From Candidatus Krumholzibacteriota bacterium (lineage in GTDB: Bacteria; Krumholzibacteriota; Krumholzibacteriia; JAJRXK01), in assembly GCA_029262065.1 (NCBI GenBank), contig JAJDAC010000014.1:1-64000 (forward strand): a stretch of 64,000 nt of DNA, in the 5' to 3' direction. This document shows positions 1 through 64,000 of the stretch, one piece after another (positions within the stretch are counted from its first letter, which is position 1; the number at the start of each line of letters is the position of its first letter). A model generated the notes under the pieces. It worked only from the letters and a program-made list of their open reading frames with translations. It did not search any database and was not told the origin of the DNA. Both the position numbers and the translations under genes were made by a program.

Positions 1-124
1 GGACCTCGCCGTAGAACTGCCAGCAACCCGGTGAGGACTCCATGTACCGGTGAGTCGGTCCGTCGATCGCGGGGACGACCGCGCCACAGCCGATGCAGGC
101 GACCTCGGGAGTCTCGGTTATCAT
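1..124 (-). CDS. DUF5946 family protein, N-terminal 41 residues (runs off the window)
   Basis: Reading leftwards from an ATG at 124 gives a 41-residue fragment starting MITETPEVACIGCGA. It contains a CxxCG pair (CIGCG, residues 10-14) and, after a short spacer, the segment THRYMESSPGCW. This spacing of Cys-x2-Cys-Gly and HxYMxxSPGCW is what I know from the DUF5946 family, small proteins of unknown function. An in-frame TAG at 137-139 lies just upstream, so the start cannot lie far from 124. The rest of the gene is outside the window. No biochemical role is known to me; the paired cysteines could bind a metal, which is inference. Confidence 0.6.
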   Translation of the reverse strand, partial: MITETPEVACIGCGAVVPAIDGPTHRYMESSPGCWQFYGEV

Positions 125-481
125 CTTCAGTCTGCCCTAACAAGTAGTATGCGGCAAACCTAGTCTCAATGACTGGGCAGCCATTTGCAGTGTAGCGCCA
201 ACGCGCTGGCGGGCCAAGATCACCAATCTCCACGACAACAAATGTTTGCGGGAGTCTGCCTGCGCAGATACGTCGCAAGCAGTAGCGGGGTATCCGCGAG
301 GCACCGCGCTGCCTAGCGCGCGGGCGAGACGCCGTTCGTCTTCACCGGGCACGGGCAAATAGCCGCTACCCCAAGATCAGTTAACTTTATAAATGCCAAC
401 CGAGTACCCGGGTACACCTGGGAGTGTCCATTCTGTGCACATGGGTGATTCCGCTCGCCCATCAAAGTGGGAAGGGCCGCG
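125..481. other. Intergenic stretch, no gene recognised
   Basis: This 357-base gap separates the DUF5946 start from the end of the oxidase operon. I see no tRNA, no conserved coding frame and no T-run terminator. It holds a perfect 12-base palindrome, GTACCCGGGTAC, at 404-415 and an AT-rich patch around 380-395. A 73-codon minus-strand frame (137-358) has no ribosome-binding site and no recognisable motif, and I treat it as chance. Confidence 0.5.
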
Positions 482-811
482 TTACAGCTCGATCACGCGC
501 CCCGGCACATCCAGCAGATCGCGCGTCAACGTGTCGCCGAACAGGAACGCCAACAGCAAGAAGAAGAAGAACAACGTCGACGCCATGGCCACTCGCGTGA
601 ACGTGGTGGCGTGACCCAGGTGCATGAAGAACCACAGCACCAAAACGGCTTTCAGCGTCGCGATTCCCAGCGCCACCACGTTGTTCATCATGCCCAGGTC
701 CTGGAAGGCCACGAAAACCGTGGCTGCGGTCAGCACCATGAGCGCGCCAAACACCGCGAAGTAGGTGCCCAGTCCGGTGATGTGGGGAGTGTCGTGGTCG
801 TGGTTGGCCAT
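482..811 (-). CDS. ctaF: caa3-type cytochrome c oxidase subunit IV
   Basis: A 109-residue membrane protein starting MANHDHDTPHITG, with three hydrophobic segments (about residues 13-35, 42-66 and 72-95). The histidine-rich start and the WFFMHL segment in the middle helix are typical of the prokaryotic cytochrome c oxidase subunit IV family, which supports assembly of the copper-haem oxidase in the inner membrane. A longer frame reaches back to 898, but the ATG at 811 has GAGGAA just upstream and matches the family's N-terminus, so I use it. It is the last gene of the act-cta operon, 35 bases after ctaE. Confidence 0.85.
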   Translation of the reverse strand: MANHDHDTPHITGLGTYFAVFGALMVLTAATVFVAFQDLGMMNNVVALGIATLKAVLVLWFFMHLGHATTFTRVAMASTLFFFFLLLAFLFGDTLTRDLLDVPGRVIEL

Positions 812-846
812 GATCGATTTCCTCGAGGGAGTCCGTTCTTGTCGGG

Positions 847-1509
847 TCAGCCCGTGTGTCGGCCGATGAGGTACAGCAGCGGAAACAGGAAGATCCACAC
901 CAGATCCACGAAATGCCAGTACAGGCCCAGGATCTCCACGGGATCATTCCACTCGCGCGTGAATTCGCCTCGCAGCGCGCGGGGAACCCACATGAGGATG
1001 AATACCATGCCGATGATCATGTGCACCGCGTGCAGGCCGGTCATGGCGAAATACAGATGGAAGAACATGCGGGCCTGACCGGGGTCGGCGCCCTCGAACT
1101 GGAAGCTGGGCCCGGGTACCAGGTGGTGGTTCCACTTGTCGGCGTACTCCACGGTCTTTATTCCCAGGAACGCCGCGCCCAATACGAATGTGAGCAGCAG
1201 GAACACGGCGATCATCTTCTGCCGTCCGGTCTGCGCCGCCCACACCGCCAACACCATGGTCAAGCTACTGCCAATGAGCACCGCGGTATTGATGGCGCCC
1301 AGATTGATGGGCAGGTGCGAGCTGGCTGCCGCGAACGCCTCGGGGTACTGGCTGCGGTACAACGCGTAGACGGCGAACAGGCCGCCGAAGAACATGACTT
1401 CGGTCACCAGAAACATCCACATGCCCAGCGTGACCGTTTCGGTCTGCTGGCGCAGGCTGTGGAAATAATGCTGCAGCTTGGGGTGCTGGACCGCCGATGC
1501 GTCAGACAA
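847..1509 (-). CDS. ctaE: Cytochrome c oxidase subunit III
   Basis: A 220-residue integral membrane protein of the haem-copper oxidase subunit III family, with seven predicted helices. Diagnostic segments are [15 protein letters not shown] near the N-terminus, the HAVHMIIGM segment and [16 protein letters not shown] at the C-terminus. Subunit III stabilises the oxidase and its oxygen and proton access routes. The reading frame extends back to 1593, but that extension is Pro/Arg-rich and lies inside the subunit I gene. I place the start at the TTG at 1509, which overlaps the ctaD stop codon (TTGTCTGA), a typical translational-coupling arrangement. A start a few codons away cannot be excluded. 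Confidence 0.88.
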
Positions 1510-3148
1510 ACTCGGCCTCCTTGGTGGGGGGCACGTACCCCTGCTCGGCGGTGTAGGCGTAGGCTTCTTTGTCCACGACCGGTTCGGTCTCAAAGTTGTG
1601 CGCCGTGGGTGGCGACTGGATTTCCCACTCGAGTCCCACCGCGCCCCACGGATTCGCCTCGGCCCGCGGGCCGTAGCGCATGGACCACGCCAGGTAGATC
1701 ATGGGAATCAGGTAGCCCACGCCCAGAATGCTGGCGCCGGCGCTGGACATGACGTTCAGCACCTGCCACTCGTCGGGGTAGGCATGGTAGCGGCGCGGCA
1801 TGCCCATGTAGCCCAGAATGAACTGCGGGAAGAACGTGAGGTTGAAGCCAATGAAAATGGTAATGGCCGCGAACTTGGACCAGAACGCGGGGTACATGCG
1901 GCCGGTGATCTTGGGCCACCAGAAATGAATACCGCCCAAGTACCCCATGATGGTGCCACCCACCATGATGTAGTGGAAGTGCGCCACCACGAAGTACGTG
2001 TCGTGCACGTGGATGTCGATACCCAACGTGGCCAGCATTACGCCCGTCAGACCGCCGATGGTAAACAGCCCAATGAAGCCCAGCGCGTAGAGCATGGGCG
2101 TGTCCCACGAGATGGACCCTCTGTATAGGGTCGCCGTCCAGTTGAACACCTTGATGGCCGAGGGCACCGCCACCAGCATGCTGAGCACCGAGAAGATGGT
2201 GGAGGCGTAGATCGACTGACCGGTGGTGAACATGTGGTGGCCCCACACCAGAAAGCCCAGCACGGCAATGGCCACGCTGGAGTACGCAATGAAGCGGTAG
2301 CCGAACACACGCTTGCGGGCGAAGCAGGTGATGAGCTCGCTGATCACACCCATGGCCGGCAGCACCATGATGTATACGGCGGGGTGGCTATAGAACCAGA
2401 ACAGGTGCTGGAACAGGATGGGATCGCCACCGTAGGCCGGGTCGAACACGCCAATATGAAACGACCGTTCCAGCGCCACCAACAGGACCGTGATGGCCAG
2501 TACGGGGGTGCCCAGCAGCATGATGATGCTGGTGGCGTAATGCGCCCACACGAACAGCGGCAAGCGGAACCAGGTAAGGCCTGGAGCCCGCATGCGGTGG
2601 ATGGTCACCAGGAAGTTCAGGCCGGTCATGATCGACGAGAACCCGGTAATGAATATGCCCAACCCGGTGGCCAATACATAGGTGTTGGAAAACGTCGTGC
2701 TGAACGGCGTGTAGAACGTCCAGCCGGTGTCCACGCCGCCGTTCAAGATGGAATACATCGTGAACAGGCCGCCGGCGTTGTACACGTACCAACTACCCAG
2801 GTTGATGCGTGGAAACGCCAGATCCTTGGCGCCAATCATGATTGGTATCAGGAAGTTTCCCAGCGTGGCCGGAATGGCTGGTATCAGGAAGAAGAACACC
2901 ATGATGATGCCGTGCATGGTGAACAGGCGGTTGTACACGTCGGGCTCAACCAGGTCGCCCTGGGGAGTCACCAGCTCCAGGCGAATGAGCACGGCCATGA
3001 GGCCGCCCAGGAAGAAAAACATCGTGACCGACGCCATGTACAACAACGCGATGCGCTTGTGGTCGGTGGTGAACAACCACGACTTCAGGCCGTAGGCTGC
3101 GTTCAGGTAATCGGGTATACGCTTGCCCGTGGATACCAGGGGAGTCAT
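1502..3148 (-). CDS. ctaD: Cytochrome c oxidase subunit I (A2-type haem-copper oxidase)
   Basis: A 548-residue catalytic subunit that reduces O2 at the haem a3-CuB centre and pumps protons across the inner membrane. Haem and copper ligands are visible: His79 (low-spin haem), His255 and Tyr259 in YSHPAVY (CuB ligand and the cross-linked Tyr), His304-His305 (CuB), and His390 and His392 in AHFHY (haems a3 and a). Lys333 in VPSAIK is the K-channel lysine. The D-channel glutamate of A1 oxidases (HPEVY) is absent and replaced by Tyr-Ser (YSHP), which marks the A2 subfamily known from Rhodothermus and Thermus caa3 oxidases. The ATG at 3148 has GGAAGG upstream and lies 4 bases after the ctaC stop. 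Confidence 0.97.
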
Positions 3149-3152
3149 GCGT

Positions 3153-4121
3153 CTAACCTTCCGCGGCCGGATCGGCCGGCGTCTGCGCCTGGTCGGCGCC
3201 GAGATTCTTGATGTACGAGATCAGCTCCAACAGCTGTTCCTCGGTAAGCTGGCCCTGGAATGTGGGCATGATGGGCTGATACCCCGCCACGATCTTGGCC
3301 TTGGGGTTCATGATCGATTCCCGCAGATACGTATCGGTGGCGTCCACGGTCTTGCCGTTCTGCAGCAGCCGCGGCTTGCCCGCAATGTTGGCCAGAATGG
3401 GCGCGCGCGCGTTGCTGTCCAGTCGGTGACAGGTGTGGCAGGCTTTGGCCTCGAACAGCTCCGCCCCGCTGGAGGCCAATGACTGCTCGGGCTTGTTGCC
3501 CTGCAGCCAGTCGTCGTACTCGTAGGGTTCCATGACGATGACCTTGCCCACCATGAGCGAGTGCTCGGTGCCGCAGTACTCCGCGCAGAAAATATCGTAG
3601 GTCCCGGTCTTGGTGGCTTCGAACCAGGCCGTGTTGTAACGACCGGGCACGGCGTCGCGCTTCATGCGGAACGCGGGAATGAACAATGAGTGGATCACGT
3701 CTTCCGAGGTGATGATCAGCTCGATCGGGCGACCCTTGGGCACGTGGAACGTGTTGATCTCGCGGTTGCCCTCGGGGTGCTGGAACTTCCACATCCACCG
3801 CTTGCCCACCACGTAGTATTGATCGGCGTCGCGCGGTACGCGATAGCTCTCCAGGTATACCTTCGTGCCCCAGGCAAACATGAACAGCATGATGAGCAGG
3901 GGGATGACCGACCAGGTCAGCTCCAACATCATATTGGTCTGCTCGGGCGTCCCCATTTCGTCCACGCGCCGACGCTTGTAGCGCGAGGCGAAGAAGAAGA
4001 TGGTCCCGGCGATGAGCACCGAGAACACTACCGATACGCCCAACGCAAAGAAGTAGATGTTATCTACCTGCGAAGCCAGCGACGACGCGCTCTCGGGGAA
4101 CAGTGGGATGTCGAAATTCAT
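3153..4121 (-). CDS. ctaC: Cytochrome c oxidase subunit II with fused cytochrome c domain (caa3 type)
   Basis: A 322-residue subunit that takes electrons from the donor cytochrome into the oxidase. Two N-terminal transmembrane helices (about 22-46 and 66-88) are followed by a periplasmic cupredoxin domain with the full CuA set: His144, Cys179, Cys183, His187 and Met190 in [14 protein letters not shown]-terminal class I cytochrome c domain follows, with Cys228-His-Thr-Cys231-His232 and a likely axial Met285, so the enzyme is caa3. The ATG overlaps the sco stop codon (ATGA). No lipobox is visible at the N-terminus. Electrons probably reach the fused haem directly from the ActE or ActA haems of complex III encoded upstream. 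Confidence 0.96.
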
Positions 4122-4975
4122 GCCGTGCCGTGCCCCATGCTGGTCATGCTTATCCGTCGATCACGGCGACGCATGATCACTATGAATCCCAGAATTCCAA
4201 GCGTGGTGAGGATCGCGCCGCCGCGGACCAGGCGCATGACGGCCGCGCCGTACTTGCCCGTGGCCGGGTCGTAGCTGTAGCAGAACAACAGGAGCTGCTC
4301 GACCACGCCGCCGATCTTTTCCTCGCCGCTTTCCACCAGCGCCAGGCGCATGTCGCGCGGTGGGTACTCGATGCCAAACAGGTAGCGCGATACCTGCCCG
4401 CTGGGGGTGATGATCGTGAGGCCGGTGGCGTGCGCGTACTCACCGATCTTGTCATCGTAGGTGTAGCGAAAGCCCACGCTGTCGCACAGTTCGGCAATGG
4501 CGTCTTGATTGCCGGTCAGGAAGTGCCAGCCGTCCTTGGTCTCGGGCCGCCCGTACAGGTCCACGTAGTTGGCCTTCTTGGCGGCGGCCAGGGGCGGCTC
4601 TTCATCGGGGTTGAAGCTCACCACGACCAGTTCGAACTGGTTGCCCGGTTCCATCTGCAGAACCTTCAGGCTCGATGTGAGCCCACTGAGCACCATGTTG
4701 CAGATCATGGGGCACTCGTAGTACACGAGCGCCAGCATCACCGGCTTCTCGCCGAAGTAGTCGCCCAGTTTCACCGCCTGGCCGGTGTCGTCGACGAAAT
4801 CCAGACCCAGATTCACGGGCTGGCCGAGTCGTTGCTCGAAGCCAACTTCGCGTAGTGCGCCAGGCAGCTGTTCGTTGGGAGCCTGTTGCGCCCAGGAAGG
4901 CGCGGCGGTCATCATGCATAGAACGACCAAACCTACGCCCACGCTGAAGATGCGGCCGGTTTGCTTCATCGACAT
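4118..4975 (-). CDS. sco: SCO1/SenC-type copper chaperone for the CuA site
   Basis: A 285-residue protein with an N-terminal signal sequence (residues 1-29, ending SWAQ), a thioredoxin-fold SCO domain, and a C-terminal transmembrane helix (about 258-276) followed by RRRDRR. The copper-binding residues are Cys88 and Cys92 in CPMIC and His182 in YAHATG. SCO proteins deliver copper to, or reduce, the CuA centre of oxidase subunit II, and ctaC is the very next gene with an ATGA overlap. I chose the ATG at 4975, which overlaps the previous stop as TGATG; an ATG two codons later is also possible. Most SCO proteins are anchored by an N-terminal helix, so the C-terminal anchor is a variation. Confidence 0.92.
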   Translation of the reverse strand: MSMKQTGRIFSVGVGLVVLCMMTAAPSWAQQAPNEQLPGALREVGFEQRLGQPVNLGLDFVDDTGQAVKLGDYFGEKPVMLALVYYECPMICNMVLSGLTSSLKVLQMEPGNQFELVVVSFNPDEEPPLAAAKKANYVDLYGRPETKDGWHFLTGNQDAIAELCDSVGFRYTYDDKIGEYAHATGLTIITPSGQVSRYLFGIEYPPRDMRLALVESGEEKIGGVVEQLLLFCYSYDPATGKYGAAVMRLVRGGAILTTLGILGFIVIMRRRDRRISMTSMGHGTA

Positions 4976-5400
4976 CACTCGACTCCTTCGTCGGCCACGG
5001 CTTCTGGTGTCGGAGTCGGCGCCGGCCACTCGGGTAGACCCTGTTCGGCTACGAAGCGCATGGCTTCGTCAATGGGGACGCGCGCGATGCCGTTCTCGGC
5101 GTCGATCATCTCGTAGCTGTTGAGCATGCGTTCCTCGGCCGCGCGGAACTGCAGGAAGTCTTCTCGCGGCGAAGCCTGCAGGCTGGGCTCGGGCGGCGGT
5201 CGGAACTCGTTGGCCTCGGCCAGCGGCGACCGTGGTCTATCGCGTTCGTTGGCGAAGTCCCTGAACTCGGTCTGCAGGAAGTACATCAAGCCGAACGCGG
5301 CGGCTGTGATGACTGTAAGCACCACCAGAAAGCCCACGATTCCCTTGATGCTGATTTCGCGGTCGTAGCCGTCCGCGAACGGAAGCTTGGGTTTACTCAT
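4975..5400 (-). CDS. Small single-pass membrane protein of the ACIII/oxidase operon, function unknown
   Basis: A 141-residue protein with a short cytoplasmic N-terminus, one transmembrane helix (about 20-42) and a roughly 95-residue domain that should face the periplasm. That domain contains SPREDFLQFRAAEERML, then GIARVPIDEAMRFVAEQGLP, a pattern I have seen in small proteins sitting at this same place in other ACIII or oxidase clusters. It starts with ATG a few bases from the actF stop and ends in TGATG with sco. By position it could be an accessory subunit of ACIII (ActG-like) or an oxidase assembly factor. I see no metal-binding cysteines or haem motif. Confidence 0.6.
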   Translation of the reverse strand: MSKPKLPFADGYDREISIKGIVGFLVVLTVITAAAFGLMYFLQTEFRDFANERDRPRSPLAEANEFRPPPEPSLQASPREDFLQFRAAEERMLNSYEMIDAENGIARVPIDEAMRFVAEQGLPEWPAPTPTPEAVADEGVE

Positions 5401-6592
5401 GGTGCAACGCCTCCTTCAGGAAGGGCTCGTGCACGGGCAAAAGCGGTCGCCGCGCTAGCTGCCAGAAAAACACCCATAGCCACAGGCCGCCCAGCGCCAA
5501 GGGCATGACCACATCCATCCAGTGCAGGCCGGCCACCTTCATGGCCGGTGCCGCCTGCCAGTACAGATCGACCCAGCGCATGACCAGAATCAACCCGGCC
5601 ACGATGCTCAGGCGACGGGCCGAGCGCTTGATGTCGGTGTTCAGCAACAACAGGAAGGGCAGTCCGAAGTGCAGGAACATGATGGCCTGGGCCACGATCA
5701 ACCACTTGCCCGCGGTGCGGGTCATGTACCAGGACACGTCTTCGGGCAGGTTTCCCGACCAGATGATCAGGAATTGCGACAGCGAGAAATAGGCCCACAA
5801 CATGGTGAAGGCCAGCATGAGCTTGCCGTAGTCCTGGAAGTGGGAGGGCCGGAACACCTTATCCATGGGTGCCTGTCGCGACAGGAACAGCGCCACGGGA
5901 ATCACGAAGGCCATGGCCGTAAGGGCCTGGCCGCCCACGAAGTACACGCCGTAGATGCTGGAGAACCAATGGGGGTCCAGCGACATGAGCCAATCGAACG
6001 AAGCGAACGACGCGGTCAATACGTACAGTCCAATGCCGGCGCCGCTGAGTCCCTGCATGCGCAGACTCAGTCGGTTGTCGCCCGTCTCGTCCTGCTGAAG
6101 CGACCAACGGTTCAGGAAGAATGCCAGTATTCCCCACACGCCGAAAATGATGACGGCGCGGATCAGGAAGAAGGTCACGTTCAGGTAGGGGGTCTTGCCG
6201 GCAATGAGATCGTCGTGCGCCAGTACCTCGGGGTCGGTCCACACGAACAGTTCTTTCATTCCCACGATCACGGGGATGAACAGAATCACCATGAAAGGAA
6301 GCGTGCGAGTAGCCGCTTCCAGAATGCGCCGGATCACCACGCCCCACGCACCCTTGGTCACGTGGTGCAGCATGGCCAACGCCAGGCAACCCATGGGGAA
6401 GCCCAGGATGTACAGATAGCCCACGAGATAACTGCGGAAGAACTGCGCGGGGTCCAGCACGGCTCCCACGGCGCACGCCAACGCGGCCACCGCGCCCACG
6501 ATCGCGGCCATCCGCTGTGGCTGTGCCAGTGCGGACGGGGGCGCGAAGTCGCTGGGCGCGTAGCGCGCCTCAGTGGCCGTCGTGCTCGTCAT
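5393..6592 (-). CDS. actF: Alternative complex III quinol-oxidising membrane subunit ActF
   Basis: A 399-residue integral membrane protein with about ten helices, belonging to the NrfD/PsrC-like fold and paralogous to ActC. In ACIII, ActC and ActF form the membrane core where quinol is oxidised. Recognisable segments include FFLNRWSLQQDETGD, SFDWLMSLDPHWFSSIYG and LMLAFTMLWAYFSLSQFLIIW. The frame continues to 6664, but the ATG at 6592 has a strong GGAGGAA ribosome-binding site and lies inside the end of actE (23-base overlap), so I use it. The last codons overlap the ATG of the next gene. Confidence 0.92.
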   Translation of the reverse strand: MTSTTATEARYAPSDFAPPSALAQPQRMAAIVGAVAALACAVGAVLDPAQFFRSYLVGYLYILGFPMGCLALAMLHHVTKGAWGVVIRRILEAATRTLPFMVILFIPVIVGMKELFVWTDPEVLAHDDLIAGKTPYLNVTFFLIRAVIIFGVWGILAFFLNRWSLQQDETGDNRLSLRMQGLSGAGIGLYVLTASFASFDWLMSLDPHWFSSIYGVYFVGGQALTAMAFVIPVALFLSRQAPMDKVFRPSHFQDYGKLMLAFTMLWAYFSLSQFLIIWSGNLPEDVSWYMTRTAGKWLIVAQAIMFLHFGLPFLLLLNTDIKRSARRLSIVAGLILVMRWVDLYWQAAPAMKVAGLHWMDVVMPLALGGLWLWVFFWQLARRPLLPVHEPFLKEALHHE

Positions 6593-7193
6593 GAGCTTCC
6601 TCCACGGACATTGCGGGATCCACGACTTCTCCAGCCTCCAGGCGAGATCGTATGTAGGGAGCAATCAGCGTCACGTCGGTGTGTTGGCTGAGTTGCAGCG
6701 CGCGGATGTAGGCCACGATGGCCCAGCGATCGTCGGGCGGAACCTGCGACGCGTAGCTGGACATGACGCCAAAGCCATTGGTGATCACGTCGAAATAATA
6801 CCCGGGCGCGGTCGCCCGCAGGCGCGCATCGTGAAAACTGGTGGGTTCCTTGTAGCCGCGCTGCACGATCATGCCGCGTCCGTTGCCCGTGCGACTGTGG
6901 CACGGCGAGCAGAAGATGTTGAACCGCTCCTGTCCGCGCGCAAGAAGTTTGGCGTTCACTTCCACCGGTAGTGTCTGCACGAAGCTGCCGTCGGCGGCCA
7001 GGCCGCGATACATTGCGTCGTCCTCGCGCAGGAAACCACGCGCCACGGTACGTTCCAGAAGCGGGCGCGCAGACTGCTGGTTCTTGAAGAACGCGCTGGA
7101 TTCCAGCGGCTCGAACCGAGCCTGGTCTTTCATGTCGGTGCAGCCGGTGGCCAGCACGAGCAGTGCGAAGAGAAAGGCCGATCTAGTCTTCAA
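6570..7193 (-). CDS. actE: Alternative complex III monohaem cytochrome c lipoprotein ActE
   Basis: A 207-residue lipoprotein: the lipobox LVLATGC places the acylated cysteine at residue 18. A single class I cytochrome c domain follows, with Cys95-Ser-Pro-Cys98-His99 and a probable sixth ligand Met144 in FGVMSSYA. ActE passes electrons from the ActA haems to the oxidase. The start is a TTG at 7193 with GAGGTG upstream, giving an 11-base overlap with actD. The C-terminal tail is rich in Asp, Glu and His (EEAHDEHDGH). Confidence 0.93.
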   Translation of the reverse strand: MKTRSAFLFALLVLATGCTDMKDQARFEPLESSAFFKNQQSARPLLERTVARGFLREDDAMYRGLAADGSFVQTLPVEVNAKLLARGQERFNIFCSPCHSRTGNGRGMIVQRGYKEPTSFHDARLRATAPGYYFDVITNGFGVMSSYASQVPPDDRWAIVAYIRALQLSQHTDVTLIAPYIRSRLEAGEVVDPAMSVEEAHDEHDGH

Positions 7194-7728
7194 CGGCGGT
7201 CACCTCGCTACACTCGGTCTTCTCGAGCAGATCCCACGTGCGCTTGAGGTCGAACTTCGGGTCGTCGGCCAGTATGTAAAGAAAGTACCGGTCCTTCGAC
7301 GCCAGTGCGAACCGCTCCACGTTGAACAGCGGGTGATAGGGGCGAGGCAGTCCGTTCAGCGCGAACATGCCCAGCACCGCGGCAAACGCCGCGAACAAGA
7401 TGGTCATTTCGAAGATCACCACGATGAACGCGGGCCAGCTGTTGAACGGCTTGCCACCGATGTTCATGGGGTACGCATGCACCGAGGTGAAGTACTGCAG
7501 CGCCCAACCGCTCAGCGCTCCGGTGATGCCGCCGGCCAGCACGATCCAGGGCAACTTGCTGTGCGCACCCAGGGCATGGGAGATCTCTTCGATGGGGTAC
7601 GGCGAGTACGCCTCCACGCGTTCGTAGCCGGCCTTCTTTACCAGCTCGATTGCGCGCAGCATGCGATTGGGTCCGCCGAACTCGGCCAGGTACCCCTGCA
7701 GTTCCAGTCCGGTGGCTCTGTCGTTCAC
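7183..7728 (-). CDS. actD: Alternative complex III membrane subunit ActD (DUF3341)
   Basis: A 181-residue protein of the DUF3341/ActD family. An N-terminal cytoplasmic domain (1-58, with LELQGYLAEFGGPNRMLRA and YSPYPIEEISHALG) precedes two transmembrane helices (about 60-80 and 98-122) and a short C-terminal tail. ActD packs beside the ActC/ActF core and has no cofactor of its own. The start is GTG at 7728, overlapping the actC stop as GTGA, so the two are probably translationally coupled. Confidence 0.92.
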   Translation of the reverse strand: MNDRATGLELQGYLAEFGGPNRMLRAIELVKKAGYERVEAYSPYPIEEISHALGAHSKLPWIVLAGGITGALSGWALQYFTSVHAYPMNIGGKPFNSWPAFIVVIFEMTILFAAFAAVLGMFALNGLPRPYHPLFNVERFALASKDRYFLYILADDPKFDLKRTWDLLEKTECSEVTAVED

Positions 7729-9113
7729 TTCTTGCCCTCCTTGACCTCGTCGGCCTCGGGCAGAATCATGCGCATCTCAAAAATCGAGATCATGGGCAGG
7801 AAGCGGATGAACAGGAACATGAGCGCCAGGAACAGGCCGATGGTGCCCACGTAGGTGGCCCAGTCCCAGCGCGTGCCCGAGTACATGTCCCACGAAGATG
7901 GCAGGAAGTCGCGGTGCAGACTGGTGACGATGATCACGAATCGCTCCAGCCACATGCCCACGTTCACGAACATGGCCACTACGAACAGCATGGGCACCGA
8001 CTTGCGCACGCGCTTGAACCACAGCAACTGGATGGACAGCACGTTGCAGAGGATCAGCGCGAACCACGCGTACTTGTACGGACCGCCAATGCGGTTGGTG
8101 ATCATGAACTGCTCGAAGCCGTTGCCGCTGTACCAGGCCATGAAGATCTCGATGGCGTAGCCGTAGGACACGACCATGCCGGTAGCCAACATGACCTTGG
8201 CCATGTTCTGCAGATGGCGCAGCGTGATGAAGTCGTTCAGGCCGAACAGCGCGCGCAATGGCACCGCCAGCGTGATGACCATTGCAAAGCCGGCGAACAC
8301 GGCACCCGCCACGAAGTAGGGCGGGAAGATGGTCGCGTGCCAGCCCGGTAGCTGGGAGGCGGCGAAGTCGAAGCTGACCACGGTGTGCACCGAAACCACC
8401 AGCGGTGTCGCCAGACCGGCCAGCAGCATGGAGGCTACTTCGTAGTTGTGCCAGTGTCGCGACGAACCGCGCCAGCCGGCGGCCAGGATTCCGTACGCGT
8501 GCTGCGCGAACTTGTTCTTGGCCCGGTCGCGCAGCGTGGCCAGATCCGGAATCAGGCCCACGTACCAGAACAAGGCCGATACCAGGGCGTAGGTGGTTAC
8601 CGCGAACACGTCCCAGATGAGCGGACTACGAAACTGCGGCCACAGGTCGAACGTGTTGGGAATGGGCAGCATGTAGTAGAAGCGCCACGGCCGGCCCATG
8701 TGGATGAGCGGGAACAATCCGGCGCAAGCTACCGCGAACAGGGTCATGGCCTCGGCGAAGCGATTGATGGAGTTGCGCCAGTTCTGCCGCAACAACAACA
8801 AGATGGCCGAGATCAGCGTGCCGGCGTGCCCAATACCAATCCACCAAACGAAGTTGATGATGGCGAAGCCCCAGTTCACCGGGTTGTTCAGGCCCCAGAT
8901 GCCGACGCCCTTCACGAACAGTTGCGCCAGGGCCATGAACAGCACCATGACCAGGCTGAACGCCACCGCGAACCCGACGTACCACCACCTGGGCGTTTTG
9001 GTCAGCACCACCGCCGAGATCTGGTCGGTCACCGTGGCCGGAGTATGGCCCTCAGCGATGATCGGGTGCCGCATTTGAATCGGGCGGTCGGGCTCAGTGC
9101 GCTTCTTGGCCAT
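7725..9113 (-). CDS. actC: Alternative complex III membrane subunit ActC (NrfD/PsrC family)
   Basis: A 462-residue polytopic protein with about ten helices, of the NrfD-like family. Segments such as WWIGIGHAGTLISAILLL, the WRNSINRFAEAM loop and LFPLIHMGRPW are typical of ActC, which pairs with the iron-sulphur protein ActB and binds quinol near the periplasmic side. A GTG two codons upstream (9119) is in frame, but GGGAGG stands at ideal distance from the ATG at 9113, so I prefer that start. The gene overlaps the end of actB by 20 bases. Confidence 0.94.
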   Translation of the reverse strand: MAKKRTEPDRPIQMRHPIIAEGHTPATVTDQISAVVLTKTPRWWYVGFAVAFSLVMVLFMALAQLFVKGVGIWGLNNPVNWGFAIINFVWWIGIGHAGTLISAILLLLRQNWRNSINRFAEAMTLFAVACAGLFPLIHMGRPWRFYYMLPIPNTFDLWPQFRSPLIWDVFAVTTYALVSALFWYVGLIPDLATLRDRAKNKFAQHAYGILAAGWRGSSRHWHNYEVASMLLAGLATPLVVSVHTVVSFDFAASQLPGWHATIFPPYFVAGAVFAGFAMVITLAVPLRALFGLNDFITLRHLQNMAKVMLATGMVVSYGYAIEIFMAWYSGNGFEQFMITNRIGGPYKYAWFALILCNVLSIQLLWFKRVRKSVPMLFVVAMFVNVGMWLERFVIIVTSLHRDFLPSSWDMYSGTRWDWATYVGTIGLFLALMFLFIRFLPMISIFEMRMILPEADEVKEGKK

Positions 9114-12100
9114 GGTCACCTCCCGCCGTCAGGTTGGCGTTCTCGTTCTTCACGCGTGTCAGATAAGTGGTGCGGGGTCGCGTGCCCAGCTCTTCGAGCA
9201 ACCCGTAGTTCAGCGGCGAAGCCTGCCACTTGGCCACCTTGGCTTGCGGGTCGTTGAGATCGCCGAAGGCAATGGCCTGGCTGGGGCACGCCTGTTGACA
9301 TGCGGTAGTCACGGTGCCGTCGCCCAGGGGTAGATCGTCCTTCTTGGCTTCGATGCGCGCGTGGTTGATGCGCTGCACGCAGTAGCTGCACTTTTCCATG
9401 ACACCACGATGGCGCACGGTCACGTCGGGGTTGCGCTGCATCTTCAGCGTTTCGGTGTTGTTGTCCGCGTACTGGTAGTAGTTGAAGCGGCGCACTTTGT
9501 ACGGGCAGTTGTTCGAGCAATAGCGAGTGCCGACGCATCGGTTGTACACCATGTCGTTCAGGCCTTCGTCGCTGTGCACGGTCGCGCTTACGGGGCACAC
9601 GATCTCGCACGGTGCCTGCTCGCAGTGCATACATATGACCGGCTGCTGCACCATGTCGGGCTGGTCCAGGTCGCCTTCGAAATAGCGGTCGATGCGTATC
9701 CAATGCAGCTCGCGTCCGCGCATGACCTGGTCTTTGCCCACCACCGGAATGTTGTTCTCGGATTGACAGGCCATGACGCACGCGTTGCAGCCGTTGCACG
9801 CGGTAAGGTCGATGGTCAAACCCCACTTCAGGCCGTCGTAGGCGAAGCCGGGGTTGAGAGAGGCGTTGATGTCGACATGGTGGCCGTGGTGCGCGAAGTG
9901 CAAGGGGTTCTTCTGGTATGCATCCAACGAACCCGAGCGGATGATGTCGCGCCCTTCCATGCTGTGATGGTCCTGCGTGCAAGCCAGGGGATGGCTACCG
10001 CCCGCGGCCGTTACCTGCACGTCATGGATTCGCCACGACAAATCGGCGGTGGCCAGTGGGTTTACGTTGAAGCCCGCACCCTTGCCCACCGAGCCGGTCT
10101 TGGTGCGGCCGTACCCCACGTTCAACGTGATGGAATCCTCGCCGTGTCCCGGCAGGATCCAGGCGGGAAGGGTGACCTCGGTGGTGCCGCGCTTGATGGA
10201 CACGTTGTCGAAGTTCTCCACGCCCAACGCCTCGGCCGTGCGCGGACTCATGAGCGCCGCGTTGTCCCAGGTGAGTTTGGTGAGCGGCTTGGGGCACTCC
10301 TGCAGCCAGCCGTTGTTGGCGAAGCGCCCGTCGTACACCGTGGTATCGGGCCGTAGCTCCAACGTCAGGCCGCTGCGCACCCGCGACAAATTTGTAGCGG
10401 CCTGGGTCACGGCGGCCGGCGACACGGTGGCGGCAATGGCCGCAGACTTAGTATCGGCTACGACGCCGTCGTGCAACGAGCGTCGCCAGTCCCGATCGGT
10501 TGTTGCTTGCCACGTGGCCCGCACGATGTCGTGCCCGTCGGGCTGGGGGTCGCCGGCGATGAGTTCCATGAACTCGTGCACGTTGTGCGTGTCGTACAGC
10601 GGCGAGATCAGCGGTTGCGTAATGCTGGTGGTGCCGTCGAAGGCCCGTACGTCGCTCCAGCTCTCCAGGTAGTGGCTTTCGGGCAGGTGCCACTGGCAGT
10701 ACTCGGACGTTTCGTCGAACGACTGCGACAGGTGCACGCGGGTTTCGACCTTTTCCATGGCCTGCCGGAACCGCAGTTCGCCTGGCGCCGTGAACACCGG
10801 GTTGCCACCCAGCATGATCAGCAGATCCACGTCGCCGCGGCGCATCTCTTCCACCAGCAATGTCAGCGAAGCCGCCTGGTCCTGCGGGTCCACCTCGACC
10901 GGGTCGATCAGCTGGACCGTGGTACCCAGGTTGCCCAGTTGTTCATTCATGGCGTGAACCAGGACCTGGAGGTCGGCGCTGGTCTGATCGCCGCAGGTGA
11001 CTACACATCGCCCGCGGGCCTGCGTCAGGTCGTGGGCTACTTCGTCCGCCAGCTTGATGGCCGCCTCGGGAAGGTCTACCGAGGGAGCTGGACCGGGCAC
11101 GCCGAGCGCGCGCGCCACGTGCAACGCGAACGCGTCCACCTGCTGCGGTTTCAGATTCATCCGGTGGTCAGCAGTGGTGGAGGTAGCCGTGGGGCTCGAC
11201 TCCACGCAGTACATCCGGTTCATCGACGTGCCGTCGTCCACCACGCGACGGCGGTCGGCGAAGGCGCGCGCATACACCAGCGCCGCGGGCCCCTGCGTAA
11301 GGAAATCGCTGTCGAGGGTCAGGACCACGTCGGCCCGCGAAAGGTCGAAATAGAATTCCGCCCGGCGACCAAACGCCGCGCGGGTGCCTTCGCGTAGCCC
11401 ATTGCGGTGGGCGCCGTCGTAGCGATCCCAGCGGGCCTGTGGGAAACGCGCGAGGAACTCGCGCATCTGCCGGGCCAGCGTAGGGGACGTGGTGGACTCG
11501 GTGAGAAACCGAATCCCACTGCCGCCCAGGGGCTGCTGCGCGGCGAGCTGGGCTTCCATTTCGTCGCCGAATGCACCCCAGCTGCGGATCCGGGTGAGGT
11601 TCTGCGGCGTCTGCGCGCGGTCGGGGTCGTAGAGATCCAGGATGGAGGCCTGCGTGAAAAGGTCGCTGGTGCCGCCGCTGGCCGGGTGGTCGGGGTTGCC
11701 TTCTATCTTGGTAGGCCGTCCCATGTGGCTCTCCACCAGGATCCCCCGCGCGTAGCCGCCGACCAACGCGTGGGCGCTGGCGAAGTACAGGGGTTTGCCG
11801 GGGATCAGCTGCTCGGGCTGCTTCACGTAGGGCACGATGCGCTCGTCGGGCTGGATCGTGCAGCCGTTCAGACCGGCCAGGGCCAGGGATGCACCCATGA
11901 GCTGCAGGAAGCGGCGTCTCTCGACCGGCGCCTTGCTCAAGCCGTCTATTGGCAACAGGCTGGGGAACTCCCGTTCGAGTAGATTCTGAAACCGCTCGGT
12001 GCTGGCCAATTCCTCCAGGCTGCGCCAGTAGCGCGGCCCGGTAGCCTTACGCAGCTGAGCGCGTACCTGCTCGATGGAGGTCGACTCGACCGTTGCTTCC

Positions 12101-12138
12101 TCGGGAAGCGATCCGTCCATGGTGGTGTCGTCTTTCAT
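9094..12138 (-). CDS. actB: Alternative complex III iron-sulphur subunit ActB (molybdopterin-oxidoreductase-like, fused B1-B2)
   Basis: A 1,014-residue periplasmic subunit. A twin-arginine-type sequence is near the N-terminus (Arg74-Arg76, RRRFLQLMGASLALAG). The first part (about 90-740) resembles molybdopterin oxidoreductase catalytic subunits (GNPDHPASGGTSDLFTQA, LLIMLGGNPVFTAPG), but in ACIII this domain carries no molybdenum cofactor. The last about 250 residues form a ferredoxin-type domain with cysteine clusters CNGCNACVMAC, CMHCEQAPCEIVC, CVGTRYCSNNCP and CSYC...CQQACP, expected to bind four clusters. The start used is ATG 12138, overlapping the actA stop as ATGA. The frame upstream of it runs through actA and is not family-like. 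Confidence 0.95.
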   Translation of the reverse strand: MKDDTTMDGSLPEEATVESTSIEQVRAQLRKATGPRYWRSLEELASTERFQNLLEREFPSLLPIDGLSKAPVERRRFLQLMGASLALAGLNGCTIQPDERIVPYVKQPEQLIPGKPLYFASAHALVGGYARGILVESHMGRPTKIEGNPDHPASGGTSDLFTQASILDLYDPDRAQTPQNLTRIRSWGAFGDEMEAQLAAQQPLGGSGIRFLTESTTSPTLARQMREFLARFPQARWDRYDGAHRNGLREGTRAAFGRRAEFYFDLSRADVVLTLDSDFLTQGPAALVYARAFADRRRVVDDGTSMNRMYCVESSPTATSTTADHRMNLKPQQVDAFALHVARALGVPGPAPSVDLPEAAIKLADEVAHDLTQARGRCVVTCGDQTSADLQVLVHAMNEQLGNLGTTVQLIDPVEVDPQDQAASLTLLVEEMRRGDVDLLIMLGGNPVFTAPGELRFRQAMEKVETRVHLSQSFDETSEYCQWHLPESHYLESWSDVRAFDGTTSITQPLISPLYDTHNVHEFMELIAGDPQPDGHDIVRATWQATTDRDWRRSLHDGVVADTKSAAIAATVSPAAVTQAATNLSRVRSGLTLELRPDTTVYDGRFANNGWLQECPKPLTKLTWDNAALMSPRTAEALGVENFDNVSIKRGTTEVTLPAWILPGHGEDSITLNVGYGRTKTGSVGKGAGFNVNPLATADLSWRIHDVQVTAAGGSHPLACTQDHHSMEGRDIIRSGSLDAYQKNPLHFAHHGHHVDINASLNPGFAYDGLKWGLTIDLTACNGCNACVMACQSENNIPVVGKDQVMRGRELHWIRIDRYFEGDLDQPDMVQQPVICMHCEQAPCEIVCPVSATVHSDEGLNDMVYNRCVGTRYCSNNCPYKVRRFNYYQYADNNTETLKMQRNPDVTVRHRGVMEKCSYCVQRINHARIEAKKDDLPLGDGTVTTACQQACPSQAIAFGDLNDPQAKVAKWQASPLNYGLLEELGTRPRTTYLTRVKNENANLTAGGDHGQEAH

Positions 12139-12782
12139 CGGTGGCAGACCGAACAGTAGATGAGGCTTTGAACGTTGTACTCTTCGGCCAGCTGGGCTGG
12201 ATCCACGCCGTGATCCTTGGGGTCGAAGCCCATGGTGACCACCTGATCGCGCGGGCGGGTGTTGGGTGCGGGATCCCGATGGCAGCTCAGGCACCACTCC
12301 ATCTGGAGCGTTTCGGCCTGGTAGATCAGCGGCATCTCGTCGACGCGCCCATGGCAGCTTTCGCAGCCCACGCCTTTGGCCACGTGGATGCTGTGGTTGA
12401 AGTACACGAAGTCGGGTAGATCATGGACCCGTTGCCACTGGATGGGCGTGTTGGTGGCGTAGCTCTGGCGCACGGGCTCGAGCATGGGACTTTCGTTCCA
12501 GATCAGGTTGTGGCAGTTCATGCACGTGGCCGTGGGGGGAATCCCGGCGAATGCCGATTCCTCGACCGACGTGTGGCAGTAGCGGCAGTCGATGCCAAGC
12601 TGGGCGGTATGGTGGTCGTGGCTGAACGGCACCGGCTGGTGCAGTACGACGTCCTGGCCGGTCATATAGGACGACCGTGTCCACTGGTCGGCGGCCCAGA
12701 TGAGAACCGCGAGAAAGAAGACTCCGCCAAAGATGGTAATACGCGAGAGAGCGTTCGTGCTGCGGTGGAAGATCTGAGCCAT
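12135..12782 (-). CDS. actA: Alternative complex III pentahaem cytochrome c ActA
   Basis: A 215-residue protein with one N-terminal transmembrane helix (about 13-32) and a periplasmic domain holding five CxxCH haem c sites: Cys66-His70, Cys87-His91, Cys140-His144, Cys164-His168 and Cys210-His214, the last one ending the protein. Five haems in about 215 residues is the usual ActA layout. It receives electrons from the ActB iron-sulphur clusters and passes them to ActE or directly to the oxidase. It is the first gene of the operon; GGAGAG stands 2 bases before the ATG. The promoter should lie in the 197-base gap shared with the divergent TlpA-like gene. Confidence 0.96.
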   Translation of the reverse strand: MAQIFHRSTNALSRITIFGGVFFLAVLIWAADQWTRSSYMTGQDVVLHQPVPFSHDHHTAQLGIDCRYCHTSVEESAFAGIPPTATCMNCHNLIWNESPMLEPVRQSYATNTPIQWQRVHDLPDFVYFNHSIHVAKGVGCESCHGRVDEMPLIYQAETLQMEWCLSCHRDPAPNTRPRDQVVTMGFDPKDHGVDPAQLAEEYNVQSLIYCSVCHR

Positions 12783-12979
12783 GTCTCTCCACGTATGGGC
12801 GACCTTCTCAGGCCGTCCTCGCGAGTCCAGTAGCGGGAATCCGGAGTCGTTTCACGGGAACGGGATCCAAAATAGGGCGTACACGTATCAGTAGCCACCG
12901 TGGGTTTTACCTTTTTTTTTGCAACCGGTCAGTGGTTCGGTTCGGTACCATGATTGGAACCAACTCCAAGGGAGAGTGC
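12783..12979. promoter_or_regulatory. Divergent intergenic region between actA and the TlpA-like gene
   Basis: This 197-base gap must carry the leftward promoter of the ACIII-oxidase operon and the rightward promoter of the TlpA-like gene. It contains a run of nine T (12912-12920) and a short inverted segment of GGTTCGG repeats near 12934-12945. I could not find convincing -35/-10 pairs on either strand. Confidence 0.4.
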
Positions 12980-14209
12980 ATGTTCCGCCAAGTCTTCAGC
13001 GCCGCGATCGGGGTCGTGGTCGCGACCACCGTGATCGCCGGCTCGCCAACCGCGCAGGCCCAGTCGAGTGTCGACCTCGACCAGTTCCTGCAAGACATGA
13101 AGGAGAAGAGCGAAAGCCTTGTCAGCCTTTCGCTACGGGGCAGTCGCAGCATCGAGGCTCAGCACGCCGGACGGCCGATCGCGCCGCGCGAGGACACGGA
13201 ACTGGAGATCGCCTTCGCCGAGCCGGGACAGCTGCGCATGGCCGTTGAGAGTCCGCGTAGCGGCAGCACCCTGGTGGTTTCCGATGGTGTGCAGGTATGG
13301 ACGTACTCGGCCCAGAGCAATGCCTTCACCGTGCAATCGGTGGGGAGCGACGCCGCCACCGAGACGGGTGGAGACACGGGCAATTCGGTGGCCGGCGACG
13401 CGCGGGCCTCCGTTCTGTCGCAGATCATGCCGTGGCAGCTGCCCGAGCCCACGCTCCTGCGTGACGAAAGCATCGATGTCGCCGGTAAGTCCGTTCCTTG
13501 CGTGGTCATCCATTCGCTGGCCCCGACCGGCGAGCAGATGACGTTGTGGGTCGACCGAGCCAACCACGTGGTGCTCAGGGAAGAGCGTCGTGGCGCCAAG
13601 AGCGTCAATGGTCCCAACGGTCCCATGACCATTGATGTCGTGGCCACCGCCACCTATCGCGAGGTAAAGGTCGACCAGGACATTCCCAAGTCCAAGTTCG
13701 TGTTCACGCCCCCCGATGGGGCGGGGCAGGTCGACAGTTTCAACATGGCGCAGGGCATTGAGAACAACAGCCCGTTGGTGGGCAAGCCGGCGCCGGACTT
13801 CGAGCTGACGGATCTCGATGGCAACTCGGTGCGTCTGTCGGACCTGAGGGGCAAGCCGGTGCTGCTCGACTTCTGGGCCACCTGGTGTGGGCCGTGCAAG
13901 ATCGAGCTGCCGCACATCCAGAAGCTGCACGAGGAATTCGGTGTGGACGATATCACGGTGCTGGCCATCAGCAGCGAACAGCCCGCGCTCGTGCGCAGAT
14001 ATCTGGAGCGGGCCCAGTATACGTTCCCCAGCCTGATCGACGGAAAGCGCGAGGTCACCGGCAAGTACGGGGTGACCTCGATTCCGGTGGTGCTGGTGAT
14101 CGACAGCCAGGGTGTGGTGCGCAAGCACTTCATTGGCGCTCAGCCCGAGCGCGTGCTGCGCAAGGCTTTGGCGGCGGTGGGCGTGACAAGCGACGCCGCG
14201 GGCAAGTAG
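12980..14209 (+). CDS. Secreted LolA-like/DUF2092 domain fused to a TlpA-type thioredoxin
   Basis: A 409-residue protein with a Sec signal peptide (1-28, cut after AQAQ). Residues about 30-250 look like the LolA/LppX-type half-barrel domain seen in DUF2092 proteins (VSDGVQVWTYSAQSNAF, LWVDRANHVVLREER). Residues about 270-405 are a TlpA/ResA-like thioredoxin fold with the redox pair Cys303-Gly-Pro-Cys306 and the cis-proline segment TSIPVVLVID. It probably acts as a periplasmic thiol reductase. The frame continues upstream to 12932, but GGGAGAG precedes the ATG at 12980, which also gives a clean signal peptide. It is divergent from the cytochrome-rich act operon, so a role in haem-site or CuA thiol reduction is plausible but inferred. 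A strong terminator follows. Confidence 0.85.
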   Translation: MFRQVFSAAIGVVVATTVIAGSPTAQAQSSVDLDQFLQDMKEKSESLVSLSLRGSRSIEAQHAGRPIAPREDTELEIAFAEPGQLRMAVESPRSGSTLVVSDGVQVWTYSAQSNAFTVQSVGSDAATETGGDTGNSVAGDARASVLSQIMPWQLPEPTLLRDESIDVAGKSVPCVVIHSLAPTGEQMTLWVDRANHVVLREERRGAKSVNGPNGPMTIDVVATATYREVKVDQDIPKSKFVFTPPDGAGQVDSFNMAQGIENNSPLVGKPAPDFELTDLDGNSVRLSDLRGKPVLLDFWATWCGPCKIELPHIQKLHEEFGVDDITVLAISSEQPALVRRYLERAQYTFPSLIDGKREVTGKYGVTSIPVVLVIDSQGVVRKHFIGAQPERVLRKALAAVGVTSDAAGK

Positions 14210-14257
14210 GCAATCTACCTACACCGTTGGCTGACCCGCTGTTCTTGAAGGATGTTC

Positions 14258-14285
14258 AGGGCCCGGCTATGCCGGGCCCTTTTTC
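14258..14285 (+). terminator. Rho-independent terminator after the TlpA-like gene
   Basis: A perfect 10-base-pair stem, AGGGCCCGGC, loop TAT, GCCGGGCCCT, is followed directly by TTTTC. It lies 49 bases after the TlpA-like stop codon. The next gene, on the minus strand, ends at 14328, so the hairpin may serve both directions. Confidence 0.9.
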
Positions 14286-14327
14286 ATGCTACTTGCCTGT
14301 GCCAGTGGTCGGGGCTACTGGTCGAAT

Positions 14328-15224
14328 CTACTTGTCAGTCAGACCGGCGTAGACGATCTCCACGAACTTGTCGCCGTTGAGCCACGCCTGACCCCATTTC
14401 TCGTCGTACTTCGCGGTGGGCTTGGCGGCAATGACTTCTTCCTTGGTCTTGCCGGCGTCCACTTCCTTCTTGATGGTCGCGTGCACGTCTTCGAGCATGG
14501 CCAGGTACACTCGCAGTTCCTCGCGGTTGGAAGCGGCGCCGTGTCCGGGAATGATGATCGTGTCGTCGTTGATCATTTCGAGCGTGTTCTTCACGGCCGC
14601 GATGGTTCCCGCTAGCGATCCGCCGCTCCATTTGTCGATGAACGGGTACAAGCCGTTGAAGTAGACGTCGCCCATGTGCAACACGTTGGCGTTGCGGAAG
14701 TGGATCATGGAATCGCCGTCGGTATGGGCGTCCACCACGTGGAAGGCGTGGATCTCTTCGCCGTTGTAGTGGAACGTCACCGTTTCGTCGAACGTAACGA
14801 CGGGGCGGGCGGCTTCCGGTGCGGCTTTCGTTTCGCGGTCGAACACTTCGTTGAAGTGATCCGCGCTCATGCGCACGCGCACGTTGTCGTGGGCCACCAC
14901 CAGGGTGCCACTGTTTGCGAAGTTCTCGTTGCCGCCGGTGTGATCACCATGCCAATGCGTGTTGATGACGAAGCGGACCGGCTGGTCCGACAACGTGCCC
15001 AGCTTGGCCTGGATCTTCTGTGTCAGCGGAGCGAACTGATCGTCCACCAGGAACACGCCGTCCTCACCCACGCAGGCGGCCAGGTTACCGCCGGATCCGG
15101 TGAGCATGTAGATGCCCGTGGCCAATTCGGTGGCTTCGATTTCAACGTCACCCTGAGCTTGGGCTGAGGTCGACACGGTCAGTAGGGCTGCGGTCAGCAG
15201 CCACGCCGCTGCGCGGATGGACAT
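14328..15224 (-). CDS. Secreted metallo-beta-lactamase-fold hydrolase
   Basis: A 298-residue protein with a signal peptide (1-24, cut after AQAQ) and a complete MBL-fold metal site: His90-x-His92-x-Asp94-His95 in THWHGDHTGG, His167, Asp186 and His228 in IPGHG. It should bind two zinc ions in the periplasm. The overall sequence is closer to general periplasmic MBL hydrolases (including quinoprotein-relay-type ones) than to true beta-lactamases; the substrate is unknown. The frame extends to 15509, but the ATG at 15224 follows GGAGA and starts the signal peptide. It is 59 bases downstream of the ornithine aminotransferase gene on the same strand and may be co-transcribed with it. Confidence 0.85.
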   Translation of the reverse strand: MSIRAAAWLLTAALLTVSTSAQAQGDVEIEATELATGIYMLTGSGGNLAACVGEDGVFLVDDQFAPLTQKIQAKLGTLSDQPVRFVINTHWHGDHTGGNENFANSGTLVVAHDNVRVRMSADHFNEVFDRETKAAPEAARPVVTFDETVTFHYNGEEIHAFHVVDAHTDGDSMIHFRNANVLHMGDVYFNGLYPFIDKWSGGSLAGTIAAVKNTLEMINDDTIIIPGHGAASNREELRVYLAMLEDVHATIKKEVDAGKTKEEVIAAKPTAKYDEKWGQAWLNGDKFVEIVYAGLTDK

Positions 15225-15283
15225 GTGGTCTCCGTTTCTTGGTGGCGGCCGTCGACGGTTCGACGGCCGCACGCGAGGCAGGA

Positions 15284-16519
15284 TCAGGAAATCTGTGAGA
15301 AGACGTCGCGAATGATACCCAGGGCGTGATCCACTTCGTCCTTCGTGATGACCAGAGGGGGAGCGAACCGGATGATGTTCCCGTGGGTTTGCTTGGCAAG
15401 CAAGCCCTTGTTCTTCAGGGCCACGCAAACGTCCCAGGCCTGGAAGCCGTCTTCGAACACAACCGCGTTCAACAGGCCCTTGCCGCGCACCTGGACCATG
15501 CGGGGACAATCGATGCCCCGCAGCTGCTCACGCAGGTACTCACCAAGCTCGCGGGATTTGCGTTCGAGCTGCTCATTGTCCAGAACGTCCAGGGCGGCAA
15601 TGGCCACGGCGGCGCCCAGCGGGTTGCCACCAAAGGTCGAGCCGTGGCTGCCGGGGAAGAAAACGCCCATGACGTCCTGGTTGGCCACCACGGCCGACAC
15701 TGGAAATACACCGCCGCCCAGGGCCTTGCCCAGGCACATGGCGTCGGGGCGCACGTCTTCGTGGTCCACGGCGAACTTGCGGCCGGTGCGGCAGAAGCCG
15801 GTCTGTACCTCGTCGGCGATCATCAGCACGTTGTGACGCGTGCAGATTTCCCGGACCTGTTTCAGGTAGCCCTCGGCGGGCACGCAGACCCCGGCTTCAC
15901 CCTGGATGGGCTCGACCAGGAACGCCACGGTATTGGGGGTTATGGCGGCCTCGAGTGCGCCGGCGTCGTCGTAGGGGATCACCTTGAACCCCGGCGTGTA
16001 GGGGCCAAAGCCTTCCTTGGCCTCGGGGTCGGTGCTGAATGAGATGATACTGATCGTGCGCCCATGGAAGTTCTCCTCGCACACGATGATCTCCTGCTTG
16101 CCGTTCTCGACGCCCTTCACCTTGTGTCCCCACAGGCGAGCCATCTTCATGGCGGTCTCGACCGCCTCGGCGCCGGTGTTCATGGGTAGCGCCATCTCGA
16201 AGCCGGTGTAGGTACACAGGCGATCCAGGAATTCACCCATGCGGTCGTTGTGGAAGGCGCGGCTGGTCAGCGTGCAGCGGTCGGCCTGGTCCTTCAGGGC
16301 GCCGATGATGTGGGGATGACGGTGGCCCTGGTTCACGGCCGAATAGGCCGACAGGAAGTCCATGTAGCGCTTGCCTTCGGGATCCTCGACCCACACGCCC
16401 TTGGCCGTCGAAACGACCACCGGCAGGGGATGGTAGTTATGGGCGCCCACCCGTTCGGCCAGATCGATCACTTCCTGGCTGCTCGCGGTTTGGGCTCCCT
16501 TGAGGACGCTGTCGGTCAT
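15284..16519 (-). CDS. rocD: Ornithine--oxo-acid aminotransferase
   Basis: A 411-residue class III PLP aminotransferase that converts ornithine and 2-oxoglutarate to glutamate semialdehyde and glutamate. Visible features are NTGAEAVETAMKMAR (cofactor phosphate binding), EENFHGRT, FLVEPIQGEAGV, Asp236 in ADEVQTGF (pyridine nitrogen contact), the Schiff-base Lys265 in LGKALGGG and GSHGSTFGGNP. The HNYHPLPVV start and overall length fit RocD better than acetylornithine or GABA aminotransferases. The ATG at 16519 has GGGAGAA six bases upstream; the longer frame to 16624 is not conserved. The glutamate formed could be deaminated by the large glutamate dehydrogenase at 58625. Confidence 0.9.
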   Translation of the reverse strand: MTDSVLKGAQTASSQEVIDLAERVGAHNYHPLPVVVSTAKGVWVEDPEGKRYMDFLSAYSAVNQGHRHPHIIGALKDQADRCTLTSRAFHNDRMGEFLDRLCTYTGFEMALPMNTGAEAVETAMKMARLWGHKVKGVENGKQEIIVCEENFHGRTISIISFSTDPEAKEGFGPYTPGFKVIPYDDAGALEAAITPNTVAFLVEPIQGEAGVCVPAEGYLKQVREICTRHNVLMIADEVQTGFCRTGRKFAVDHEDVRPDAMCLGKALGGGVFPVSAVVANQDVMGVFFPGSHGSTFGGNPLGAAVAIAALDVLDNEQLERKSRELGEYLREQLRGIDCPRMVQVRGKGLLNAVVFEDGFQAWDVCVALKNKGLLAKQTHGNIIRFAPPLVITKDEVDHALGIIRDVFSQIS

Positions 16520-16693
16520 TGGCGATTCTCCCACTTGTACGCTTTGTGTAAAAGACCCGAACTCACTATTGTCATCGGGCGTATCAGCCCTTGAGTATAG
16601 CGAAAGTCGGGGCTGGCCAGCCACTGTAGTGAATGGGTCGGTGAGCGGCCCACCCGCTGGCGACCTTCATTCCTTCTAGCCGAGTTGGGAATC

Positions 16694-17761
16694 ATGTCGA
16701 ATCAGTCTGCAGCAACAGGAGTGGGCCCGGCGGGTGGTCAGTCATCTGGCCCGGCTGCGGGTGGCCAGGGCCTGGCCGTGGCCGCATCGGTGCTCCTGGG
16801 CGCCGTATTGGCCTTCTCGGCCATTACCAAGATGATGGGCCCCAAGGCCTTCGTGGCCTCGGTCGAGCGCTTCGCCTTCGTGCCGTTTCCGTTGGCGTCG
16901 TCCACGGCTCTGGTGGGCCTCGAGTTCGGACTGGGGATCCTGCTCATCACGGGCATCTTCCGGCGTGCCGCGGCCTGGATCTCTCTTCCCATGATCCTGT
17001 TCTTCCTGGGCATGCTGGTCTACGCGGCCCAGGCGGGACTCGAGAGCTGTGGCTGTTTCGGCGAGTTGATCAAGATTCCCCCCGCCGCCGAGATCGTGAT
17101 CGACTCGGTCTTGCTGGTCCTGGTGGGGGTCGTGCTATGGCGTGGCCGATCGGTCAACTGGTCGTCGGCTCCGGTCCGTCACGCGCTGGCCTACGGCGGG
17201 ATCATCGTGGGCGCGTTCATTTTCCTGACCGGCAACCCCGCCGGTGGCGGCGAAGAGGAGGTGACCGTGGAGCTGGCTCAGCTCGATATCCTGCAGCGGG
17301 CGTCGCCTTCGGTCGCATTGCCGCAGGAAGGGTTCCTGTTCTTCTTCTCGGCCGACTGCGATCACTGCTGGGCGTTCAGTTCCACCGTCAGCGAAATGGC
17401 CAAGCGGCTGCCCGATTTTCAGACCTACGGCGTAACCTTCAGCGATCCGCAGACCTTGGGCGAGTTTCAACTCTCGTTCGCGCCCGAGTTTCCGATTCTG
17501 GTGGTTACGGAGTCGGAGTTCCATCGTGTGACGCGTGACTACCCGGTAGGCGTATGGATCAGCCAGGGTCAGGTGGAGCAGGCGTGGTCGGGCTTCATTC
17601 CTTCGTACCGGGAGCTGGCCGAAATGGGAGGGTACGACGTGATCGATGGTCCGCTGACCACTCCCAACGCGCCGCCGCCGCTGACGCCTTCTGCTTCGGA
17701 TCCCGCGAATCAGCCGGAGAGTTCGAATCCCTTTGGCGGGCCGGTGAAGGCACGCGGATAG
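16694..17761 (+). CDS. MauE/DoxX-like membrane protein fused to a thioredoxin-like domain
   Basis: A 355-residue protein. Residues 1-26 are a flexible Gly/Ser/Ala leader, then four hydrophobic segments (about 27-46, 71-90, 94-113, 130-150) form a MauE-type membrane domain with the paired cysteines of SCGCFG (Cys119, Cys121). A further helix (about 163-180) leads to a periplasmic thioredoxin-like domain with Cys222-Asp-His-Cys225 in SADCDHCW and a cis-Pro segment EFPILVV. The architecture resembles a membrane electron-transfer unit that could pass reducing equivalents through the membrane cysteines to the attached thioredoxin. The C-terminus is Pro/Ser/Asn-rich. The ATG at 16694 lacks a clear Shine-Dalgarno; a TTG three codons upstream is possible. 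It is divergent from rocD and followed by a terminator. Confidence 0.75.
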   Translation: MSNQSAATGVGPAGGQSSGPAAGGQGLAVAASVLLGAVLAFSAITKMMGPKAFVASVERFAFVPFPLASSTALVGLEFGLGILLITGIFRRAAAWISLPMILFFLGMLVYAAQAGLESCGCFGELIKIPPAAEIVIDSVLLVLVGVVLWRGRSVNWSSAPVRHALAYGGIIVGAFIFLTGNPAGGGEEEVTVELAQLDILQRASPSVALPQEGFLFFFSADCDHCWAFSSTVSEMAKRLPDFQTYGVTFSDPQTLGEFQLSFAPEFPILVVTESEFHRVTRDYPVGVWISQGQVEQAWSGFIPSYRELAEMGGYDVIDGPLTTPNAPPPLTPSASDPANQPESSNPFGGPVKARG

Positions 17762-17836
17762 GGGTGGCCCGGTACTCGGGAGGCAGGCCACGTACCAAGT
17801 TCGACCGCGTCGCCTCTTGATTCTGATTCCGACAAA

Positions 17837-17877
17837 GAGAAAAGCCCCTCGGTGTTGTACCGAGGGGCTTGTTCTCT
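17837..17877. terminator. Bidirectional intrinsic terminator between two convergent genes
   Basis: A 12-base-pair stem, AAGCCCCTCGGT with ACCGAGGGGCTT around a GTTGT loop (17842-17870), is extended by AGAGAA/TTCTCT on its outside. It is flanked by T-rich sequence in both readings (GTTCTCTT to the right, TTTTCTCTTTG on the minus strand). It lies between the ends of the MauE-thioredoxin gene and the 1,079-residue secreted protein gene. Confidence 0.88.
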
Positions 17878-17901
17878 TGGCGTGCTGCCGTCTCCGAGAT
17901 G

Positions 17902-17962
17902 AAGAAGCGGCCCGGTCGAACTGGTATGGGGCCTGTCTCTCGAATTACCGGGCCGCTACTTC
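17902..17962 (-). terminator. Long inverted repeat spanning the stop codon of the FlgD-domain protein
   Basis: On the minus strand GAAGTAGCGGCCCGGT (containing the TAG stop at 17956-17958) pairs with ACCGGGCCGCTTCTTC about 29 bases later, giving an 11-base-pair GC core plus a 4-base outer stem after one mismatch. There is no T-run behind it, so it may act as a transcript-end stabiliser, with the intrinsic terminator at 17837-17877 just downstream. Confidence 0.5.
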
Positions 17963-20900
17963 AAGAGCGTCATCTTCCTGGTGATCGACTGATCGAAGCC
18001 CACCACCGAGTACAGGTAGATACCACTGCTGACCGCCTGACCCTGATCGTCCGTTCCGTTCCATTGGATCGGATGCTCACCGGCGTCGACCACCTCGTTC
18101 AGGAGGGTCCGGACCAGTTCGCCCCGGATGTTGTACACCTTGACGGAAACCTCGCCACGCGTGGGCGCGGTGAACCGGATCGTGGTGATGGGGTTGAACG
18201 GATTGGGGTGATTGGAAGCCACCGAGAACTTCTGGGGCACGTCATCAGCGGCGGTCGGCAACCCGCTGCCGCTGCCGTGTCCGAAGCCCTGGAGGATCTC
18301 CTGCAGAAGCAGTGCGCGGTTGGCAATTCCGCCCGGTCCCTTGGCGTTCACGATGACATCGTTCACGTATACGAAACCGTAGGGGAACGTGAGGTTCACC
18401 CGCTGGTACTGCACGGTGTTGATCGTCACCGTTCGCTCGTGCCACACACCCGCCGAAGCATTGTTGTAGAGCCCCATGGTGGTCGGATTGACGAACCCGT
18501 GGCTCGATACGGCGCCGGGAAGCGGGCTGATGCTGTCGAACTGGTTGATGCCAAGGCACCCTCCAAAGGCAACGTAGTTCTGCGAGAACACGCCGGGAAC
18601 GTTGCCCGTGGGCTGAACGATGGGCGAGGCCTGGCCGTCGATCTCGTCGCGTACGTTGTCGTCCTGGATGTCCACGCCCATGATCGTGCTTAGGTACGTG
18701 AAACCCGCTCCGCCGCCACTGCCCAGGAACGACGACAGGTTGTCTCCGAAGTACACCATGTAACGGTCGCCGGCCAACCCGTCCCAGGCCGTCAGAGTAC
18801 CCAGATCGTCGCCCTTGTCGTTGGATGCGTCGTCGGAACCGTCACTCAACAGGTCGTCAGATAGATTGCCACTGAAGTAGATGAGGCAGTCGTATCCACC
18901 CAGCTGCGCGCCGGTCGCTCCATGGGCACCGGCCGAGCCGATACCGTTGCTGACCTGTGAGCTGGGTCCGCGCACGGTGTAGGTGTCGAAATCCATGCCT
19001 TCGAGCATGCCTATCTGGCCGGCCGCGCCAAGGAAGTCGTTCTCGCCGCCGCGGTGACCGAAGTCGTTGATCACGAGTGCCTTGGGCTGGGTGATGCCCA
19101 TGCCGACGCGGAGCGAGGGCAACGCGCGGATCGTGAACACGCGACTGTAGCCATCGCCGCTCACGAAGCCCGAGATGTCGCCCGGCAGCGTGGTCGTGTT
19201 CGACTGATCGTCGGTGGCCGAGATGTAGTACCGAATGATATCGCCGGGGAAGAACATGGCGTCTTCATTCGATTGCCACGGCGCGCTCAGGTTGGCGGGG
19301 CCCTCGTTGGGGAAATCGAACACGAAGCGGTCGGGGATGACGGTACCGGTAATGCCGACGCGGGCGGAGTCGCCCGGTGCGCTTCCCGTCCACTGGTCCC
19401 AGCCGAATATCGTAGTACCCGACAACGTGGCTCCCGCCGGCATGACGCGCACGCCGTCGAACAGTGGGTTGGCTTCGAGAATCCACTCCATCGTGGGGTT
19501 GCCCACCAGGGACGATCCCGGCAACGTCGGTACGACATCCACAATCATGGAATCGCCAGGTATGTTGTTGGTACCCGTGCTTATGTCGCGGGCCATATCC
19601 AGGCGTACCGACATGAGGGCGGGGTCGATGGAATAGTCGAAGGAACCATTGGTGGGGAAGCCGTCGTTGAACGTGTCGATGTTGCGCGTCGCGAACGCCG
19701 GGCCACCCAGGTCGTAGCGCCAGAACGACGTGTTGTCGAAGGCCGGCGAGGGTGTGGAGTCGTCGCCGGGCGATCCGAACAGGTCGGCCAGGTCCAGGGC
19801 GCCCAGCGCGAACTGCACCCTGTCGGGTGCCTGTACCATGAGATCGCTGACGTCGGCTTGCACGTTGGTGTAGGTGCCGCCCCCATCGCCGAAGTACACG
19901 AAGCCGCGGCTTTGCCAGGGGCTCCAATCGCCCACGCCGTCGGTGCTACGCACCTGCCAGGTCCAGAAGAAGCCGTTCTCCAGGGGCAGATGTTGCCAAA
20001 CCGAGAAACGGATGAACGCGCCACCCATGAGCCCGTCGTCGAGCGTGCTACCGGCGTCGTCCCAGTCGATTTCGGGAGACCACCACTCGTTGTTCAGGGG
20101 AACCAGGCCGTTGGTAAGGCCACCGTTGTAGTTCAGGACCCAGGAGCCAATTACACCGTAGTTCCAGTTGCTGGAAATCGTGCCCCCGGTCGACTGGCCC
20201 GCGCCGTTGTTGGGCGGGGTACCATCGTCCACGAAGCCGATCTGCGGCGAGAGGTTGTCCCGGCAGGGGTCGACGTCGCGGAGCTGGGGCATGACCTTAC
20301 CAAAGTCGCCCACGAAGTCGGCGGCCGACGGCGTCCAACCCTCGCGGTCGAACTGTCCGCCCCCAACGTCGCTGAACGTGGCCACGCCGTCATCACCGTT
20401 GCTGGTGACGAGGACTCCATTGATGTAGACGCGGATATTGTCGACCTGCGCCGCACCGTCGGTGGGCCACATGCCGTCTTCGTCCGACCAGCCGCTGTCG
20501 CTGATCACGCGCAGGCGTAGACGGACCTCAAAGTTGTTGTACATGAGCGGGGTGAACAAAAAGGTGTCGTCGTAGCTCACCGGGGTGAATACGCCGCCCC
20601 CGTCCTTGTTCGTTCCATCGAGGCAAAGACGCGGAACCCAGACGCCACCGGAATCGATTTCCACGCAGAAGAAGTCGTAGCCGGGCTCGGTGTCGTGGTT
20701 GAAGTCGAAGGTCAGGCGAACGTCGCTGTTGATCGTGGGGTTGGTTACCACTGACCACGCAAGCAGATCGTCCCACGAGTTGCCGTAACCCGGTGGCGTG
20801 GCGTAGCCCGGAGCACCGGCGGGGACGCCCGACCACATGGCCAGGTTGCCCGGCGCGGGATCGAGGGTGTCGGCGTTGAATGTACTCTCGTGCCAGAACG

Positions 20901-21195
20901 CAGGATTCTCGGTTCGATCCACACTCGTCCAGCCCTGCTGATCCGGCGCGAGGAACGGTGTTTCGAACTGACCTTCGGGGAGCCGGTTGTTGACCCCTTT
21001 CAGGTTGCCTCCGTAGATGTTGAAGGTGTCTACCGAGGCTTTCGAGAGCCCCGGCTTTCCACCATGCTGGACCGCGTTCGGATTGGGGACCGCGATCTGA
21101 GGCGTTGGTTGCGGTTGGTCCCAGGAGGACGCGGAACATGGAAGGGCGAGCGCGACGAGCGAGATGATCGTCGCGGAAATTGCGAGAACCTTCAT
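17956..21195 (-). CDS. Large secreted protein with C-terminal FlgD-like (type IX-like) Ig domain
   Basis: A 1,079-residue protein with a Sec signal peptide (1-23, cut near CSAS). The N-terminal two thirds are Asp/Gly/Asn/Trp-rich beta-type sequence resembling surface or carbohydrate-binding repeats (FRVWQH-like and WSPWQSRG segments) without a family I can name. At about 700-890 there is an alpha/beta region (ALVINDFGHRGGENDFLG, then GYDCLIYFSGNLSDD, then DRYMVYFGDNL) that looks like a GATase-like Rossmann domain. The last about 85 residues, from NHPNPFNPITTIRF to the terminal KMTLLK with VKVYNIRGELVRTL and SSGIYLYSV, match the FlgD-like Ig/type IX sorting-type C-terminal domain. The ATG at 21195 is preceded by a good promoter. 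Function unknown; likely exported and surface-exposed. Confidence 0.75.
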   Translation of the reverse strand: MKVLAISATIISLVALALPCSASSWDQPQPTPQIAVPNPNAVQHGGKPGLSKASVDTFNIYGGNLKGVNNRLPEGQFETPFLAPDQQGWTSVDRTENPAFWHESTFNADTLDPAPGNLAMWSGVPAGAPGYATPPGYGNSWDDLLAWSVVTNPTINSDVRLTFDFNHDTEPGYDFFCVEIDSGGVWVPRLCLDGTNKDGGGVFTPVSYDDTFLFTPLMYNNFEVRLRLRVISDSGWSDEDGMWPTDGAAQVDNIRVYINGVLVTSNGDDGVATFSDVGGGQFDREGWTPSAADFVGDFGKVMPQLRDVDPCRDNLSPQIGFVDDGTPPNNGAGQSTGGTISSNWNYGVIGSWVLNYNGGLTNGLVPLNNEWWSPEIDWDDAGSTLDDGLMGGAFIRFSVWQHLPLENGFFWTWQVRSTDGVGDWSPWQSRGFVYFGDGGGTYTNVQADVSDLMVQAPDRVQFALGALDLADLFGSPGDDSTPSPAFDNTSFWRYDLGGPAFATRNIDTFNDGFPTNGSFDYSIDPALMSVRLDMARDISTGTNNIPGDSMIVDVVPTLPGSSLVGNPTMEWILEANPLFDGVRVMPAGATLSGTTIFGWDQWTGSAPGDSARVGITGTVIPDRFVFDFPNEGPANLSAPWQSNEDAMFFPGDIIRYYISATDDQSNTTTLPGDISGFVSGDGYSRVFTIRALPSLRVGMGITQPKALVINDFGHRGGENDFLGAAGQIGMLEGMDFDTYTVRGPSSQVSNGIGSAGAHGATGAQLGGYDCLIYFSGNLSDDLLSDGSDDASNDKGDDLGTLTAWDGLAGDRYMVYFGDNLSSFLGSGGGAGFTYLSTIMGVDIQDDNVRDEIDGQASPIVQPTGNVPGVFSQNYVAFGGCLGINQFDSISPLPGAVSSHGFVNPTTMGLYNNASAGVWHERTVTINTVQYQRVNLTFPYGFVYVNDVIVNAKGPGGIANRALLLQEILQGFGHGSGSGLPTAADDVPQKFSVASNHPNPFNPITTIRFTAPTRGEVSVKVYNIRGELVRTLLNEVVDAGEHPIQWNGTDDQGQAVSSGIYLYSVVGFDQSITRKMTLLK

Positions 21196-21253
21196 CCTGG
21201 CTGACTCCTAGGGATGTCGTGGCAGAGTGGGGGCTGGTCCCGATGTGCCCACT

Positions 21254-21283
21254 AGCATAGCTGGTCTGTGGTCGCAGTGTAAA
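21254..21283 (-). promoter_or_regulatory. Candidate sigma-70-type promoter for the 1,079-residue secreted protein
   Basis: On the minus strand TTTACA (21283-21278) and TATGCT (21259-21254) are separated by 18 bases, five and four of six consensus matches respectively. Transcription would start near 21247, about 50 bases before the ATG at 21195. Confidence 0.4.
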
Positions 21284-21495
21284 GGGACCCATGCCCGGCC
21301 CCGCATTCGCGTTTCGCCAGCGTTTGGGCGGTTCGGGGAACCACAGGGCAAGCTGGGGAACGGGGGCCCCGCATCGACCCATGGCATGTGCTTTGCGTTA
21401 CAGCTCGGTCGCTCCCTGCGTTATGTGGCGCAGGTATCGACATCATTGCTCAGATCGGGCGCGCGATCTGGAACCGACAACAACGCGAGCGCAAA
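21284..21495 (+). promoter_or_regulatory. Leader region of the surface-protein/motor operon
   Basis: The right part of the 300-base divergent gap. The operon's promoter should be here, but I find no clear -35/-10 pair on the plus strand. The ribosome-binding site of the first gene (GAGCGC before ATG at 21496) is weak. Confidence 0.3.
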
Positions 21496-24400
21496 ATGAT
21501 TCGAAACAACGCCTGGTTGGTCGCGGCCGCTCTGGTCCTGGCCATGATAGTTCCGCAGACGGCCTACGCGTTCGACTACCTGGAAATAACGGTAGTCAAC
21601 CCGCAGATCGTCCAAGGCCGGCCGGCGGTAACGGTGGAGGTGGCCTATAGCGTGCGCGTTCGCGCCGTGAATGCCAACGGTACCACCGACACGACGGCCG
21701 ATTTCATCAACGCCGAGTTGTACTCGCCTGACGTGCCAGCGACGCTACCGTCCAGCGCGTACCTGCAGGCGGGCGAACGTCAGTTCGACAATCTGGTCAT
21801 GCTGGCCGACGGACAGCCCGTGCGGTTGCGCGTGCGCGACGCCGACGACGGCTCGGTCCCGTTCGGCGAAATCCTGATCGACTGCTACAACTTCGTGGAT
21901 CGATTCAACGTGGTGGTACCCGGCGGCGACAAGTTCGTCGACCAGGCCATCAACATCACCTTGCAGGCGCTGGATCAGAACGGCGATCTGGTCCTGAACT
22001 TCCGCGACGACGTTACGTTGGACGCGCTGGTGGGTGACTTCGCGTCGGGTCCCACCACGAACGTGGCGGGCACCTCGTTTACGCTGGGTGCAGTCACGGT
22101 TCCGGTGACGTTCTGGGGCACTGATCCCGCCACGCGCGAAAACGAACTCACGGCCACCAACGCCATCACCTATCCCGGGCAGGGACTTCCCGCGTCGGGT
22201 CAGGCCACGGTTACGCCGCTACGGCCGGGTCCGCTGAACACCGTCATGCTGCTGTTGCCCGGTGAAACGCTGACGCCCGGCGTGAGCCCAGGTAAGACCG
22301 GCACGCCGAACGCCCAGATTTCCGGTATCGCCTTCCCCGGCGTCGACGTCTACGCCACCGACCTCCACTGGAATCCGGTGGAGCCGCCGACCTATCCCAC
22401 GCTGACGTGGAGCACCGACGACCCCAGCGGCGGAGTCTCACTTCCGGCCGGCGGCGGCATGTCGGGCAACGCCGAACTCGACGAGTCGGTCACCCTGATC
22501 TCGTCGGGCCTGCGTCGCGTGACCGCGACCGCGAGCGGTGCGATTTCTTCCAGCAGCGACAGCTTCGTGCAGTTGAATCCCGAAGGTCTTGACCATTTCG
22601 TGTTCGACTACGCGGTCTGGGACACGACGGACGTGCAGGTCACGACAATTCCGTTCCAGCTGCGCGTGCGGGCCGAGGACATCAACAACAATCCGTTCCC
22701 GTTCAACGGCCAGGTCACCATCCGCGCCCTGCTGGGCACGTCGGACGAGAGCGAAGATTACGTCATCGTCAACAACAGCACGTTCGTGAACGGACAGCTG
22801 GACGCCCTGGTGCAGGTAACCAAGCGCGCCTTCAGTGCCCGCGTCATTGTCGACAGCAACGGCGCCGTGGTTGGAACCAGTGGTCGCTTCCAGGTGAACT
22901 CAGGGCCGCTGGATCGGATCATGACTACGTGGCCGGGCGAAACCTGGGTGCCTGGTTTGAACGACGACACGTTCAGCGGCAACATCGGAAATCCCAACTC
23001 CACCGTGGCCGGGGCGGAAGTGTTTCCCGTTACCGTGCGTCCGGTGGATCGCTACGGCAACATCGTGTCGGGCCAACGCAACGTCACGGTGTCGTCGGGC
23101 ACGGGCTATTTCGAGCTGCCCGACTATCCGAACAATCTGATTTCCTTGAACAACCCGGTGGACGTGCGCGTGATCCTTCGCACGTACCAGACACAGACGC
23201 TTACCTGCGACGCCAGTGGCGTGGGCCCCGAACCCTCCAGCGGTGTATTTGTTTCGCCCGCGCCGTACGGGCGGATGGTCGTGGAGGCTCCGGGGGAGAC
23301 CCTGGATCCGGGAATCTTCGACACGCTCGAAGACGACGGAAAGATCGGCAACCCGTCGGTGCAGGACGCCGGCGTGCCCTTCGACGTACGGGTGTACGCG
23401 GTGGATTCCTACTGGAATCCCATTACCGACCTTGATCCCGCATTGCCCATTTCCACCAACTTCGACAGTAGCGACCCGGCCGCCGTACTGCCTTCGTCGC
23501 CGCAGTCCCTGACCGACAACTCGGTGGACTTCACGGTCACGCTGATCACGCTGGCCGACCCGAATCAGCAGACGGTGGAAGTGGATGATCCCGCGAACGG
23601 AGTCTCGGCCTTCGTGCCGATTCCGCTCAAGGCCGGTATCATCGATCACTTCGATATCGGCGTGAACAACTCGAGCAATCCCACGCCCAATGACGTGCTG
23701 CTCGACATTCCCGATCACCAGGCGGGTTCATCGCTACCCAACGTCACCATCGTGGCGCGGGATGTGTTCAACAACCACATCGCTGACTACACCAACGACG
23801 TCACGCTGTTTGTCGATCATGGCACCAACGTGCTTACGCCGCAGACCGTGAGCATGGGCGATGGCTTTGGCTCGGGCACCTACCAGGGTGTCTGGCGTGG
23901 GCCGATTCAGATCACCAAGGCCGGCGTCGACGTGCGACTGTTCGCACGCGAGGAACTGTTTGCCACCACCGACAGCAGCAACGCGTTCACGGTCTTTGCC
24001 GGCCCCTACGGCGACCTGGTGTTGCTCTTGCCGGGCGAATCGCACACTCCCGGTATCGCGCCGGGCAAGGTGGGTACGCCGTTGCCGACAATCGCGGGCG
24101 ATCCCGTGGTGGCTACCGTTCTGGCGACCGACGCGTACTGGAACCCGGTTACGTCGCAACCCGCGGTACACCTGGCCAGCAGCGACTACTTCCAGATGAT
24201 CTCGGCCAACGATCAGCCGTTGGATCCCGACGGAACGGCCACGTTCGACCTGTTGTTCCGGGCCGCCACGTTGCAAACGCTTTCGGTTTCCGATTTGATT
24301 ACACCGGCCAACGCCGATGAGTCGGACATCCTGGTATCACCCGACGAATTCGCGCGCCTGATGATACTCCTGCCCGGAGAAACAGCCCAGCCCGGCGGCC

Positions 24401-27400
24401 CCGAGGCCGATGGCAAGACGGGTACGCCCACGACCCAGATCGCCAGCATTGATTTCGATGTGCGCATGCATTCGGTGGATCAGTTCTGGAACCGGGTCGA
24501 CAACAGTACCGAGCACATTCATCTGGCTACCGACGACGCTTCGGTCACGCCCACCAACCCGGTCAACAATGACCAGCAGTTGGTGAACGGCGAGATCATC
24601 ATGCCCATGTTCCTTACGACGACCGGCTTCGTCACGTTGTCGACGTCGGCATTGGACGATCTGGCCATCGTCGGCCAGTCGGTGACGGTGGAGGTGGAGC
24701 AGGGGTCGCTGTACCAGATCACGACTCCGGCTACCGCGGCGGTGGGGCCACCGGCCGCGTTCAGTATGACCATTGCGTTGCTGGACAGCCTGGGAAGCCC
24801 GGTCCCCGAAGCCAACAACTTCGTGGACATCAAGGCGTTCCGAAGCAATCTGCAGCCGGCGTCGTCCACGCTGCAGGTAACGCAGGCGCAGCTGAACGCC
24901 GGTACGGTGACCATCACGAATCAGGCCTATGATACGGTGGAAGAAATCGTTCTGCAGATCACCGATGCGTCAGGGCGGGCCAGCTACAGCAATCCCATTA
25001 TCATGACCGCCAACGGTCTGGAGTACGTGGTCACGGTCGGCACCGATCCGCCGCCGCGCGTCGGTCCCCCGGCGACGTTCCCGGTGAGCGTGGTTTTGCG
25101 CGACACCGATACGCAAACCATCATCGATGACGACCGCGATTTCACGGTGGAGGTCTACAACTCGCTGGGCGGGTTGGGCGCGGGCGTCTGGGCGGTTACG
25201 AACCAACGACTCGACCGCGGTACCATTACATTCCAGCAAAGCTACACGCGCGCCGAGAACATCTACATACGCATCAGCGACTCGACGGGTCTGGAAGGCT
25301 TCAGTCCTGTTTTTGCCGTGGCCCACGACGGCTACAAGCGGTTGCAGATCGTGGCGCCGGGCGAAGTGGTTGAGCCAGGCGTGGCCGCGTTCGACGCCGA
25401 AGGAAAGTCGGGTACGCCGGACCGGCATCGTTCGGGTGAGCCCTTTCCCATTACGGTTCGCGCGGTGGATCAGTACTGGAACCTGGCATCGGATATCGAT
25501 ACCGGCGACCTGCGACTGGTAGCCAGTGACAATTCGTTTTCATTGCCGGGCAACCCGAACGTAAACAACGTGCCGTTCGTGAACGGCCGTCGCACCTTCA
25601 CGGGTTTCTTGACCGACCAGGGCACGGTGGATGTCACCGTGTACGATGAAGCCGATCTGGCCAAGCCGGAGCAGACGGTGGGCGTGCCGATCGATCCTCC
25701 GTACGAGTACCAGATCACGGTGCCCGCCACGGCGAGCACGGGCCCGGTGCCTGGTTTCCAGGTGGTCGTCACGTTGATCGACCCCACCACGGGCAATGTG
25801 GTGCCATCGGCCCAGAACCGGGTGTATCTCACCGCGCTGCAGACCAATCTGGCGCTGGCCAGTGGGACCCTGGGTGTACCGGAAACGCAGTTGATCGACG
25901 GTGCCGCCGTGGTCAACAACCAAAGCTACAGCACGGTCGAAGACATCATTCTGCGGGTCAGCGATGACTTCGGTCGTGAAGCATTCAGTACGGTCATCCA
26001 AATGGATACCGGCGGACTGTTCTTCTCGGTATCGATTCCCGATTCGGCCACGGTCGGTCCGCCCGTGAGCTTCCCGCTCACGGTCGAGTTGCTGGATTCG
26101 AACACCGGTGAGCGGGTCACCACGCAGGACCGATTGGTCGACATCGAAGTGTTCAGCGCCAGCTCCGGGCTGGCGGGTACGGGGGCGCTAGGCGTTCGGC
26201 AGGGACTGTTGGAACAGGGCCTGTTGACGATCTCGCAAACCTACTCCAAGGCCGAAGACATCTTCCTGCAGGTGAACGACGACACCGGGGTGACCGGAAT
26301 CAGCAACACGTGTCGTGTGCTGGCCGACGGTTTCAAGCGATTGCAGATCGTGGCGCCCGGCGAGATGCCCGAAGCCGGCGCCTTGTCGGGCACCGGCAAA
26401 TCGGGGGTCGTGCTGACGCAGCAGGCCGAGGTCCCGTTCAGCGTTCAGATCCGCGCGGTCGATCAGTATTGGAACATGGTGAACACCATTTCCGATGGCG
26501 TGATCCGGCTGACCAGCTCCGGCAACACCTTGTTGCTCGAGGATCCGGTGGATGAGGGTGCTCCGTTCGTGAACGGCGCGCGCGACTTCCGCATCATATT
26601 GGGTGATCCCGGCGTGGTGGCGGTGTTCGCCACCGACGAGAGTCGTCCTTCGGTGAGCACCGGTCGTGTTGACATTCCGGTGAACGAAGCCGAGTACCGT
26701 GTGATTCTGCCGGACCCGGCCGTGGTTACCGCGGGTCCTCCGTCGACGTTTGCCGTCACTGTCCGCTTGGTCAATCCGGAGACGGAAGAACGGATCAACG
26801 CCGGCAACGACTTCAACATGCGGGCACTGCTTCCCGACCGGACCGCGGCCAGCAATACCCTGGGTATCGATACCGGTACCCTGGTGGCGGGTGAGGCGCA
26901 GGTAACCGGTCAGAACTACGCGACCAGCGAGACCATCGTCATCGAGGTTACCGACTCGCGTGGACGCGTGGCTTACAGCGACGAGTTGGTGGTGGCCCCG
27001 GTGGGCGTTACCTGGTCGGTCGCGGTACCCGACACCGTCTACGCGGGCCAGCCGTGGTCCATGGACGTGCAGCGCATCGACATCGTGACCGGACAGATCG
27101 TGACCAGTGACGATCGCAATTTCACGCTGACCGCGTTCAGCGGCAACGCACCGCGACCCGACATTGCGTTGGATCCCAATGGTGTGTTGTGCACGACTTC
27201 GGGTACCACCTCCGGTGGCACGGTTACGCTGGCCGGACAGTGCTACGACCGCGCCGAGGCAATCTTCCTGGAGCTGACGGACTCGTTTGACGAAGGAACG
27301 TTCAGTACCGTCATCCAGGTACTTCCGGATGTTGCCGCGGAATTGAATCTGTTCGTGGAAGAACTGCCTGGTCAGCCGTTGAATCGTCCGTTGCGTCCAG

Positions 27401-28254
27401 GCGAGCTGGCCTTCGTGGCCGCCCGTCTGACCGATGCGTCGGGCAATCCCATCCCCAGCGGAACGGTGACCATGCAGGTCACCTCCGGTGATGGTCGTCT
27501 GGGCTCGGCCCAGGCTACCGCGGTAGATGTGGCAACCGATGGCAACGGCCGCGCCGACGCGGATCTACGGATTCTGGATACCGCGGGCGATGACATTCTG
27601 TTGAACGCCTACGTGGGCGGCATCCTTTCCAACACCGTGTTGGTGGAGGTCCTGGGACCACCGCGCACGACCATCTCGTTCGCGCCCGAGGCTTCACCCT
27701 ACGGTGAAGACGGTTTCTACCTGTCGTCTTCTACGCTCATTCAGTTGCAGGCCACGACCGGTGATCCGGGCGGCATCCAGGCCATCTTCGTCGACGTGGA
27801 TGTCAGTGACCCGCCGCTGCCGCAGCAGGTCTATACGGGTCCGTTCTCCCTGGACGATCTGGGCCGAGGAGCGCCGGGCGTGCACACGATCCGTTTCTTC
27901 GCCGAAGAGGTGTCAGGCGTCATCGAAGAAGTGCAGACAGTGCGGTTGTACACCAGCACCGCGCTAAGCACCGATCGTCCCATCACCAACCGACCGAACC
28001 CGTTCCGGGCCGGTCAGGAGTCCACGGTAGTCCTGTTCCAGGCACCTACCAGCGGCACGGTGACGGCCACGATCTATGACTTGTTTGGAGGCACCGTGTT
28101 CAGTCGTCAGCTCCGTGTGGATGGCGGCACCACGGCACAGTTCGTGTGGGATGGAGTCAACGGGCAGGGGTCCACCGTGGCCAACGGTGGTTACATCCTG
28201 CGGGTACAGGGGCCGGGAATAGATCTCCGGCGCAAAATTGGAGTGCTCAAATGA
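21496..28254 (+). CDS. Giant secreted repeat protein with C-terminal FlgD-like Ig domain
   Basis: A 2,252-residue protein with a Sec signal peptide (1-25, cut after AYAF region). It is built from Ig-like/invasin-like beta modules. One module, consensus LxxLxPGExxxPG...GKxGTPxxQ...FxVxVxAVDxYWNxV, occurs seven times (DNA starts 22228, 22903, 23266, 24007, 24349, 25333, 26332). From 24349 it alternates with pairs of a second module (VGPPxxFxVxVxLxD ... LxxGxxxITxQxYxxxExIxLxVxDxxG), giving a roughly 330-residue super-repeat. A bacterial Ig-type segment (about 1950-2035) and a final FlgD-like domain (RPNPFRAG to RRKIGVLK) close the protein. This suggests an adhesin or cell-surface fibre. It is the first gene of the operon and its stop overlaps the next start (ATGA). 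The upstream frame to 21388 lacks a start signal. Confidence 0.8.
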   Translation: MIRNNAWLVAAALVLAMIVPQTAYAFDYLEITVVNPQIVQGRPAVTVEVAYSVRVRAVNANGTTDTTADFINAELYSPDVPATLPSSAYLQAGERQFDNLVMLADGQPVRLRVRDADDGSVPFGEILIDCYNFVDRFNVVVPGGDKFVDQAINITLQALDQNGDLVLNFRDDVTLDALVGDFASGPTTNVAGTSFTLGAVTVPVTFWGTDPATRENELTATNAITYPGQGLPASGQATVTPLRPGPLNTVMLLLPGETLTPGVSPGKTGTPNAQISGIAFPGVDVYATDLHWNPVEPPTYPTLTWSTDDPSGGVSLPAGGGMSGNAELDESVTLISSGLRRVTATASGAISSSSDSFVQLNPEGLDHFVFDYAVWDTTDVQVTTIPFQLRVRAEDINNNPFPFNGQVTIRALLGTSDESEDYVIVNNSTFVNGQLDALVQVTKRAFSARVIVDSNGAVVGTSGRFQVNSGPLDRIMTTWPGETWVPGLNDDTFSGNIGNPNSTVAGAEVFPVTVRPVDRYGNIVSGQRNVTVSSGTGYFELPDYPNNLISLNNPVDVRVILRTYQTQTLTCDASGVGPEPSSGVFVSPAPYGRMVVEAPGETLDPGIFDTLEDDGKIGNPSVQDAGVPFDVRVYAVDSYWNPITDLDPALPISTNFDSSDPAAVLPSSPQSLTDNSVDFTVTLITLADPNQQTVEVDDPANGVSAFVPIPLKAGIIDHFDIGVNNSSNPTPNDVLLDIPDHQAGSSLPNVTIVARDVFNNHIADYTNDVTLFVDHGTNVLTPQTVSMGDGFGSGTYQGVWRGPIQITKAGVDVRLFAREELFATTDSSNAFTVFAGPYGDLVLLLPGESHTPGIAPGKVGTPLPTIAGDPVVATVLATDAYWNPVTSQPAVHLASSDYFQMISANDQPLDPDGTATFDLLFRAATLQTLSVSDLITPANADESDILVSPDEFARLMILLPGETAQPGGPEADGKTGTPTTQIASIDFDVRMHSVDQFWNRVDNSTEHIHLATDDASVTPTNPVNNDQQLVNGEIIMPMFLTTTGFVTLSTSALDDLAIVGQSVTVEVEQGSLYQITTPATAAVGPPAAFSMTIALLDSLGSPVPEANNFVDIKAFRSNLQPASSTLQVTQAQLNAGTVTITNQAYDTVEEIVLQITDASGRASYSNPIIMTANGLEYVVTVGTDPPPRVGPPATFPVSVVLRDTDTQTIIDDDRDFTVEVYNSLGGLGAGVWAVTNQRLDRGTITFQQSYTRAENIYIRISDSTGLEGFSPVFAVAHDGYKRLQIVAPGEVVEPGVAAFDAEGKSGTPDRHRSGEPFPITVRAVDQYWNLASDIDTGDLRLVASDNSFSLPGNPNVNNVPFVNGRRTFTGFLTDQGTVDVTVYDEADLAKPEQTVGVPIDPPYEYQITVPATASTGPVPGFQVVVTLIDPTTGNVVPSAQNRVYLTALQTNLALASGTLGVPETQLIDGAAVVNNQSYSTVEDIILRVSDDFGREAFSTVIQMDTGGLFFSVSIPDSATVGPPVSFPLTVELLDSNTGERVTTQDRLVDIEVFSASSGLAGTGALGVRQGLLEQGLLTISQTYSKAEDIFLQVNDDTGVTGISNTCRVLADGFKRLQIVAPGEMPEAGALSGTGKSGVVLTQQAEVPFSVQIRAVDQYWNMVNTISDGVIRLTSSGNTLLLEDPVDEGAPFVNGARDFRIILGDPGVVAVFATDESRPSVSTGRVDIPVNEAEYRVILPDPAVVTAGPPSTFAVTVRLVNPETEERINAGNDFNMRALLPDRTAASNTLGIDTGTLVAGEAQVTGQNYATSETIVIEVTDSRGRVAYSDELVVAPVGVTWSVAVPDTVYAGQPWSMDVQRIDIVTGQIVTSDDRNFTLTAFSGNAPRPDIALDPNGVLCTTSGTTSGGTVTLAGQCYDRAEAIFLELTDSFDEGTFSTVIQVLPDVAAELNLFVEELPGQPLNRPLRPGELAFVAARLTDASGNPIPSGTVTMQVTSGDGRLGSAQATAVDVATDGNGRADADLRILDTAGDDILLNAYVGGILSNTVLVEVLGPPRTTISFAPEASPYGEDGFYLSSSTLIQLQATTGDPGGIQAIFVDVDVSDPPLPQQVYTGPFSLDDLGRGAPGVHTIRFFAEEVSGVIEEVQTVRLYTSTALSTDRPITNRPNPFRAGQESTVVLFQAPTSGTVTATIYDLFGGTVFSRQLRVDGGTTAQFVWDGVNGQGSTVANGGYILRVQGPGIDLRRKIGVLK
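22228..26487 (+). repeat. Seven-copy PGE/YWN module and three-unit super-repeat in the giant surface protein
   Basis: Copies of a 50-56 codon module lie at 22228-22380, 22903-23073, 23266-23430, 24007-24156, 24349-24504, 25333-25494 and 26332-26487. Each runs from a (Y/F)xRLxxxxPGE-type start to an AVDxYWN-type end. The last three are spaced 984 and 999 bases, with two second-type modules between each. Copies 6 and 7 share RLQIVAPGE and near-identical DNA, pointing to recent duplication. A degenerate fourth start (LNLFVEELPGQ) is at about 27340. Confidence 0.85.
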
Positions 28255-29540
28255 TGCCCCGCCGCGCAATGGCGCTTTCCTTGGCGGTCCTGTTGGCCGC
28301 ACCGATGGTTGGGTCAATCGCGTACGCCGCGGATGACGCCGGCGTGGCCGGAGCGTTCCTACGCTTTGGTAGCAGTGCCCGGACCTTGGGAATGGGCAAC
28401 GCGGTAACCGCGATGCCCGACGACACCGCGGGTGCGTACTGGAACCCGGCTGGGCTCGCCTTGTTGCGAACCATGGAACTCACTGGGATGGGCGCCACGT
28501 TGTTCGACGATACCCAGTTCACGTTCTTCAGTCTCGGGTTGCCCACCGAGAACGCGGGCACGTTCGCGCTCACGGGATCCTTCTTCACCAGCGGAAGCTT
28601 CGAGCGAGCCACCCTGTTCGAAGACCTCGACGAGAGCTTTTCAGAGAGTTCAGGCTTGTTCGCGCTCAGTTACGCCCGGGGCACCGGACGGTTCGCGTGG
28701 GGTGTCAGCCTGAAATCGGTGTCGCAGACCGTGGCCGGAGCCAGCGGCGGCGGCATCGGCGCCGATCTGGGTCTGTACTTTCGGCCGCACCGCAGCATCA
28801 GCTTCGGCATGGCGTACCAGAACGCCATCGCGCCGACCATCACGCTTGATCAGCAGCCCGAAGAGTTCGCACGCAGCCTGCGCGGTGGAACGGCTTTGCA
28901 CTTCTTCCAGAATCGACTGCTGGTCAGCTCGGATCTGATAAAGACCGACACCATGGACCTGGATTTTCGCAGCGGCATCGAGGTCTGGGCCAACCGTTCG
29001 TTCGCGTTGCGGTCGGGCTACGACACCGTGGCCGAGCAATCGACGTTCGGTGCGGCCTTCCGCTGGGAAAACTGGCAGATCGACTACAGCTTCCTGAACC
29101 ACGCCCTGGGTGGCACGAACGTGCTCAGCGCCACGCTACGGTTTGGTGTGCCCTACGGTGTGAAGGTCCATCGAGACCGCACGTTGTTCAGCCCTTCGGG
29201 TGAGGACAAGGCGGTCGAGTTCGCCATCGATACGGCCGTGCGCGGCACGGTTGAGAATTGGCAGCTCGTGATTCAGGACGATACGGGTAAGCAGGTACGG
29301 GTGCTCGAAGGGCACGGGACGCCGCCCGAGGGCGTCACCTGGAGCGGCGAAGATGACAACGGCCGCCTGGTCGAGGACGGAAACTACCACGTGAAAGTGG
29401 TGATTCTCGACGAGCTGGGCGAGCAATGGGACTACGACACCAGCGTACGCATTCTGGGCTTCCAGAGCCGTACAAGGTCGCCGATCCGGGTTGAGATCAG
29501 CGGTAGCGAAAGCGAACCGCAGGAAGGGAAGGACCGATGA
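28251..29540 (+). CDS. PorV/UPF0164-like outer-membrane barrel protein with C-terminal FlgD-type module
   Basis: A 429-residue protein with a signal peptide (1-27, cut after AYAA). The mature start GVAGAFLRFGSSARTLGMGNA and DDTAGAYWNPAGLA are the hallmark N-terminal signature of the PorV/PorQ/UPF0164 (FadL-like) outer-membrane family, followed by amphipathic beta strands to about residue 305. The last about 110 residues form a FlgD-like module (WQLVIQDDTGKQ, GHGTPPEGVTWSGEDDNG, DGNYHVKVVI) that should lie in the periplasm. PorV in Bacteroidota is the shuttle of the type IX secretion system that binds C-terminal domains of cargo; whether this one does so is inference. Starts within the giant protein's stop (ATGATG) and ends overlapping the next ATG. 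Confidence 0.8.
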   Translation: MMPRRAMALSLAVLLAAPMVGSIAYAADDAGVAGAFLRFGSSARTLGMGNAVTAMPDDTAGAYWNPAGLALLRTMELTGMGATLFDDTQFTFFSLGLPTENAGTFALTGSFFTSGSFERATLFEDLDESFSESSGLFALSYARGTGRFAWGVSLKSVSQTVAGASGGGIGADLGLYFRPHRSISFGMAYQNAIAPTITLDQQPEEFARSLRGGTALHFFQNRLLVSSDLIKTDTMDLDFRSGIEVWANRSFALRSGYDTVAEQSTFGAAFRWENWQIDYSFLNHALGGTNVLSATLRFGVPYGVKVHRDRTLFSPSGEDKAVEFAIDTAVRGTVENWQLVIQDDTGKQVRVLEGHGTPPEGVTWSGEDDNGRLVEDGNYHVKVVILDELGEQWDYDTSVRILGFQSRTRSPIRVEISGSESEPQEGKDR

Positions 29541-32500
29541 CTCTGCGGGGGAGCCTCTTTCTCGTCGTTGCCTGGCTGATGTTCAGCGCGGTGGCGGAGG
29601 CGGCTGAAGAACGGCAGGTTCTGAGCGAAGACGCGCTATGGCGCGCGGCCGGAGCCGCCTTCCAGGACGGGCAGGACAAGTCGGCCGCCATGCAGCAGTA
29701 CCGACTGTTCGTAAATACCTACAACAAGAGTGAGCATGCCGCCCAGGCGCAGTTCATGTTGGCCGAATGCTACTTTGCAATCGGCGACTATGAGACCGCG
29801 CGCAAGGAGTTTGCTCGGGTCAAGGACTTCAAGGGACGCACCGACTACCTCGACGCCAGCGTGAGGCTGCGCATCGGCGAGTGCTGGTTCAACGTGGGCG
29901 ACATGGACGCCGCCATTGCCACCTACACCGGGCTGATCGACAAGTACGAAGACAGCTTCCTGTTGTCGGAGGCCCTGTACGAAGTGGGTCTGGCCTACAT
30001 CGTCGATGGCAACTGGCTGAAACTGAAGGCGGCCTATCGCCGCCTGCTCGACGCGCGTCCCGGCTACGGTGAAATGGCGCAGGTGAAGTTCGCGTTGGGT
30101 CTGTTTGCGTACCACGACGAGCGATACGACGAAGCCATTGCCTATTTCGAACAGGTACCCAGCGATCGCGGTTTGTACTACCTGGGCCGTTGCCTCGAAG
30201 ACACCGGCCAGTACATTCTGGCCATCCAGCGCTACAAGCAGGTTCAGCGGCAGTTTCCTGACAGTCCACTCGGCGATGACGTGGCCTTCAGCGTGGCCGA
30301 GGCATTCTACCGGAGTGGTCAGAACGCGGTGGCGGTGCGCAGCTACCAGGAATTCATCGAGTCGTTTCCCGAATCGGATTTCGTACCCAACGCCCGCTAC
30401 AAGATGGCGTGCGTCACGTACCAGGAGGGTCGCTACGACGAGAGCATCCGCGAACTGCAGGAAATCTGCAAACTGTTCAAGGGCACGATCGTGTGTGCGT
30501 ACGCCGCCTATCTGACGGGCGACTGCTACATGCACCTGGGACGAACGGCCGATGCCATCTTCGCCTACACCGGCGTGGTCAAGGACTTCGAGGACTCCAC
30601 GGTGGCCAGCGCCGCGCTGCATAAGATCGTGTACGCCTACGCCGAAGACGAAAACTGGGGCCAGTCGATCCAGATGGCCAAGGAATTCGAACGTCGGTAC
30701 GCGGGAGACCGCCTTGAAGCCCGCGTTTCGGTGTTGCGAGGCTTCGCGCACTACCGGCTCGAGGAATACGACGCGGCGATCCTGTCCTTCCAGAACGTGC
30801 TGGACAAGAACGTGAACACCGATGTGGCCGAGCGTGCGCTGTTCCTGGCTACGCTCGCGCACAAGGAACAGGGCGACTACGATCGCCTGATCACCAACTA
30901 CAATTTCATTGCCAGCCGTCTGTTGCCCACGCCCAGCGTGTGGCGAGCTCGTACCTACTACCATCTGGGTGAGGCGTACTACACCGAAGGCCTGTACCGC
31001 GAAGCCAGCGGTATGTATCGCCTGGTGCTTACTGGCTATCCAAAGAGCAACGTAGCCGCTTCTTCGTTGCAGGGGTTGGTCGCCAGCCTGAGCCAGATGG
31101 ACGAGTACGAGTTGGCGCTGCAGGAGCAGGAGAAGTTCCTGCTCGAGCTGGCCAATGCCGACAGCGAAGAGGGAACGAACTCGCTTGCGGTGGGCTCCAT
31201 CTACTTCAACCAGCACAAGTACGAAGAATCCCTGCGGGAGTTCCTGGACTTCATCGAGGCGCACCCCGACGCACCCGAGGCCGCGGCCGCGCTGTACAAG
31301 GCCGGCGATGCCTACTATCGCCTGCAGTACTACGAGCAGGCTCTGCAGATGTGGTCGAGACTCGTGAGTCGCTTTCCCGACGCTCCGGAAGTGGGCGACG
31401 CCACCTATCGGATCGCCGATACGCAGTTTGGCTTGGGTCAATACGCCGATGCAAACGCCACATACGGAAGTCTCCAGGCGGCGTATCCCAATTCGAGTCA
31501 CGCTGCCGACGCCGCGTTTGGTGTAGCCAACTGTGCCTACAACCTGGGTCAGGACGATCGCGCGATCGCAGCCTTCACGCAGTTCGTTGAACGCTACCCC
31601 GACGACCCGCGGGTCGAAGACGCGGAGTTGGGGATCCAATCCAGCTACTACCGTAGCGGTCGCAACATGGAAGAGTACCTGTCCAAGCGCCCCGACAGCG
31701 CGCTGGCGGCCGATGTGGTGTGGAACCAGGGTCAAGATGCCTTCGCGGCGGGAGAATTCAAGGCGGCGGCCAAGGCCTTCGAACGCGTCACCTTGGACTA
31801 TCCGGGCAGCGAAAGCGGAGCCGGTGCGCTCTTCTACCTGGCCGAGAGTTACTACCGGTTGGAAGAGTGGGAGCCAGCCCGCGCGGGATTCCGCAACTTC
31901 CTGACCACGCACGGCGGGCATGAGTTCGTGGAACTGGCCATGTTCCGAACGGCCACGGTGGAGTTCAAGCTCGAGGAATTCGCGTCGGCCGCGGCCACCT
32001 ACGAGACGCTGCTCGACGAGTATCCCACTGGTGAGTACGCGCCGCTGGCCGCCTACAACCGCAGCGTGGCCTTCCAGCAGGTGGAAGATTGGACCGCGGC
32101 CATTGGTGCTTTGGTCCAGCTGCTGGATGACTACCCGGACAACGAACGTTCCGCGGGCGCGTGGCTCGAAGTCGCCGCGCTCTATCAGGACGAACTGGGC
32201 GACTACGCCAAAGCCGTCGATGCCTACGGCAAGGCGTTGGCGCAGGGCGCGGGCTCGGCCGTCGAAATTCACTACTACCAGGGCCAGTGTCACGAGAAGG
32301 CCAAGGACTGGGCAAACGCTCTGGCGGCCTACCAAGCTTCGGCGAGCGCGGCAAATGGCGGGGCTGACCCGTTTGCCGTGGCCAGCTTGGTGCAGATTGG
32401 AACGATTCACGAGGATCGGCACGAGTGGTCCGAGGCCGTCGGAGCTTACGAGCAGATTCTGAGTGCGGGCGGCAAGCCCGAGTGGAACGCGATGGCGCAA

Positions 32501-32545
32501 GAGAGAATCGACGCCATTCGCGGTGGTCTGGACGTGGGTCGATAG
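29537..32545 (+). CDS. Large periplasmic tetratricopeptide-repeat protein (CpoB/YbgF/BamD-like repeats)
   Basis: A 1,002-residue protein with a signal peptide (1-22, cut after AVAEAA). The rest is tandem alpha-helical TPR units of 34-38 residues with the usual pattern, for example AQFMLAECYFAIGDYETARKEF, AYLTGDCYMHLGRTADAIFAY and LFYLAESYYRLEEWEPARAGF. I count well over twenty repeats. The repeats between Tyr-rich units resemble those of CpoB/YbgF, which in Tol-Pal operons works with TolA, and of BamD. It starts inside the PorV-like gene's stop (ATGA), and exbB follows 24 bases later. It probably forms a long periplasmic scaffold linking the motor to the outer-membrane protein. No catalytic domain is visible. 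Confidence 0.85.
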   Translation: MTLRGSLFLVVAWLMFSAVAEAAEERQVLSEDALWRAAGAAFQDGQDKSAAMQQYRLFVNTYNKSEHAAQAQFMLAECYFAIGDYETARKEFARVKDFKGRTDYLDASVRLRIGECWFNVGDMDAAIATYTGLIDKYEDSFLLSEALYEVGLAYIVDGNWLKLKAAYRRLLDARPGYGEMAQVKFALGLFAYHDERYDEAIAYFEQVPSDRGLYYLGRCLEDTGQYILAIQRYKQVQRQFPDSPLGDDVAFSVAEAFYRSGQNAVAVRSYQEFIESFPESDFVPNARYKMACVTYQEGRYDESIRELQEICKLFKGTIVCAYAAYLTGDCYMHLGRTADAIFAYTGVVKDFEDSTVASAALHKIVYAYAEDENWGQSIQMAKEFERRYAGDRLEARVSVLRGFAHYRLEEYDAAILSFQNVLDKNVNTDVAERALFLATLAHKEQGDYDRLITNYNFIASRLLPTPSVWRARTYYHLGEAYYTEGLYREASGMYRLVLTGYPKSNVAASSLQGLVASLSQMDEYELALQEQEKFLLELANADSEEGTNSLAVGSIYFNQHKYEESLREFLDFIEAHPDAPEAAAALYKAGDAYYRLQYYEQALQMWSRLVSRFPDAPEVGDATYRIADTQFGLGQYADANATYGSLQAAYPNSSHAADAAFGVANCAYNLGQDDRAIAAFTQFVERYPDDPRVEDAELGIQSSYYRSGRNMEEYLSKRPDSALAADVVWNQGQDAFAAGEFKAAAKAFERVTLDYPGSESGAGALFYLAESYYRLEEWEPARAGFRNFLTTHGGHEFVELAMFRTATVEFKLEEFASAAATYETLLDEYPTGEYAPLAAYNRSVAFQQVEDWTAAIGALVQLLDDYPDNERSAGAWLEVAALYQDELGDYAKAVDAYGKALAQGAGSAVEIHYYQGQCHEKAKDWANALAAYQASASAANGGADPFAVASLVQIGTIHEDRHEWSEAVGAYEQILSAGGKPEWNAMAQERIDAIRGGLDVGR

Positions 32546-32569
32546 ACCCCAAGGAGAGGAAGAAACGTC

Positions 32570-33262
32570 ATGATTGGGGATCTAACCCTTCTGGAGCTGT
32601 TTCGGTCGTCGCCCACAATGACCGTGCTGTTGCTGTGCTCCATCGTCACCGTGGGTTTCGCCGTGGAGCGCTGGATGTACTTTGCGCGACACGCAACCAA
32701 GTCGGGTGGCTTCATGAAGAAGCTGGCGCCGAAGCTGAAGTCGCAGAACACCAAGGCTGCTCTCACCCTGTGTGAGGAGTCGCGCGGTTCGGTGGCTCGC
32801 GTGCTTGCGCAGGGTTTGAATCACCTGCATATGGGCCGCGACGAACTGAAGAATCGCATCAACACCGCCATCGAGGTGGAGCAGGTAGAGATGGAGCGCA
32901 ACCTCAGCGTGCTTGGCACCATGAGCAACATCGCTCCGCTTCTGGGTCTGTTCGGAACGGTGGTCGGTATCATCCGGGCCTTCGCCGACATCGCGAAAAC
33001 CGGTTCCGGTGGAAGCTCGGTGGTGGCCATGGGTGTGGCTGAAGCGCTCATGACCACGGCGGCTGGAATCGTGGTCGCAGTCATCGCCACGGTATTCTTC
33101 AACGCTTTCGTGCGCATGATCCGAACCCGCACCGTCGAGCTCGAAGATGCGCGCGAAGAGTTCTTTGCCTTGCTGCCGAGGGCACCCCTGGCTGTCTCGA
33201 ACCACACGCAACCGCAGAGCGCTTCCTCGCAAGAGCCGGCTCCCAGCGGTTTTCTTTCCTAG
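32570..33262 (+). CDS. exbB: ExbB/TolQ/MotA-type proton channel protein
   Basis: A 230-residue inner-membrane protein with three helices (about 16-34, 115-138, 150-172). The conserved pore motifs are NIAPLLGLFGTVVGIIRAF on helix 2 and ALMTTAAGIVVAVIATVFFNAF on helix 3, with a cytoplasmic region between helices 1 and 2. Family members form a pentamer around ExbD/TolR and convert proton flow to motion. GGAGAGGAAG precedes the ATG. It is followed by two different ExbD-type genes, so it probably serves both. The C-terminal about 30 residues are Ser/Pro/Gln-rich. Confidence 0.93.
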   Translation: MIGDLTLLELFRSSPTMTVLLLCSIVTVGFAVERWMYFARHATKSGGFMKKLAPKLKSQNTKAALTLCEESRGSVARVLAQGLNHLHMGRDELKNRINTAIEVEQVEMERNLSVLGTMSNIAPLLGLFGTVVGIIRAFADIAKTGSGGSSVVAMGVAEALMTTAAGIVVAVIATVFFNAFVRMIRTRTVELEDAREEFFALLPRAPLAVSNHTQPQSASSQEPAPSGFLS

Positions 33263-33280
33263 GGCGAACGGAAGCTCAAG

Positions 33281-33712
33281 ATGTTTGGTAAGAACAAAGG
33301 CACCGCAGCGGGTATCACGGGCGCGAACATCACGCCCCTGGCCGACGTGACCACGACCCTGATTGTCGTGTTCCTGGTGACCATGCCTACCATTCTATGG
33401 AGTGGTATCGAGGTGAAGGCCACCGAAGCCGAGGGGGGATCCCAGGTGATTTCAAGCCAGGCCCCGAAAGAGAACACCCTGCTCACTATCGCGGTCCGGC
33501 CCGACGGCCTGACGTTGAATCGCGAGCCCATCGAATTTGCCGATCTGGGTCCCAAGTTGGTCGAGCGTCTCGCCGAACGCGAAGACAAGACCGTCGTGGT
33601 CGTGCCCAGTGATTTGGTGGAGTTGGGCGAGGTGGTGGCGGTACTCGACGTGGCCAAGGCCAGCGGCGCGGGATCGTTGGCTCTTCTCAACCTGAAGGAA
33701 TCGAAGCGATGA
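33281..33712 (+). CDS. exbD: ExbD/TolR-type protein, canonical copy
   Basis: A 143-residue bitopic inner-membrane protein. A short cytoplasmic N-terminus leads to one helix (about 20-40) that carries the essential protonatable residue, Asp22, in the motif TPLADVTTTLIVVFLV. The periplasmic domain (about 60-140) has the ExbD pattern LLTIAVRPDGLTLNREPI, then a DKTVVVVPSD strand, typical of the dimeric ExbD/TolR fold. It works inside the ExbB pentamer. It ends ATGA-overlapped with the second exbD-type gene. Confidence 0.92.
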   Translation: MFGKNKGTAAGITGANITPLADVTTTLIVVFLVTMPTILWSGIEVKATEAEGGSQVISSQAPKENTLLTIAVRPDGLTLNREPIEFADLGPKLVERLAEREDKTVVVVPSDLVELGEVVAVLDVAKASGAGSLALLNLKESKR

Positions 33713-34119
33713 AATCGCAACCGGGGTTCGAGGTGAAGGTAGATGTGGTCCCGATCATCAACGTGTCGTTGGTCATCGTCCTCACGCTCATGATCATCTC
33801 ACCCTTTCTGGACAGCAGTGAGCACCCGGTCGACCTGCCCCAGGCCAACGCCAGCGAGGCCGAGGATAGCGAGAACATCGAGATCACGTACACGCTGGAC
33901 GGTGAGATCTGGGTGGATGAGCAACTGCTTCAACTCAGCGAGGTCCAACCGTACCTGCGCGAGTTGATTGCGTTGAGTCCGCACTCGACGGCCGTCGTCA
34001 AAGCCGATCGCGCCATTCTCTACGGGGACGTGGAGCGATTGATAGCCGAAATCGAGTTGGCCGAGGCCGCGCAGATCGCGTTGGCGACGCGCCAACACGA
34101 CCAGGAGTCGGGTGAATGA
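33709..34119 (+). CDS. Second ExbD/TolR-type protein with Asn in place of the essential Asp
   Basis: A 136-residue bitopic protein, one helix (about 13-31) and a periplasmic domain with the ExbD features ITYTLDGEIWVDEQL and TAVVKADRAILYGDVERLIAEI. In the helix the motif reads VPIINVSLVIVLTLMI. Aligned with PLADV of the preceding gene, the proton-carrying Asp is Asn18, which cannot be protonated in the same way. Asp12 nearby lies outside the helix position. ATGA overlap on both sides (with exbD and with the TonB-like gene) indicates strong translational coupling. It may pair with the canonical copy as an asymmetric dimer. Confidence 0.9.
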   Translation: MKSQPGFEVKVDVVPIINVSLVIVLTLMIISPFLDSSEHPVDLPQANASEAEDSENIEITYTLDGEIWVDEQLLQLSEVQPYLRELIALSPHSTAVVKADRAILYGDVERLIAEIELAEAAQIALATRQHDQESGE

Positions 34120-35315
34120 TTCGCCAATCAATAAATCGATCGCAATCGACGCGCGGGGGGCTGGCGACGAGCTTTGGGCTGCACGCGGCCATACTGTTGC
34201 TGTTGGTGATCGTCGCTCAGCGCGCGGCCGATGTACCGGAAGCCGAGGAGCTCACGCGCATCTCGTACATCGAAGCCACGTACGGCGAAGATGTCGCCAA
34301 GAAGGTGCGCATCAAGACCGCACCCAAGCCCAGCCCTGATCCGCCGGGCAAGGGAATCTCGACCGAGTCGCTGGCCAAGAAGGATTCGGCGTCCGAAAAG
34401 GCGCCCGAGCCCAAAGCGCCCACGCCGACGCGACGTACGTCGCAGCAGGAGTTGGCGGCGGCGCCCAAACTGGAGTCGCGCGAGCCCGTGCGCAATACGC
34501 CCATGGAATTGCCGGGACGAGTCGAACTCTCGTCCAAGGACGTGGCGGAGATCTCCGCTCCCTACGTGCCGCCTACGAAACGTCGTGAGAGTTTCATGCC
34601 CAACGACGCCGCGCTCAAGAGTCGCGGCAAGTCGCTGGCGGTTGCCGATGCCGATATTGCCGGCAGCTCGTTGAAGAGTACCCCGGGTAGCAAGCTGGCC
34701 ACCGATGATGGTCCCGCGCTCAAGAGTCGCTCGGGCGGAACTTCTGGCGGTACCAGCAGCTATGCGCCGCCAACCTCTGGCCTGCGCTCCCGCGGCGGGG
34801 GCAAGGGAATCGCGGACGCCACGGGTTCACCGAATCCGGGTCGATCTTCCAGTGAAAAAGGGCGACGCACCATCTTGGACTACGGCCAAGGTGGCGGCGG
34901 GTTGAAAGGCAAAGGCGGCGGCCTGGCTGAAGCGCCTTCGGCTGTCGTGAAGCCCAAGGCATCTTCGCCCAAGGCTCAGATCGCCGACACCGCGGCCGAT
35001 CAGATCGACGCCAATGGCATGAAGATGACGATCTCAGGCCAGATCAAGGGCCGCAAGATTCTCGAGAGCGTGCCGCCCCAGTACACCGATCGCGCTCGGC
35101 GTGAGGGTTGGGAAGGCGTAGTTGGCGTGCACTTCACCGTAATGCCCGACGGTCGCGTGAAGGACAACATGTACCTGGAGCAGACCTCGATGCATCGTGA
35201 TCTGAACCAGGCCGCCATGCGCGCCATCAAGAAGTTTCGGTTCGCTCCGCTACCGGGGAACCAACCCCAGGTCGAGCAGTGGGGCGTCATTACCATCGTG
35301 TTTCGTTTGAGCTAG
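34116..35315 (+). CDS. TonB/TolA-like energy-transducing protein
   Basis: A 399-residue protein with one N-terminal helix (about 17-36) that carries the Ser19-x3-His23 motif (SFGLH) used by TonB and TolA to couple to ExbB/TolQ. A long Pro/Lys/Ser/Gly-rich periplasmic linker (about 55-300), with several ALKSR-like segments, follows. The last about 95 residues are a TonB C-terminal domain: VPPQYTDRARREGWEGVVGVHFTVMPDG split by the usual loops, then AAMRAIKKFRFAPLPG and WGVITIVFRL. It should span the periplasm and transmit force from the ExbB/ExbD motor to an outer-membrane partner, which may be the PorV-like barrel or the OmpA-like protein. The start overlaps the previous stop (ATGA). Confidence 0.88.
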   Translation: MIRQSINRSQSTRGGLATSFGLHAAILLLLVIVAQRAADVPEAEELTRISYIEATYGEDVAKKVRIKTAPKPSPDPPGKGISTESLAKKDSASEKAPEPKAPTPTRRTSQQELAAAPKLESREPVRNTPMELPGRVELSSKDVAEISAPYVPPTKRRESFMPNDAALKSRGKSLAVADADIAGSSLKSTPGSKLATDDGPALKSRSGGTSGGTSSYAPPTSGLRSRGGGKGIADATGSPNPGRSSSEKGRRTILDYGQGGGGLKGKGGGLAEAPSAVVKPKASSPKAQIADTAADQIDANGMKMTISGQIKGRKILESVPPQYTDRARREGWEGVVGVHFTVMPDGRVKDNMYLEQTSMHRDLNQAAMRAIKKFRFAPLPGNQPQVEQWGVITIVFRLS

Positions 35316-35335
35316 GGACCCGACGGAGGAACGTC

Positions 35336-36289
35336 ATGGCCGGCAGACAGAAGATTCTGGGATTCACTTCGAGCACCGCCATCATTCTGGCGCTGTCGAC
35401 CACCATTGCGGTGGGCGAGGACGAAGCGACTGAGGGCAAGCAATTCACCGAGGCCGGTGAAGAGGGGGCTGCACTACCCGAGATGGTGGTGGAGGCGCAG
35501 AACCAGGTGCGTCAGGACATACAGAAGAGTGCGTTCGATTTCGAACTGACCGCCGCCGAGGTGGACTCGTTCTACACGGTAACCGACGCCGAGGCGTTGG
35601 GCATGAGTCCGGTCAGCGGTCTACAACCTCATTTGAACAACCTGGAGACCCTGGCCAGCGACCAGCCACCGCATTACTGGTTGCCTGAGATGAGTCGTGA
35701 GCCCGTGGCCACGTTCTATCCCGAAGAGGCCGAGGGCCACAAGGTTCGCGACTGGAAACTGGTCATTACCGACTTCCGCGGGTCGCAGTTCCGTGAATTC
35801 ACCGGTGGGGGCACACCGCCCCAGAAGCTCGAGTGGGATGGGCGTGGGGACGACGGCACCATTTTGGAACCTGGCTATCCGTACAGCTACGTGTTCAGCC
35901 TGACCGACAAGGGAACCAATACCTACAACCACGCGGGCGTGAGCTTCCGGGTGCCGGGACTGGACTACCACGACGGTGGCAATCGCCACCTGGAGTTGGC
36001 CGGCGACGAGTTGTTCAGTCGCTTCGAAAGCGAATTGGGTGACACGGGTCGAGACTGGCTGACGCGAGCCTCAGACGTCATCCGCGAGCATCCCTATTCC
36101 CCCGTGCGCGTCTACGTACTGGCCGAGGATCTGGGCTTGGCCGAGGATCGCGCCGACGCGGTGGCCTCGTTCCTGGCCAGCAGCATGATCGTGCCGCGGG
36201 AACAGATCGAGACCGAAGCCGAGCAGCGCCCCGACCTGCGGTCCGAGCTCGATGGTCGCGTACGCATCGTCATCGAGCACGCGGAATAA
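35336..36289 (+). CDS. Secreted protein with FlgD-like module and degenerate OmpA-like C-terminus
   Basis: A 317-residue protein with a signal peptide (1-27, cut near VGED). After an acidic stretch (30-50), residues about 140-205 form a FlgD-type module (WKLVITDFRGSQ, GGGTPPQKLEWDGRGDDG) closely similar to the one in the PorV-like protein. The last about 75 residues (VRVYVLAEDLGLAEDRADAVASFL split over loops, then DGRVRIVIEHAE) resemble an OmpA/Pal peptidoglycan-binding domain, though the usual NxxLSxxRA core is weak. It could be the Pal-like anchor of the motor. GGAGGAACGTC precedes the ATG at 35336. Its last 20 bases overlap the end of the convergent M28 peptidase gene. Confidence 0.65.
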   Translation: MAGRQKILGFTSSTAIILALSTTIAVGEDEATEGKQFTEAGEEGAALPEMVVEAQNQVRQDIQKSAFDFELTAAEVDSFYTVTDAEALGMSPVSGLQPHLNNLETLASDQPPHYWLPEMSREPVATFYPEEAEGHKVRDWKLVITDFRGSQFREFTGGGTPPQKLEWDGRGDDGTILEPGYPYSYVFSLTDKGTNTYNHAGVSFRVPGLDYHDGGNRHLELAGDELFSRFESELGDTGRDWLTRASDVIREHPYSPVRVYVLAEDLGLAEDRADAVASFLASSMIVPREQIETEAEQRPDLRSELDGRVRIVIEHAE

Positions 36290-37742
36290 GTCGGCCAGGC
36301 ATATCCGCCAACACGTACGCGGCGATCGCCATGATGGCCACGTTACGGTCCAGATCATCCTTCACGATACGGTCGAAGGTATCGGCCGGCGTGTGATGGA
36401 TGGGCCAGTAGCCCGTTGTGTCGTGGTGCATTCCCAGTCCCACCGCTCCCAGCTTCACCATGGGGCTGATGTCGGCGCCGCCGTACGCCAGGATGTTCTG
36501 GTTCGCGCCCAACGGAGCGAGCAGAGACGCCAGCTGGTTCAGATTCGCTAGCGCCACCTGCTTGAGTTCTTCGAGCGCGGCCTCGGGATCCTCGGCGTCC
36601 TCCGGTACGGCGGCTTCGCGAACGTCCAAACGAAAACCCGACGCCAAGCCGTTGCCCGTATCCGACTCGATCAGGGCCACGTGATTGTCCAGTTCGTCCT
36701 CGTGGGCGGCCAGGTAGGCTTCGCCGCCGCGCAGGCCGTTCTCTTCGTTGGTGAACAGCACCACGCGCAATGTTCGCCGTGGCGCCAGGCCCAGGTGTTG
36801 GATGATGCGCGCGGCGTCGAGCGAGATGATGCAGCCGGCCCCGTCGTCCTGGGCGCCCTGGCCCACATCCCACGAGTCGATATGACCGCCGACCACGACG
36901 ATCTCGTCGGGTAGTTCGGAGCCTACGACTTCTCCCACCAGGTTGTAGGAGACGGAGTCATCCAGGGTCTGCGCGTCCATGAGGAGGCGCACCACGACTT
37001 CAGTGCCGCGGTCGACCATGCGGTGCAGGCGCTCCGCATCTTCCACGGTTACCGCTGCGGCGGGAATCTGCGGCACGTCTTCGGCGTAGCGCAACGCGCC
37101 GGTGTGAGGAGTGTCATGTCCCTTGGGTCCCACCGACCGCACCAACACCGCCACCGCTCCCAGCTTGGCCGCTTCACTCGCGCCGCGTGAACGGTACGCC
37201 ACGGTTTCTCCGTAGCTGGTGAACGGCACGTCGTAAAGCACGATCTTGCCAAGCACGGCGGTTTCGCCGATGGCCTCGAGTTCTTCGTAGCTATCGACGA
37301 CCACCACGGGAGCCTCGATACCGTTGGTGGGAGTTCCCACGCTTCGGCCCAGGCCCAGGATGGTCAGCTCGTGGTGACGTGGCACCACGATCGATGCGCT
37401 CTCCTCGCCGCGTACCCACGTGGGTACCAGGACTTTTTCCTTGTGCACGTTCTGCAGGCCGAACTCGCGCATGCGTTCGGCGCACCAATCGATGGCGTCT
37501 TCCAACTCAGGGGTACCGCTCAGTCGATGCCCGAACTGGTCGCAGAGTTCGCCCAGGGTTTCGTAGGCGGTATCGGAGGTAAGGGCGTGGCCAAGAATGG
37601 CGCCGGCCCGGTCGATGTAGGTCGAGTGCAGCTCCGAATGGGCCTCGGTCTGGGCCTGGACGGGCGCGACCGCCAACGCCAGAGCAAAAGCGATGGCCAC
37701 GCCTGAGGCGGAGATGATTGCGAGCGTGCGGAACAGAAGCAT
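36270..37742 (-). CDS. Secreted M28 family zinc aminopeptidase with PA domain
   Basis: A 490-residue peptidase with a signal peptide (1-31, cut after VQAQ). A protease-associated domain is inserted at about 130-250. The di-zinc site of M28 is complete: His287 and the catalytic Asp289 in GGHIDSWD, bridging Asp299 in GAQDDGAG, Glu333 (catalytic) and Glu334 in NEENG, Asp361 in ESDTGN, and His450 in HHTPADTFD. Enzymes of this type release N-terminal amino acids or split dipeptides outside the cytoplasm. I use the ATG at 37742, which has GGAGA upstream and gives the signal peptide, rather than the longer frame to 37952. It is divergent from a secreted amidohydrolase, together suggesting peptide or amino-acid scavenging. 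Confidence 0.9.
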   Translation of the reverse strand: MLLFRTLAIISASGVAIAFALALAVAPVQAQTEAHSELHSTYIDRAGAILGHALTSDTAYETLGELCDQFGHRLSGTPELEDAIDWCAERMREFGLQNVHKEKVLVPTWVRGEESASIVVPRHHELTILGLGRSVGTPTNGIEAPVVVVDSYEELEAIGETAVLGKIVLYDVPFTSYGETVAYRSRGASEAAKLGAVAVLVRSVGPKGHDTPHTGALRYAEDVPQIPAAAVTVEDAERLHRMVDRGTEVVVRLLMDAQTLDDSVSYNLVGEVVGSELPDEIVVVGGHIDSWDVGQGAQDDGAGCIISLDAARIIQHLGLAPRRTLRVVLFTNEENGLRGGEAYLAAHEDELDNHVALIESDTGNGLASGFRLDVREAAVPEDAEDPEAALEELKQVALANLNQLASLLAPLGANQNILAYGGADISPMVKLGAVGLGMHHDTTGYWPIHHTPADTFDRIVKDDLDRNVAIMAIAAYVLADMPGRLIPRAR

Positions 37743-37896
37743 GGGTCGTCTCCGTGCAAGGGATCGGAGCACAATACCAGGCAAGCCTACGGTTGTCTTC
37801 CTCGGCTCGCTGGCTGGGGCCTCGCACTTGGTGGCGCGGTGCAGTATTGTTTTCGCTCGTTGTCCATCAAGACTCTTGCCCCGGGTGTAGTAAAAA

Positions 37897-40800
37897 ATGC
37901 GTGCGCTCTTTGCCCTTCTCCTTCCGATTGTGATCCTGGCCTGGCCCCACATGGGCGCGGCCCAACTCGACGCTCACGACGAAGAGCATGCGGGCATGGA
38001 AAAGGCCGCGCAGGATACGACGTCCCAGGCCGAAGAATCCGACGAGTGGGATGTGGCCACTTCGACGCTGGCGGCCAGCGAGACCGAGGCCTGGACCGTC
38101 GACGAGGGCACGTGGATGAGTCTCGACGTTTCTCCCGACGGCTCGACGATCGTGTTCGACCTGCTGGGCGACTTGTTCACCCTACCCATGGCCGGTGGTC
38201 AAGCCACTCTGCTGCGAGGCGGGCGCGCTTATGACGTGCAACCCCGGTACAGTCCCGACGGCCAATGGATCAGCTTCACCAGCGACGGTGGCGGCGGCGA
38301 CAACGTGTGGGTCATGCGCGCCGACGGATCGCAGGCCCGGGCCGTGACCGATGAAAGCTTTCGACTGCTGAACAACGCCGCCTGGATGCCCGACGGATCG
38401 GCCCTGGTGGCGCGCAAACATTTCACCAGCGGGCGTTCGCTGGGCGCGGGCGAGATGTGGCTGTACGACGTGAACAGCGGCGGTAGTGGCGTGCAACTCA
38501 CCGAGAAGCCCAACGACCAGAAAGACGTGGGCGAGCCCGAGGTCAGCCCCGACGGTCGCTACCTGTACTACAGCCTGGACTCCACGCCGGGATCGCGGTT
38601 CGAGTACAACAAGGATCCCAACGACACCATCTACGAAATCCGGCGGCTCGATCTGGACGAGGGTCGCACCGAAACCGTGGTGAGCGAAGCCGGCGGTTCG
38701 GTCCGGCCGGAAATTTCTCCCGACGGCAAACACCTGGCGTTCGTGCGACGCGTGCGTCTGAAGAGCGTTCTCATGGTTCGCGATCTGCAGACCGGCGAAG
38801 ATCGCGTGCTGTTCGATGGCCTCTCACTCGACAGTCAGGAGACCTGGGCCATCTTCGGCGTGTACCCCGGGTTCGCGTGGACGCCGGACGGCGGCTCCAT
38901 CGTCATCTGGGCCGAAGGCAAGATCATGCGCGTCGACGTGGCCACCGGCGCCGCTCGTGAAATCCCCTTCGAGGCCAACCTGGAACACGACGTGGTGCAG
39001 GCCCTGCGGTTTCCCCAGGACGTGGGCGAATCGGACATGGACGTCAAGGTGCTGCGTTGGCATCGCGTTTCCCCCGACGGCAAGACGGTGGTGTTCCAGG
39101 CGCTGGGTCATCTGTGGGTGCGCCCGGTCGAAGCTGGAACGCCGCGTCGGTTGACCGATGGTAGTGACTTCGAGTTCCACCCCGCCTGGTCCAACGACGG
39201 GCGCAGCTTGGTGTACACCACGTGGAACGACAAGACCGGCGGTCGCGTGCGCACGGTGCGCGCCAACGGTGGCGCTGGCCGTGTGGTCGTGGACACACCC
39301 GGTCATTACAGCGAACCAAGCTTCTCTTCCGACGGCACCGAAATTGTCTACCGTCGCGGCGGCGGCGACTTCTATCGTGGTCGCGCGTACACCGGCGAAG
39401 AGGGGATCTACGTGGTGGGCGCCAAGGGCGGCCAGCCCACGCGCGTTACGCGCGACGGTTCGCGTCCGCGTTTCTTCGAAGACGACCAGCGTATTCTGCT
39501 GTTCGAGCGTGGCTCCACGAAAACGCTGTATAGCGTGAACCGTATGGGGGGCGATCGTCGCGATCTGGCCACCAGTGAACGCGCCATGGAAATCACCCTT
39601 TCACCCGACGGCCGCTGGCTGGCGTTCGAAGAGTTGTGGCAAGTGTACGTGACGCGACGACCGGCGGCGGGTCGCGCGATTGCGGTAGGTCCGAGCATGG
39701 GAAACCTTCCCGTGCACAAGGTGAGCGACGTGGCGGGCGAGTTCCTCGACTGGTCCCCCGATAGTCGTCACCTGCGATTCGGGTTGGCGGCCGAGCTGCG
39801 CGTGATCGACGTGGAGCCGTTGTTTGCCTACCAGGAACCGGAAGACGAAAACGAAGACGAGGACTCCAAGGTCGAAGAAGACGATGAGGCCGAAGAAGAC
39901 GATGAGGAAGAGGACGAGCCGAGTCTGGTGGAACAGAACACGCAGGTCGTCGACCTTGGCTTCAAGCATCCGCGCGATACTCCCAACACCAATGTGCTGC
40001 TGACCGGCGCCACAGTCATCACCATGGAAGGTGACACTGTGATCGAGAATGGTTGGGTCCGGGTGAGGGGCAACGAGATCGTTGCTGTCGGACCGGTAAG
40101 CAACAATTCGGAAGGGAGCGGCATCGTCGACATCCGCGGAGACCTCCAATCGATCGACGTGTCCGGCAAGTTCATCGTCCCCGGTTACATCGATACCCAC
40201 GCGCACATGGGCAGCAGCAACAGCGACATGCACGCGCAGAACAACTGGGCGTACATGGCCAACCTGGCGTTTGGCGTGACGACCACGCATGACCCCAGCA
40301 ACAACACCCGCATGGTATTCGCGAGCCACGAGTTGGTGGAGGCGGGAAAGACCGTGGGCCCCCGGGTGTATTCCACCGGCACGATCCTCTACGGCGCCGA
40401 GGGCGACTTCAAGGCGCCCATCGACAGCCGCGACGATGCGCAACGCCATCTCAAACGACTCAAGGCCTACGGCGCCTTCAGTTGCAAAAGCTACAATCAG
40501 CCGCGACGCAACCAGCGCCAGTGGGTCATCCGCGAAGCCCACGATTTGGAAATGATGGTCATGCCCGAGGGTGGCTCCACGCTGAACCACAACCTCACCA
40601 TGTTCCTGGACGGGCATTCCACGTTGGAGCATCCGCTGCCCATCGCTCCGTTCTACGACGACATCCGCGGACTGGTCCTGGCCAGCGGCACGGCGTACAC
40701 GCCCACGCTCATCGTCGGCTACGGCGGTATCTGGGGTGAGAACTACTGGTACCAGAAGACAAACGTGTGGGAGAACGAACGCTTGATGAACTTCGTGCCG

Positions 40801-41301
40801 CGTTCGGTGGTCGACCCGCGTTCGCGCCGCCGCATCATGGCGCCCGACGATGACTTCCATCACGTGAAGTTGGCGGCCGGAGCCGCTTCGTTGGTGCGTG
40901 GCGGCGGCGTGGCCACGGTGGGGGCACACGGTCAGCTGCAGGGCCTGGGTGTGCACTGGGAAATGTGGATGTACGCGCAGGGCGGGTTGTCGCCCCTGGA
41001 AGTGCTGCGCGTCGGCACGTTGCATGGCGCCACGGCCATTGGCATGGACCACCGGCTTGGCTCGATCGAAACAGGAAAGCTGGCCGACCTGTTGGTGCTC
41101 GACCGCGACCCCCGTAAGGACATACGCAACACCGAGTCGGTGGCCATGGTCATGAGCAACGGCCGGTTGTACGACGCACGCACCATGGATCAGCTGGCGC
41201 CGGAGGCTACGCCGCGTCCGGTCGGTCCCTCGTTTGAAAGCATTCCGCGGGGACTATGGGGAGTCGACTGCCAAGCGTTTGCCACCGAGGTCACGCCGTA
41301 G
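37897..41301 (+). CDS. Secreted TolB-type beta-propeller fused to an amidohydrolase
   Basis: A 1,134-residue protein with a signal peptide (1-22, cut after GAAQ). Residues about 70-645 contain repeated SPDGxxxxF units of a WD40/TolB-like propeller (VSPDGSTIVFDLLG, YSPDGQWISFTSDG, ISPDGKHLAFVRR and more). A strongly acidic linker (about 648-679, nearly all Asp/Glu) follows. From about 690 to the end is an imidazolonepropionase-type amidohydrolase domain with metal ligands His768 and His770 in DTHAHMG, Lys in SCKSYNQP (probable carbamylated Lys), TLEHPLP and the C-terminal GSIETGKLADLLVLDRDP. The Asp usually found on the last strand appears as VGAHGQ. Similar propeller-amidohydrolases are thought to cleave small peptides or amide bonds. 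The 154-base divergent gap holds its promoter. Confidence 0.87.
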   Translation: MRALFALLLPIVILAWPHMGAAQLDAHDEEHAGMEKAAQDTTSQAEESDEWDVATSTLAASETEAWTVDEGTWMSLDVSPDGSTIVFDLLGDLFTLPMAGGQATLLRGGRAYDVQPRYSPDGQWISFTSDGGGGDNVWVMRADGSQARAVTDESFRLLNNAAWMPDGSALVARKHFTSGRSLGAGEMWLYDVNSGGSGVQLTEKPNDQKDVGEPEVSPDGRYLYYSLDSTPGSRFEYNKDPNDTIYEIRRLDLDEGRTETVVSEAGGSVRPEISPDGKHLAFVRRVRLKSVLMVRDLQTGEDRVLFDGLSLDSQETWAIFGVYPGFAWTPDGGSIVIWAEGKIMRVDVATGAAREIPFEANLEHDVVQALRFPQDVGESDMDVKVLRWHRVSPDGKTVVFQALGHLWVRPVEAGTPRRLTDGSDFEFHPAWSNDGRSLVYTTWNDKTGGRVRTVRANGGAGRVVVDTPGHYSEPSFSSDGTEIVYRRGGGDFYRGRAYTGEEGIYVVGAKGGQPTRVTRDGSRPRFFEDDQRILLFERGSTKTLYSVNRMGGDRRDLATSERAMEITLSPDGRWLAFEELWQVYVTRRPAAGRAIAVGPSMGNLPVHKVSDVAGEFLDWSPDSRHLRFGLAAELRVIDVEPLFAYQEPEDENEDEDSKVEEDDEAEEDDEEEDEPSLVEQNTQVVDLGFKHPRDTPNTNVLLTGATVITMEGDTVIENGWVRVRGNEIVAVGPVSNNSEGSGIVDIRGDLQSIDVSGKFIVPGYIDTHAHMGSSNSDMHAQNNWAYMANLAFGVTTTHDPSNNTRMVFASHELVEAGKTVGPRVYSTGTILYGAEGDFKAPIDSRDDAQRHLKRLKAYGAFSCKSYNQPRRNQRQWVIREAHDLEMMVMPEGGSTLNHNLTMFLDGHSTLEHPLPIAPFYDDIRGLVLASGTAYTPTLIVGYGGIWGENYWYQKTNVWENERLMNFVPRSVVDPRSRRRIMAPDDDFHHVKLAAGAASLVRGGGVATVGAHGQLQGLGVHWEMWMYAQGGLSPLEVLRVGTLHGATAIGMDHRLGSIETGKLADLLVLDRDPRKDIRNTESVAMVMSNGRLYDARTMDQLAPEATPRPVGPSFESIPRGLWGVDCQAFATEVTP

Positions 41302-41326
41302 TTCGACTTGAGCCCCGCGGGGAGGC

Positions 41327-41947
41327 TCAGGCCAGGCTGGCCCAGAGGTGAAGGCTGGCCAGGCTGCGGTAGGGTCGCCAGGGCTGGGCCAGGCGCTCGA
41401 AGCGGTCGGGCTTGGGGCGTTGCCGCAGGTTGTAGGACAGGTGGGCGGCCGACTGAAGGCCCAGGTCGCCCACCGACAGTACGTCGGGGCGGCCGAGCAC
41501 GAAGATCAGATACATCTCGGCCGTCCAGCGCCCGATGCCCTTCACCTGAATCAGATCCGCCACCACATCCTCGTTCTCCAGATGGGGCAGGCGGCGCAGG
41601 TTGAGTCTCTTGTCGACCATGTGGTCGGCCAGATCGCGCAGGTAGGTGGCCTTCTGGCGCGAGACTCCAACCCCGCGAAAAGCCTCTAAATCCAGTGTTT
41701 GGAGGGCTTCTGGCGAGATCCGGCCATTCAACCGGGCGTCGAGGCGGCCGTGGATGGTGCGGGCAGCCTTCACCGAGATCTGTTGGTCGATGATGGCTCG
41801 GACCAGGGCGCCGAACGCCGATCGGGGACGACCGGGCCAGGGGTCGCCGTGGGCATCGACGAACTTGGCCATGGTGGCGCAAGTCTCGCGAAGGTGACGC
41901 TGGCCCTCGGCTCGTGTCGAGGGGTCATGTAGGGTCGATCTTGCCAT
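41327..41947 (-). CDS. AlkA-like DNA-3-methyladenine glycosylase II
   Basis: A 206-residue HhH-GPD base-excision glycosylase that removes alkylated bases from DNA. The helix-hairpin-helix is LIQVKGIGRWTA (132-143), and the catalytic Asp is Asp161 in LSVGDLGLQ. AFGALVRAIIDQQISVKAA is the usual alkA-type N-terminal helix. It lacks the N-terminal AlkA domain of E. coli and has no iron-sulphur cysteines, so it is a short AlkA (MAG-like) form. It stands alone on the minus strand, tail to tail with the amidohydrolase gene. A TGAGCC/GGCTCA inverted repeat (41309-41329) lies at the junction but has no T-run. Confidence 0.88.
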   Translation of the reverse strand: MARSTLHDPSTRAEGQRHLRETCATMAKFVDAHGDPWPGRPRSAFGALVRAIIDQQISVKAARTIHGRLDARLNGRISPEALQTLDLEAFRGVGVSRQKATYLRDLADHMVDKRLNLRRLPHLENEDVVADLIQVKGIGRWTAEMYLIFVLGRPDVLSVGDLGLQSAAHLSYNLRQRPKPDRFERLAQPWRPYRSLASLHLWASLA

Positions 41948-42254
41948 GGCCCAGAGGGTAGTCCCGTGTGAGTCCCTGAAACAAATAGATTTGCCAAACT
42001 CGCCGAAATCCGGTAGATCTCACAGTAGGCGCACGGAGGCGGGGTCTTATCTCGCTTCCCTGCTTTGCGCCTCGCGCGACCCAGCGTCCCAAGGTCCTTT
42101 CGGATCCCGGCACGCTGACGGGTAAGCCAACCGCGTGGCCATCCGCGCCGTCAGCCCTTGTGGCTGTATTCTCGCAAGCCCCAGTCGCAGATCGTCGAAC
42201 GACCCAATTGGGACGTTCGCGCGAGGCCTGAACCAAAAAGAAAAAACGGAATCT
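41948..42254. other. Intergenic stretch between alkA-like gene and rho
   Basis: A 307-base divergent gap. A weak promoter-like pair for rho (TTGCCA at 41991, TAGATC at 42014, spacer 17) would leave a leader of more than 200 bases, which could fit rho autoregulation, but the -10 match is poor. A purine run (AAAAAGAAAAAACGGAA) precedes the rho ATG. I see no RNA gene here. Confidence 0.35.
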
Positions 42255-43712
42255 ATGTCGAACTCTTCTGGCAAGACTTCACGCCCACGGCGTCGTACGC
42301 GTGGGCAATCCAGCCCGGACGGAAACCAAAGGAACCCCCAGAACGAGGGCCAGAATCAAGGCCAGCGATCCGGCCAGGGCCAGGGCAACGGGCCCGGCGG
42401 CCAGGGCCAGGGTGGCGGCGGTCGGGGTCGCGGCGGCCAGGGTGGCGGTGGTCAAGGTGGCGGCGGCCAGGGTGGCGGCGGCCAGGGTGGCGGCGGCCAG
42501 GGCGGCGGCGGCCAGGGCGGTGGCGGCAATTCGCGCAAGCGCCGTTCACGTCGTCCCAACCCGGGCAACCAACCTTCGGGTAACGCCCAACCGGGAAACG
42601 AAGCTTCCGGCAACCGTCGTGATCAGCCGGGCGAGGGTTCTTCAGGAGGTGGCTCGCGCACCCGCGTGACGCGCAAGCGTCCCGATCGCCGAGCCGGCCA
42701 GGGCCCCGGACAGGGCCAGGGCCAAGGCCAGGGGCCGCGCCAGGGAGGACCTCGACAGGGCCAGGGTCGACGCAAGCGGGTTGGAGGTCGCGGTCGCAGT
42801 GCCGGCGGTGGCGCCGGTAGTGGACAGTCCGACAAGTTGCGCCGGATGTTTGAAGAGTTGCATCAAACCGTCAGCATCGATCCCTACGAACGTTGGAATC
42901 TATCGCGCAGCGACGGCAGTCTTACGCCGCGGGTGATCGATCTGGTCGCACCGTTGGGCAAGGGACAACGCTGCCTCATCGTGGCGCCGCCCAAGGCCGG
43001 CAAGACCACCCTGCTATTGGAAATCTGCAAGTCGCTCGAGGTGAACCACCCCGAAGCGCAGGTGTTTGCACTGTTGGTGGACGAGCGTCCCGAGGAGGTG
43101 ACGCACTTTCGCCGGGCCTGCCACGCCGAGGTCATCGCGGCCTCCAGCGACCAAACCGCTCGCGAACATGTCAAGACCACCGAGGCGGCGATCGAGCGAA
43201 TTCTGAAGCCGGTGCTCGAGGGCGAGGACGTGGTTCTCCTGCTCGATTCTATTACGCGTCTGGCGCGCGCCTACAACACGGTCAAAGGTGACAGCGGGCG
43301 CACGCTCAGTGGTGGACTGGACGCCAACACCATGCAGATTCCGCGGCGATTGTTCGGCGCCGCGCGAAAGATCGAAGGCGGGGGCAGCCTCACCATCTTG
43401 GGCACCGCGCTGATCGATACCGGCTCTCGTATGGACGAAGTCATCTTCCAGGAATTCAAGGGTACCGGTAATACCGAGATCGTCTTGTCGCGCCAACTCT
43501 TCGAAAAGCGAATCTTTCCGGCGGTGGATATCGCCAAGTCGGGAACCCGCAAGGAAGAAAAACTGTACGATCCAGAGTTCGTGGACCAGATCTTCAAGGT
43601 TCGGCGCGTGCTTTCCAGCATGACTCCCGATCGGGCCATGGAGGGTCTGCTGAAGCAAATGCAGAAGCATGCAACCAATGAGGAACTTCTGGTCGCTTTG
43701 CCTGGCCGGTAG
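42255..43712 (+). CDS. rho: Transcription termination factor Rho with low-complexity N-terminus replacing the RNA-binding OB fold
   Basis: A 485-residue Rho-type ring helicase/ATPase. From about residue 193 to the end it matches the Rho ATPase domain: LTPRVIDLVAPLGKGQR, Walker A APPKAGKTT (Lys250), LLVDERPEEVTHFRR, Walker B DVVLLLDSITRLARAYN, the Q-loop ALIDTGSRMDE and the R-loop EFKGTGN. Residues 1-190 are Gly/Gln/Arg/Asn/Pro-rich, with seven GQGGG repeats and several RGR and RKRR patches. I find neither the Rho N-terminal helical domain nor the cold-shock-like OB fold (primary RNA-binding site). The basic disordered tail may take over RNA binding. It could be a second, non-canonical Rho beside a normal one elsewhere. 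The start at ATG 42255 has only a weak GGAA upstream. Confidence 0.85.
   Translation: MSNSSGKTSRPRRRTRGQSSPDGNQRNPQNEGQNQGQRSGQGQGNGPGGQGQGGGGRGRGGQGGGGQGGGGQGGGGQGGGGQGGGGQGGGGNSRKRRSRRPNPGNQPSGNAQPGNEASGNRRDQPGEGSSGGGSRTRVTRKRPDRRAGQGPGQGQGQGQGPRQGGPRQGQGRRKRVGGRGRSAGGGAGSGQSDKLRRMFEELHQTVSIDPYERWNLSRSDGSLTPRVIDLVAPLGKGQRCLIVAPPKAGKTTLLLEICKSLEVNHPEAQVFALLVDERPEEVTHFRRACHAEVIAASSDQTAREHVKTTEAAIERILKPVLEGEDVVLLLDSITRLARAYNTVKGDSGRTLSGGLDANTMQIPRRLFGAARKIEGGGSLTILGTALIDTGSRMDEVIFQEFKGTGNTEIVLSRQLFEKRIFPAVDIAKSGTRKEEKLYDPEFVDQIFKVRRVLSSMTPDRAMEGLLKQMQKHATNEELLVALPGR
42404..42529 (+). repeat. Short tandem repeat coding for GQGGG units in rho
   Basis: Tandem copies of a 15-base unit, roughly GGCCAGGGTGGCGGC with minor changes, encode seven consecutive Gly-Gln-Gly-Gly-Gly pentapeptides. 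A related GGCCAGGGCCAG pattern encodes GQGQGQ near 42707-42735. Such tracts can change in length by slippage. Confidence 0.85.
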
Positions 43713-44505
43713 TCTCGCTGTCGCGGGGCTGGGCTTGGAGGCGGCTTTCTGCCCGGACCCGGCCCTGGCCGATTCCGATCTGTGGACAATGCAGGGCAAC
43801 GGGTGGCGTCCGGTGCAGGTACGTCTTCCCGTCGACGTCGCTGACCCCGTGTTCGCCATGGTCTCGGCCATGGTCGACAGCAACGTGTTTGGTCATGTGG
43901 ACGCCGCTTTCGTCGACTCCGTCGTCACCTCGGTCGGCGACACACCTCTTCCGTACAAACTGGTTGAACGAGTGGAGCGTCGCCCCGGCGGACCGGGTTG
44001 CGACGCAATCATCGACGTGAAGTTCCAACGGCGTTTCGAGGTTCCGGTGCCGTACTCGATTCTGGGCTACAACCCGGGCAGTATGGCGGCGTCACCTCAC
44101 CTGAGCATTCTGGAATGGTCGCTCGGCACGCAGCGCATACCCGTGCGTACTTCCCGCGGCAATCAGGTGTGGGAAATCTCCGACGTTCATCTCTACGGCA
44201 TCCATCAGGGTCGCGTGGACATCGATGTGGATTGGTTCGTGGACAAACTGTTCGGCAAGAAGCTCGACGACGTATCGGTAACGGGATTCGTGCTGTTGCG
44301 TCGCAACCAACATCGCTACGCCGTGGCGTTTGGTTACACGGCCGGAGGGAAAGGGCGCAGCGGTGTCTTCGATCTGGTCGCGGACGAAGTCATTTTTCCC
44401 GCGCCGACCGAATTCCTGCAGATCGGCCGCGAGATGCGCGCTCGCATGGAGCGTCGGAGCGCGGCTCGATTGGCGGTCACCACCGGTGTGGTGACCGAGC
44501 AGTAG
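43669..44505 (+). CDS. Secreted protein of unknown function
   Basis: A 278-residue protein with a signal peptide (about 1-35, hydrophobic LCLAGSLAVAGLGLEAAF, cleavage near ALAD). The mature part is about 240 residues of mixed sequence. It has a DAIIDVKFQRRFEVPVPYSILGY-type beta region and FVLLRRNQHRYAVAFGYTAGGKGRSG, split by loops. I do not recognise a family. The gene begins inside the end of rho (overlap about 40 bases) and continues on the same strand, so it may be co-transcribed. ATGs at 43669 and 43678 are both possible; neither has a good Shine-Dalgarno. It ends 29 bases from the convergent aceE. Confidence 0.6.
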   Translation: MQPMRNFWSLCLAGSLAVAGLGLEAAFCPDPALADSDLWTMQGNGWRPVQVRLPVDVADPVFAMVSAMVDSNVFGHVDAAFVDSVVTSVGDTPLPYKLVERVERRPGGPGCDAIIDVKFQRRFEVPVPYSILGYNPGSMAASPHLSILEWSLGTQRIPVRTSRGNQVWEISDVHLYGIHQGRVDIDVDWFVDKLFGKKLDDVSVTGFVLLRRNQHRYAVAFGYTAGGKGRSGVFDLVADEVIFPAPTEFLQIGREMRARMERRSAARLAVTTGVVTEQ

Positions 44506-44534
44506 TTCAACCTGGAGTGGTCGCGACGCAGAAG

Positions 44535-47294
44535 TCAGCGAACCTGTTCGCGGTCGGGGGTCGTGTCGGTACTGGCTGAGTTCGAACTGCCCGCACCCGG
44601 AGCCACGTGTCGCTGATCCCCCGGCTCGGGGCCCGTCAGGTCCACCCCGAGTTGCTTGGCGGCCTGTGCGAACTTCTTGGCCGTGAAATTTCCCTGTCGT
44701 GTCATCTGAGACAGGACGGCCAGCACGATGTGCTCGGCGTCTATTTCAAAATAGCGCCGCAGGTTTTCGCGCGTGTCGCTGCGACCAAATCCATCGGTAC
44801 CCAGAATTTCGTACGTGGAAGGCATCCAACGCGTGATCTGTCCGGGTACCGCGCTGATACAATCGGACGCGGCAATGATGGGAGTGTTCTCGTCGACTGA
44901 TCCAAAACATTCTTGCACGTAGGGCACTGCATTCTCCTTGCCGGGCCGGTGGCGGCGCTCACGGTCACACGTAAGAGCGTCGCGTCGCAGCTCGTTGTAG
45001 CTGGTGGCGCTCCACACATCGGCCGCAACGTCGTAGTCCTTGGCCAGGATCTCCTGTGCGCGCAACGTCTGTTGCATGATCGATCCGCTGCCCAGGAGGT
45101 GCGCGCGGTGGGCACCGTCGATCGAAGCGGCCCGGTACCGGTACAGGCCCTTCAGGATGCCGTCACGACTGCCCTTGGGCATGTCGGGCATCTCGTAGTT
45201 CTCGTTGTACAAAGCAATGTAGTAGAAGACGTCTTCCTGCTGGTCGTACATCCGCCGCAAACCGTCTTCCACGATGACCGCGGTTTCGAAGTGGAAAGCG
45301 GGGTCGTAGGCCAGACAGTTGGGCACGGTGGATGCGGTCAACAGGGAATGACCATCCTGGTGCTGCAGGCCCTCGCCGTTCAGCGTGGTACGGCCGTATG
45401 TGGCGCCCATCAGGAAGCCTCGGCCGCGACTATCGGCAAACGACCAGATGAGGTCACCGACCCGCTGGAACCCGAACATGGAGTAGAAGATGAAGAAGGG
45501 AATCGTGGTTTCGCCGACGATCGAGTAACTGGTACCCGAGGCCGTGAACGACGCCATGGCGCCGGCCTCGGTGATGCCTTCCTCCAGGATCTGGCCGTCG
45601 GAACCCTCGGTGTAGCTGAGCAACACGTCGTGATCCACGGGCTTGTACTTCTGGCCGTGGGCCGCGTAGATCTTGAATTCGCGAAACAGCGATTCCATGC
45701 CGAACGTGCGTGCTTCGTCGGGAATGATCGGCACGATGCGGTCGCCCAGCTCGTCGTGCTTCAGGAGCGTGCGCAGCAGGCGCACGAAAGCCATGGTCGT
45801 CGACACGGGTACCTTGGGGCCGGTGCCCTTGTGAAACTCGGCGTACACGTCGGCGGCCGGCAACGGCAGCGAAACCTTCTTGTTGTTGCGCTTGGGTATG
45901 CTGCCTTCGAGTTCGCGTCGTCGCTCGATCATGTACTGCACTTCGGGACTGTCGGGTCCGGGGTGGTAGTACGGAGCGTCGGCCATCTGCTCGTCGGGGA
46001 TGGGCAGGTGCAGGCGGTCGCGAAAAACGCGTAGCTCCTTCTCGCTCAGACTCTTCATCTGGTGCGTCACGTTGCGGGCCTCGAACCCTTCGCCCAGCGT
46101 CCAGCCCTTCACGGTTCGGACCAGCAGCGCGGTGGGACTGCCCTTGTGGCTCACGGCCATGCGATAGGCCGAGTACAGCTTGCGATAGTCGTGACCGCCC
46201 ATGCGCAGCCGTTCCAGGTCTTCGTCGGTCAGATGCTCCACCAGTTTCGTCAGTCGGGGATCGCCGCCGAAGAATTCGCGCCGAATGGCCGCGCCGTCCT
46301 CGACCGTGAATCGTTGATAGTCGCCGTCGAGCGTGTCCATCATGCGCTGTTCCAGCAGGCCATCGGTGTCACGTTGCAGGAGGTCGTCCCACTCGCGGCC
46401 CCAGATGACCTTGATGACGTTCCAGCCGGCGCCGCGGAACGTGGCTTCAAGCTCCTGGATGATCTTGCCGTTGCCGCGCACCGGACCGTCGAGGCGCTGG
46501 AGGTTGCAGTTCACCACGAAGGTGAGGTTGTCCAGACCCTCGCGCGTGGCCAGGCTCAACGCGCCGAGCGATTCGGGTTCGTCCGACTCGCCGTCGCCCA
46601 TGAAGCACCAGACGCGGGCATCGTTGGCGTCGGCCAGGCCGCGCGCCGTGAGGTAGTGGAGGAAGCGGGCCTGGTAGATGGCGTTCAGGGGACCGATGCC
46701 CATGGACACCGTGGGGTACTCCCAGAAATCGGGCATGAGGCGTGGGTGGGGGTAGCTGGACAGGCCCTTGCCACCGACCTCGCGTCGGAAGTGATCCAGC
46801 TGGTCCTCGCTGAGGCGTCCTTCGAGGAAGGCCCGGGCGTAGATCCCGGGCGCGGCGTGTCCCTGGTAGTAGATGCAATCGCCGATGCCGTCCTGGTCCT
46901 TGCCGCGGAAGAAATGGTTCATGCCCACCTCGTAGAGGCTGGCCGACGAGGCATAGGTGGAAATGTGGCCGCCCAGGCCGGGGTGACGGCGATTGGCTCG
47001 CGTGACCATGACCGCGGCATTCCAGCGGATCAGACGTCGGATGCGCCGCTCCATGTCCTCGTCGCCGGGAAAAGGCGGTTCCTGTTCGGGGCTGATGGTA
47101 TTGATGTAGCGCGTGCTGACGGTCTGGGGGATTCCCACGTCCAGCTGGCGGGCCCGTTTGAGTAGGCGATACAGCAGAAACTGCGCGCGTTTGGAACCTG
47201 AGGCGGCAACGACCGACTCGAGGGCCTCCATCCATTCTTCGGTCTCGCCCGGATCAATGTCGGGAAGCAATTGCTTGAACTGATCGAAAACCAT
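44535..47294 (-). CDS. aceE: Pyruvate dehydrogenase E1 component, homodimeric type
   Basis: A 919-residue thiamine-diphosphate enzyme that decarboxylates pyruvate and acetylates the E2 lipoyl group. The ThDP-binding motif starts with Gly233-Asp-Gly-Glu (MGDGESDEPE) and ends at VNCNLQ (Asn262/264). Other family segments are HPGLGGHISTYASSASLYEVG, HFFRGKDQDGIGD, LPIPDEQ and GFGRSDTRENLRRYFEID. The C-terminal Ser/Thr/Asp tail is unusual in composition. No E2 or E3 gene lies next to it, so those are elsewhere. The frame starts at TTG 47330, but the ATG at 47294 (MVFDQFKQLLPD) fits the family better. It is divergent from etfB. Confidence 0.95.
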   Translation of the reverse strand: MVFDQFKQLLPDIDPGETEEWMEALESVVAASGSKRAQFLLYRLLKRARQLDVGIPQTVSTRYINTISPEQEPPFPGDEDMERRIRRLIRWNAAVMVTRANRRHPGLGGHISTYASSASLYEVGMNHFFRGKDQDGIGDCIYYQGHAAPGIYARAFLEGRLSEDQLDHFRREVGGKGLSSYPHPRLMPDFWEYPTVSMGIGPLNAIYQARFLHYLTARGLADANDARVWCFMGDGESDEPESLGALSLATREGLDNLTFVVNCNLQRLDGPVRGNGKIIQELEATFRGAGWNVIKVIWGREWDDLLQRDTDGLLEQRMMDTLDGDYQRFTVEDGAAIRREFFGGDPRLTKLVEHLTDEDLERLRMGGHDYRKLYSAYRMAVSHKGSPTALLVRTVKGWTLGEGFEARNVTHQMKSLSEKELRVFRDRLHLPIPDEQMADAPYYHPGPDSPEVQYMIERRRELEGSIPKRNNKKVSLPLPAADVYAEFHKGTGPKVPVSTTMAFVRLLRTLLKHDELGDRIVPIIPDEARTFGMESLFREFKIYAAHGQKYKPVDHDVLLSYTEGSDGQILEEGITEAGAMASFTASGTSYSIVGETTIPFFIFYSMFGFQRVGDLIWSFADSRGRGFLMGATYGRTTLNGEGLQHQDGHSLLTASTVPNCLAYDPAFHFETAVIVEDGLRRMYDQQEDVFYYIALYNENYEMPDMPKGSRDGILKGLYRYRAASIDGAHRAHLLGSGSIMQQTLRAQEILAKDYDVAADVWSATSYNELRRDALTCDRERRHRPGKENAVPYVQECFGSVDENTPIIAASDCISAVPGQITRWMPSTYEILGTDGFGRSDTRENLRRYFEIDAEHIVLAVLSQMTRQGNFTAKKFAQAAKQLGVDLTGPEPGDQRHVAPGAGSSNSASTDTTPDREQVR

Positions 47295-47516
47295 GCTCGA
47301 AATACCTCGGGCGAGGGGAATGGTGCTCAAGGGAAGCTAGGCCAGGCAGGCCTGCCCCTGCAACGTTTTACCGGCGGATTCTCGCGGGTCACGTTGTTCC
47401 TGGCGAATGTGCCGAGATGCCTATACCCTGCTCCGTTGCGGCCAGCCGGGTTCTGGCCCCGTTCAAACCTCTGAGAGTCAGAGACGACATTCAACCCTGC
47501 CCGAGGAGTGGACCCG

Positions 47517-48299
47517 ATGAAGATCCTGTGCTGCGTGAAGCAGGTGCCTGAGAAGGACGCTCGCCTGCGCATCGCCGAGGATGGGAGCTGGATCCAGGAA
47601 GAAGGCCTCTCGTTCGCGATCAGCGAGTGCGACCGTTACGGAGTAGAGGCGGCATTACGCCTGAAGGAAAGTACCGGCGGCGACGTTACCGTGGTTTCCC
47701 TGGGCGGCGATCGCGCTACCAAAGGAATCAAGGAAGCCCTGGCCATGGGCGCCGACCGGGCCATCCATGTGAACACCGACGACCTGATGATGGCCGATGC
47801 CCTGACAATCGCGAAGGTGCTCGCGGCCGCGGTGAAGGACGAGGGTTTCGACGTCGTGGTCGCCGGGCAGCAGTCCGATGACCTCGGTTACAACGCCGTG
47901 GGCCCGGCGCTCGCTCACCACCTGAACATGTCCCACGTGCAAATCGTGCTGTCGCTGGAAGCGGTGGACGGCGGCAAGCTGCGCGTCCGACATGAGCTCG
48001 ACAACAACCTGATCGAGACGGTGGACGTTCCGACGCCGGTGGTTCTTGGCGTGCAGACCGGAATCAACGACGTGCGCTACGCCTCACTGAAGGGAATCAT
48101 GGGTGCGGCATCGAAGCCGCAGGTGAAGAAGACCCTCGAGGATCTGGGTTTCTCGGCGGCCGACGTCGCGTCGCGAGTCCAGATGCAGGGCGTGGCCTTC
48201 CCCGAGCGTTCCAGTCAGGCCGAGATGATCGAGGGCGACCCCGCGCAGGCGGCCCGCACGCTCGTGATGAAACTCAAGACCGAAGCCAAAGTGCTGTAG
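47517..48299 (+). CDS. etfB: Electron transfer flavoprotein beta subunit
   Basis: A 260-residue EtfB. Recognisable segments are MKILCCVKQVPEKDA, SECDRYGVEAALRLKE, VVAGQQSDDLGYNAVGPALA (AMP/FAD domain) and the C-terminal recognition-loop region YASLKGIMGAASK. EtfAB is the soluble acceptor of electrons from acyl-CoA dehydrogenases and passes them to ETF:quinone oxidoreductase. GAGGAG lies eight bases before the ATG at 47517; an in-frame GTG three codons earlier is less likely. etfA follows 15 bases after the stop. A partial acyl-CoA dehydrogenase gene at 63400 could supply electrons. Confidence 0.95.
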   Translation: MKILCCVKQVPEKDARLRIAEDGSWIQEEGLSFAISECDRYGVEAALRLKESTGGDVTVVSLGGDRATKGIKEALAMGADRAIHVNTDDLMMADALTIAKVLAAAVKDEGFDVVVAGQQSDDLGYNAVGPALAHHLNMSHVQIVLSLEAVDGGKLRVRHELDNNLIETVDVPTPVVLGVQTGINDVRYASLKGIMGAASKPQVKKTLEDLGFSAADVASRVQMQGVAFPERSSQAEMIEGDPAQAARTLVMKLKTEAKVL

Positions 48300-48314
48300 C
48301 CGCGAGGAGTGACC

Positions 48315-49283
48315 ATGGCCAACCGAATACTGGTAATCGCGGAACACCGCGACGGAAATCTCAAGCTCATCTCGAAGGAAGCGATGACCATGGCCCACGG
48401 CCTCGACGGCTGGGAGGTCGTGAGCGTCGTGTTGGGTAGCGGAGTCGACGCGATTGCCGCCGATCTGGCCACGTGGGGCGGGACTCGCACCATTGCGATC
48501 GAGAGCCCGAAACTTGCCCAGTACACGCCCGAGGCGTACGTAGCCGCGTTGTCGGAGCTGATCGAAGACCTGAAACCCACCGCAATCGTGACCGGTCACA
48601 GCTACCAGGCCATCGACTTCTTCCCGCGTCTGGCCGCGGCGGTCGATGGCGCGCTGATCCCTGACGTCACATCGGTGGCCGAGGTCGACGGCAAGTTGCG
48701 TTGTGCGCGCAAGGTCATCAACGGCAAGCTCGAAACCCACTGTGACCCCGTGGGCGATGGACCGTGGCTCATCAGCTTGCAACAAGGCGCGTTTCCCGCG
48801 CAGTCGCCTGGTGCCACCGCCGATGTGGAGACCCGCAACCCCGATCTGTCGCAGGTGGTAACCCGCGAGATCGTGTCGATCGAAGCCGCCGAGGCGGGCG
48901 AGGTAGATCTCACCGCCGCCGACATCATCGTGGCTGGTGGTCGTGGAGTTGGCGGTGAGAAGTTCAAGGTCGTGTTCGATCTGGCCGATGCCATGGGCGC
49001 GGCCGTGGGCGCGTCGCGGCCACCGTGTGATTCAGAGTGGGTGGAACACGAACGACAGATCGGCTCGTCCGGTCAGGTCGTGGCTCCCAAACTCTACGTG
49101 GCGGTGGGAATCTCCGGTGCCATTCAGCATCTCGTGGGTATGCGCGGGTCGCAATGCATCGTAGCCATCAACAAGGATCCCAACGCAGCGATCTTCCAGG
49201 AGGCCACCTACGGCATCGTGGGCGATCTGCACGAAGTGGTTCCAGCGCTCATCGAGGCGGTCAACGAAGCGAAAGAGAGCTAA
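48315..49283 (+). CDS. etfA: Electron transfer flavoprotein alpha subunit
   Basis: A 322-residue EtfA. The N-terminal half has the alpha/beta ETF fold (ILVIAEHRDGNL, AIVTGHSYQAIDFFPRLAA). The C-terminal half has the FAD-binding domain with VAGGRGVGG, SRPPCDSEWVEHERQIG, the VGISGAIQHLVG loop and VAINKDPNAAIFQEATYGIVGD. The ribosome-binding site GAGGAG stands at good distance from the ATG at 48315, so I prefer it over the GTG six bases upstream. It ends 6 bases before the MFS transporter start. Confidence 0.95.
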   Translation: MANRILVIAEHRDGNLKLISKEAMTMAHGLDGWEVVSVVLGSGVDAIAADLATWGGTRTIAIESPKLAQYTPEAYVAALSELIEDLKPTAIVTGHSYQAIDFFPRLAAAVDGALIPDVTSVAEVDGKLRCARKVINGKLETHCDPVGDGPWLISLQQGAFPAQSPGATADVETRNPDLSQVVTREIVSIEAAEAGEVDLTAADIIVAGGRGVGGEKFKVVFDLADAMGAAVGASRPPCDSEWVEHERQIGSSGQVVAPKLYVAVGISGAIQHLVGMRGSQCIVAINKDPNAAIFQEATYGIVGDLHEVVPALIEAVNEAKES

Positions 49284-49289
49284 GCCCTC

Positions 49290-50492
49290 GTGCAACAATC
49301 AGGCGAGGCTGGCGAGCCCGCGGCCCCCGACAAAACCGAGACCCACGCGGTTCTCGGTATCGTGGGCATCTTCTTGCTTCGCATGGTCGGAATGTGGCTC
49401 TTGATGCCCACGCTGGCGTTGCACGCAGAGGCTCTGCCGGGCGCCACGCCGTTGCTGGTGGGTGCGTGCGTCGGGGCGGCCGGCCTGACCCAAGGCATTT
49501 TCCAGGTTCCATTCGGTGCCTGGAGCGATCGCTACGGGCGTCGCCGGGTCATCGCATTTGGCTTGGTGATGTTCGCGATCGGCAGTTTCGTTTCAGCCCA
49601 GGCGACCACCGCCTGGGCTCTTTTGTTTGGCCGCGTCCTGCAGGGGACGGGCGCCATCAACTCCAGCCTCGTGGCGCTGGTAACCGACCTTACCGGTCCG
49701 CATGCGCGCGCCCGGGCCATGGCGGCCCTGGGTGGCGCGGTGGGCGTGGCCCTGGCCGTGGGAATGATCGCCGGGCCGGCCCTGGCCGCACGCTTTGGCG
49801 TCCCCGCGCTGTTCTATACAGCCTCCGTCCTGTCCGTTGTCGCCGCGGTCTACGTAGTGGTGGGGATTCCACGGCCCCGGTCGCACGAGCACCACGCCGA
49901 TGTTGAGTGGACCGGCGGACAACTGGGCCCGCTGCTGCGCAGCATGTTCATGGTCCGGTTGACGTTCGGTATCTTCGTGTTGCACGTCACGATCGCGGCC
50001 TTGTTGGTGGTGGGACCGAGGCTTCTGCTGGAACACATTCCCACGTCAAAACACGGCAACGTATACGCCACCATATTTCCCCTCGCGCTGGTGGTCATGT
50101 TCCTGGCCGCGCGCAACGCCGACCGAAAAGGGAAGCTGCGAGAGACGGTAATGGCGGGATCGGTGGTCCTTCTTGGTAGCGGCACCATGCTGGCCCTGGG
50201 TCACGGCAATCTCTACCTGGTGGCGGGAGCAATCGCCTGTGCGGTGTTCGGGGTGGCGCTGGCTGAACCCACGATGCCGGCCATGCTGAGTCGACTCACA
50301 CCGCCGCACGCACGGGGGACGGCATCGGGGCTGTTCTTCATGTTTGAATTCCTGGGTGCCTTCGCCGGGTCGATGCTGGGTGGCCATTTTCTGAGCCGGC
50401 CCGAGCCGCTGGGCTACTTGTTGTTGGCTGGCGCCTCGGCCTGGGTGCTGCTTACCCTCGGCCTGCCCAGACTCTCGGCTGCACCCAGCTAG
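49290..50492 (+). CDS. Major facilitator superfamily transporter (drug:H+ antiporter type)
   Basis: A 400-residue inner-membrane protein with twelve predicted helices. The MFS loop motif between helices 2 and 3 is present (GAWSDRYGRRRVIAFG), as is the motif C-like GGAVGVALAVGMIAGPALAA in helix 5 that marks antiporters. The substrate is unknown. The start is a GTG at 49290, six bases after etfA, so it may be co-transcribed with the ETF genes. Its stop shares the palindrome CTAG (50489-50492) with the stop of the convergent DUF2270 gene. Confidence 0.85.
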   Translation: MQQSGEAGEPAAPDKTETHAVLGIVGIFLLRMVGMWLLMPTLALHAEALPGATPLLVGACVGAAGLTQGIFQVPFGAWSDRYGRRRVIAFGLVMFAIGSFVSAQATTAWALLFGRVLQGTGAINSSLVALVTDLTGPHARARAMAALGGAVGVALAVGMIAGPALAARFGVPALFYTASVLSVVAAVYVVVGIPRPRSHEHHADVEWTGGQLGPLLRSMFMVRLTFGIFVLHVTIAALLVVGPRLLLEHIPTSKHGNVYATIFPLALVVMFLAARNADRKGKLRETVMAGSVVLLGSGTMLALGHGNLYLVAGAIACAVFGVALAEPTMPAMLSRLTPPHARGTASGLFFMFEFLGAFAGSMLGGHFLSRPEPLGYLLLAGASAWVLLTLGLPRLSAAPS

Positions 50493-51223
50493 GTATCCCA
50501 GGCCGGAACATCGCGTCCAGTGTCGGTGGTCTTACCGGGTGACCAGTAGGCTTCCTCGCTGCGGATCGTGCGCGGAAACGCCAACAGGATCACGCCGATC
50601 ATGGCCACCACTCCGGCCACGTAGGTCAAGGCGACCCACCACGGAATCGCTCCGGCCGTCATGTTGTTCTTCAGTTCTTCCCACGTGTGGGCGGGGGTGG
50701 GTTCGAGCATGACCTTGAGCGCCCAGCCCGCCAGCAGTACCCCGTAGATGACCCAGTAGTTGCGCGTGAAGCGGGCGCGAATGGCCGCGCGGTACGTGAT
50801 CTTGAACGAAGGATGAAGTAGATCGTCAGCCACGTGGAGGCCCCAGAGTTGGTCGGGACTCACCGGATCGCGTCGCAGCAACGGGCCGTAGAAGTTTTCT
50901 TCGATCATTCGCACCCGGAAGCGCCATACGTCGAAGAAGCGGAATCGCCGCGCTTCAAACGACAGCAGCGCGCTGATGAGAATGATGCCAGTGAGTAGGA
51001 CCCAATGGGTGTGATCGGGACCGCTGAAGGAGAAACTCAGGAGACCGGCGCTGGTGAGGATAGCCCAGTTGGTCGTGGTGTCCAGCCGCATGCGCCACGA
51101 GTTGGCCCGGTACAGTTCGCCCCGGTACAGGTGAACGATGGCCGAGATGTACTCCTGCCGCGAGATGCTCTGGCTCTCGTAGTCAGCTCCACTGCGGTCC
51201 TGTTTGTCGGATTGATCGTTCAA
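50489..51223 (-). CDS. DUF2270 family membrane protein
   Basis: A 244-residue protein. The N-terminal segment HLYRGELYRANSWRMRLDTTTNWAI is characteristic of DUF2270, followed by two helices (about 52-84), a cytoplasmic region with RFRVRMIEENFYGPLLRRD, and two more helices (about 150-168 and 192-213). Function is unknown. The start is a TTG at 51223 with AGAGG upstream. It stands alone on the minus strand between the MFS gene and a glycosyltransferase. Confidence 0.8.
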   Translation of the reverse strand: MNDQSDKQDRSGADYESQSISRQEYISAIVHLYRGELYRANSWRMRLDTTTNWAILTSAGLLSFSFSGPDHTHWVLLTGIILISALLSFEARRFRFFDVWRFRVRMIEENFYGPLLRRDPVSPDQLWGLHVADDLLHPSFKITYRAAIRARFTRNYWVIYGVLLAGWALKVMLEPTPAHTWEELKNNMTAGAIPWWVALTYVAGVVAMIGVILLAFPRTIRSEEAYWSPGKTTDTGRDVPAWDT

Positions 51224-51396
51224 CTTGAAACCTCTTCTACGCGAGCCGCTACCCGGTTGACGTTCCCGGTGACCAGGCCCGTAGCGTACGGGGAGGCGCC
51301 AACTTCATTCAAGCCCCATGGTTTGGCGGGGGGCTCACGCTTTCTCCTGTCTTTTCCAGCGACGTTACGCGAGCCCTGGACTAGACTGCGGCGGCC

Positions 51397-52530
51397 ATGC
51401 GCGTACTCGAACTGGGAAAGTTCTATCCTCCCGATCGCGGAGGGATGGAGACCGCGTTGGAGGACGCCAGCTCCGGCTTGGTCGGCCTGGGTCACGAAGT
51501 GACCGTAATCGTGGCGGCGGGCGAAACGGCGGCCGGCACCTGGCAACTCCAGCCAGGACTCACCCTGGAACGTCTGGCGCGCCGAGGAACCGTGCGTTCG
51601 GTGCCGGTGATTCCCGGAGCGGTAGGCGCCATCCGACGCTGGCTGAGGCAGTTCGACCCCCACGTCGTCCATCTGCACCTGCCCAATCCGGGGATGGGTT
51701 TGGCGTGGTTGCTGGCCAACGATCGTCGCCCCCTGGTCATCACGTTCCATAGCGAAATCGTTCGTCAGAGGCTGCTGCGGCGACTGTGGGAACCCTGGCG
51801 ATCCAGGCTGTTGAACCAGGCCACGACCATCATCGCCACCAGTCAGGGCTTGGTCGATGCAACTCCTGTACTTGCCTCTCGTCGTGGGCGTTGCGAGGTC
51901 GTCCCTTTGGGTGTCGACGTAGAACGATTCGCCAACGCCGAGTCCAGCATGGTTCGCACCTGCCACGACCAGTGGGGAGAGCGCTTTCTGCTCTTCGTGG
52001 GCCGACACGTGTACTACAAGGGCATGCCGGTATTGTTGCGGGCCCTGCGTGGTACACCGATGCCGCTGGTGGTGGTAGGAGACGGGCCGATGCGGGCCGA
52101 GTGGGAGACCTTCGCGGGCATCCACGACCTCCGCCATCAGGTGTTCTTCGTAGGTCGGGTGGAGGAGGACTGGCTACGCGCCATGTACCACGCGTGTACC
52201 GCGCTGGTACTACCCAGTACCGAGCCAGCCGAAGCATTCGGAATCGTTCAATTGGAGGCCATGGCCGCGGGGCGCCCGGTTGTCACCACTCGTGTGTCAC
52301 CGGGGGTGGAATCGGTGCCGGTACACGGCGAGACTGGTTTGCTGGTGCCGCCCGGGGATGCCGACGGATTGCGCCGCGCCTTGCAATCGTTGTGGGACGA
52401 CCCGGCCAAGGCCGACGCCATGGGTCATGCCGGTCGGTCGAGAGTGCTGGCGTTCTACGATACGAGACGGGTTACCAAGCGGCTGGCCGATTGCCTTCAG
52501 CGTGCGGCTGGTCTGAGCACCGCGCCGTAG
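51397..52530 (+). CDS. Glycosyltransferase family 4
   Basis: A 377-residue GT-B fold enzyme. The N-terminal acceptor domain has VLELGKFYPPDRGGMET and HVVHLHLPNPGMGL. The C-terminal nucleotide-sugar domain has LLFVGRHVYYKGMPVLLRAL, VVVGDGPMRAEWE and the GT4 signature EPAEAFGIVQLEAMAAGRPVVTT. It transfers a sugar from an activated donor, probably to a cell-surface glycan or lipid. Acceptor and sugar cannot be read from the sequence. The ATG at 51397 fits the family. Its last 34 bases overlap the end of the convergent methyltransferase gene. Confidence 0.9.
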   Translation: MRVLELGKFYPPDRGGMETALEDASSGLVGLGHEVTVIVAAGETAAGTWQLQPGLTLERLARRGTVRSVPVIPGAVGAIRRWLRQFDPHVVHLHLPNPGMGLAWLLANDRRPLVITFHSEIVRQRLLRRLWEPWRSRLLNQATTIIATSQGLVDATPVLASRRGRCEVVPLGVDVERFANAESSMVRTCHDQWGERFLLFVGRHVYYKGMPVLLRALRGTPMPLVVVGDGPMRAEWETFAGIHDLRHQVFFVGRVEEDWLRAMYHACTALVLPSTEPAEAFGIVQLEAMAAGRPVVTTRVSPGVESVPVHGETGLLVPPGDADGLRRALQSLWDDPAKADAMGHAGRSRVLAFYDTRRVTKRLADCLQRAAGLSTAP

Positions 52531-53366
52531 CTGGCCGTAAGCCACTCTTCGGCCCAGCGTTGCCGTAGAAACGAAGCGTCACGCAGGGGCCCCGGTCCCA
52601 CGTGCAGTTCGCTCTCGATTTCGAACGTCCGGTCGTCCTTCAGCCATTGTCGAAATTGGGCAACCCGCGTCGGGTGGACGTGATGAACGAAGTGATCGAC
52701 CAAACTCTTTGCAAAAGCATTGGTTGCCGCCGCTTCTTGTGGGTCCGGCTGGGCGGCGGCGCGACGCTCGCCGGCGGCCAGTGTGGCTTGCTGCAGAGTC
52801 TGACGCGAGAACAACAATTGGCACCAGGGGAGGCGAATGAGGTCTCCCAGGTGTGACCCCCGCGGCGAGCCCCACGGGTTGAAGAGCAGGATCAGGCGAC
52901 CGTCGTCGCGCAGGCAGCGGCGCATTTCCTGCAGCGCGAGGCGGGGCTGGGGGAAGTGTTCCAGGGTGTCGGCGGTAACGATGCGGTCGAAGCTGGCGTC
53001 GGCTACCGGCAGCGAAGCCACGTCGCCTACCAGCTTGGCCACGCCGCGTTCGCGTCCGGTTAGGCCGACCCGCTGGTGGTAGGCCTCGGCCTTGCGTACA
53101 TGGTCCAGGGCGATATCCAGGGCCGTCCAGGCCACTGGCTGGTCACAGGCTTCAACCAGGCGATGCGTCTTGCCGCCCAGACCGCAGCCCAGGTCCAGGG
53201 CGCTTCGCACGCCGCCGGTGCCGGCGCGATGCCACAGCCGCACGACGGGGCCACTGGTGTCGTACTCCCATTGCGCATAGGCAAAGGGATCGACCTGGCC
53301 TGGCAACGCCGGCTGAGGGAGAATGCGATTGGCGGCGAGGAGTAGCCGCACACCGAGTGAGCTCAT
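52497..53366 (-). CDS. Class I SAM-dependent methyltransferase
   Basis: A 289-residue methyltransferase. SAM-binding motif I is LDLGCGLGGKTHRL, motif II TALDIALDHVRKAEA, and the acidic loop SFDRIVTADTLEHF, with LRDDGRLILLFNPWGSP as motif III. The pattern is of the Methyltransf_11 type. The substrate is unknown. Its location between a glycosyltransferase and a sulfatase-like enzyme suggests glycan or lipid modification. The frame continues upstream to 54029, but the ATG at 53366 begins the conserved part and clears the divergent sulfatase gene by 43 bases. Confidence 0.85.
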   Translation of the reverse strand: MSSLGVRLLLAANRILPQPALPGQVDPFAYAQWEYDTSGPVVRLWHRAGTGGVRSALDLGCGLGGKTHRLVEACDQPVAWTALDIALDHVRKAEAYHQRVGLTGRERGVAKLVGDVASLPVADASFDRIVTADTLEHFPQPRLALQEMRRCLRDDGRLILLFNPWGSPRGSHLGDLIRLPWCQLLFSRQTLQQATLAAGERRAAAQPDPQEAAATNAFAKSLVDHFVHHVHPTRVAQFRQWLKDDRTFEIESELHVGPGPLRDASFLRQRWAEEWLTASYGAVLRPAAR

Positions 53367-53409
53367 GGGTAGAAGATCCAAAGCCGGGCGGCGGCAGCCG
53401 AGGTTGTAA

Positions 53410-55269
53410 GTGGACCCAGAAATCAGCGTAGCACGCGAGCCCGGGAGAACAAAGCTCCCCGGCCGCGGTTGGTGGTTGTTGTTGGGTGCGGTCGCTGTAC
53501 TCGTGGTGGCCTTGCGCGCGGGAGCCGGCGCCAACGCCCATGGATATCCGATTGACGCAACGTCGGCGGGTTTTCTGGCCGAGCTGAAAGCCGCGGCGCG
53601 CCAGTGGAGCGCGATTGCCGCCCTCGTTGGCGTGGCGGTGGTGGCTCCGTGGCGCTTGGGGAGTCGCGCGTGGATCTGGTCGGCCCTGTTGGTGATCCCG
53701 GCCTGGGCCTGGTGGGGATACAAGTTCAACCGGTTCCAGGTGGCCAATCTCTGGCAGGAAAAAGGGTCGCTGGCCGGAATCTCAGTTCCCGCGGCCATGG
53801 TCGATCCACCGACGCTGGCCCGCAATCTGGGAGCAAGTGTGTTGGCCGCGTTGATCGTGGTGGCCCTGGCCTGGGTGCTTCGCAGGTGGTCGCCGCGACT
53901 GTGGCCCGTGCCGGTGCCTCGCTGGTCGTTCGCGTTGGCGGTGGCGGTGTGGGCCCTGTTGGCGGCGTGCGCGCTGCGTCCGGCCACCGCCCTGCGTGCA
54001 ACTCCGCGCGGGCCTGACCTTGTTCTCATCAGCCTCGACGCAGTTCGGGCCGATCGCCTGGGGTGCTACGGTTACGAGCGCGACATCACGCCGAACCTGG
54101 ATGCGTTTGCCGCCACGGCCACCAGGTTCTCTCGTGCCTACGCGCAGGAACCTTGGACGTTGACCAGCCACATGACGATGCTCACCTCGTTGTACCCCGA
54201 CGCCCATGGCCTGGATTTCGGACGTTCACTGGATCCGTCGGTGTGGACGTTGCCCGAACAGTTGCGCGAGGCCGGCTACCGGACCTGGGGCAGCGTGTAC
54301 GATTGTTTTCTTCTCGACCCACGGTTCGGGTACCACGCCGGATTCGATTCCTACGACGTGAATGGAAGCGCGGCGATGCCGCGCGCCAAGGCGGCCGCGA
54401 ACTGGTTGCTGCAGAGCGACCGTCCCGGTTTCGTTTTCCTGCATTTCTATGATCCCCACAGCGACACCGGCTCGCTGCCGTACGAGGCCGGTGAGGAATA
54501 TCAGCGTCGCTTCGCGCCCGGTGCGGCCGAGCAGTTCGACAACTGGCCGCAACCCACCGGGGCCAGTGAAACCTTGCGGCGCGTGAATGAAGAAGGGCTG
54601 GAGTTTCCACCCGCGCTAAGGGAGGCCACGTCGCGTCTGTACGACGCGGGCCTGGCCGAGACCGATGCGGCCGTGGGCGCGTTCCTGGATCGCCTGCGCC
54701 AAGCGGGACGACTCGACAATGCCCTGGTCATGATTCTGGCCGACCACGGTGAGGCGTTGGGTGAGCGTGATCATTTCATGCACGAAGAATTGATGGATGC
54801 CACCTTGCGTATCCCGCTGCTGGTGCGTTGGCCACAGAATCAGAATGCTCCCCAGGTTCGCACCGACCTGGCCGAAACCACCGATGTGACGCCGACGTTC
54901 CTCGCGGCCGCCGGCGTCGGGCCGCGCGACATCGTGCAGGGGTTCGATCTGGCGCAGCCCACGCCGCGACAGTATTCGCTGCATCGCAGCGGACCGCGCT
55001 ACGCGCTGTCCGGTGCGAATGGTTGGCGGCTGTTGTATCGCTGGCAGGGCGAAACCATATTGCTCGATCAGCTTCGCCGAATTGGTGAGTCGCCGGCCGA
55101 CGGTCCCGATCAGTTGGAGTCGAACCTGCCCGTGGCCGATGCGTTCGTGGACGCGGCCACCGATTTGCGTCGGGCCAACCAGCTCTTGTCCGGGCGGCTT
55201 GGCGGCGGCGCGGTCACCATGACCGGAGCCGATGAAGAGCTGCTTCGATCGCTCGGTTACATCGAGTAG
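53410..55269 (+). CDS. Membrane-anchored sulfatase/alkaline phosphatase superfamily enzyme
   Basis: A 619-residue protein. Residues 1-195 include about five transmembrane helices. The catalytic domain from about 200 has LVLISLDAVRADRLGCYGYE (metal-binding Asp), the nucleophile region QEPWTLTSHMTMLTSLYP, FVFLHFYDPHSDTG and ILADHGEALGERDHFMHE. The canonical sulfatase C/S-x-P-S-R motif is not present: the nucleophile position is Thr in PWTLTSH. A Thr nucleophile is typical of phosphoethanolamine and phosphoglycerol transferases, so sulfate-ester hydrolysis is not certain. It probably works on a surface glycan or lipid, next to a glycosyltransferase and a methyltransferase. The start is GTG at 53410 with GAGG upstream. 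Confidence 0.82.
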   Translation: MDPEISVAREPGRTKLPGRGWWLLLGAVAVLVVALRAGAGANAHGYPIDATSAGFLAELKAAARQWSAIAALVGVAVVAPWRLGSRAWIWSALLVIPAWAWWGYKFNRFQVANLWQEKGSLAGISVPAAMVDPPTLARNLGASVLAALIVVALAWVLRRWSPRLWPVPVPRWSFALAVAVWALLAACALRPATALRATPRGPDLVLISLDAVRADRLGCYGYERDITPNLDAFAATATRFSRAYAQEPWTLTSHMTMLTSLYPDAHGLDFGRSLDPSVWTLPEQLREAGYRTWGSVYDCFLLDPRFGYHAGFDSYDVNGSAAMPRAKAAANWLLQSDRPGFVFLHFYDPHSDTGSLPYEAGEEYQRRFAPGAAEQFDNWPQPTGASETLRRVNEEGLEFPPALREATSRLYDAGLAETDAAVGAFLDRLRQAGRLDNALVMILADHGEALGERDHFMHEELMDATLRIPLLVRWPQNQNAPQVRTDLAETTDVTPTFLAAAGVGPRDIVQGFDLAQPTPRQYSLHRSGPRYALSGANGWRLLYRWQGETILLDQLRRIGESPADGPDQLESNLPVADAFVDAATDLRRANQLLSGRLGGGAVTMTGADEELLRSLGYIE

Positions 55270-55272
55270 GAA

Positions 55273-56706
55273 CTAGCGCACGAGCGTGGCCCGATGCAGG
55301 GCCCGTCCGGCGTTCGTTTCCACCACTACCAGGTAGGCGCCGCTGGACACGCGGGTTCCACCTTCGTCGGTCCCATCCCAGATAACGCGTTGCGGGCCGG
55401 CATCGGCCCAACCCGAGTGCAGGGTCCGAATCCGTCGGCCGCGGGGATCCACAACCCAGGCCGAAGCCGGGCCGGCGATGTCACTGGACCATTCCACGAC
55501 CGTGCGCGGATTGAACGGGTTCGGAAACACGGTTACGTCCGGTGGTGTACCGTTTCGACCTGGTGGCGTGGAGGTGGCCGTTACGGGCACCAGGAACGAC
55601 CGACGTTCGCTGGTACTCGCGGCGCCCATCGGATCCGTACTCACGGTCTCCCAGTAGTAGGCGCCAGGACTCAGCGGAAACGGGGTGAAGACTTCGGTGG
55701 CGGTGGCGGCGTCCAGTACGAAAGCCGAGACCAGGTTGGGATCGGTTCCCACGCGAACTTCGTAGTGAATGGGGTCGTCGCCGTTGGGATCGGTCGTGGG
55801 TTCCCAGGTGAAGGTGGGGCGGGCGTCGTCCAGTAGCTCGCCGGGCGTGGGCCAGGACAGTTGCGCGGGGTCGGGGGGAGCGTTGTAGTAGATGCGAAAG
55901 AATGGCCGGTTCTGTTCCGGCAGTCCGCCTCCGCCATCGACTCTCCATTGCACCAGTTCGCCCACGCTGGAACCCAGGTCCCAGCCATCGGCCGCGAACC
56001 CAATACCGAACCATCCTACCGAGCCCGCCCGTTGCGCCAGGTGATTGATCGCTTCGGCACCGAGGTCGATCGCGTGCGGACCCACTGGCAGATGATCGAG
56101 GAAATAGACCGCGCCCGAGAAGCCGCGCCCATCCTCGTACAGGCTCTGCATCTGGGCGCCGTTCAGCGAGCTGCTGGGGGGAGTGGGCAGCGCGATCTCG
56201 GTGATTCCCACCAACTCGTAGGGAAACAGATTCGTGGTGTTCACGCGAAACCGCGCTTCAACGCCCAGCACGTTGTCCGGCGTGATGATGGGGGGTATGT
56301 GGGCGGCCATGACGCCCACCGTTTCCTGCAGAATCGCACCGCTGGAATGGGCGAAACCACTGACCATCATGTCATAGGTCTGAGCGAAGGGGTCGTACCC
56401 GTAGAAGTAGTTGAATCCGTCGTTGGTCACGCGAGCAATGGTGGCGGTGGCCATCCACTGTTGCGGGTCGGCCTTGCCTGGGTCGAACAAGGTGCAGGGG
56501 ACGTCGATGTACACGTTGCCGACGGCCTTGGCGGGGTCGTTGGTGGGCACGACCTTCGGCCGGTCCGGGTCCAGCCCAGATCGGTGAGGCGCCGCCTCTT
56601 GTCGCACGGTGACGCGGTTCGCGTGGACGTTGGAGACCCCGAGCCAAGACGTCGGACTCAGGGTGAAGTACACTGCCAGCAGCAGTGGAAGCGCAGGGCG
56701 ATTCAT
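55273..56706 (-). CDS. Secreted protein with C-terminal FlgD-like (type IX-like) Ig domain
   Basis: A 477-residue protein with a signal peptide (1-29, cut near VHAN). The middle (about 60-265) has no family I recognise. Residues about 275-375 look like a fibronectin-type or Ig-like domain (LSWPTPGELLDDARPTFTWEP, ending GAYYWETVSTDPMG). The last 85 residues, FPNPFNPRTVVEW, VVDPRGRRIRTLHSG, WDGTDEGGTRVSSGAYLVVV and final ATLVR, form a FlgD-like domain of the same type as in the two giant secreted proteins at 17956 and 21496. This suggests a shared export or anchoring route. The ATG at 56706 starts the signal peptide; it ends 3 bases after the convergent sulfatase gene. Confidence 0.75.
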   Translation of the reverse strand: MNRPALPLLLAVYFTLSPTSWLGVSNVHANRVTVRQEAAPHRSGLDPDRPKVVPTNDPAKAVGNVYIDVPCTLFDPGKADPQQWMATATIARVTNDGFNYFYGYDPFAQTYDMMVSGFAHSSGAILQETVGVMAAHIPPIITPDNVLGVEARFRVNTTNLFPYELVGITEIALPTPPSSSLNGAQMQSLYEDGRGFSGAVYFLDHLPVGPHAIDLGAEAINHLAQRAGSVGWFGIGFAADGWDLGSSVGELVQWRVDGGGGLPEQNRPFFRIYYNAPPDPAQLSWPTPGELLDDARPTFTWEPTTDPNGDDPIHYEVRVGTDPNLVSAFVLDAATATEVFTPFPLSPGAYYWETVSTDPMGAASTSERRSFLVPVTATSTPPGRNGTPPDVTVFPNPFNPRTVVEWSSDIAGPASAWVVDPRGRRIRTLHSGWADAGPQRVIWDGTDEGGTRVSSGAYLVVVETNAGRALHRATLVR

Positions 56707-56781
56707 GGCCTTGGGATACTCCCTCGAGCTTCCCCCAGGCCTTGAGTCTACCACGTCCATCGCCTACCGACGGGGCCACCA

Positions 56782-57636
56782 GTGTTGGATCAGTATCGTT
56801 TTCTCGACCCGTGGACGCTGATGCTTCCCGATGCTTCCGGGTGCGTCTTGGCCGTGGCTGGAAGTGGCGGCAAGACAACGCTTATGCGCCGACTCTTCGA
56901 TCATTATCGAAGCCAGGATCGCTCGGTATTGTGGGCCTCGACCGTGCCCCAGACGGTGCCCGCGGGGGTCGCCCAGGCCGATTACCAGCAACTCCCCCAG
57001 GTGATGTCAGCCCTGACTGACTCGGGCAGCGTGTTCGTGGGGGGTGCCGCGGGCGACGACGGAAAGGGCCAGGGCCTGTCGCCCGATGCGGTCGAGCGGC
57101 TCCGGCATGCGACGGGCTGCGACGTGGTGTTGGTGGAGACCCAGGTTTCAACCGGCACTCCATTGCGCGCCGATGCACGGCCTCCGGTTTGGCCGCCGGT
57201 AACGCACATGGCGTTCGCGGTGGGTCATGTGGGGTCGGTGGGTCGCATCTACGGAGCCGCGACGGTGGCCGGAGTCCAGTTGGAACGCGAGGACAACGAC
57301 GCCGGCGAGCCGCGTCGCGTCACCAGCGCGGATGTGCTGGGTTCAGTGGAAGCCGTCCTCGACTGTGTGCCCCCGGGAGTATTCAGCGTTCCCTTCTTCA
57401 CGGGATTCGGCTCGATGCGCGATATCGACGGCATGTTCGCGTTGGTGTCCAAACTCACCGAACGCGACACGATCAAGGTGGTCTGCCTGGCCGAACTCCA
57501 AGGCGACGAGCGGCGTGACGCGGCCGACCTGGCTGGTCTGCGGCCGGGCTCTGACCAGGCCTCGGCGCTGGCCGGCGAGCGCGTCTACGCCGTGTATTCC
57601 GCCGACCTCGACGATGAAAGCGAGGCCCCGGACTGA
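56782..57636 (+). CDS. YqeC-like P-loop protein (putative selenium/molybdenum hydroxylase maturation factor)
   Basis: A 284-residue protein with a P-loop AVAGSGGKTTLMRRL near residue 25, then a region rich in short strands (LWASTVPQTVP, VFVGGAAGDDGKGQGLSPDAVERL, CDVVLVETQVSTGTPL, HMAFAVGHVGSVG). This layout matches YqeC, the P-loop protein associated with selenium-dependent molybdenum hydroxylases. The match is by pattern only, and no molybdenum hydroxylase gene is nearby. An alternative is another P-loop GTPase-like family. The start is GTG at 56782. It ends 108 bases before the exonuclease gene. Confidence 0.5.
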   Translation: MLDQYRFLDPWTLMLPDASGCVLAVAGSGGKTTLMRRLFDHYRSQDRSVLWASTVPQTVPAGVAQADYQQLPQVMSALTDSGSVFVGGAAGDDGKGQGLSPDAVERLRHATGCDVVLVETQVSTGTPLRADARPPVWPPVTHMAFAVGHVGSVGRIYGAATVAGVQLEREDNDAGEPRRVTSADVLGSVEAVLDCVPPGVFSVPFFTGFGSMRDIDGMFALVSKLTERDTIKVVCLAELQGDERRDAADLAGLRPGSDQASALAGERVYAVYSADLDDESEAPD

Positions 57637-57744
57637 TGCCGCGATAGCGGTTGCCGCCCCGTGGCCAGCTTCCTATACTGCGCTTCGCTGATCCAGGCCC
57701 CACGCCGTTCGCACATTCGAATCAACATCCCGAGAGGAGCCCGC

Positions 57745-58596
57745 GTGCCGGTCCCGTCCCTGGACACGCCTGTCCGCAAGTTGGAGTTCGTGGCGTTCGA
57801 TACAGAGACCACGGGTCTGATCGCCGCCAACGAACGCGTGGTCGAAGTCTCGGGTGTGCGGTTCTCGCTGGATGGCGAAATCGGCACGTTCGACGAATTG
57901 GTCAACCCCGGTCAGCCGATTCCCGGAGCCGCGGCGCGGGTCCACAAGATCACCGACGCCCAGGTGGTAGACGCACCCGCCATTGGTCATGTGCTGCCAC
58001 GCTTCATCGAGTTCGCCGAGGGCGCCATTCTGCTGGCCCACAACGCCGAGTTCGATGTGACCTTTCTGAACCAGGAAGCATTGCGCTGCGGATACAAGAT
58101 GCCCCGCGTACCCGTGGTCGATACGGTCGAACTCTCGCGACTGCTGCGGGCCGATCTTCCCAACCACAAGCTCGAGACGATCTCCAAGGCCTTCGGATTC
58201 CCGGCCCCGACCTATCATCGGGCGCTGGCTGACTCGCAGACGTTGCAACAGTGTTTCGAGCACCTCATTGCCGAGGGCCCGGTAGACGGGACTCTGGCCG
58301 ATCTTCTGCGCTCATCGGCCGGAGCCATGACATTCGGAGCCGATGCCCGGCTTCGAATGTGGCTGCCACCGCATCTCAAGGCGTTGGAGGAGGCCTTCGA
58401 GGGCGACGGCCGGGTAACGATCCTGTACGAGCCCGAAGGCAAGCGCCAGGATACCCGCGACATTCGACCCCGTGGATACATGCGCCGCCAAGGTGCTACC
58501 TTCCTCATGGCCCACTGCGAGGGCGACCGGACCGATCGTAGCTTCCGGCTCGATTGGATTACGCGGGCACAATACTCTCAGGCGACCCTGTTCTGA
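57745..58596 (+). CDS. DnaQ-type 3'-5' exonuclease with C-terminal WYL-like domain
   Basis: A 283-residue protein. The DEDDh exonuclease site is complete: Asp19 and Glu21 in FDTETTG, Asp104 in HNAEFD, His158 and Asp163 in YHRALADSQ. HKITDAQV and HKLETISKAFG are typical of the epsilon/PolC-type family. After about residue 205 a second region, with VTILYEPEGKRQDTRDIRPRG, MAHCEGDRTDRSFRLDWI, has the pattern of a WYL domain (ligand or DNA-binding). I place the start at GTG 57745 because GAGAGGAG lies six bases upstream; an upstream frame to 57661 is possible. It may act in replication, repair or as a WYL-regulated nuclease. Confidence 0.8.
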   Translation: MPVPSLDTPVRKLEFVAFDTETTGLIAANERVVEVSGVRFSLDGEIGTFDELVNPGQPIPGAAARVHKITDAQVVDAPAIGHVLPRFIEFAEGAILLAHNAEFDVTFLNQEALRCGYKMPRVPVVDTVELSRLLRADLPNHKLETISKAFGFPAPTYHRALADSQTLQQCFEHLIAEGPVDGTLADLLRSSAGAMTFGADARLRMWLPPHLKALEEAFEGDGRVTILYEPEGKRQDTRDIRPRGYMRRQGATFLMAHCEGDRTDRSFRLDWITRAQYSQATLF

Positions 58597-58624
58597 CCCC
58601 GCAGCCTCGGGGCGGAGGATTTCA

Positions 58625-61600
58625 ATGCGAGTGACGGCGTTCGGTGCGGACTTCATCGAAGACATGAAGGCGCGCCTCGAGACCTATCGTCCCAAGCGCA
58701 AGGGCGTGTCCCGTACCGCGCTGCGACAGTTGGCCCTGGCGTTGCTGAAGCGGGCGGGCGAAGACTACCTGCTGGCCCACGCCGGCGATAGTTGGCTCAA
58801 GCACGGCGAAGAGCTGCTTCATTTCATTGGTCAGCGAGAAAAATCGCAGATCCTGGTGAGAGTCAGCGCCAGCAAAGATGAAGCCACCACCAGCATCAGC
58901 ACGTGCATGCCCGACCAGCCGTTCATCGTGGACTCCCTTCGGCTGTACATGCAGCAGTGCGGGATCGATATCCAGAGCCAGGTGAACATGGTGCTGCCGA
59001 TCGACCGCTCGAAGGCGGGCAAGCTCAAGTCCATCGGCCAGGAAGATTCCGAGGCACCGCTGGAGAGCATTACCCACCTGGAAGTTGCTCTCATCGAGTC
59101 GGCGCCGGAGCGCGCTCGCATGACGAAGGAAATCAGCGCTCGACTCCTGGAGGCGCGCGCGGTGGTCGGCGATTTCAAACGAATGCGCAGTCGCCTCGCC
59201 GACCAGGGGAAGCAGTACCTCACGCGAAAAGGCGCGGTGGGGCAGGAAGCCCACGACTTCGTGGAATGGTTGTTGGACGAACACTTCGTGTTCATGGGGA
59301 TGACGTACGTAGATCCCAAAGGCAAGCCCGAGAAGTCCAAGCGTCTGGGTCTCAGTCGACTCTCGGCCGACCCCATGGCCGCGTCGCGTCTGGAGTCGCG
59401 CGATTTTCTCTTGGCCGCTCCACGATCCGAGCTGCTGGTGCACATCCACAAGACCGCCGACGAGGCCACCCTGCATCGCCGCGGCAAGATGGACGAGGTG
59501 CTCCTACGACGCTTTGACGCCGCCGGCAAGACCGAGGGGTTTCTGGTCGTGCACGGCCTCTTTACGTACAAGGCCCTGCAGGCGCGTGGCGGCTCGGTGC
59601 CAATCCTCAGTCGGAAGCTACGCGAGCTGATCGAACTCGAGGATGTCCGGGCCCGAACCTACCATTACAAGTCGGTGGTCAACGCCTTCAACGCCTTGCC
59701 GCTGGAGTACCTGTTCGGAGCCCAGGTCTCTGATATCCGGCAGCTGATCCAACGCAGCCTGGCGGCGGAGCGGTCGCGACGTCTGGTCGTGCATCTGTCG
59801 CGCAGCCGCAGCAAGCGCAGCGCGTATCTGTTTGTGGTCATGCCCCGGCAGAACTTCAACGACGAGCTGCTCGAGCGTATCCAGCATCATATCGAAAACG
59901 AGCTGGGCGCCAGCTACTGCGATCACCGGGTGCTCATGAGTGCCTACGGTGTGGCCGTGCTGCACTTCTACTTCACGGGGTCGGAGGCGTTTGACGACGT
60001 CGACCACGAGCAACTCGAAAGCGCCGTGTTGCGGCTGTCGGCCAGTTGGCAGGACCGCTTCCGGGATGCCTTGCTGCAACACTTCGACCACGAGCAGGCG
60101 TTGGAGCTCTACCGCCTGTACCAGAACGCATTCAGCCCACGCTACCAGGTGTCGACGCAGACCGAGCAGGTCGTTACCGACTGCCAGCATCTGGAGCAGG
60201 TGCGAAAAGACGGAGCGGTTCGGTTCGATCTGTATTGGGACGCCGAGGACCGGGCCCAGAACACCATCAAGCTGCGTTTCTACGAGAGCGTGAATCTGTA
60301 CCTTACGGAGATGCTCCCGGTTCTGGACAACTTCGGCCTGACCGTCCTGAACAGTTTTACCAACGGCGTGAGGTTGTCGAACGGAACCACGCTGTATCTC
60401 GACACGTTTCGGTTCCGCGTCGACAATCTTGCCAAGCTGGAGCAACCAGAGCACCGCGCGCGATTCCTCAAGGCGGTGGCCGCGGCCTTCGATGGGCGCA
60501 TGGCCAACGACCCGTTGAATCGGGTGTTGTTGCCGGCCGAGCTCACTTGGCAGCAAGTGGATCTCCTGCGTAGCTATCAGGGTTACAGCAAGCAGCTGGG
60601 CAACTTGACCACGCCGGGGTCGATCTGGGGCACGTTCGTAAAGCACGCGACCATCGTGCGCGGAATCGTGGACTACTTTGAGGCTCGGTTTGGGCCCGGC
60701 CGTTCGGCGAAGGTGCCAGCCAAACCGTCGGCCGCGCGCGTTTCGCGAGCCCGGAATCTGCGCGAAGACGTGTTGAGCTCCATCGATTCCGTCGAGAGTT
60801 TCAGCGAAGACCGTCTGCTGCGCACGTTCGTGAACCTCGTGGACGCCACCCTGCGAACCAGCTACTTCGCCGCCGACCGCCCGTACGCGAGCATCACGCA
60901 CAAGTTCGATTGCGCCGCGGTTACTTCGATGCACGCCCCACGGCCCTGGCGCGAGATATACGTACATCATCGCGAAGTTCAGGGTGTCCATCTGCGCGGC
61001 GGTCGCGTGGCCCGCGGTGGATTGCGGTGGAGCGACCGCCCTGACGATTTTCGCACGGAGATCCTGGGTCTCATGACCACGCAAATGGTGAAGAACGTGG
61101 TCATCGTTCCCGCCGGCGCCAAGGGCGGGTTCGTGCTGCTCAAGCCGCCGGCCGATCGCGCCGAATTGCGGCAGTACGCCGACAAGATGTACGAGTTGTT
61201 CATCAACTCACTGCTCGACGTCACCGACAACACAAAAGGCAGCCGGATCGTGCCGCCGGCCAATGTGGTGTGCTACGACGATCCCGATCCCTACCTGGTG
61301 GTAGCGGCCGACAAGGGCACCGCCCATTTGAGCGATACCGCCAACCGCATCAGCCAGTCTCGGGGATTCTGGTTGGGCGACGCGTTCGCGTCGGGTGGTA
61401 GCGCAGGTTACGATCACAAGGGAATCGGCATCACGGCCCGGGGCGCGTGGGTCTGCATTCGGCATCACCTGGACGAGCTGGGAATCAATCCGGCTCTGGA
61501 TGTGGTCTCGGTCGCGGGCATCGGCGACATGGGCGGCGACGTGTTCGGCAACGGATTGCTCGAGCACGATACGCTGGCGCTGAAGGCCGCTTTCAATCAC

Positions 61601-63382
61601 CTACACATCTTTCTGGATCCCAACCCTGACCCGAAGGTGAGCTTCCGCGAACGCAAGCGCCTGTTCAACGCGAAGTACGGTGGTTGGGACGCCTACGACA
61701 CCAAGAAGATCAGCAGCGGTGGCGGAGTATTCGAGCGGCAGGCGAAGTCGATACCCCTGTCAGCGGCCGTACGCAAGATGCTTGAGACCGAACGCACGAC
61801 CATGAGCGCCAACGATTTGGTGAGCGCCATTCTGAAGATGCCCGTGGACCTGCTGTACAACGGTGGCATTGGCACCTACGTGCGCGCGACCACCGAGGCC
61901 GACGTTGCCGCGGCCGATCCCAGCAACGACGTGGTTCGCATCGCGGCCACCGAACTGCAGGCTCGCGTTGTGGGCGAGGGCGGAAACCTCGGTCTGACGC
62001 AGGCCGCGCGGATCGAATTCGCGCGACTGGGCGGCCGGATCAACACCGACTTCATCGACAACGCGGGTGGTGTGAACACCAGCGACCACGAAGTGAATCT
62101 CAAGATCCTGTTTCAGCCCCTGATAGCCAAGAAGCAGCTGACGACCAACGCCCGCAACAAGCTGTTGGCCAAGGTAGAACCCCAGGTTACCGCCGACGTG
62201 CTGGCCGCCAACGATGACCAGGCGTTGCTGCTCAGCCTGGACGAGCGGCGGAGCCGGGCCAACCTGGCGCCGTTCGACAACCTCATGGACCAGGTCGCGC
62301 GCCGGTTCCAGGTCAAACGAAGCCACCTTCAGTTGCCCCCGGTGCGCGATGTAGACGGTCGCATGCAGCGTGGCGAAGGACTGGTGCGTCCGGAGCTGGC
62401 GATCCTGAGCAGCTACGTGAAGATGATGCTCTACGACGACCTCGTGGAAGACCCCGCCGTGGAGCTGCGGGGAATTCGTCCTTCGCTGGAGAAGTACTTT
62501 CCCGATCAGATCACGAAACGGTTTCGCAAGGCCGTGCACGGCCATCACCTGGGTCGCGAGATTGCTCTGACCCGGTTGACCAATCGAATCGTGGATCACA
62601 CCGGAGCGACTTTCTTCCTGGAGATGCGGGAAGACTGCGGCGCGGGCGCGCGCGGGACGTTTGAGGCCTACTCCATGTTGTCTCGGGCGTCCGATGCGTG
62701 GCAGTTCAAGGAAAAGGTCTTGGCGTTGAAATACAAGGTTCCCACCGAGGTTCGGTACGACGCCATGCTGACGGTGGAGACCGCGCTGCGGGTTGGGACG
62801 CGCTACCTGCTGGAGTATTGGACCGGCAACCAGATCCGCGAAGTGCTTCGCAATACGGGTCCGTACACGCGGCGCATCGTGGGGCTGGTGGATGGTTTCG
62901 ATGACGCGCTCGATCCCCTGAGCCTGGCCCGGGCGCGAGCGATCAAGGCCGAGTTCGTGGATCACGGCGTGCCCGCCCCCATGGCACGTCGACTCGCACT
63001 TTTCCGGTTCCTGCCCCACGGCCTGGTGGTGCTCGATCTGGCCAAGGATGTGAAGAAACCGGCCAAGCGTGTGGCCGCCGACTATTTCGCGCTGGGTCGC
63101 GCTTCGAACATCTTCGGCACGCTGCGACGCATCGAAGATCACAAGGCCACGTCGTACTACGACGCGCTCGCGCTGCGGTCGCTTCGTCTCGATGTGGAGG
63201 CACAACTCAGCGCACTCGTACGAAAGCTGTCGCCCATCCGCGGCACGGTCGAGGAAAAGATGGCTTCGTTGGGAGACGACGCCGATGCGTTCGCCGCTCT
63301 CGATCGAATTCCCGGCGATCAACTCGGTCCTGGCTCGCTGCTGGTGTGCCTGGATCGGATCCGGAATGTGCTTCAACGCTAA
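58625..63382 (+). CDS. Large NAD-specific glutamate dehydrogenase (about 180 kDa type)
   Basis: A 1,585-residue enzyme of the large bacterial NAD-GDH family, which oxidatively deaminates glutamate to 2-oxoglutarate with NAD. N-terminal regulatory domains (1-~700, ACT-like and helical) precede the catalytic core: GGRVARGGLRWSDRPDDFRTE, Lys833 in PAGAKGGFVLLKPP (catalytic region), DKGTAHLSDTANRIS, SGGSAGYDHKGIGITARGAW and VSVAGIGDMGGDVFGNGL (NAD-binding). The C-terminal about 400 residues are helical and typical of this family. GGCGGAGGATTTCA precedes the ATG at 58625. This enzyme makes the glutamate from ornithine or proline breakdown available to the TCA cycle and fits the rocD gene at 15284. 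The acyl-CoA dehydrogenase start follows 17 bases after the stop. Confidence 0.94.
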   Translation: MRVTAFGADFIEDMKARLETYRPKRKGVSRTALRQLALALLKRAGEDYLLAHAGDSWLKHGEELLHFIGQREKSQILVRVSASKDEATTSISTCMPDQPFIVDSLRLYMQQCGIDIQSQVNMVLPIDRSKAGKLKSIGQEDSEAPLESITHLEVALIESAPERARMTKEISARLLEARAVVGDFKRMRSRLADQGKQYLTRKGAVGQEAHDFVEWLLDEHFVFMGMTYVDPKGKPEKSKRLGLSRLSADPMAASRLESRDFLLAAPRSELLVHIHKTADEATLHRRGKMDEVLLRRFDAAGKTEGFLVVHGLFTYKALQARGGSVPILSRKLRELIELEDVRARTYHYKSVVNAFNALPLEYLFGAQVSDIRQLIQRSLAAERSRRLVVHLSRSRSKRSAYLFVVMPRQNFNDELLERIQHHIENELGASYCDHRVLMSAYGVAVLHFYFTGSEAFDDVDHEQLESAVLRLSASWQDRFRDALLQHFDHEQALELYRLYQNAFSPRYQVSTQTEQVVTDCQHLEQVRKDGAVRFDLYWDAEDRAQNTIKLRFYESVNLYLTEMLPVLDNFGLTVLNSFTNGVRLSNGTTLYLDTFRFRVDNLAKLEQPEHRARFLKAVAAAFDGRMANDPLNRVLLPAELTWQQVDLLRSYQGYSKQLGNLTTPGSIWGTFVKHATIVRGIVDYFEARFGPGRSAKVPAKPSAARVSRARNLREDVLSSIDSVESFSEDRLLRTFVNLVDATLRTSYFAADRPYASITHKFDCAAVTSMHAPRPWREIYVHHREVQGVHLRGGRVARGGLRWSDRPDDFRTEILGLMTTQMVKNVVIVPAGAKGGFVLLKPPADRAELRQYADKMYELFINSLLDVTDNTKGSRIVPPANVVCYDDPDPYLVVAADKGTAHLSDTANRISQSRGFWLGDAFASGGSAGYDHKGIGITARGAWVCIRHHLDELGINPALDVVSVAGIGDMGGDVFGNGLLEHDTLALKAAFNHLHIFLDPNPDPKVSFRERKRLFNAKYGGWDAYDTKKISSGGGVFERQAKSIPLSAAVRKMLETERTTMSANDLVSAILKMPVDLLYNGGIGTYVRATTEADVAAADPSNDVVRIAATELQARVVGEGGNLGLTQAARIEFARLGGRINTDFIDNAGGVNTSDHEVNLKILFQPLIAKKQLTTNARNKLLAKVEPQVTADVLAANDDQALLLSLDERRSRANLAPFDNLMDQVARRFQVKRSHLQLPPVRDVDGRMQRGEGLVRPELAILSSYVKMMLYDDLVEDPAVELRGIRPSLEKYFPDQITKRFRKAVHGHHLGREIALTRLTNRIVDHTGATFFLEMREDCGAGARGTFEAYSMLSRASDAWQFKEKVLALKYKVPTEVRYDAMLTVETALRVGTRYLLEYWTGNQIREVLRNTGPYTRRIVGLVDGFDDALDPLSLARARAIKAEFVDHGVPAPMARRLALFRFLPHGLVVLDLAKDVKKPAKRVAADYFALGRASNIFGTLRRIEDHKATSYYDALALRSLRLDVEAQLSALVRKLSPIRGTVEEKMASLGDDADAFAALDRIPGDQLGPGSLLVCLDRIRNVLQR

Positions 63383-63399
63383 GGCTTGCAGGTGAACCC

Positions 63400-64000
63400 A
63401 TGATCGATTTCCAGTTGAGTGACGAACAAGCACAACTGCGCCAGGTGACGCGGGAGTTCGCGCTGAAGGAAATGCGTCCGCGCGCGCCGCACCACGACCA
63501 GACGGGTGAGTATCCCCGCGAAATCATCGAGAAGGCGTGGGGGATCGGCCTCATGAATACCGCCGTGCCGGCCGCGGTAGGTGGGTTGGGGCTGGGTTCG
63601 CTCGAGGGGTGTCTCATCGTCGAACAGTTGGGGTACGGCTGTTGCGGCATCGCCACGGCCATGGAGGCCAATTCGTTGGCTAGTGCGCCCTTGATTGTCG
63701 CCGGCGATCTGGAACTGCAGAAGCGATGGTTGTCGCCGTTGATCGAAGAGCCCAAGCTGGCGGCCTACTGCGTCACCGAACCAGGCGCGGGCAGCGACGT
63801 GGCCGCCATGCAGTCGACCGCGGTTCGCAAGGGCGACACCTACGTGCTGAACGGCAGCAAGATGTGGATCACCAACGGCAACGTCGCCGATTGGTATTTC
63901 GTGCTGGCGGTCACCGATCGTGAAAAAGGCCATCGCGGGCTCAGTGGGTTCGTGGTACCGCGCAGCGCCGACGGCATCGAAGTGGGCAAGAAAGAACAGA
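63400..64000 (+). CDS. Acyl-CoA dehydrogenase, N-terminal 200 residues (runs off the window)
   Basis: An open frame from ATG 63400 to the window end, 17 bases after the glutamate dehydrogenase stop, with AGGTGAA upstream. It begins MIDFQLSDEQAQLRQVTREFA, interrupted here only by my listing, and carries the family segments PAAVGGLGLGSLEGCLIVEQLG, AYCVTEPGAGSDVAAM (FAD/substrate), GDTYVLNGSKMWITNG and ADWYFVLAVT. This is the medium-chain/short-chain acyl-CoA dehydrogenase type. It introduces a double bond in acyl-CoA and passes electrons to EtfAB, whose genes lie at 47517-49283. The catalytic Glu region is outside the window. Confidence 0.95.
   Translation, partial: MIDFQLSDEQAQLRQVTREFALKEMRPRAPHHDQTGEYPREIIEKAWGIGLMNTAVPAAVGGLGLGSLEGCLIVEQLGYGCCGIATAMEANSLASAPLIVAGDLELQKRWLSPLIEEPKLAAYCVTEPGAGSDVAAMQSTAVRKGDTYVLNGSKMWITNGNVADWYFVLAVTDREKGHRGLSGFVVPRSADGIEVGKKEQ

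Follow-up and report, generated by a model that had tools for sequence, protein, structure and literature searches.

Described motors of the ExbBD and TolQR type

In the AglRQS motor of Myxococcus xanthus, which drives gliding and sporulation, one TolQ-like subunit is combined with two TolR-like subunits (PMC3169522), and a review has proposed that AglQ and AglS work as a coupled pair in a single motor (PMC9120999). Asp28 of AglQ is essential (PMC3858216); the AglQ D28N mutant is dead, as is E. coli ExbD D25N (PMC11658791, PMC3858216), and AglQ D28N fails even though the second TolR-like subunit, AglS, is present. A statement on the Asp status of AglS was not found in the AglRQS literature short of the primary 2011 PNAS paper, and the absence of the acid from AglS may already be known. 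In published models of these motors, one Asp of the central dimer lies at the ExbB/TolQ threonine and the other at the cytoplasmic cavity, and the two alternate in their roles with a 36-degree advance per proton (PMC12215075, PMC9389320); the resulting tenfold symmetry has been termed almost certainly universal (PMC9389320).

Homodimeric cores are found in the MotAB/PomAB stators and in GldLM, which belong to the 5:2 proton (or sodium) motor family proposed below for the present locus, but MotB and PomB keep both acids. In PVC bacteria, pairs of different tolR-like genes have been described next to a tolQ-like gene and a TPR gene, as here, although with a vWA transducer in place of TonB; the available part of that report (PMC12204202) mentions no loss of Asp in one copy of a pair. 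In the literature searched, no description was found of paired ExbDs in which one copy has consistently lost the Asp; the nearest cases are AglRQS and these tolR pairs.

Operon organisation

The window, i.e., the whole 64,000-nucleotide stretch of Candidatus Krumholzibacteriota DNA that was analysed, carries a block of seven genes in which a tandem of two exbD genes is flanked by exbB on one side and a TonB-like gene on the other:

28248..29540, + strand: outer-membrane barrel of the PorV/PorQ family with an FlgD_ig tail, first gene of the block (NF033709, 116 bits, cut-off 90; PF13860)
29537..32545, + strand: TPR protein of 1002 aa with YbgF/BamD-like repeats, directly 5' of exbB, a position kept in relatives (Pfam TPR_6, 241 bits)
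32570..33262, + strand: pentamer subunit of the ExbB/TolQ type (PF01618, 105 bits)
33281..33712, + strand: ExbD1, the acid-bearing copy, 143 aa, with Asp22 followed by Thr24-25-26 in the helix (PF02472, 59.3 bits; Asp invariant among orthologs)
33344..33346, + strand: Asp22 codon of ExbD1, GAC
33356..33358, + strand: Thr26 codon of ExbD1, at +4 from the Asp, a signature residue of copies with a neutral partner
33709..34119, + strand: ExbD2, the acid-free copy, 136 aa, with Asn18 (PF02472, 60.2 bits; AlphaFold model)
33742-33744: Asp12 codon of ExbD2, at -6 from Asn18
33760..33762, + strand: Asn18 codon of ExbD2, AAC, at the proton-carrier site
34116..35315, + strand: TonB-like force transducer (PF03544, 58 bits; TIGR01352, 59.7 bits, cut-off 27.1)
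35333..36289, + strand: periplasmic OmpA-like protein, last gene of the block, a weak match (PF00691, 16.7 bits, below the cut-off) in a kept gene order

The order PorV-like barrel, TPR, ExbB, ExbD1, ExbD2, TonB, and OmpA-like protein is the same in most complete loci of relatives. ExbD1 and ExbD2 overlap by 4 bp (ATGA), the same type of overlap joins ExbD2 to the TonB-like gene (34116), and the spacing between the ExbD1 stop and the ExbD2 start is -3 to +4 nt across all Krumholzibacteriota loci of the window type. The N-terminus of the TonB-like protein (SFGLHAAILLLL) resembles the SHLS motor-binding motif.

The operon shares with ExbBD-TonB the ExbB, the ExbD fold, the TonB C-terminal domain, the SHLS-like helix, the pore threonines, and the operon order, but differs in having two distinct ExbD genes, one of them without the Asp, and in the replacement of Pro190 of ExbB in its clade. 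It does not classify as AglRQS, since its neighbours are TPR and TonB genes and GltG is absent. Scores against the NCBIfam equivalogs of TolQ/TolR and ExbB/ExbD remained below the cut-offs (TIGR02801, 59.9 versus 127.3; TIGR02803, 30.2 versus 153; TIGR02796, 105.6 versus 221).

Thr130 and Thr163 of the window ExbB correspond to the pore threonines Thr148 and Thr181 of E. coli ExbB; the E. coli residues used for the numbering agree with those named in PMC12215075. Both threonines are intact in all 79 partner ExbBs of the pairs described below. The helix-3 Pro190 of E. coli is replaced by Ile172 in the window ExbB and is missing in nearly all Krumholzibacteriota ExbBs of the window type. Its loss was considered as a marker of asymmetric motors, but this was rejected, since 11 of 30 ordinary operons with Asp in both copies show the same loss (12 of 31 if the Asp/Asp ortholog L017 is counted), which is not seen in the AglRQS-like set or in the sets with Ser or Ala in the neutral copy.

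ExbD2 as an acid-free member of the ExbD family

Both products exceed the PF02472 cut-off of 25.4 bits. The membrane helix of ExbD1 reads NITPLAD22VTTTLIVVF and that of ExbD2 DVVPIIN18VSLVIVLTL, and alignment to solved ExbD/TolR chains places Asn18 opposite the essential Asp, which is thus present in ExbD1 and absent from ExbD2. The initial annotation of 33281-34119 as paired ExbD/TolR genes with Asp22 aligned to Asn18 is confirmed in both residues and in Pfam membership. At -6 from this site canonical ExbDs have Asn, where copies lacking the Asp often have an acid.

An AlphaFold model of ExbD2 built from 28 sequences (mean pLDDT 75.6) comprises a helix at residues 16-35 and the ExbD/TolR periplasmic domain, and its best PDB matches are TolR 5by4 and ExbD 8pek, 8p9r, and 8vgc. 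ExbD2 thus has a genuine ExbD fold but lacks the acid; it is an ExbD homolog, although the Asp that would mark it as a proton-carrying ExbD is absent. Mean helix identity across the phylum is 0.86 for ExbD2 and 0.90 for ExbD1, against 0.50 and 0.53 for the respective periplasmic parts, and the helix core of ExbD2 has an average identity of 93%. Conservation of the membrane helix thus comes close to that seen in ExbD1, and rather than the inactive subunit suggested in the initial annotation, ExbD2 is probably a functional partner that lacks the acid.

Conservation of the acid/neutral pairing

Orthologous operons, all of them from uncultured genomes, were collected in three ways. A search of 58 genomes with ExbD2 returned 13 orthologs besides the window's own. 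In the other two, the ExbD2 residue played no role in the choice: an ExbD1 alignment run against 84,980 species genomes gave 27 loci, and ExbD1 searched against 80 genomes of the phylum identified 29 with the operon. In these 29 genomes, ExbD1 invariably has the Asp, while the ExbD2 residue is Asn in 28 and Asp in one; the larger scan likewise gave Asp/Asn in all 25 of its Krumholzibacteriota-like loci. Asn is encoded by AAC or AAT, one transition away from Asp (AAC to GAC), and orthologous operons differ in 53% of comparisons at fourfold-degenerate sites. Because 28 of 29 genomes keep Asn despite such divergence and the ease of reversion, Asn18 is conserved beyond chance, and this conservation across orthologous operons also rules out a sequencing error as its source. 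The D/N difference is therefore retained in homologous operons, and the arrangement that would speak against it, Asp in both copies, was seen in only one genome of the 29.

Outside the phylum the picture changes in one respect. An ExbD1 search among relatives of the two remotest hits revealed operons of the same gene order in which ExbD1 again has the Asp and ExbD2 has Ser (MPAIS, MPLTS), Ala (TPLVA), or Asn (APIIN, LPLIN). One genome (G058) carries three separate operons of this kind, bearing Ala, Asn, and Ser (loci L105, L113, and L064). Since the three residues alternate in ExbD2, the kept trait is the loss of the acid rather than the gain of Asn; a specific need for Asn is ruled out, and it becomes less likely that Asn must stand in exactly for a protonated Asp. 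The asymmetric pair proposed in the initial annotation thus stands as a conserved Asp/neutral pairing, but not as a conserved Asn. Judging from these comparisons, the pairing is ancient.

Among 79 distinct adjacent pairs, whose proportions are no census because sampling followed relatives of this system, 31 are D/D, 31 D/N, 11 N/D, 3 D/S, and 3 D/A, that is, 48 acid/neutral, 31 acid/acid, and no neutral/neutral pairs. Single ExbDs with a readable site have Asp in 32 of 32 cases, and the two neutral copies that lack a visible partner both lie on truncated contigs. A tree built without the Asp column needs five changes between acid and neutral, at least four of which are forced by well-supported branches; the counts give no direction.

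The Thr signature and the single Asp/Asp ortholog

When the partner is neutral, the acid subunit carries Thr at +4 in 36 of 37 pairs (D/N, 30/31; D/S, 3/3; D/A, 3/3), compared with one of 94 other acid copies (1/62 in D/D pairs and 0/32 in single ExbDs); in the AglRQS-like acid copies, Thr is found at +3 in 8 of 11. When the tree is taken into account, only two to three independent contrasts remain and the association is not significant, so the link between the +4 Thr and a neutral partner is suggestive. By helix geometry, this site shares almost the same helix face with the Asp and lies one turn further towards the periplasm, and the Thr may therefore tune the Asp, without necessarily touching the partner.

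The sole Asp/Asp ortholog is that of genome G054 (L017/L172). Compared with a sister genome (L015), its ExbD1 differs at one helix position, the change of Thr to Ile at +4 (TTTL to TTIL), whereas its ExbD2 has eight changes in the helix, among them Asp to Asn at -6 and Asn to Asp at the carrier site. On the sequences compared, the Asp of this ExbD2 is most simply explained as a reversal.

A second asymmetric operon in the same genome

On contig C2 of the same genome (L068, 9628-12280), a gene for a GltE-like TPR protein is followed by exbB, by two exbD genes, the first encoding Asn (MPLMN) and the second Asp (TSMMD), and by a gene for a protein with a GltG/GltJ tail (NF033768, 91 bits, cut-off 40). 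This operon matches the gltE-aglRQS-gltG type of cluster (PMC3169522), and its Asn/Asp gene order is opposite to that of the window. AglRQS-like loci of the phylum comprise 11 complete pairs and a truncated one, with Asn first and Asp second where visible. Their Asn and Asp copies form sister clades far from the ExbDs of the window; the window operon differs further in ending with a TonB-like gene instead of GltG. A search of cultured bacteria (plasmid search) for AglRQS-like Asn copies yielded only Bradyrhizobium genes annotated as exbD, with 27% identity.

Possible mechanism

The reading we favour, with somewhat better than even confidence, is that the operon encodes a heterodimeric ExbB5-ExbD1-ExbD2 motor with a single proton carrier, pulling the co-encoded TonB-like protein. 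From the operon structure, the strict pairing, and the Thr signature, we infer that ExbD1 and ExbD2 share one ExbB pentamer, whose central dimer would consist of one Asp-bearing and one neutral subunit. Protons would be carried by ExbD1 alone, ExbD2 would be permanently uncharged, like a protonated Asp, and the dimer would turn or switch at each protonation and release of the single Asp. If rotation needs both sites to be neutral, the neutral partner would always be ready and each protonation would license the next position, 72 degrees on. If the pentamer retains fivefold symmetry, one turn would then take five protons and five 72-degree steps instead of ten steps of 36 degrees. Proton use and maximum torque per turn would both be halved.

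Against this heterodimer count the dead D25N and D28N mutants, the failure of the AglQ mutant despite the presence of AglS, and the one Asp/Asp lineage, as well as the small number of Thr contrasts and the origin of all compared sequences from uncultured genomes. An ordinary two-Asp motor formed by ExbD1 homodimers, with acid-free ExbD2 dimers either occupying ExbB in idle, closed complexes or acting only through their periplasmic domain as a regulator, would fit the strict pairing and the lack of neutral-only operons equally well, and ExbD1 does have all canonical residues. We nevertheless regard this arrangement as unlikely, because ExbD1 is unlike ordinary Asp copies in its +4 Thr, the tight translational coupling suits a heterodimer, and the ExbD2 helix is strongly constrained. 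Moreover, the +4 Thr is gone in the one lineage in which ExbD2 regains the Asp, which suggests that the two helices are coupled.

Two carriers would also be kept if ExbD2 took its proton via another acid, for example Asp or Glu at -6. This position is acidic in the neutral copies of all three D/S and all three D/A pairs, in 10 of 11 AglRQS-like Asn copies, and in 12 of 31 D/N copies, including Asp12 of the window. Yet it is Thr in 14 and Asn in 5 of the 31 D/N copies, Asp at -6 is also present in many ordinary Asp copies (DMTPMVD type), and residue 12 precedes the helix in the ExbD2 model, where the helix is predicted to start at 16; such a displaced carrier appears quite improbable. That ExbD2 is a decaying paralog under relaxed constraint is hardly credible: decay is usually recognised by the loss of a catalytic residue, but the identity of the helix core and the Asn kept in 28 of 29 lineages contradict it, and the residue varies by clade while neutral never pairs with neutral.

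The favoured single-carrier heterodimer bears on current rotary models, which need two Asp residues where the window sequence offers one per ExbD pair. A mismatch kept for so long suggests a proton motor with one carrier, as opposed to the textbook two that alternate, and a natural motor of this kind would be a ready-made test of two-acid alternation in the ExbBD, TolQR, and MotAB models. A permanently neutral partner is permitted if, as one model has it, the dimer rotates only with both sites neutral; it is less obvious that a simple rail model would allow it. More tentatively, and with slightly less than an even chance in our view, obligate acid/neutral 5:2 motors with five steps per turn may have arisen several times (in the Ton-like operon of the window, in AglRQS-like operons, and in Elusimicrobiota operons), contradicting the rule of tenfold alternation.

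Cellular role

The motor probably has a task linked to the neighbouring PorV-like barrel and TPR protein, and an outer-membrane job tied to PorV-like barrels is likely. The genome contains at least eight PorV-family genes scoring over the cut-off and an SprA-like type IX translocon gene (contig C32:21244-27696, about 508 bits summed), while GldL and GldM, the type IX secretion motor, had no match in it at E <= 1. A motor other than GldLM may thus power the SprA-type translocon. As a functional clue, co-occurrence with SprA proved uninformative, the gene being nearly ubiquitous in the phylum (77 of 80 genomes); because it is also present in genomes without the operon, a type IX secretion role for the window motor is only a lead. 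The PorV-like gene is adjoined by a gene for a repetitive secreted protein of 2288 aa with an FlgD_ig-like end domain (21388-28254), the C-terminal part of which is kept at the same place in relatives.
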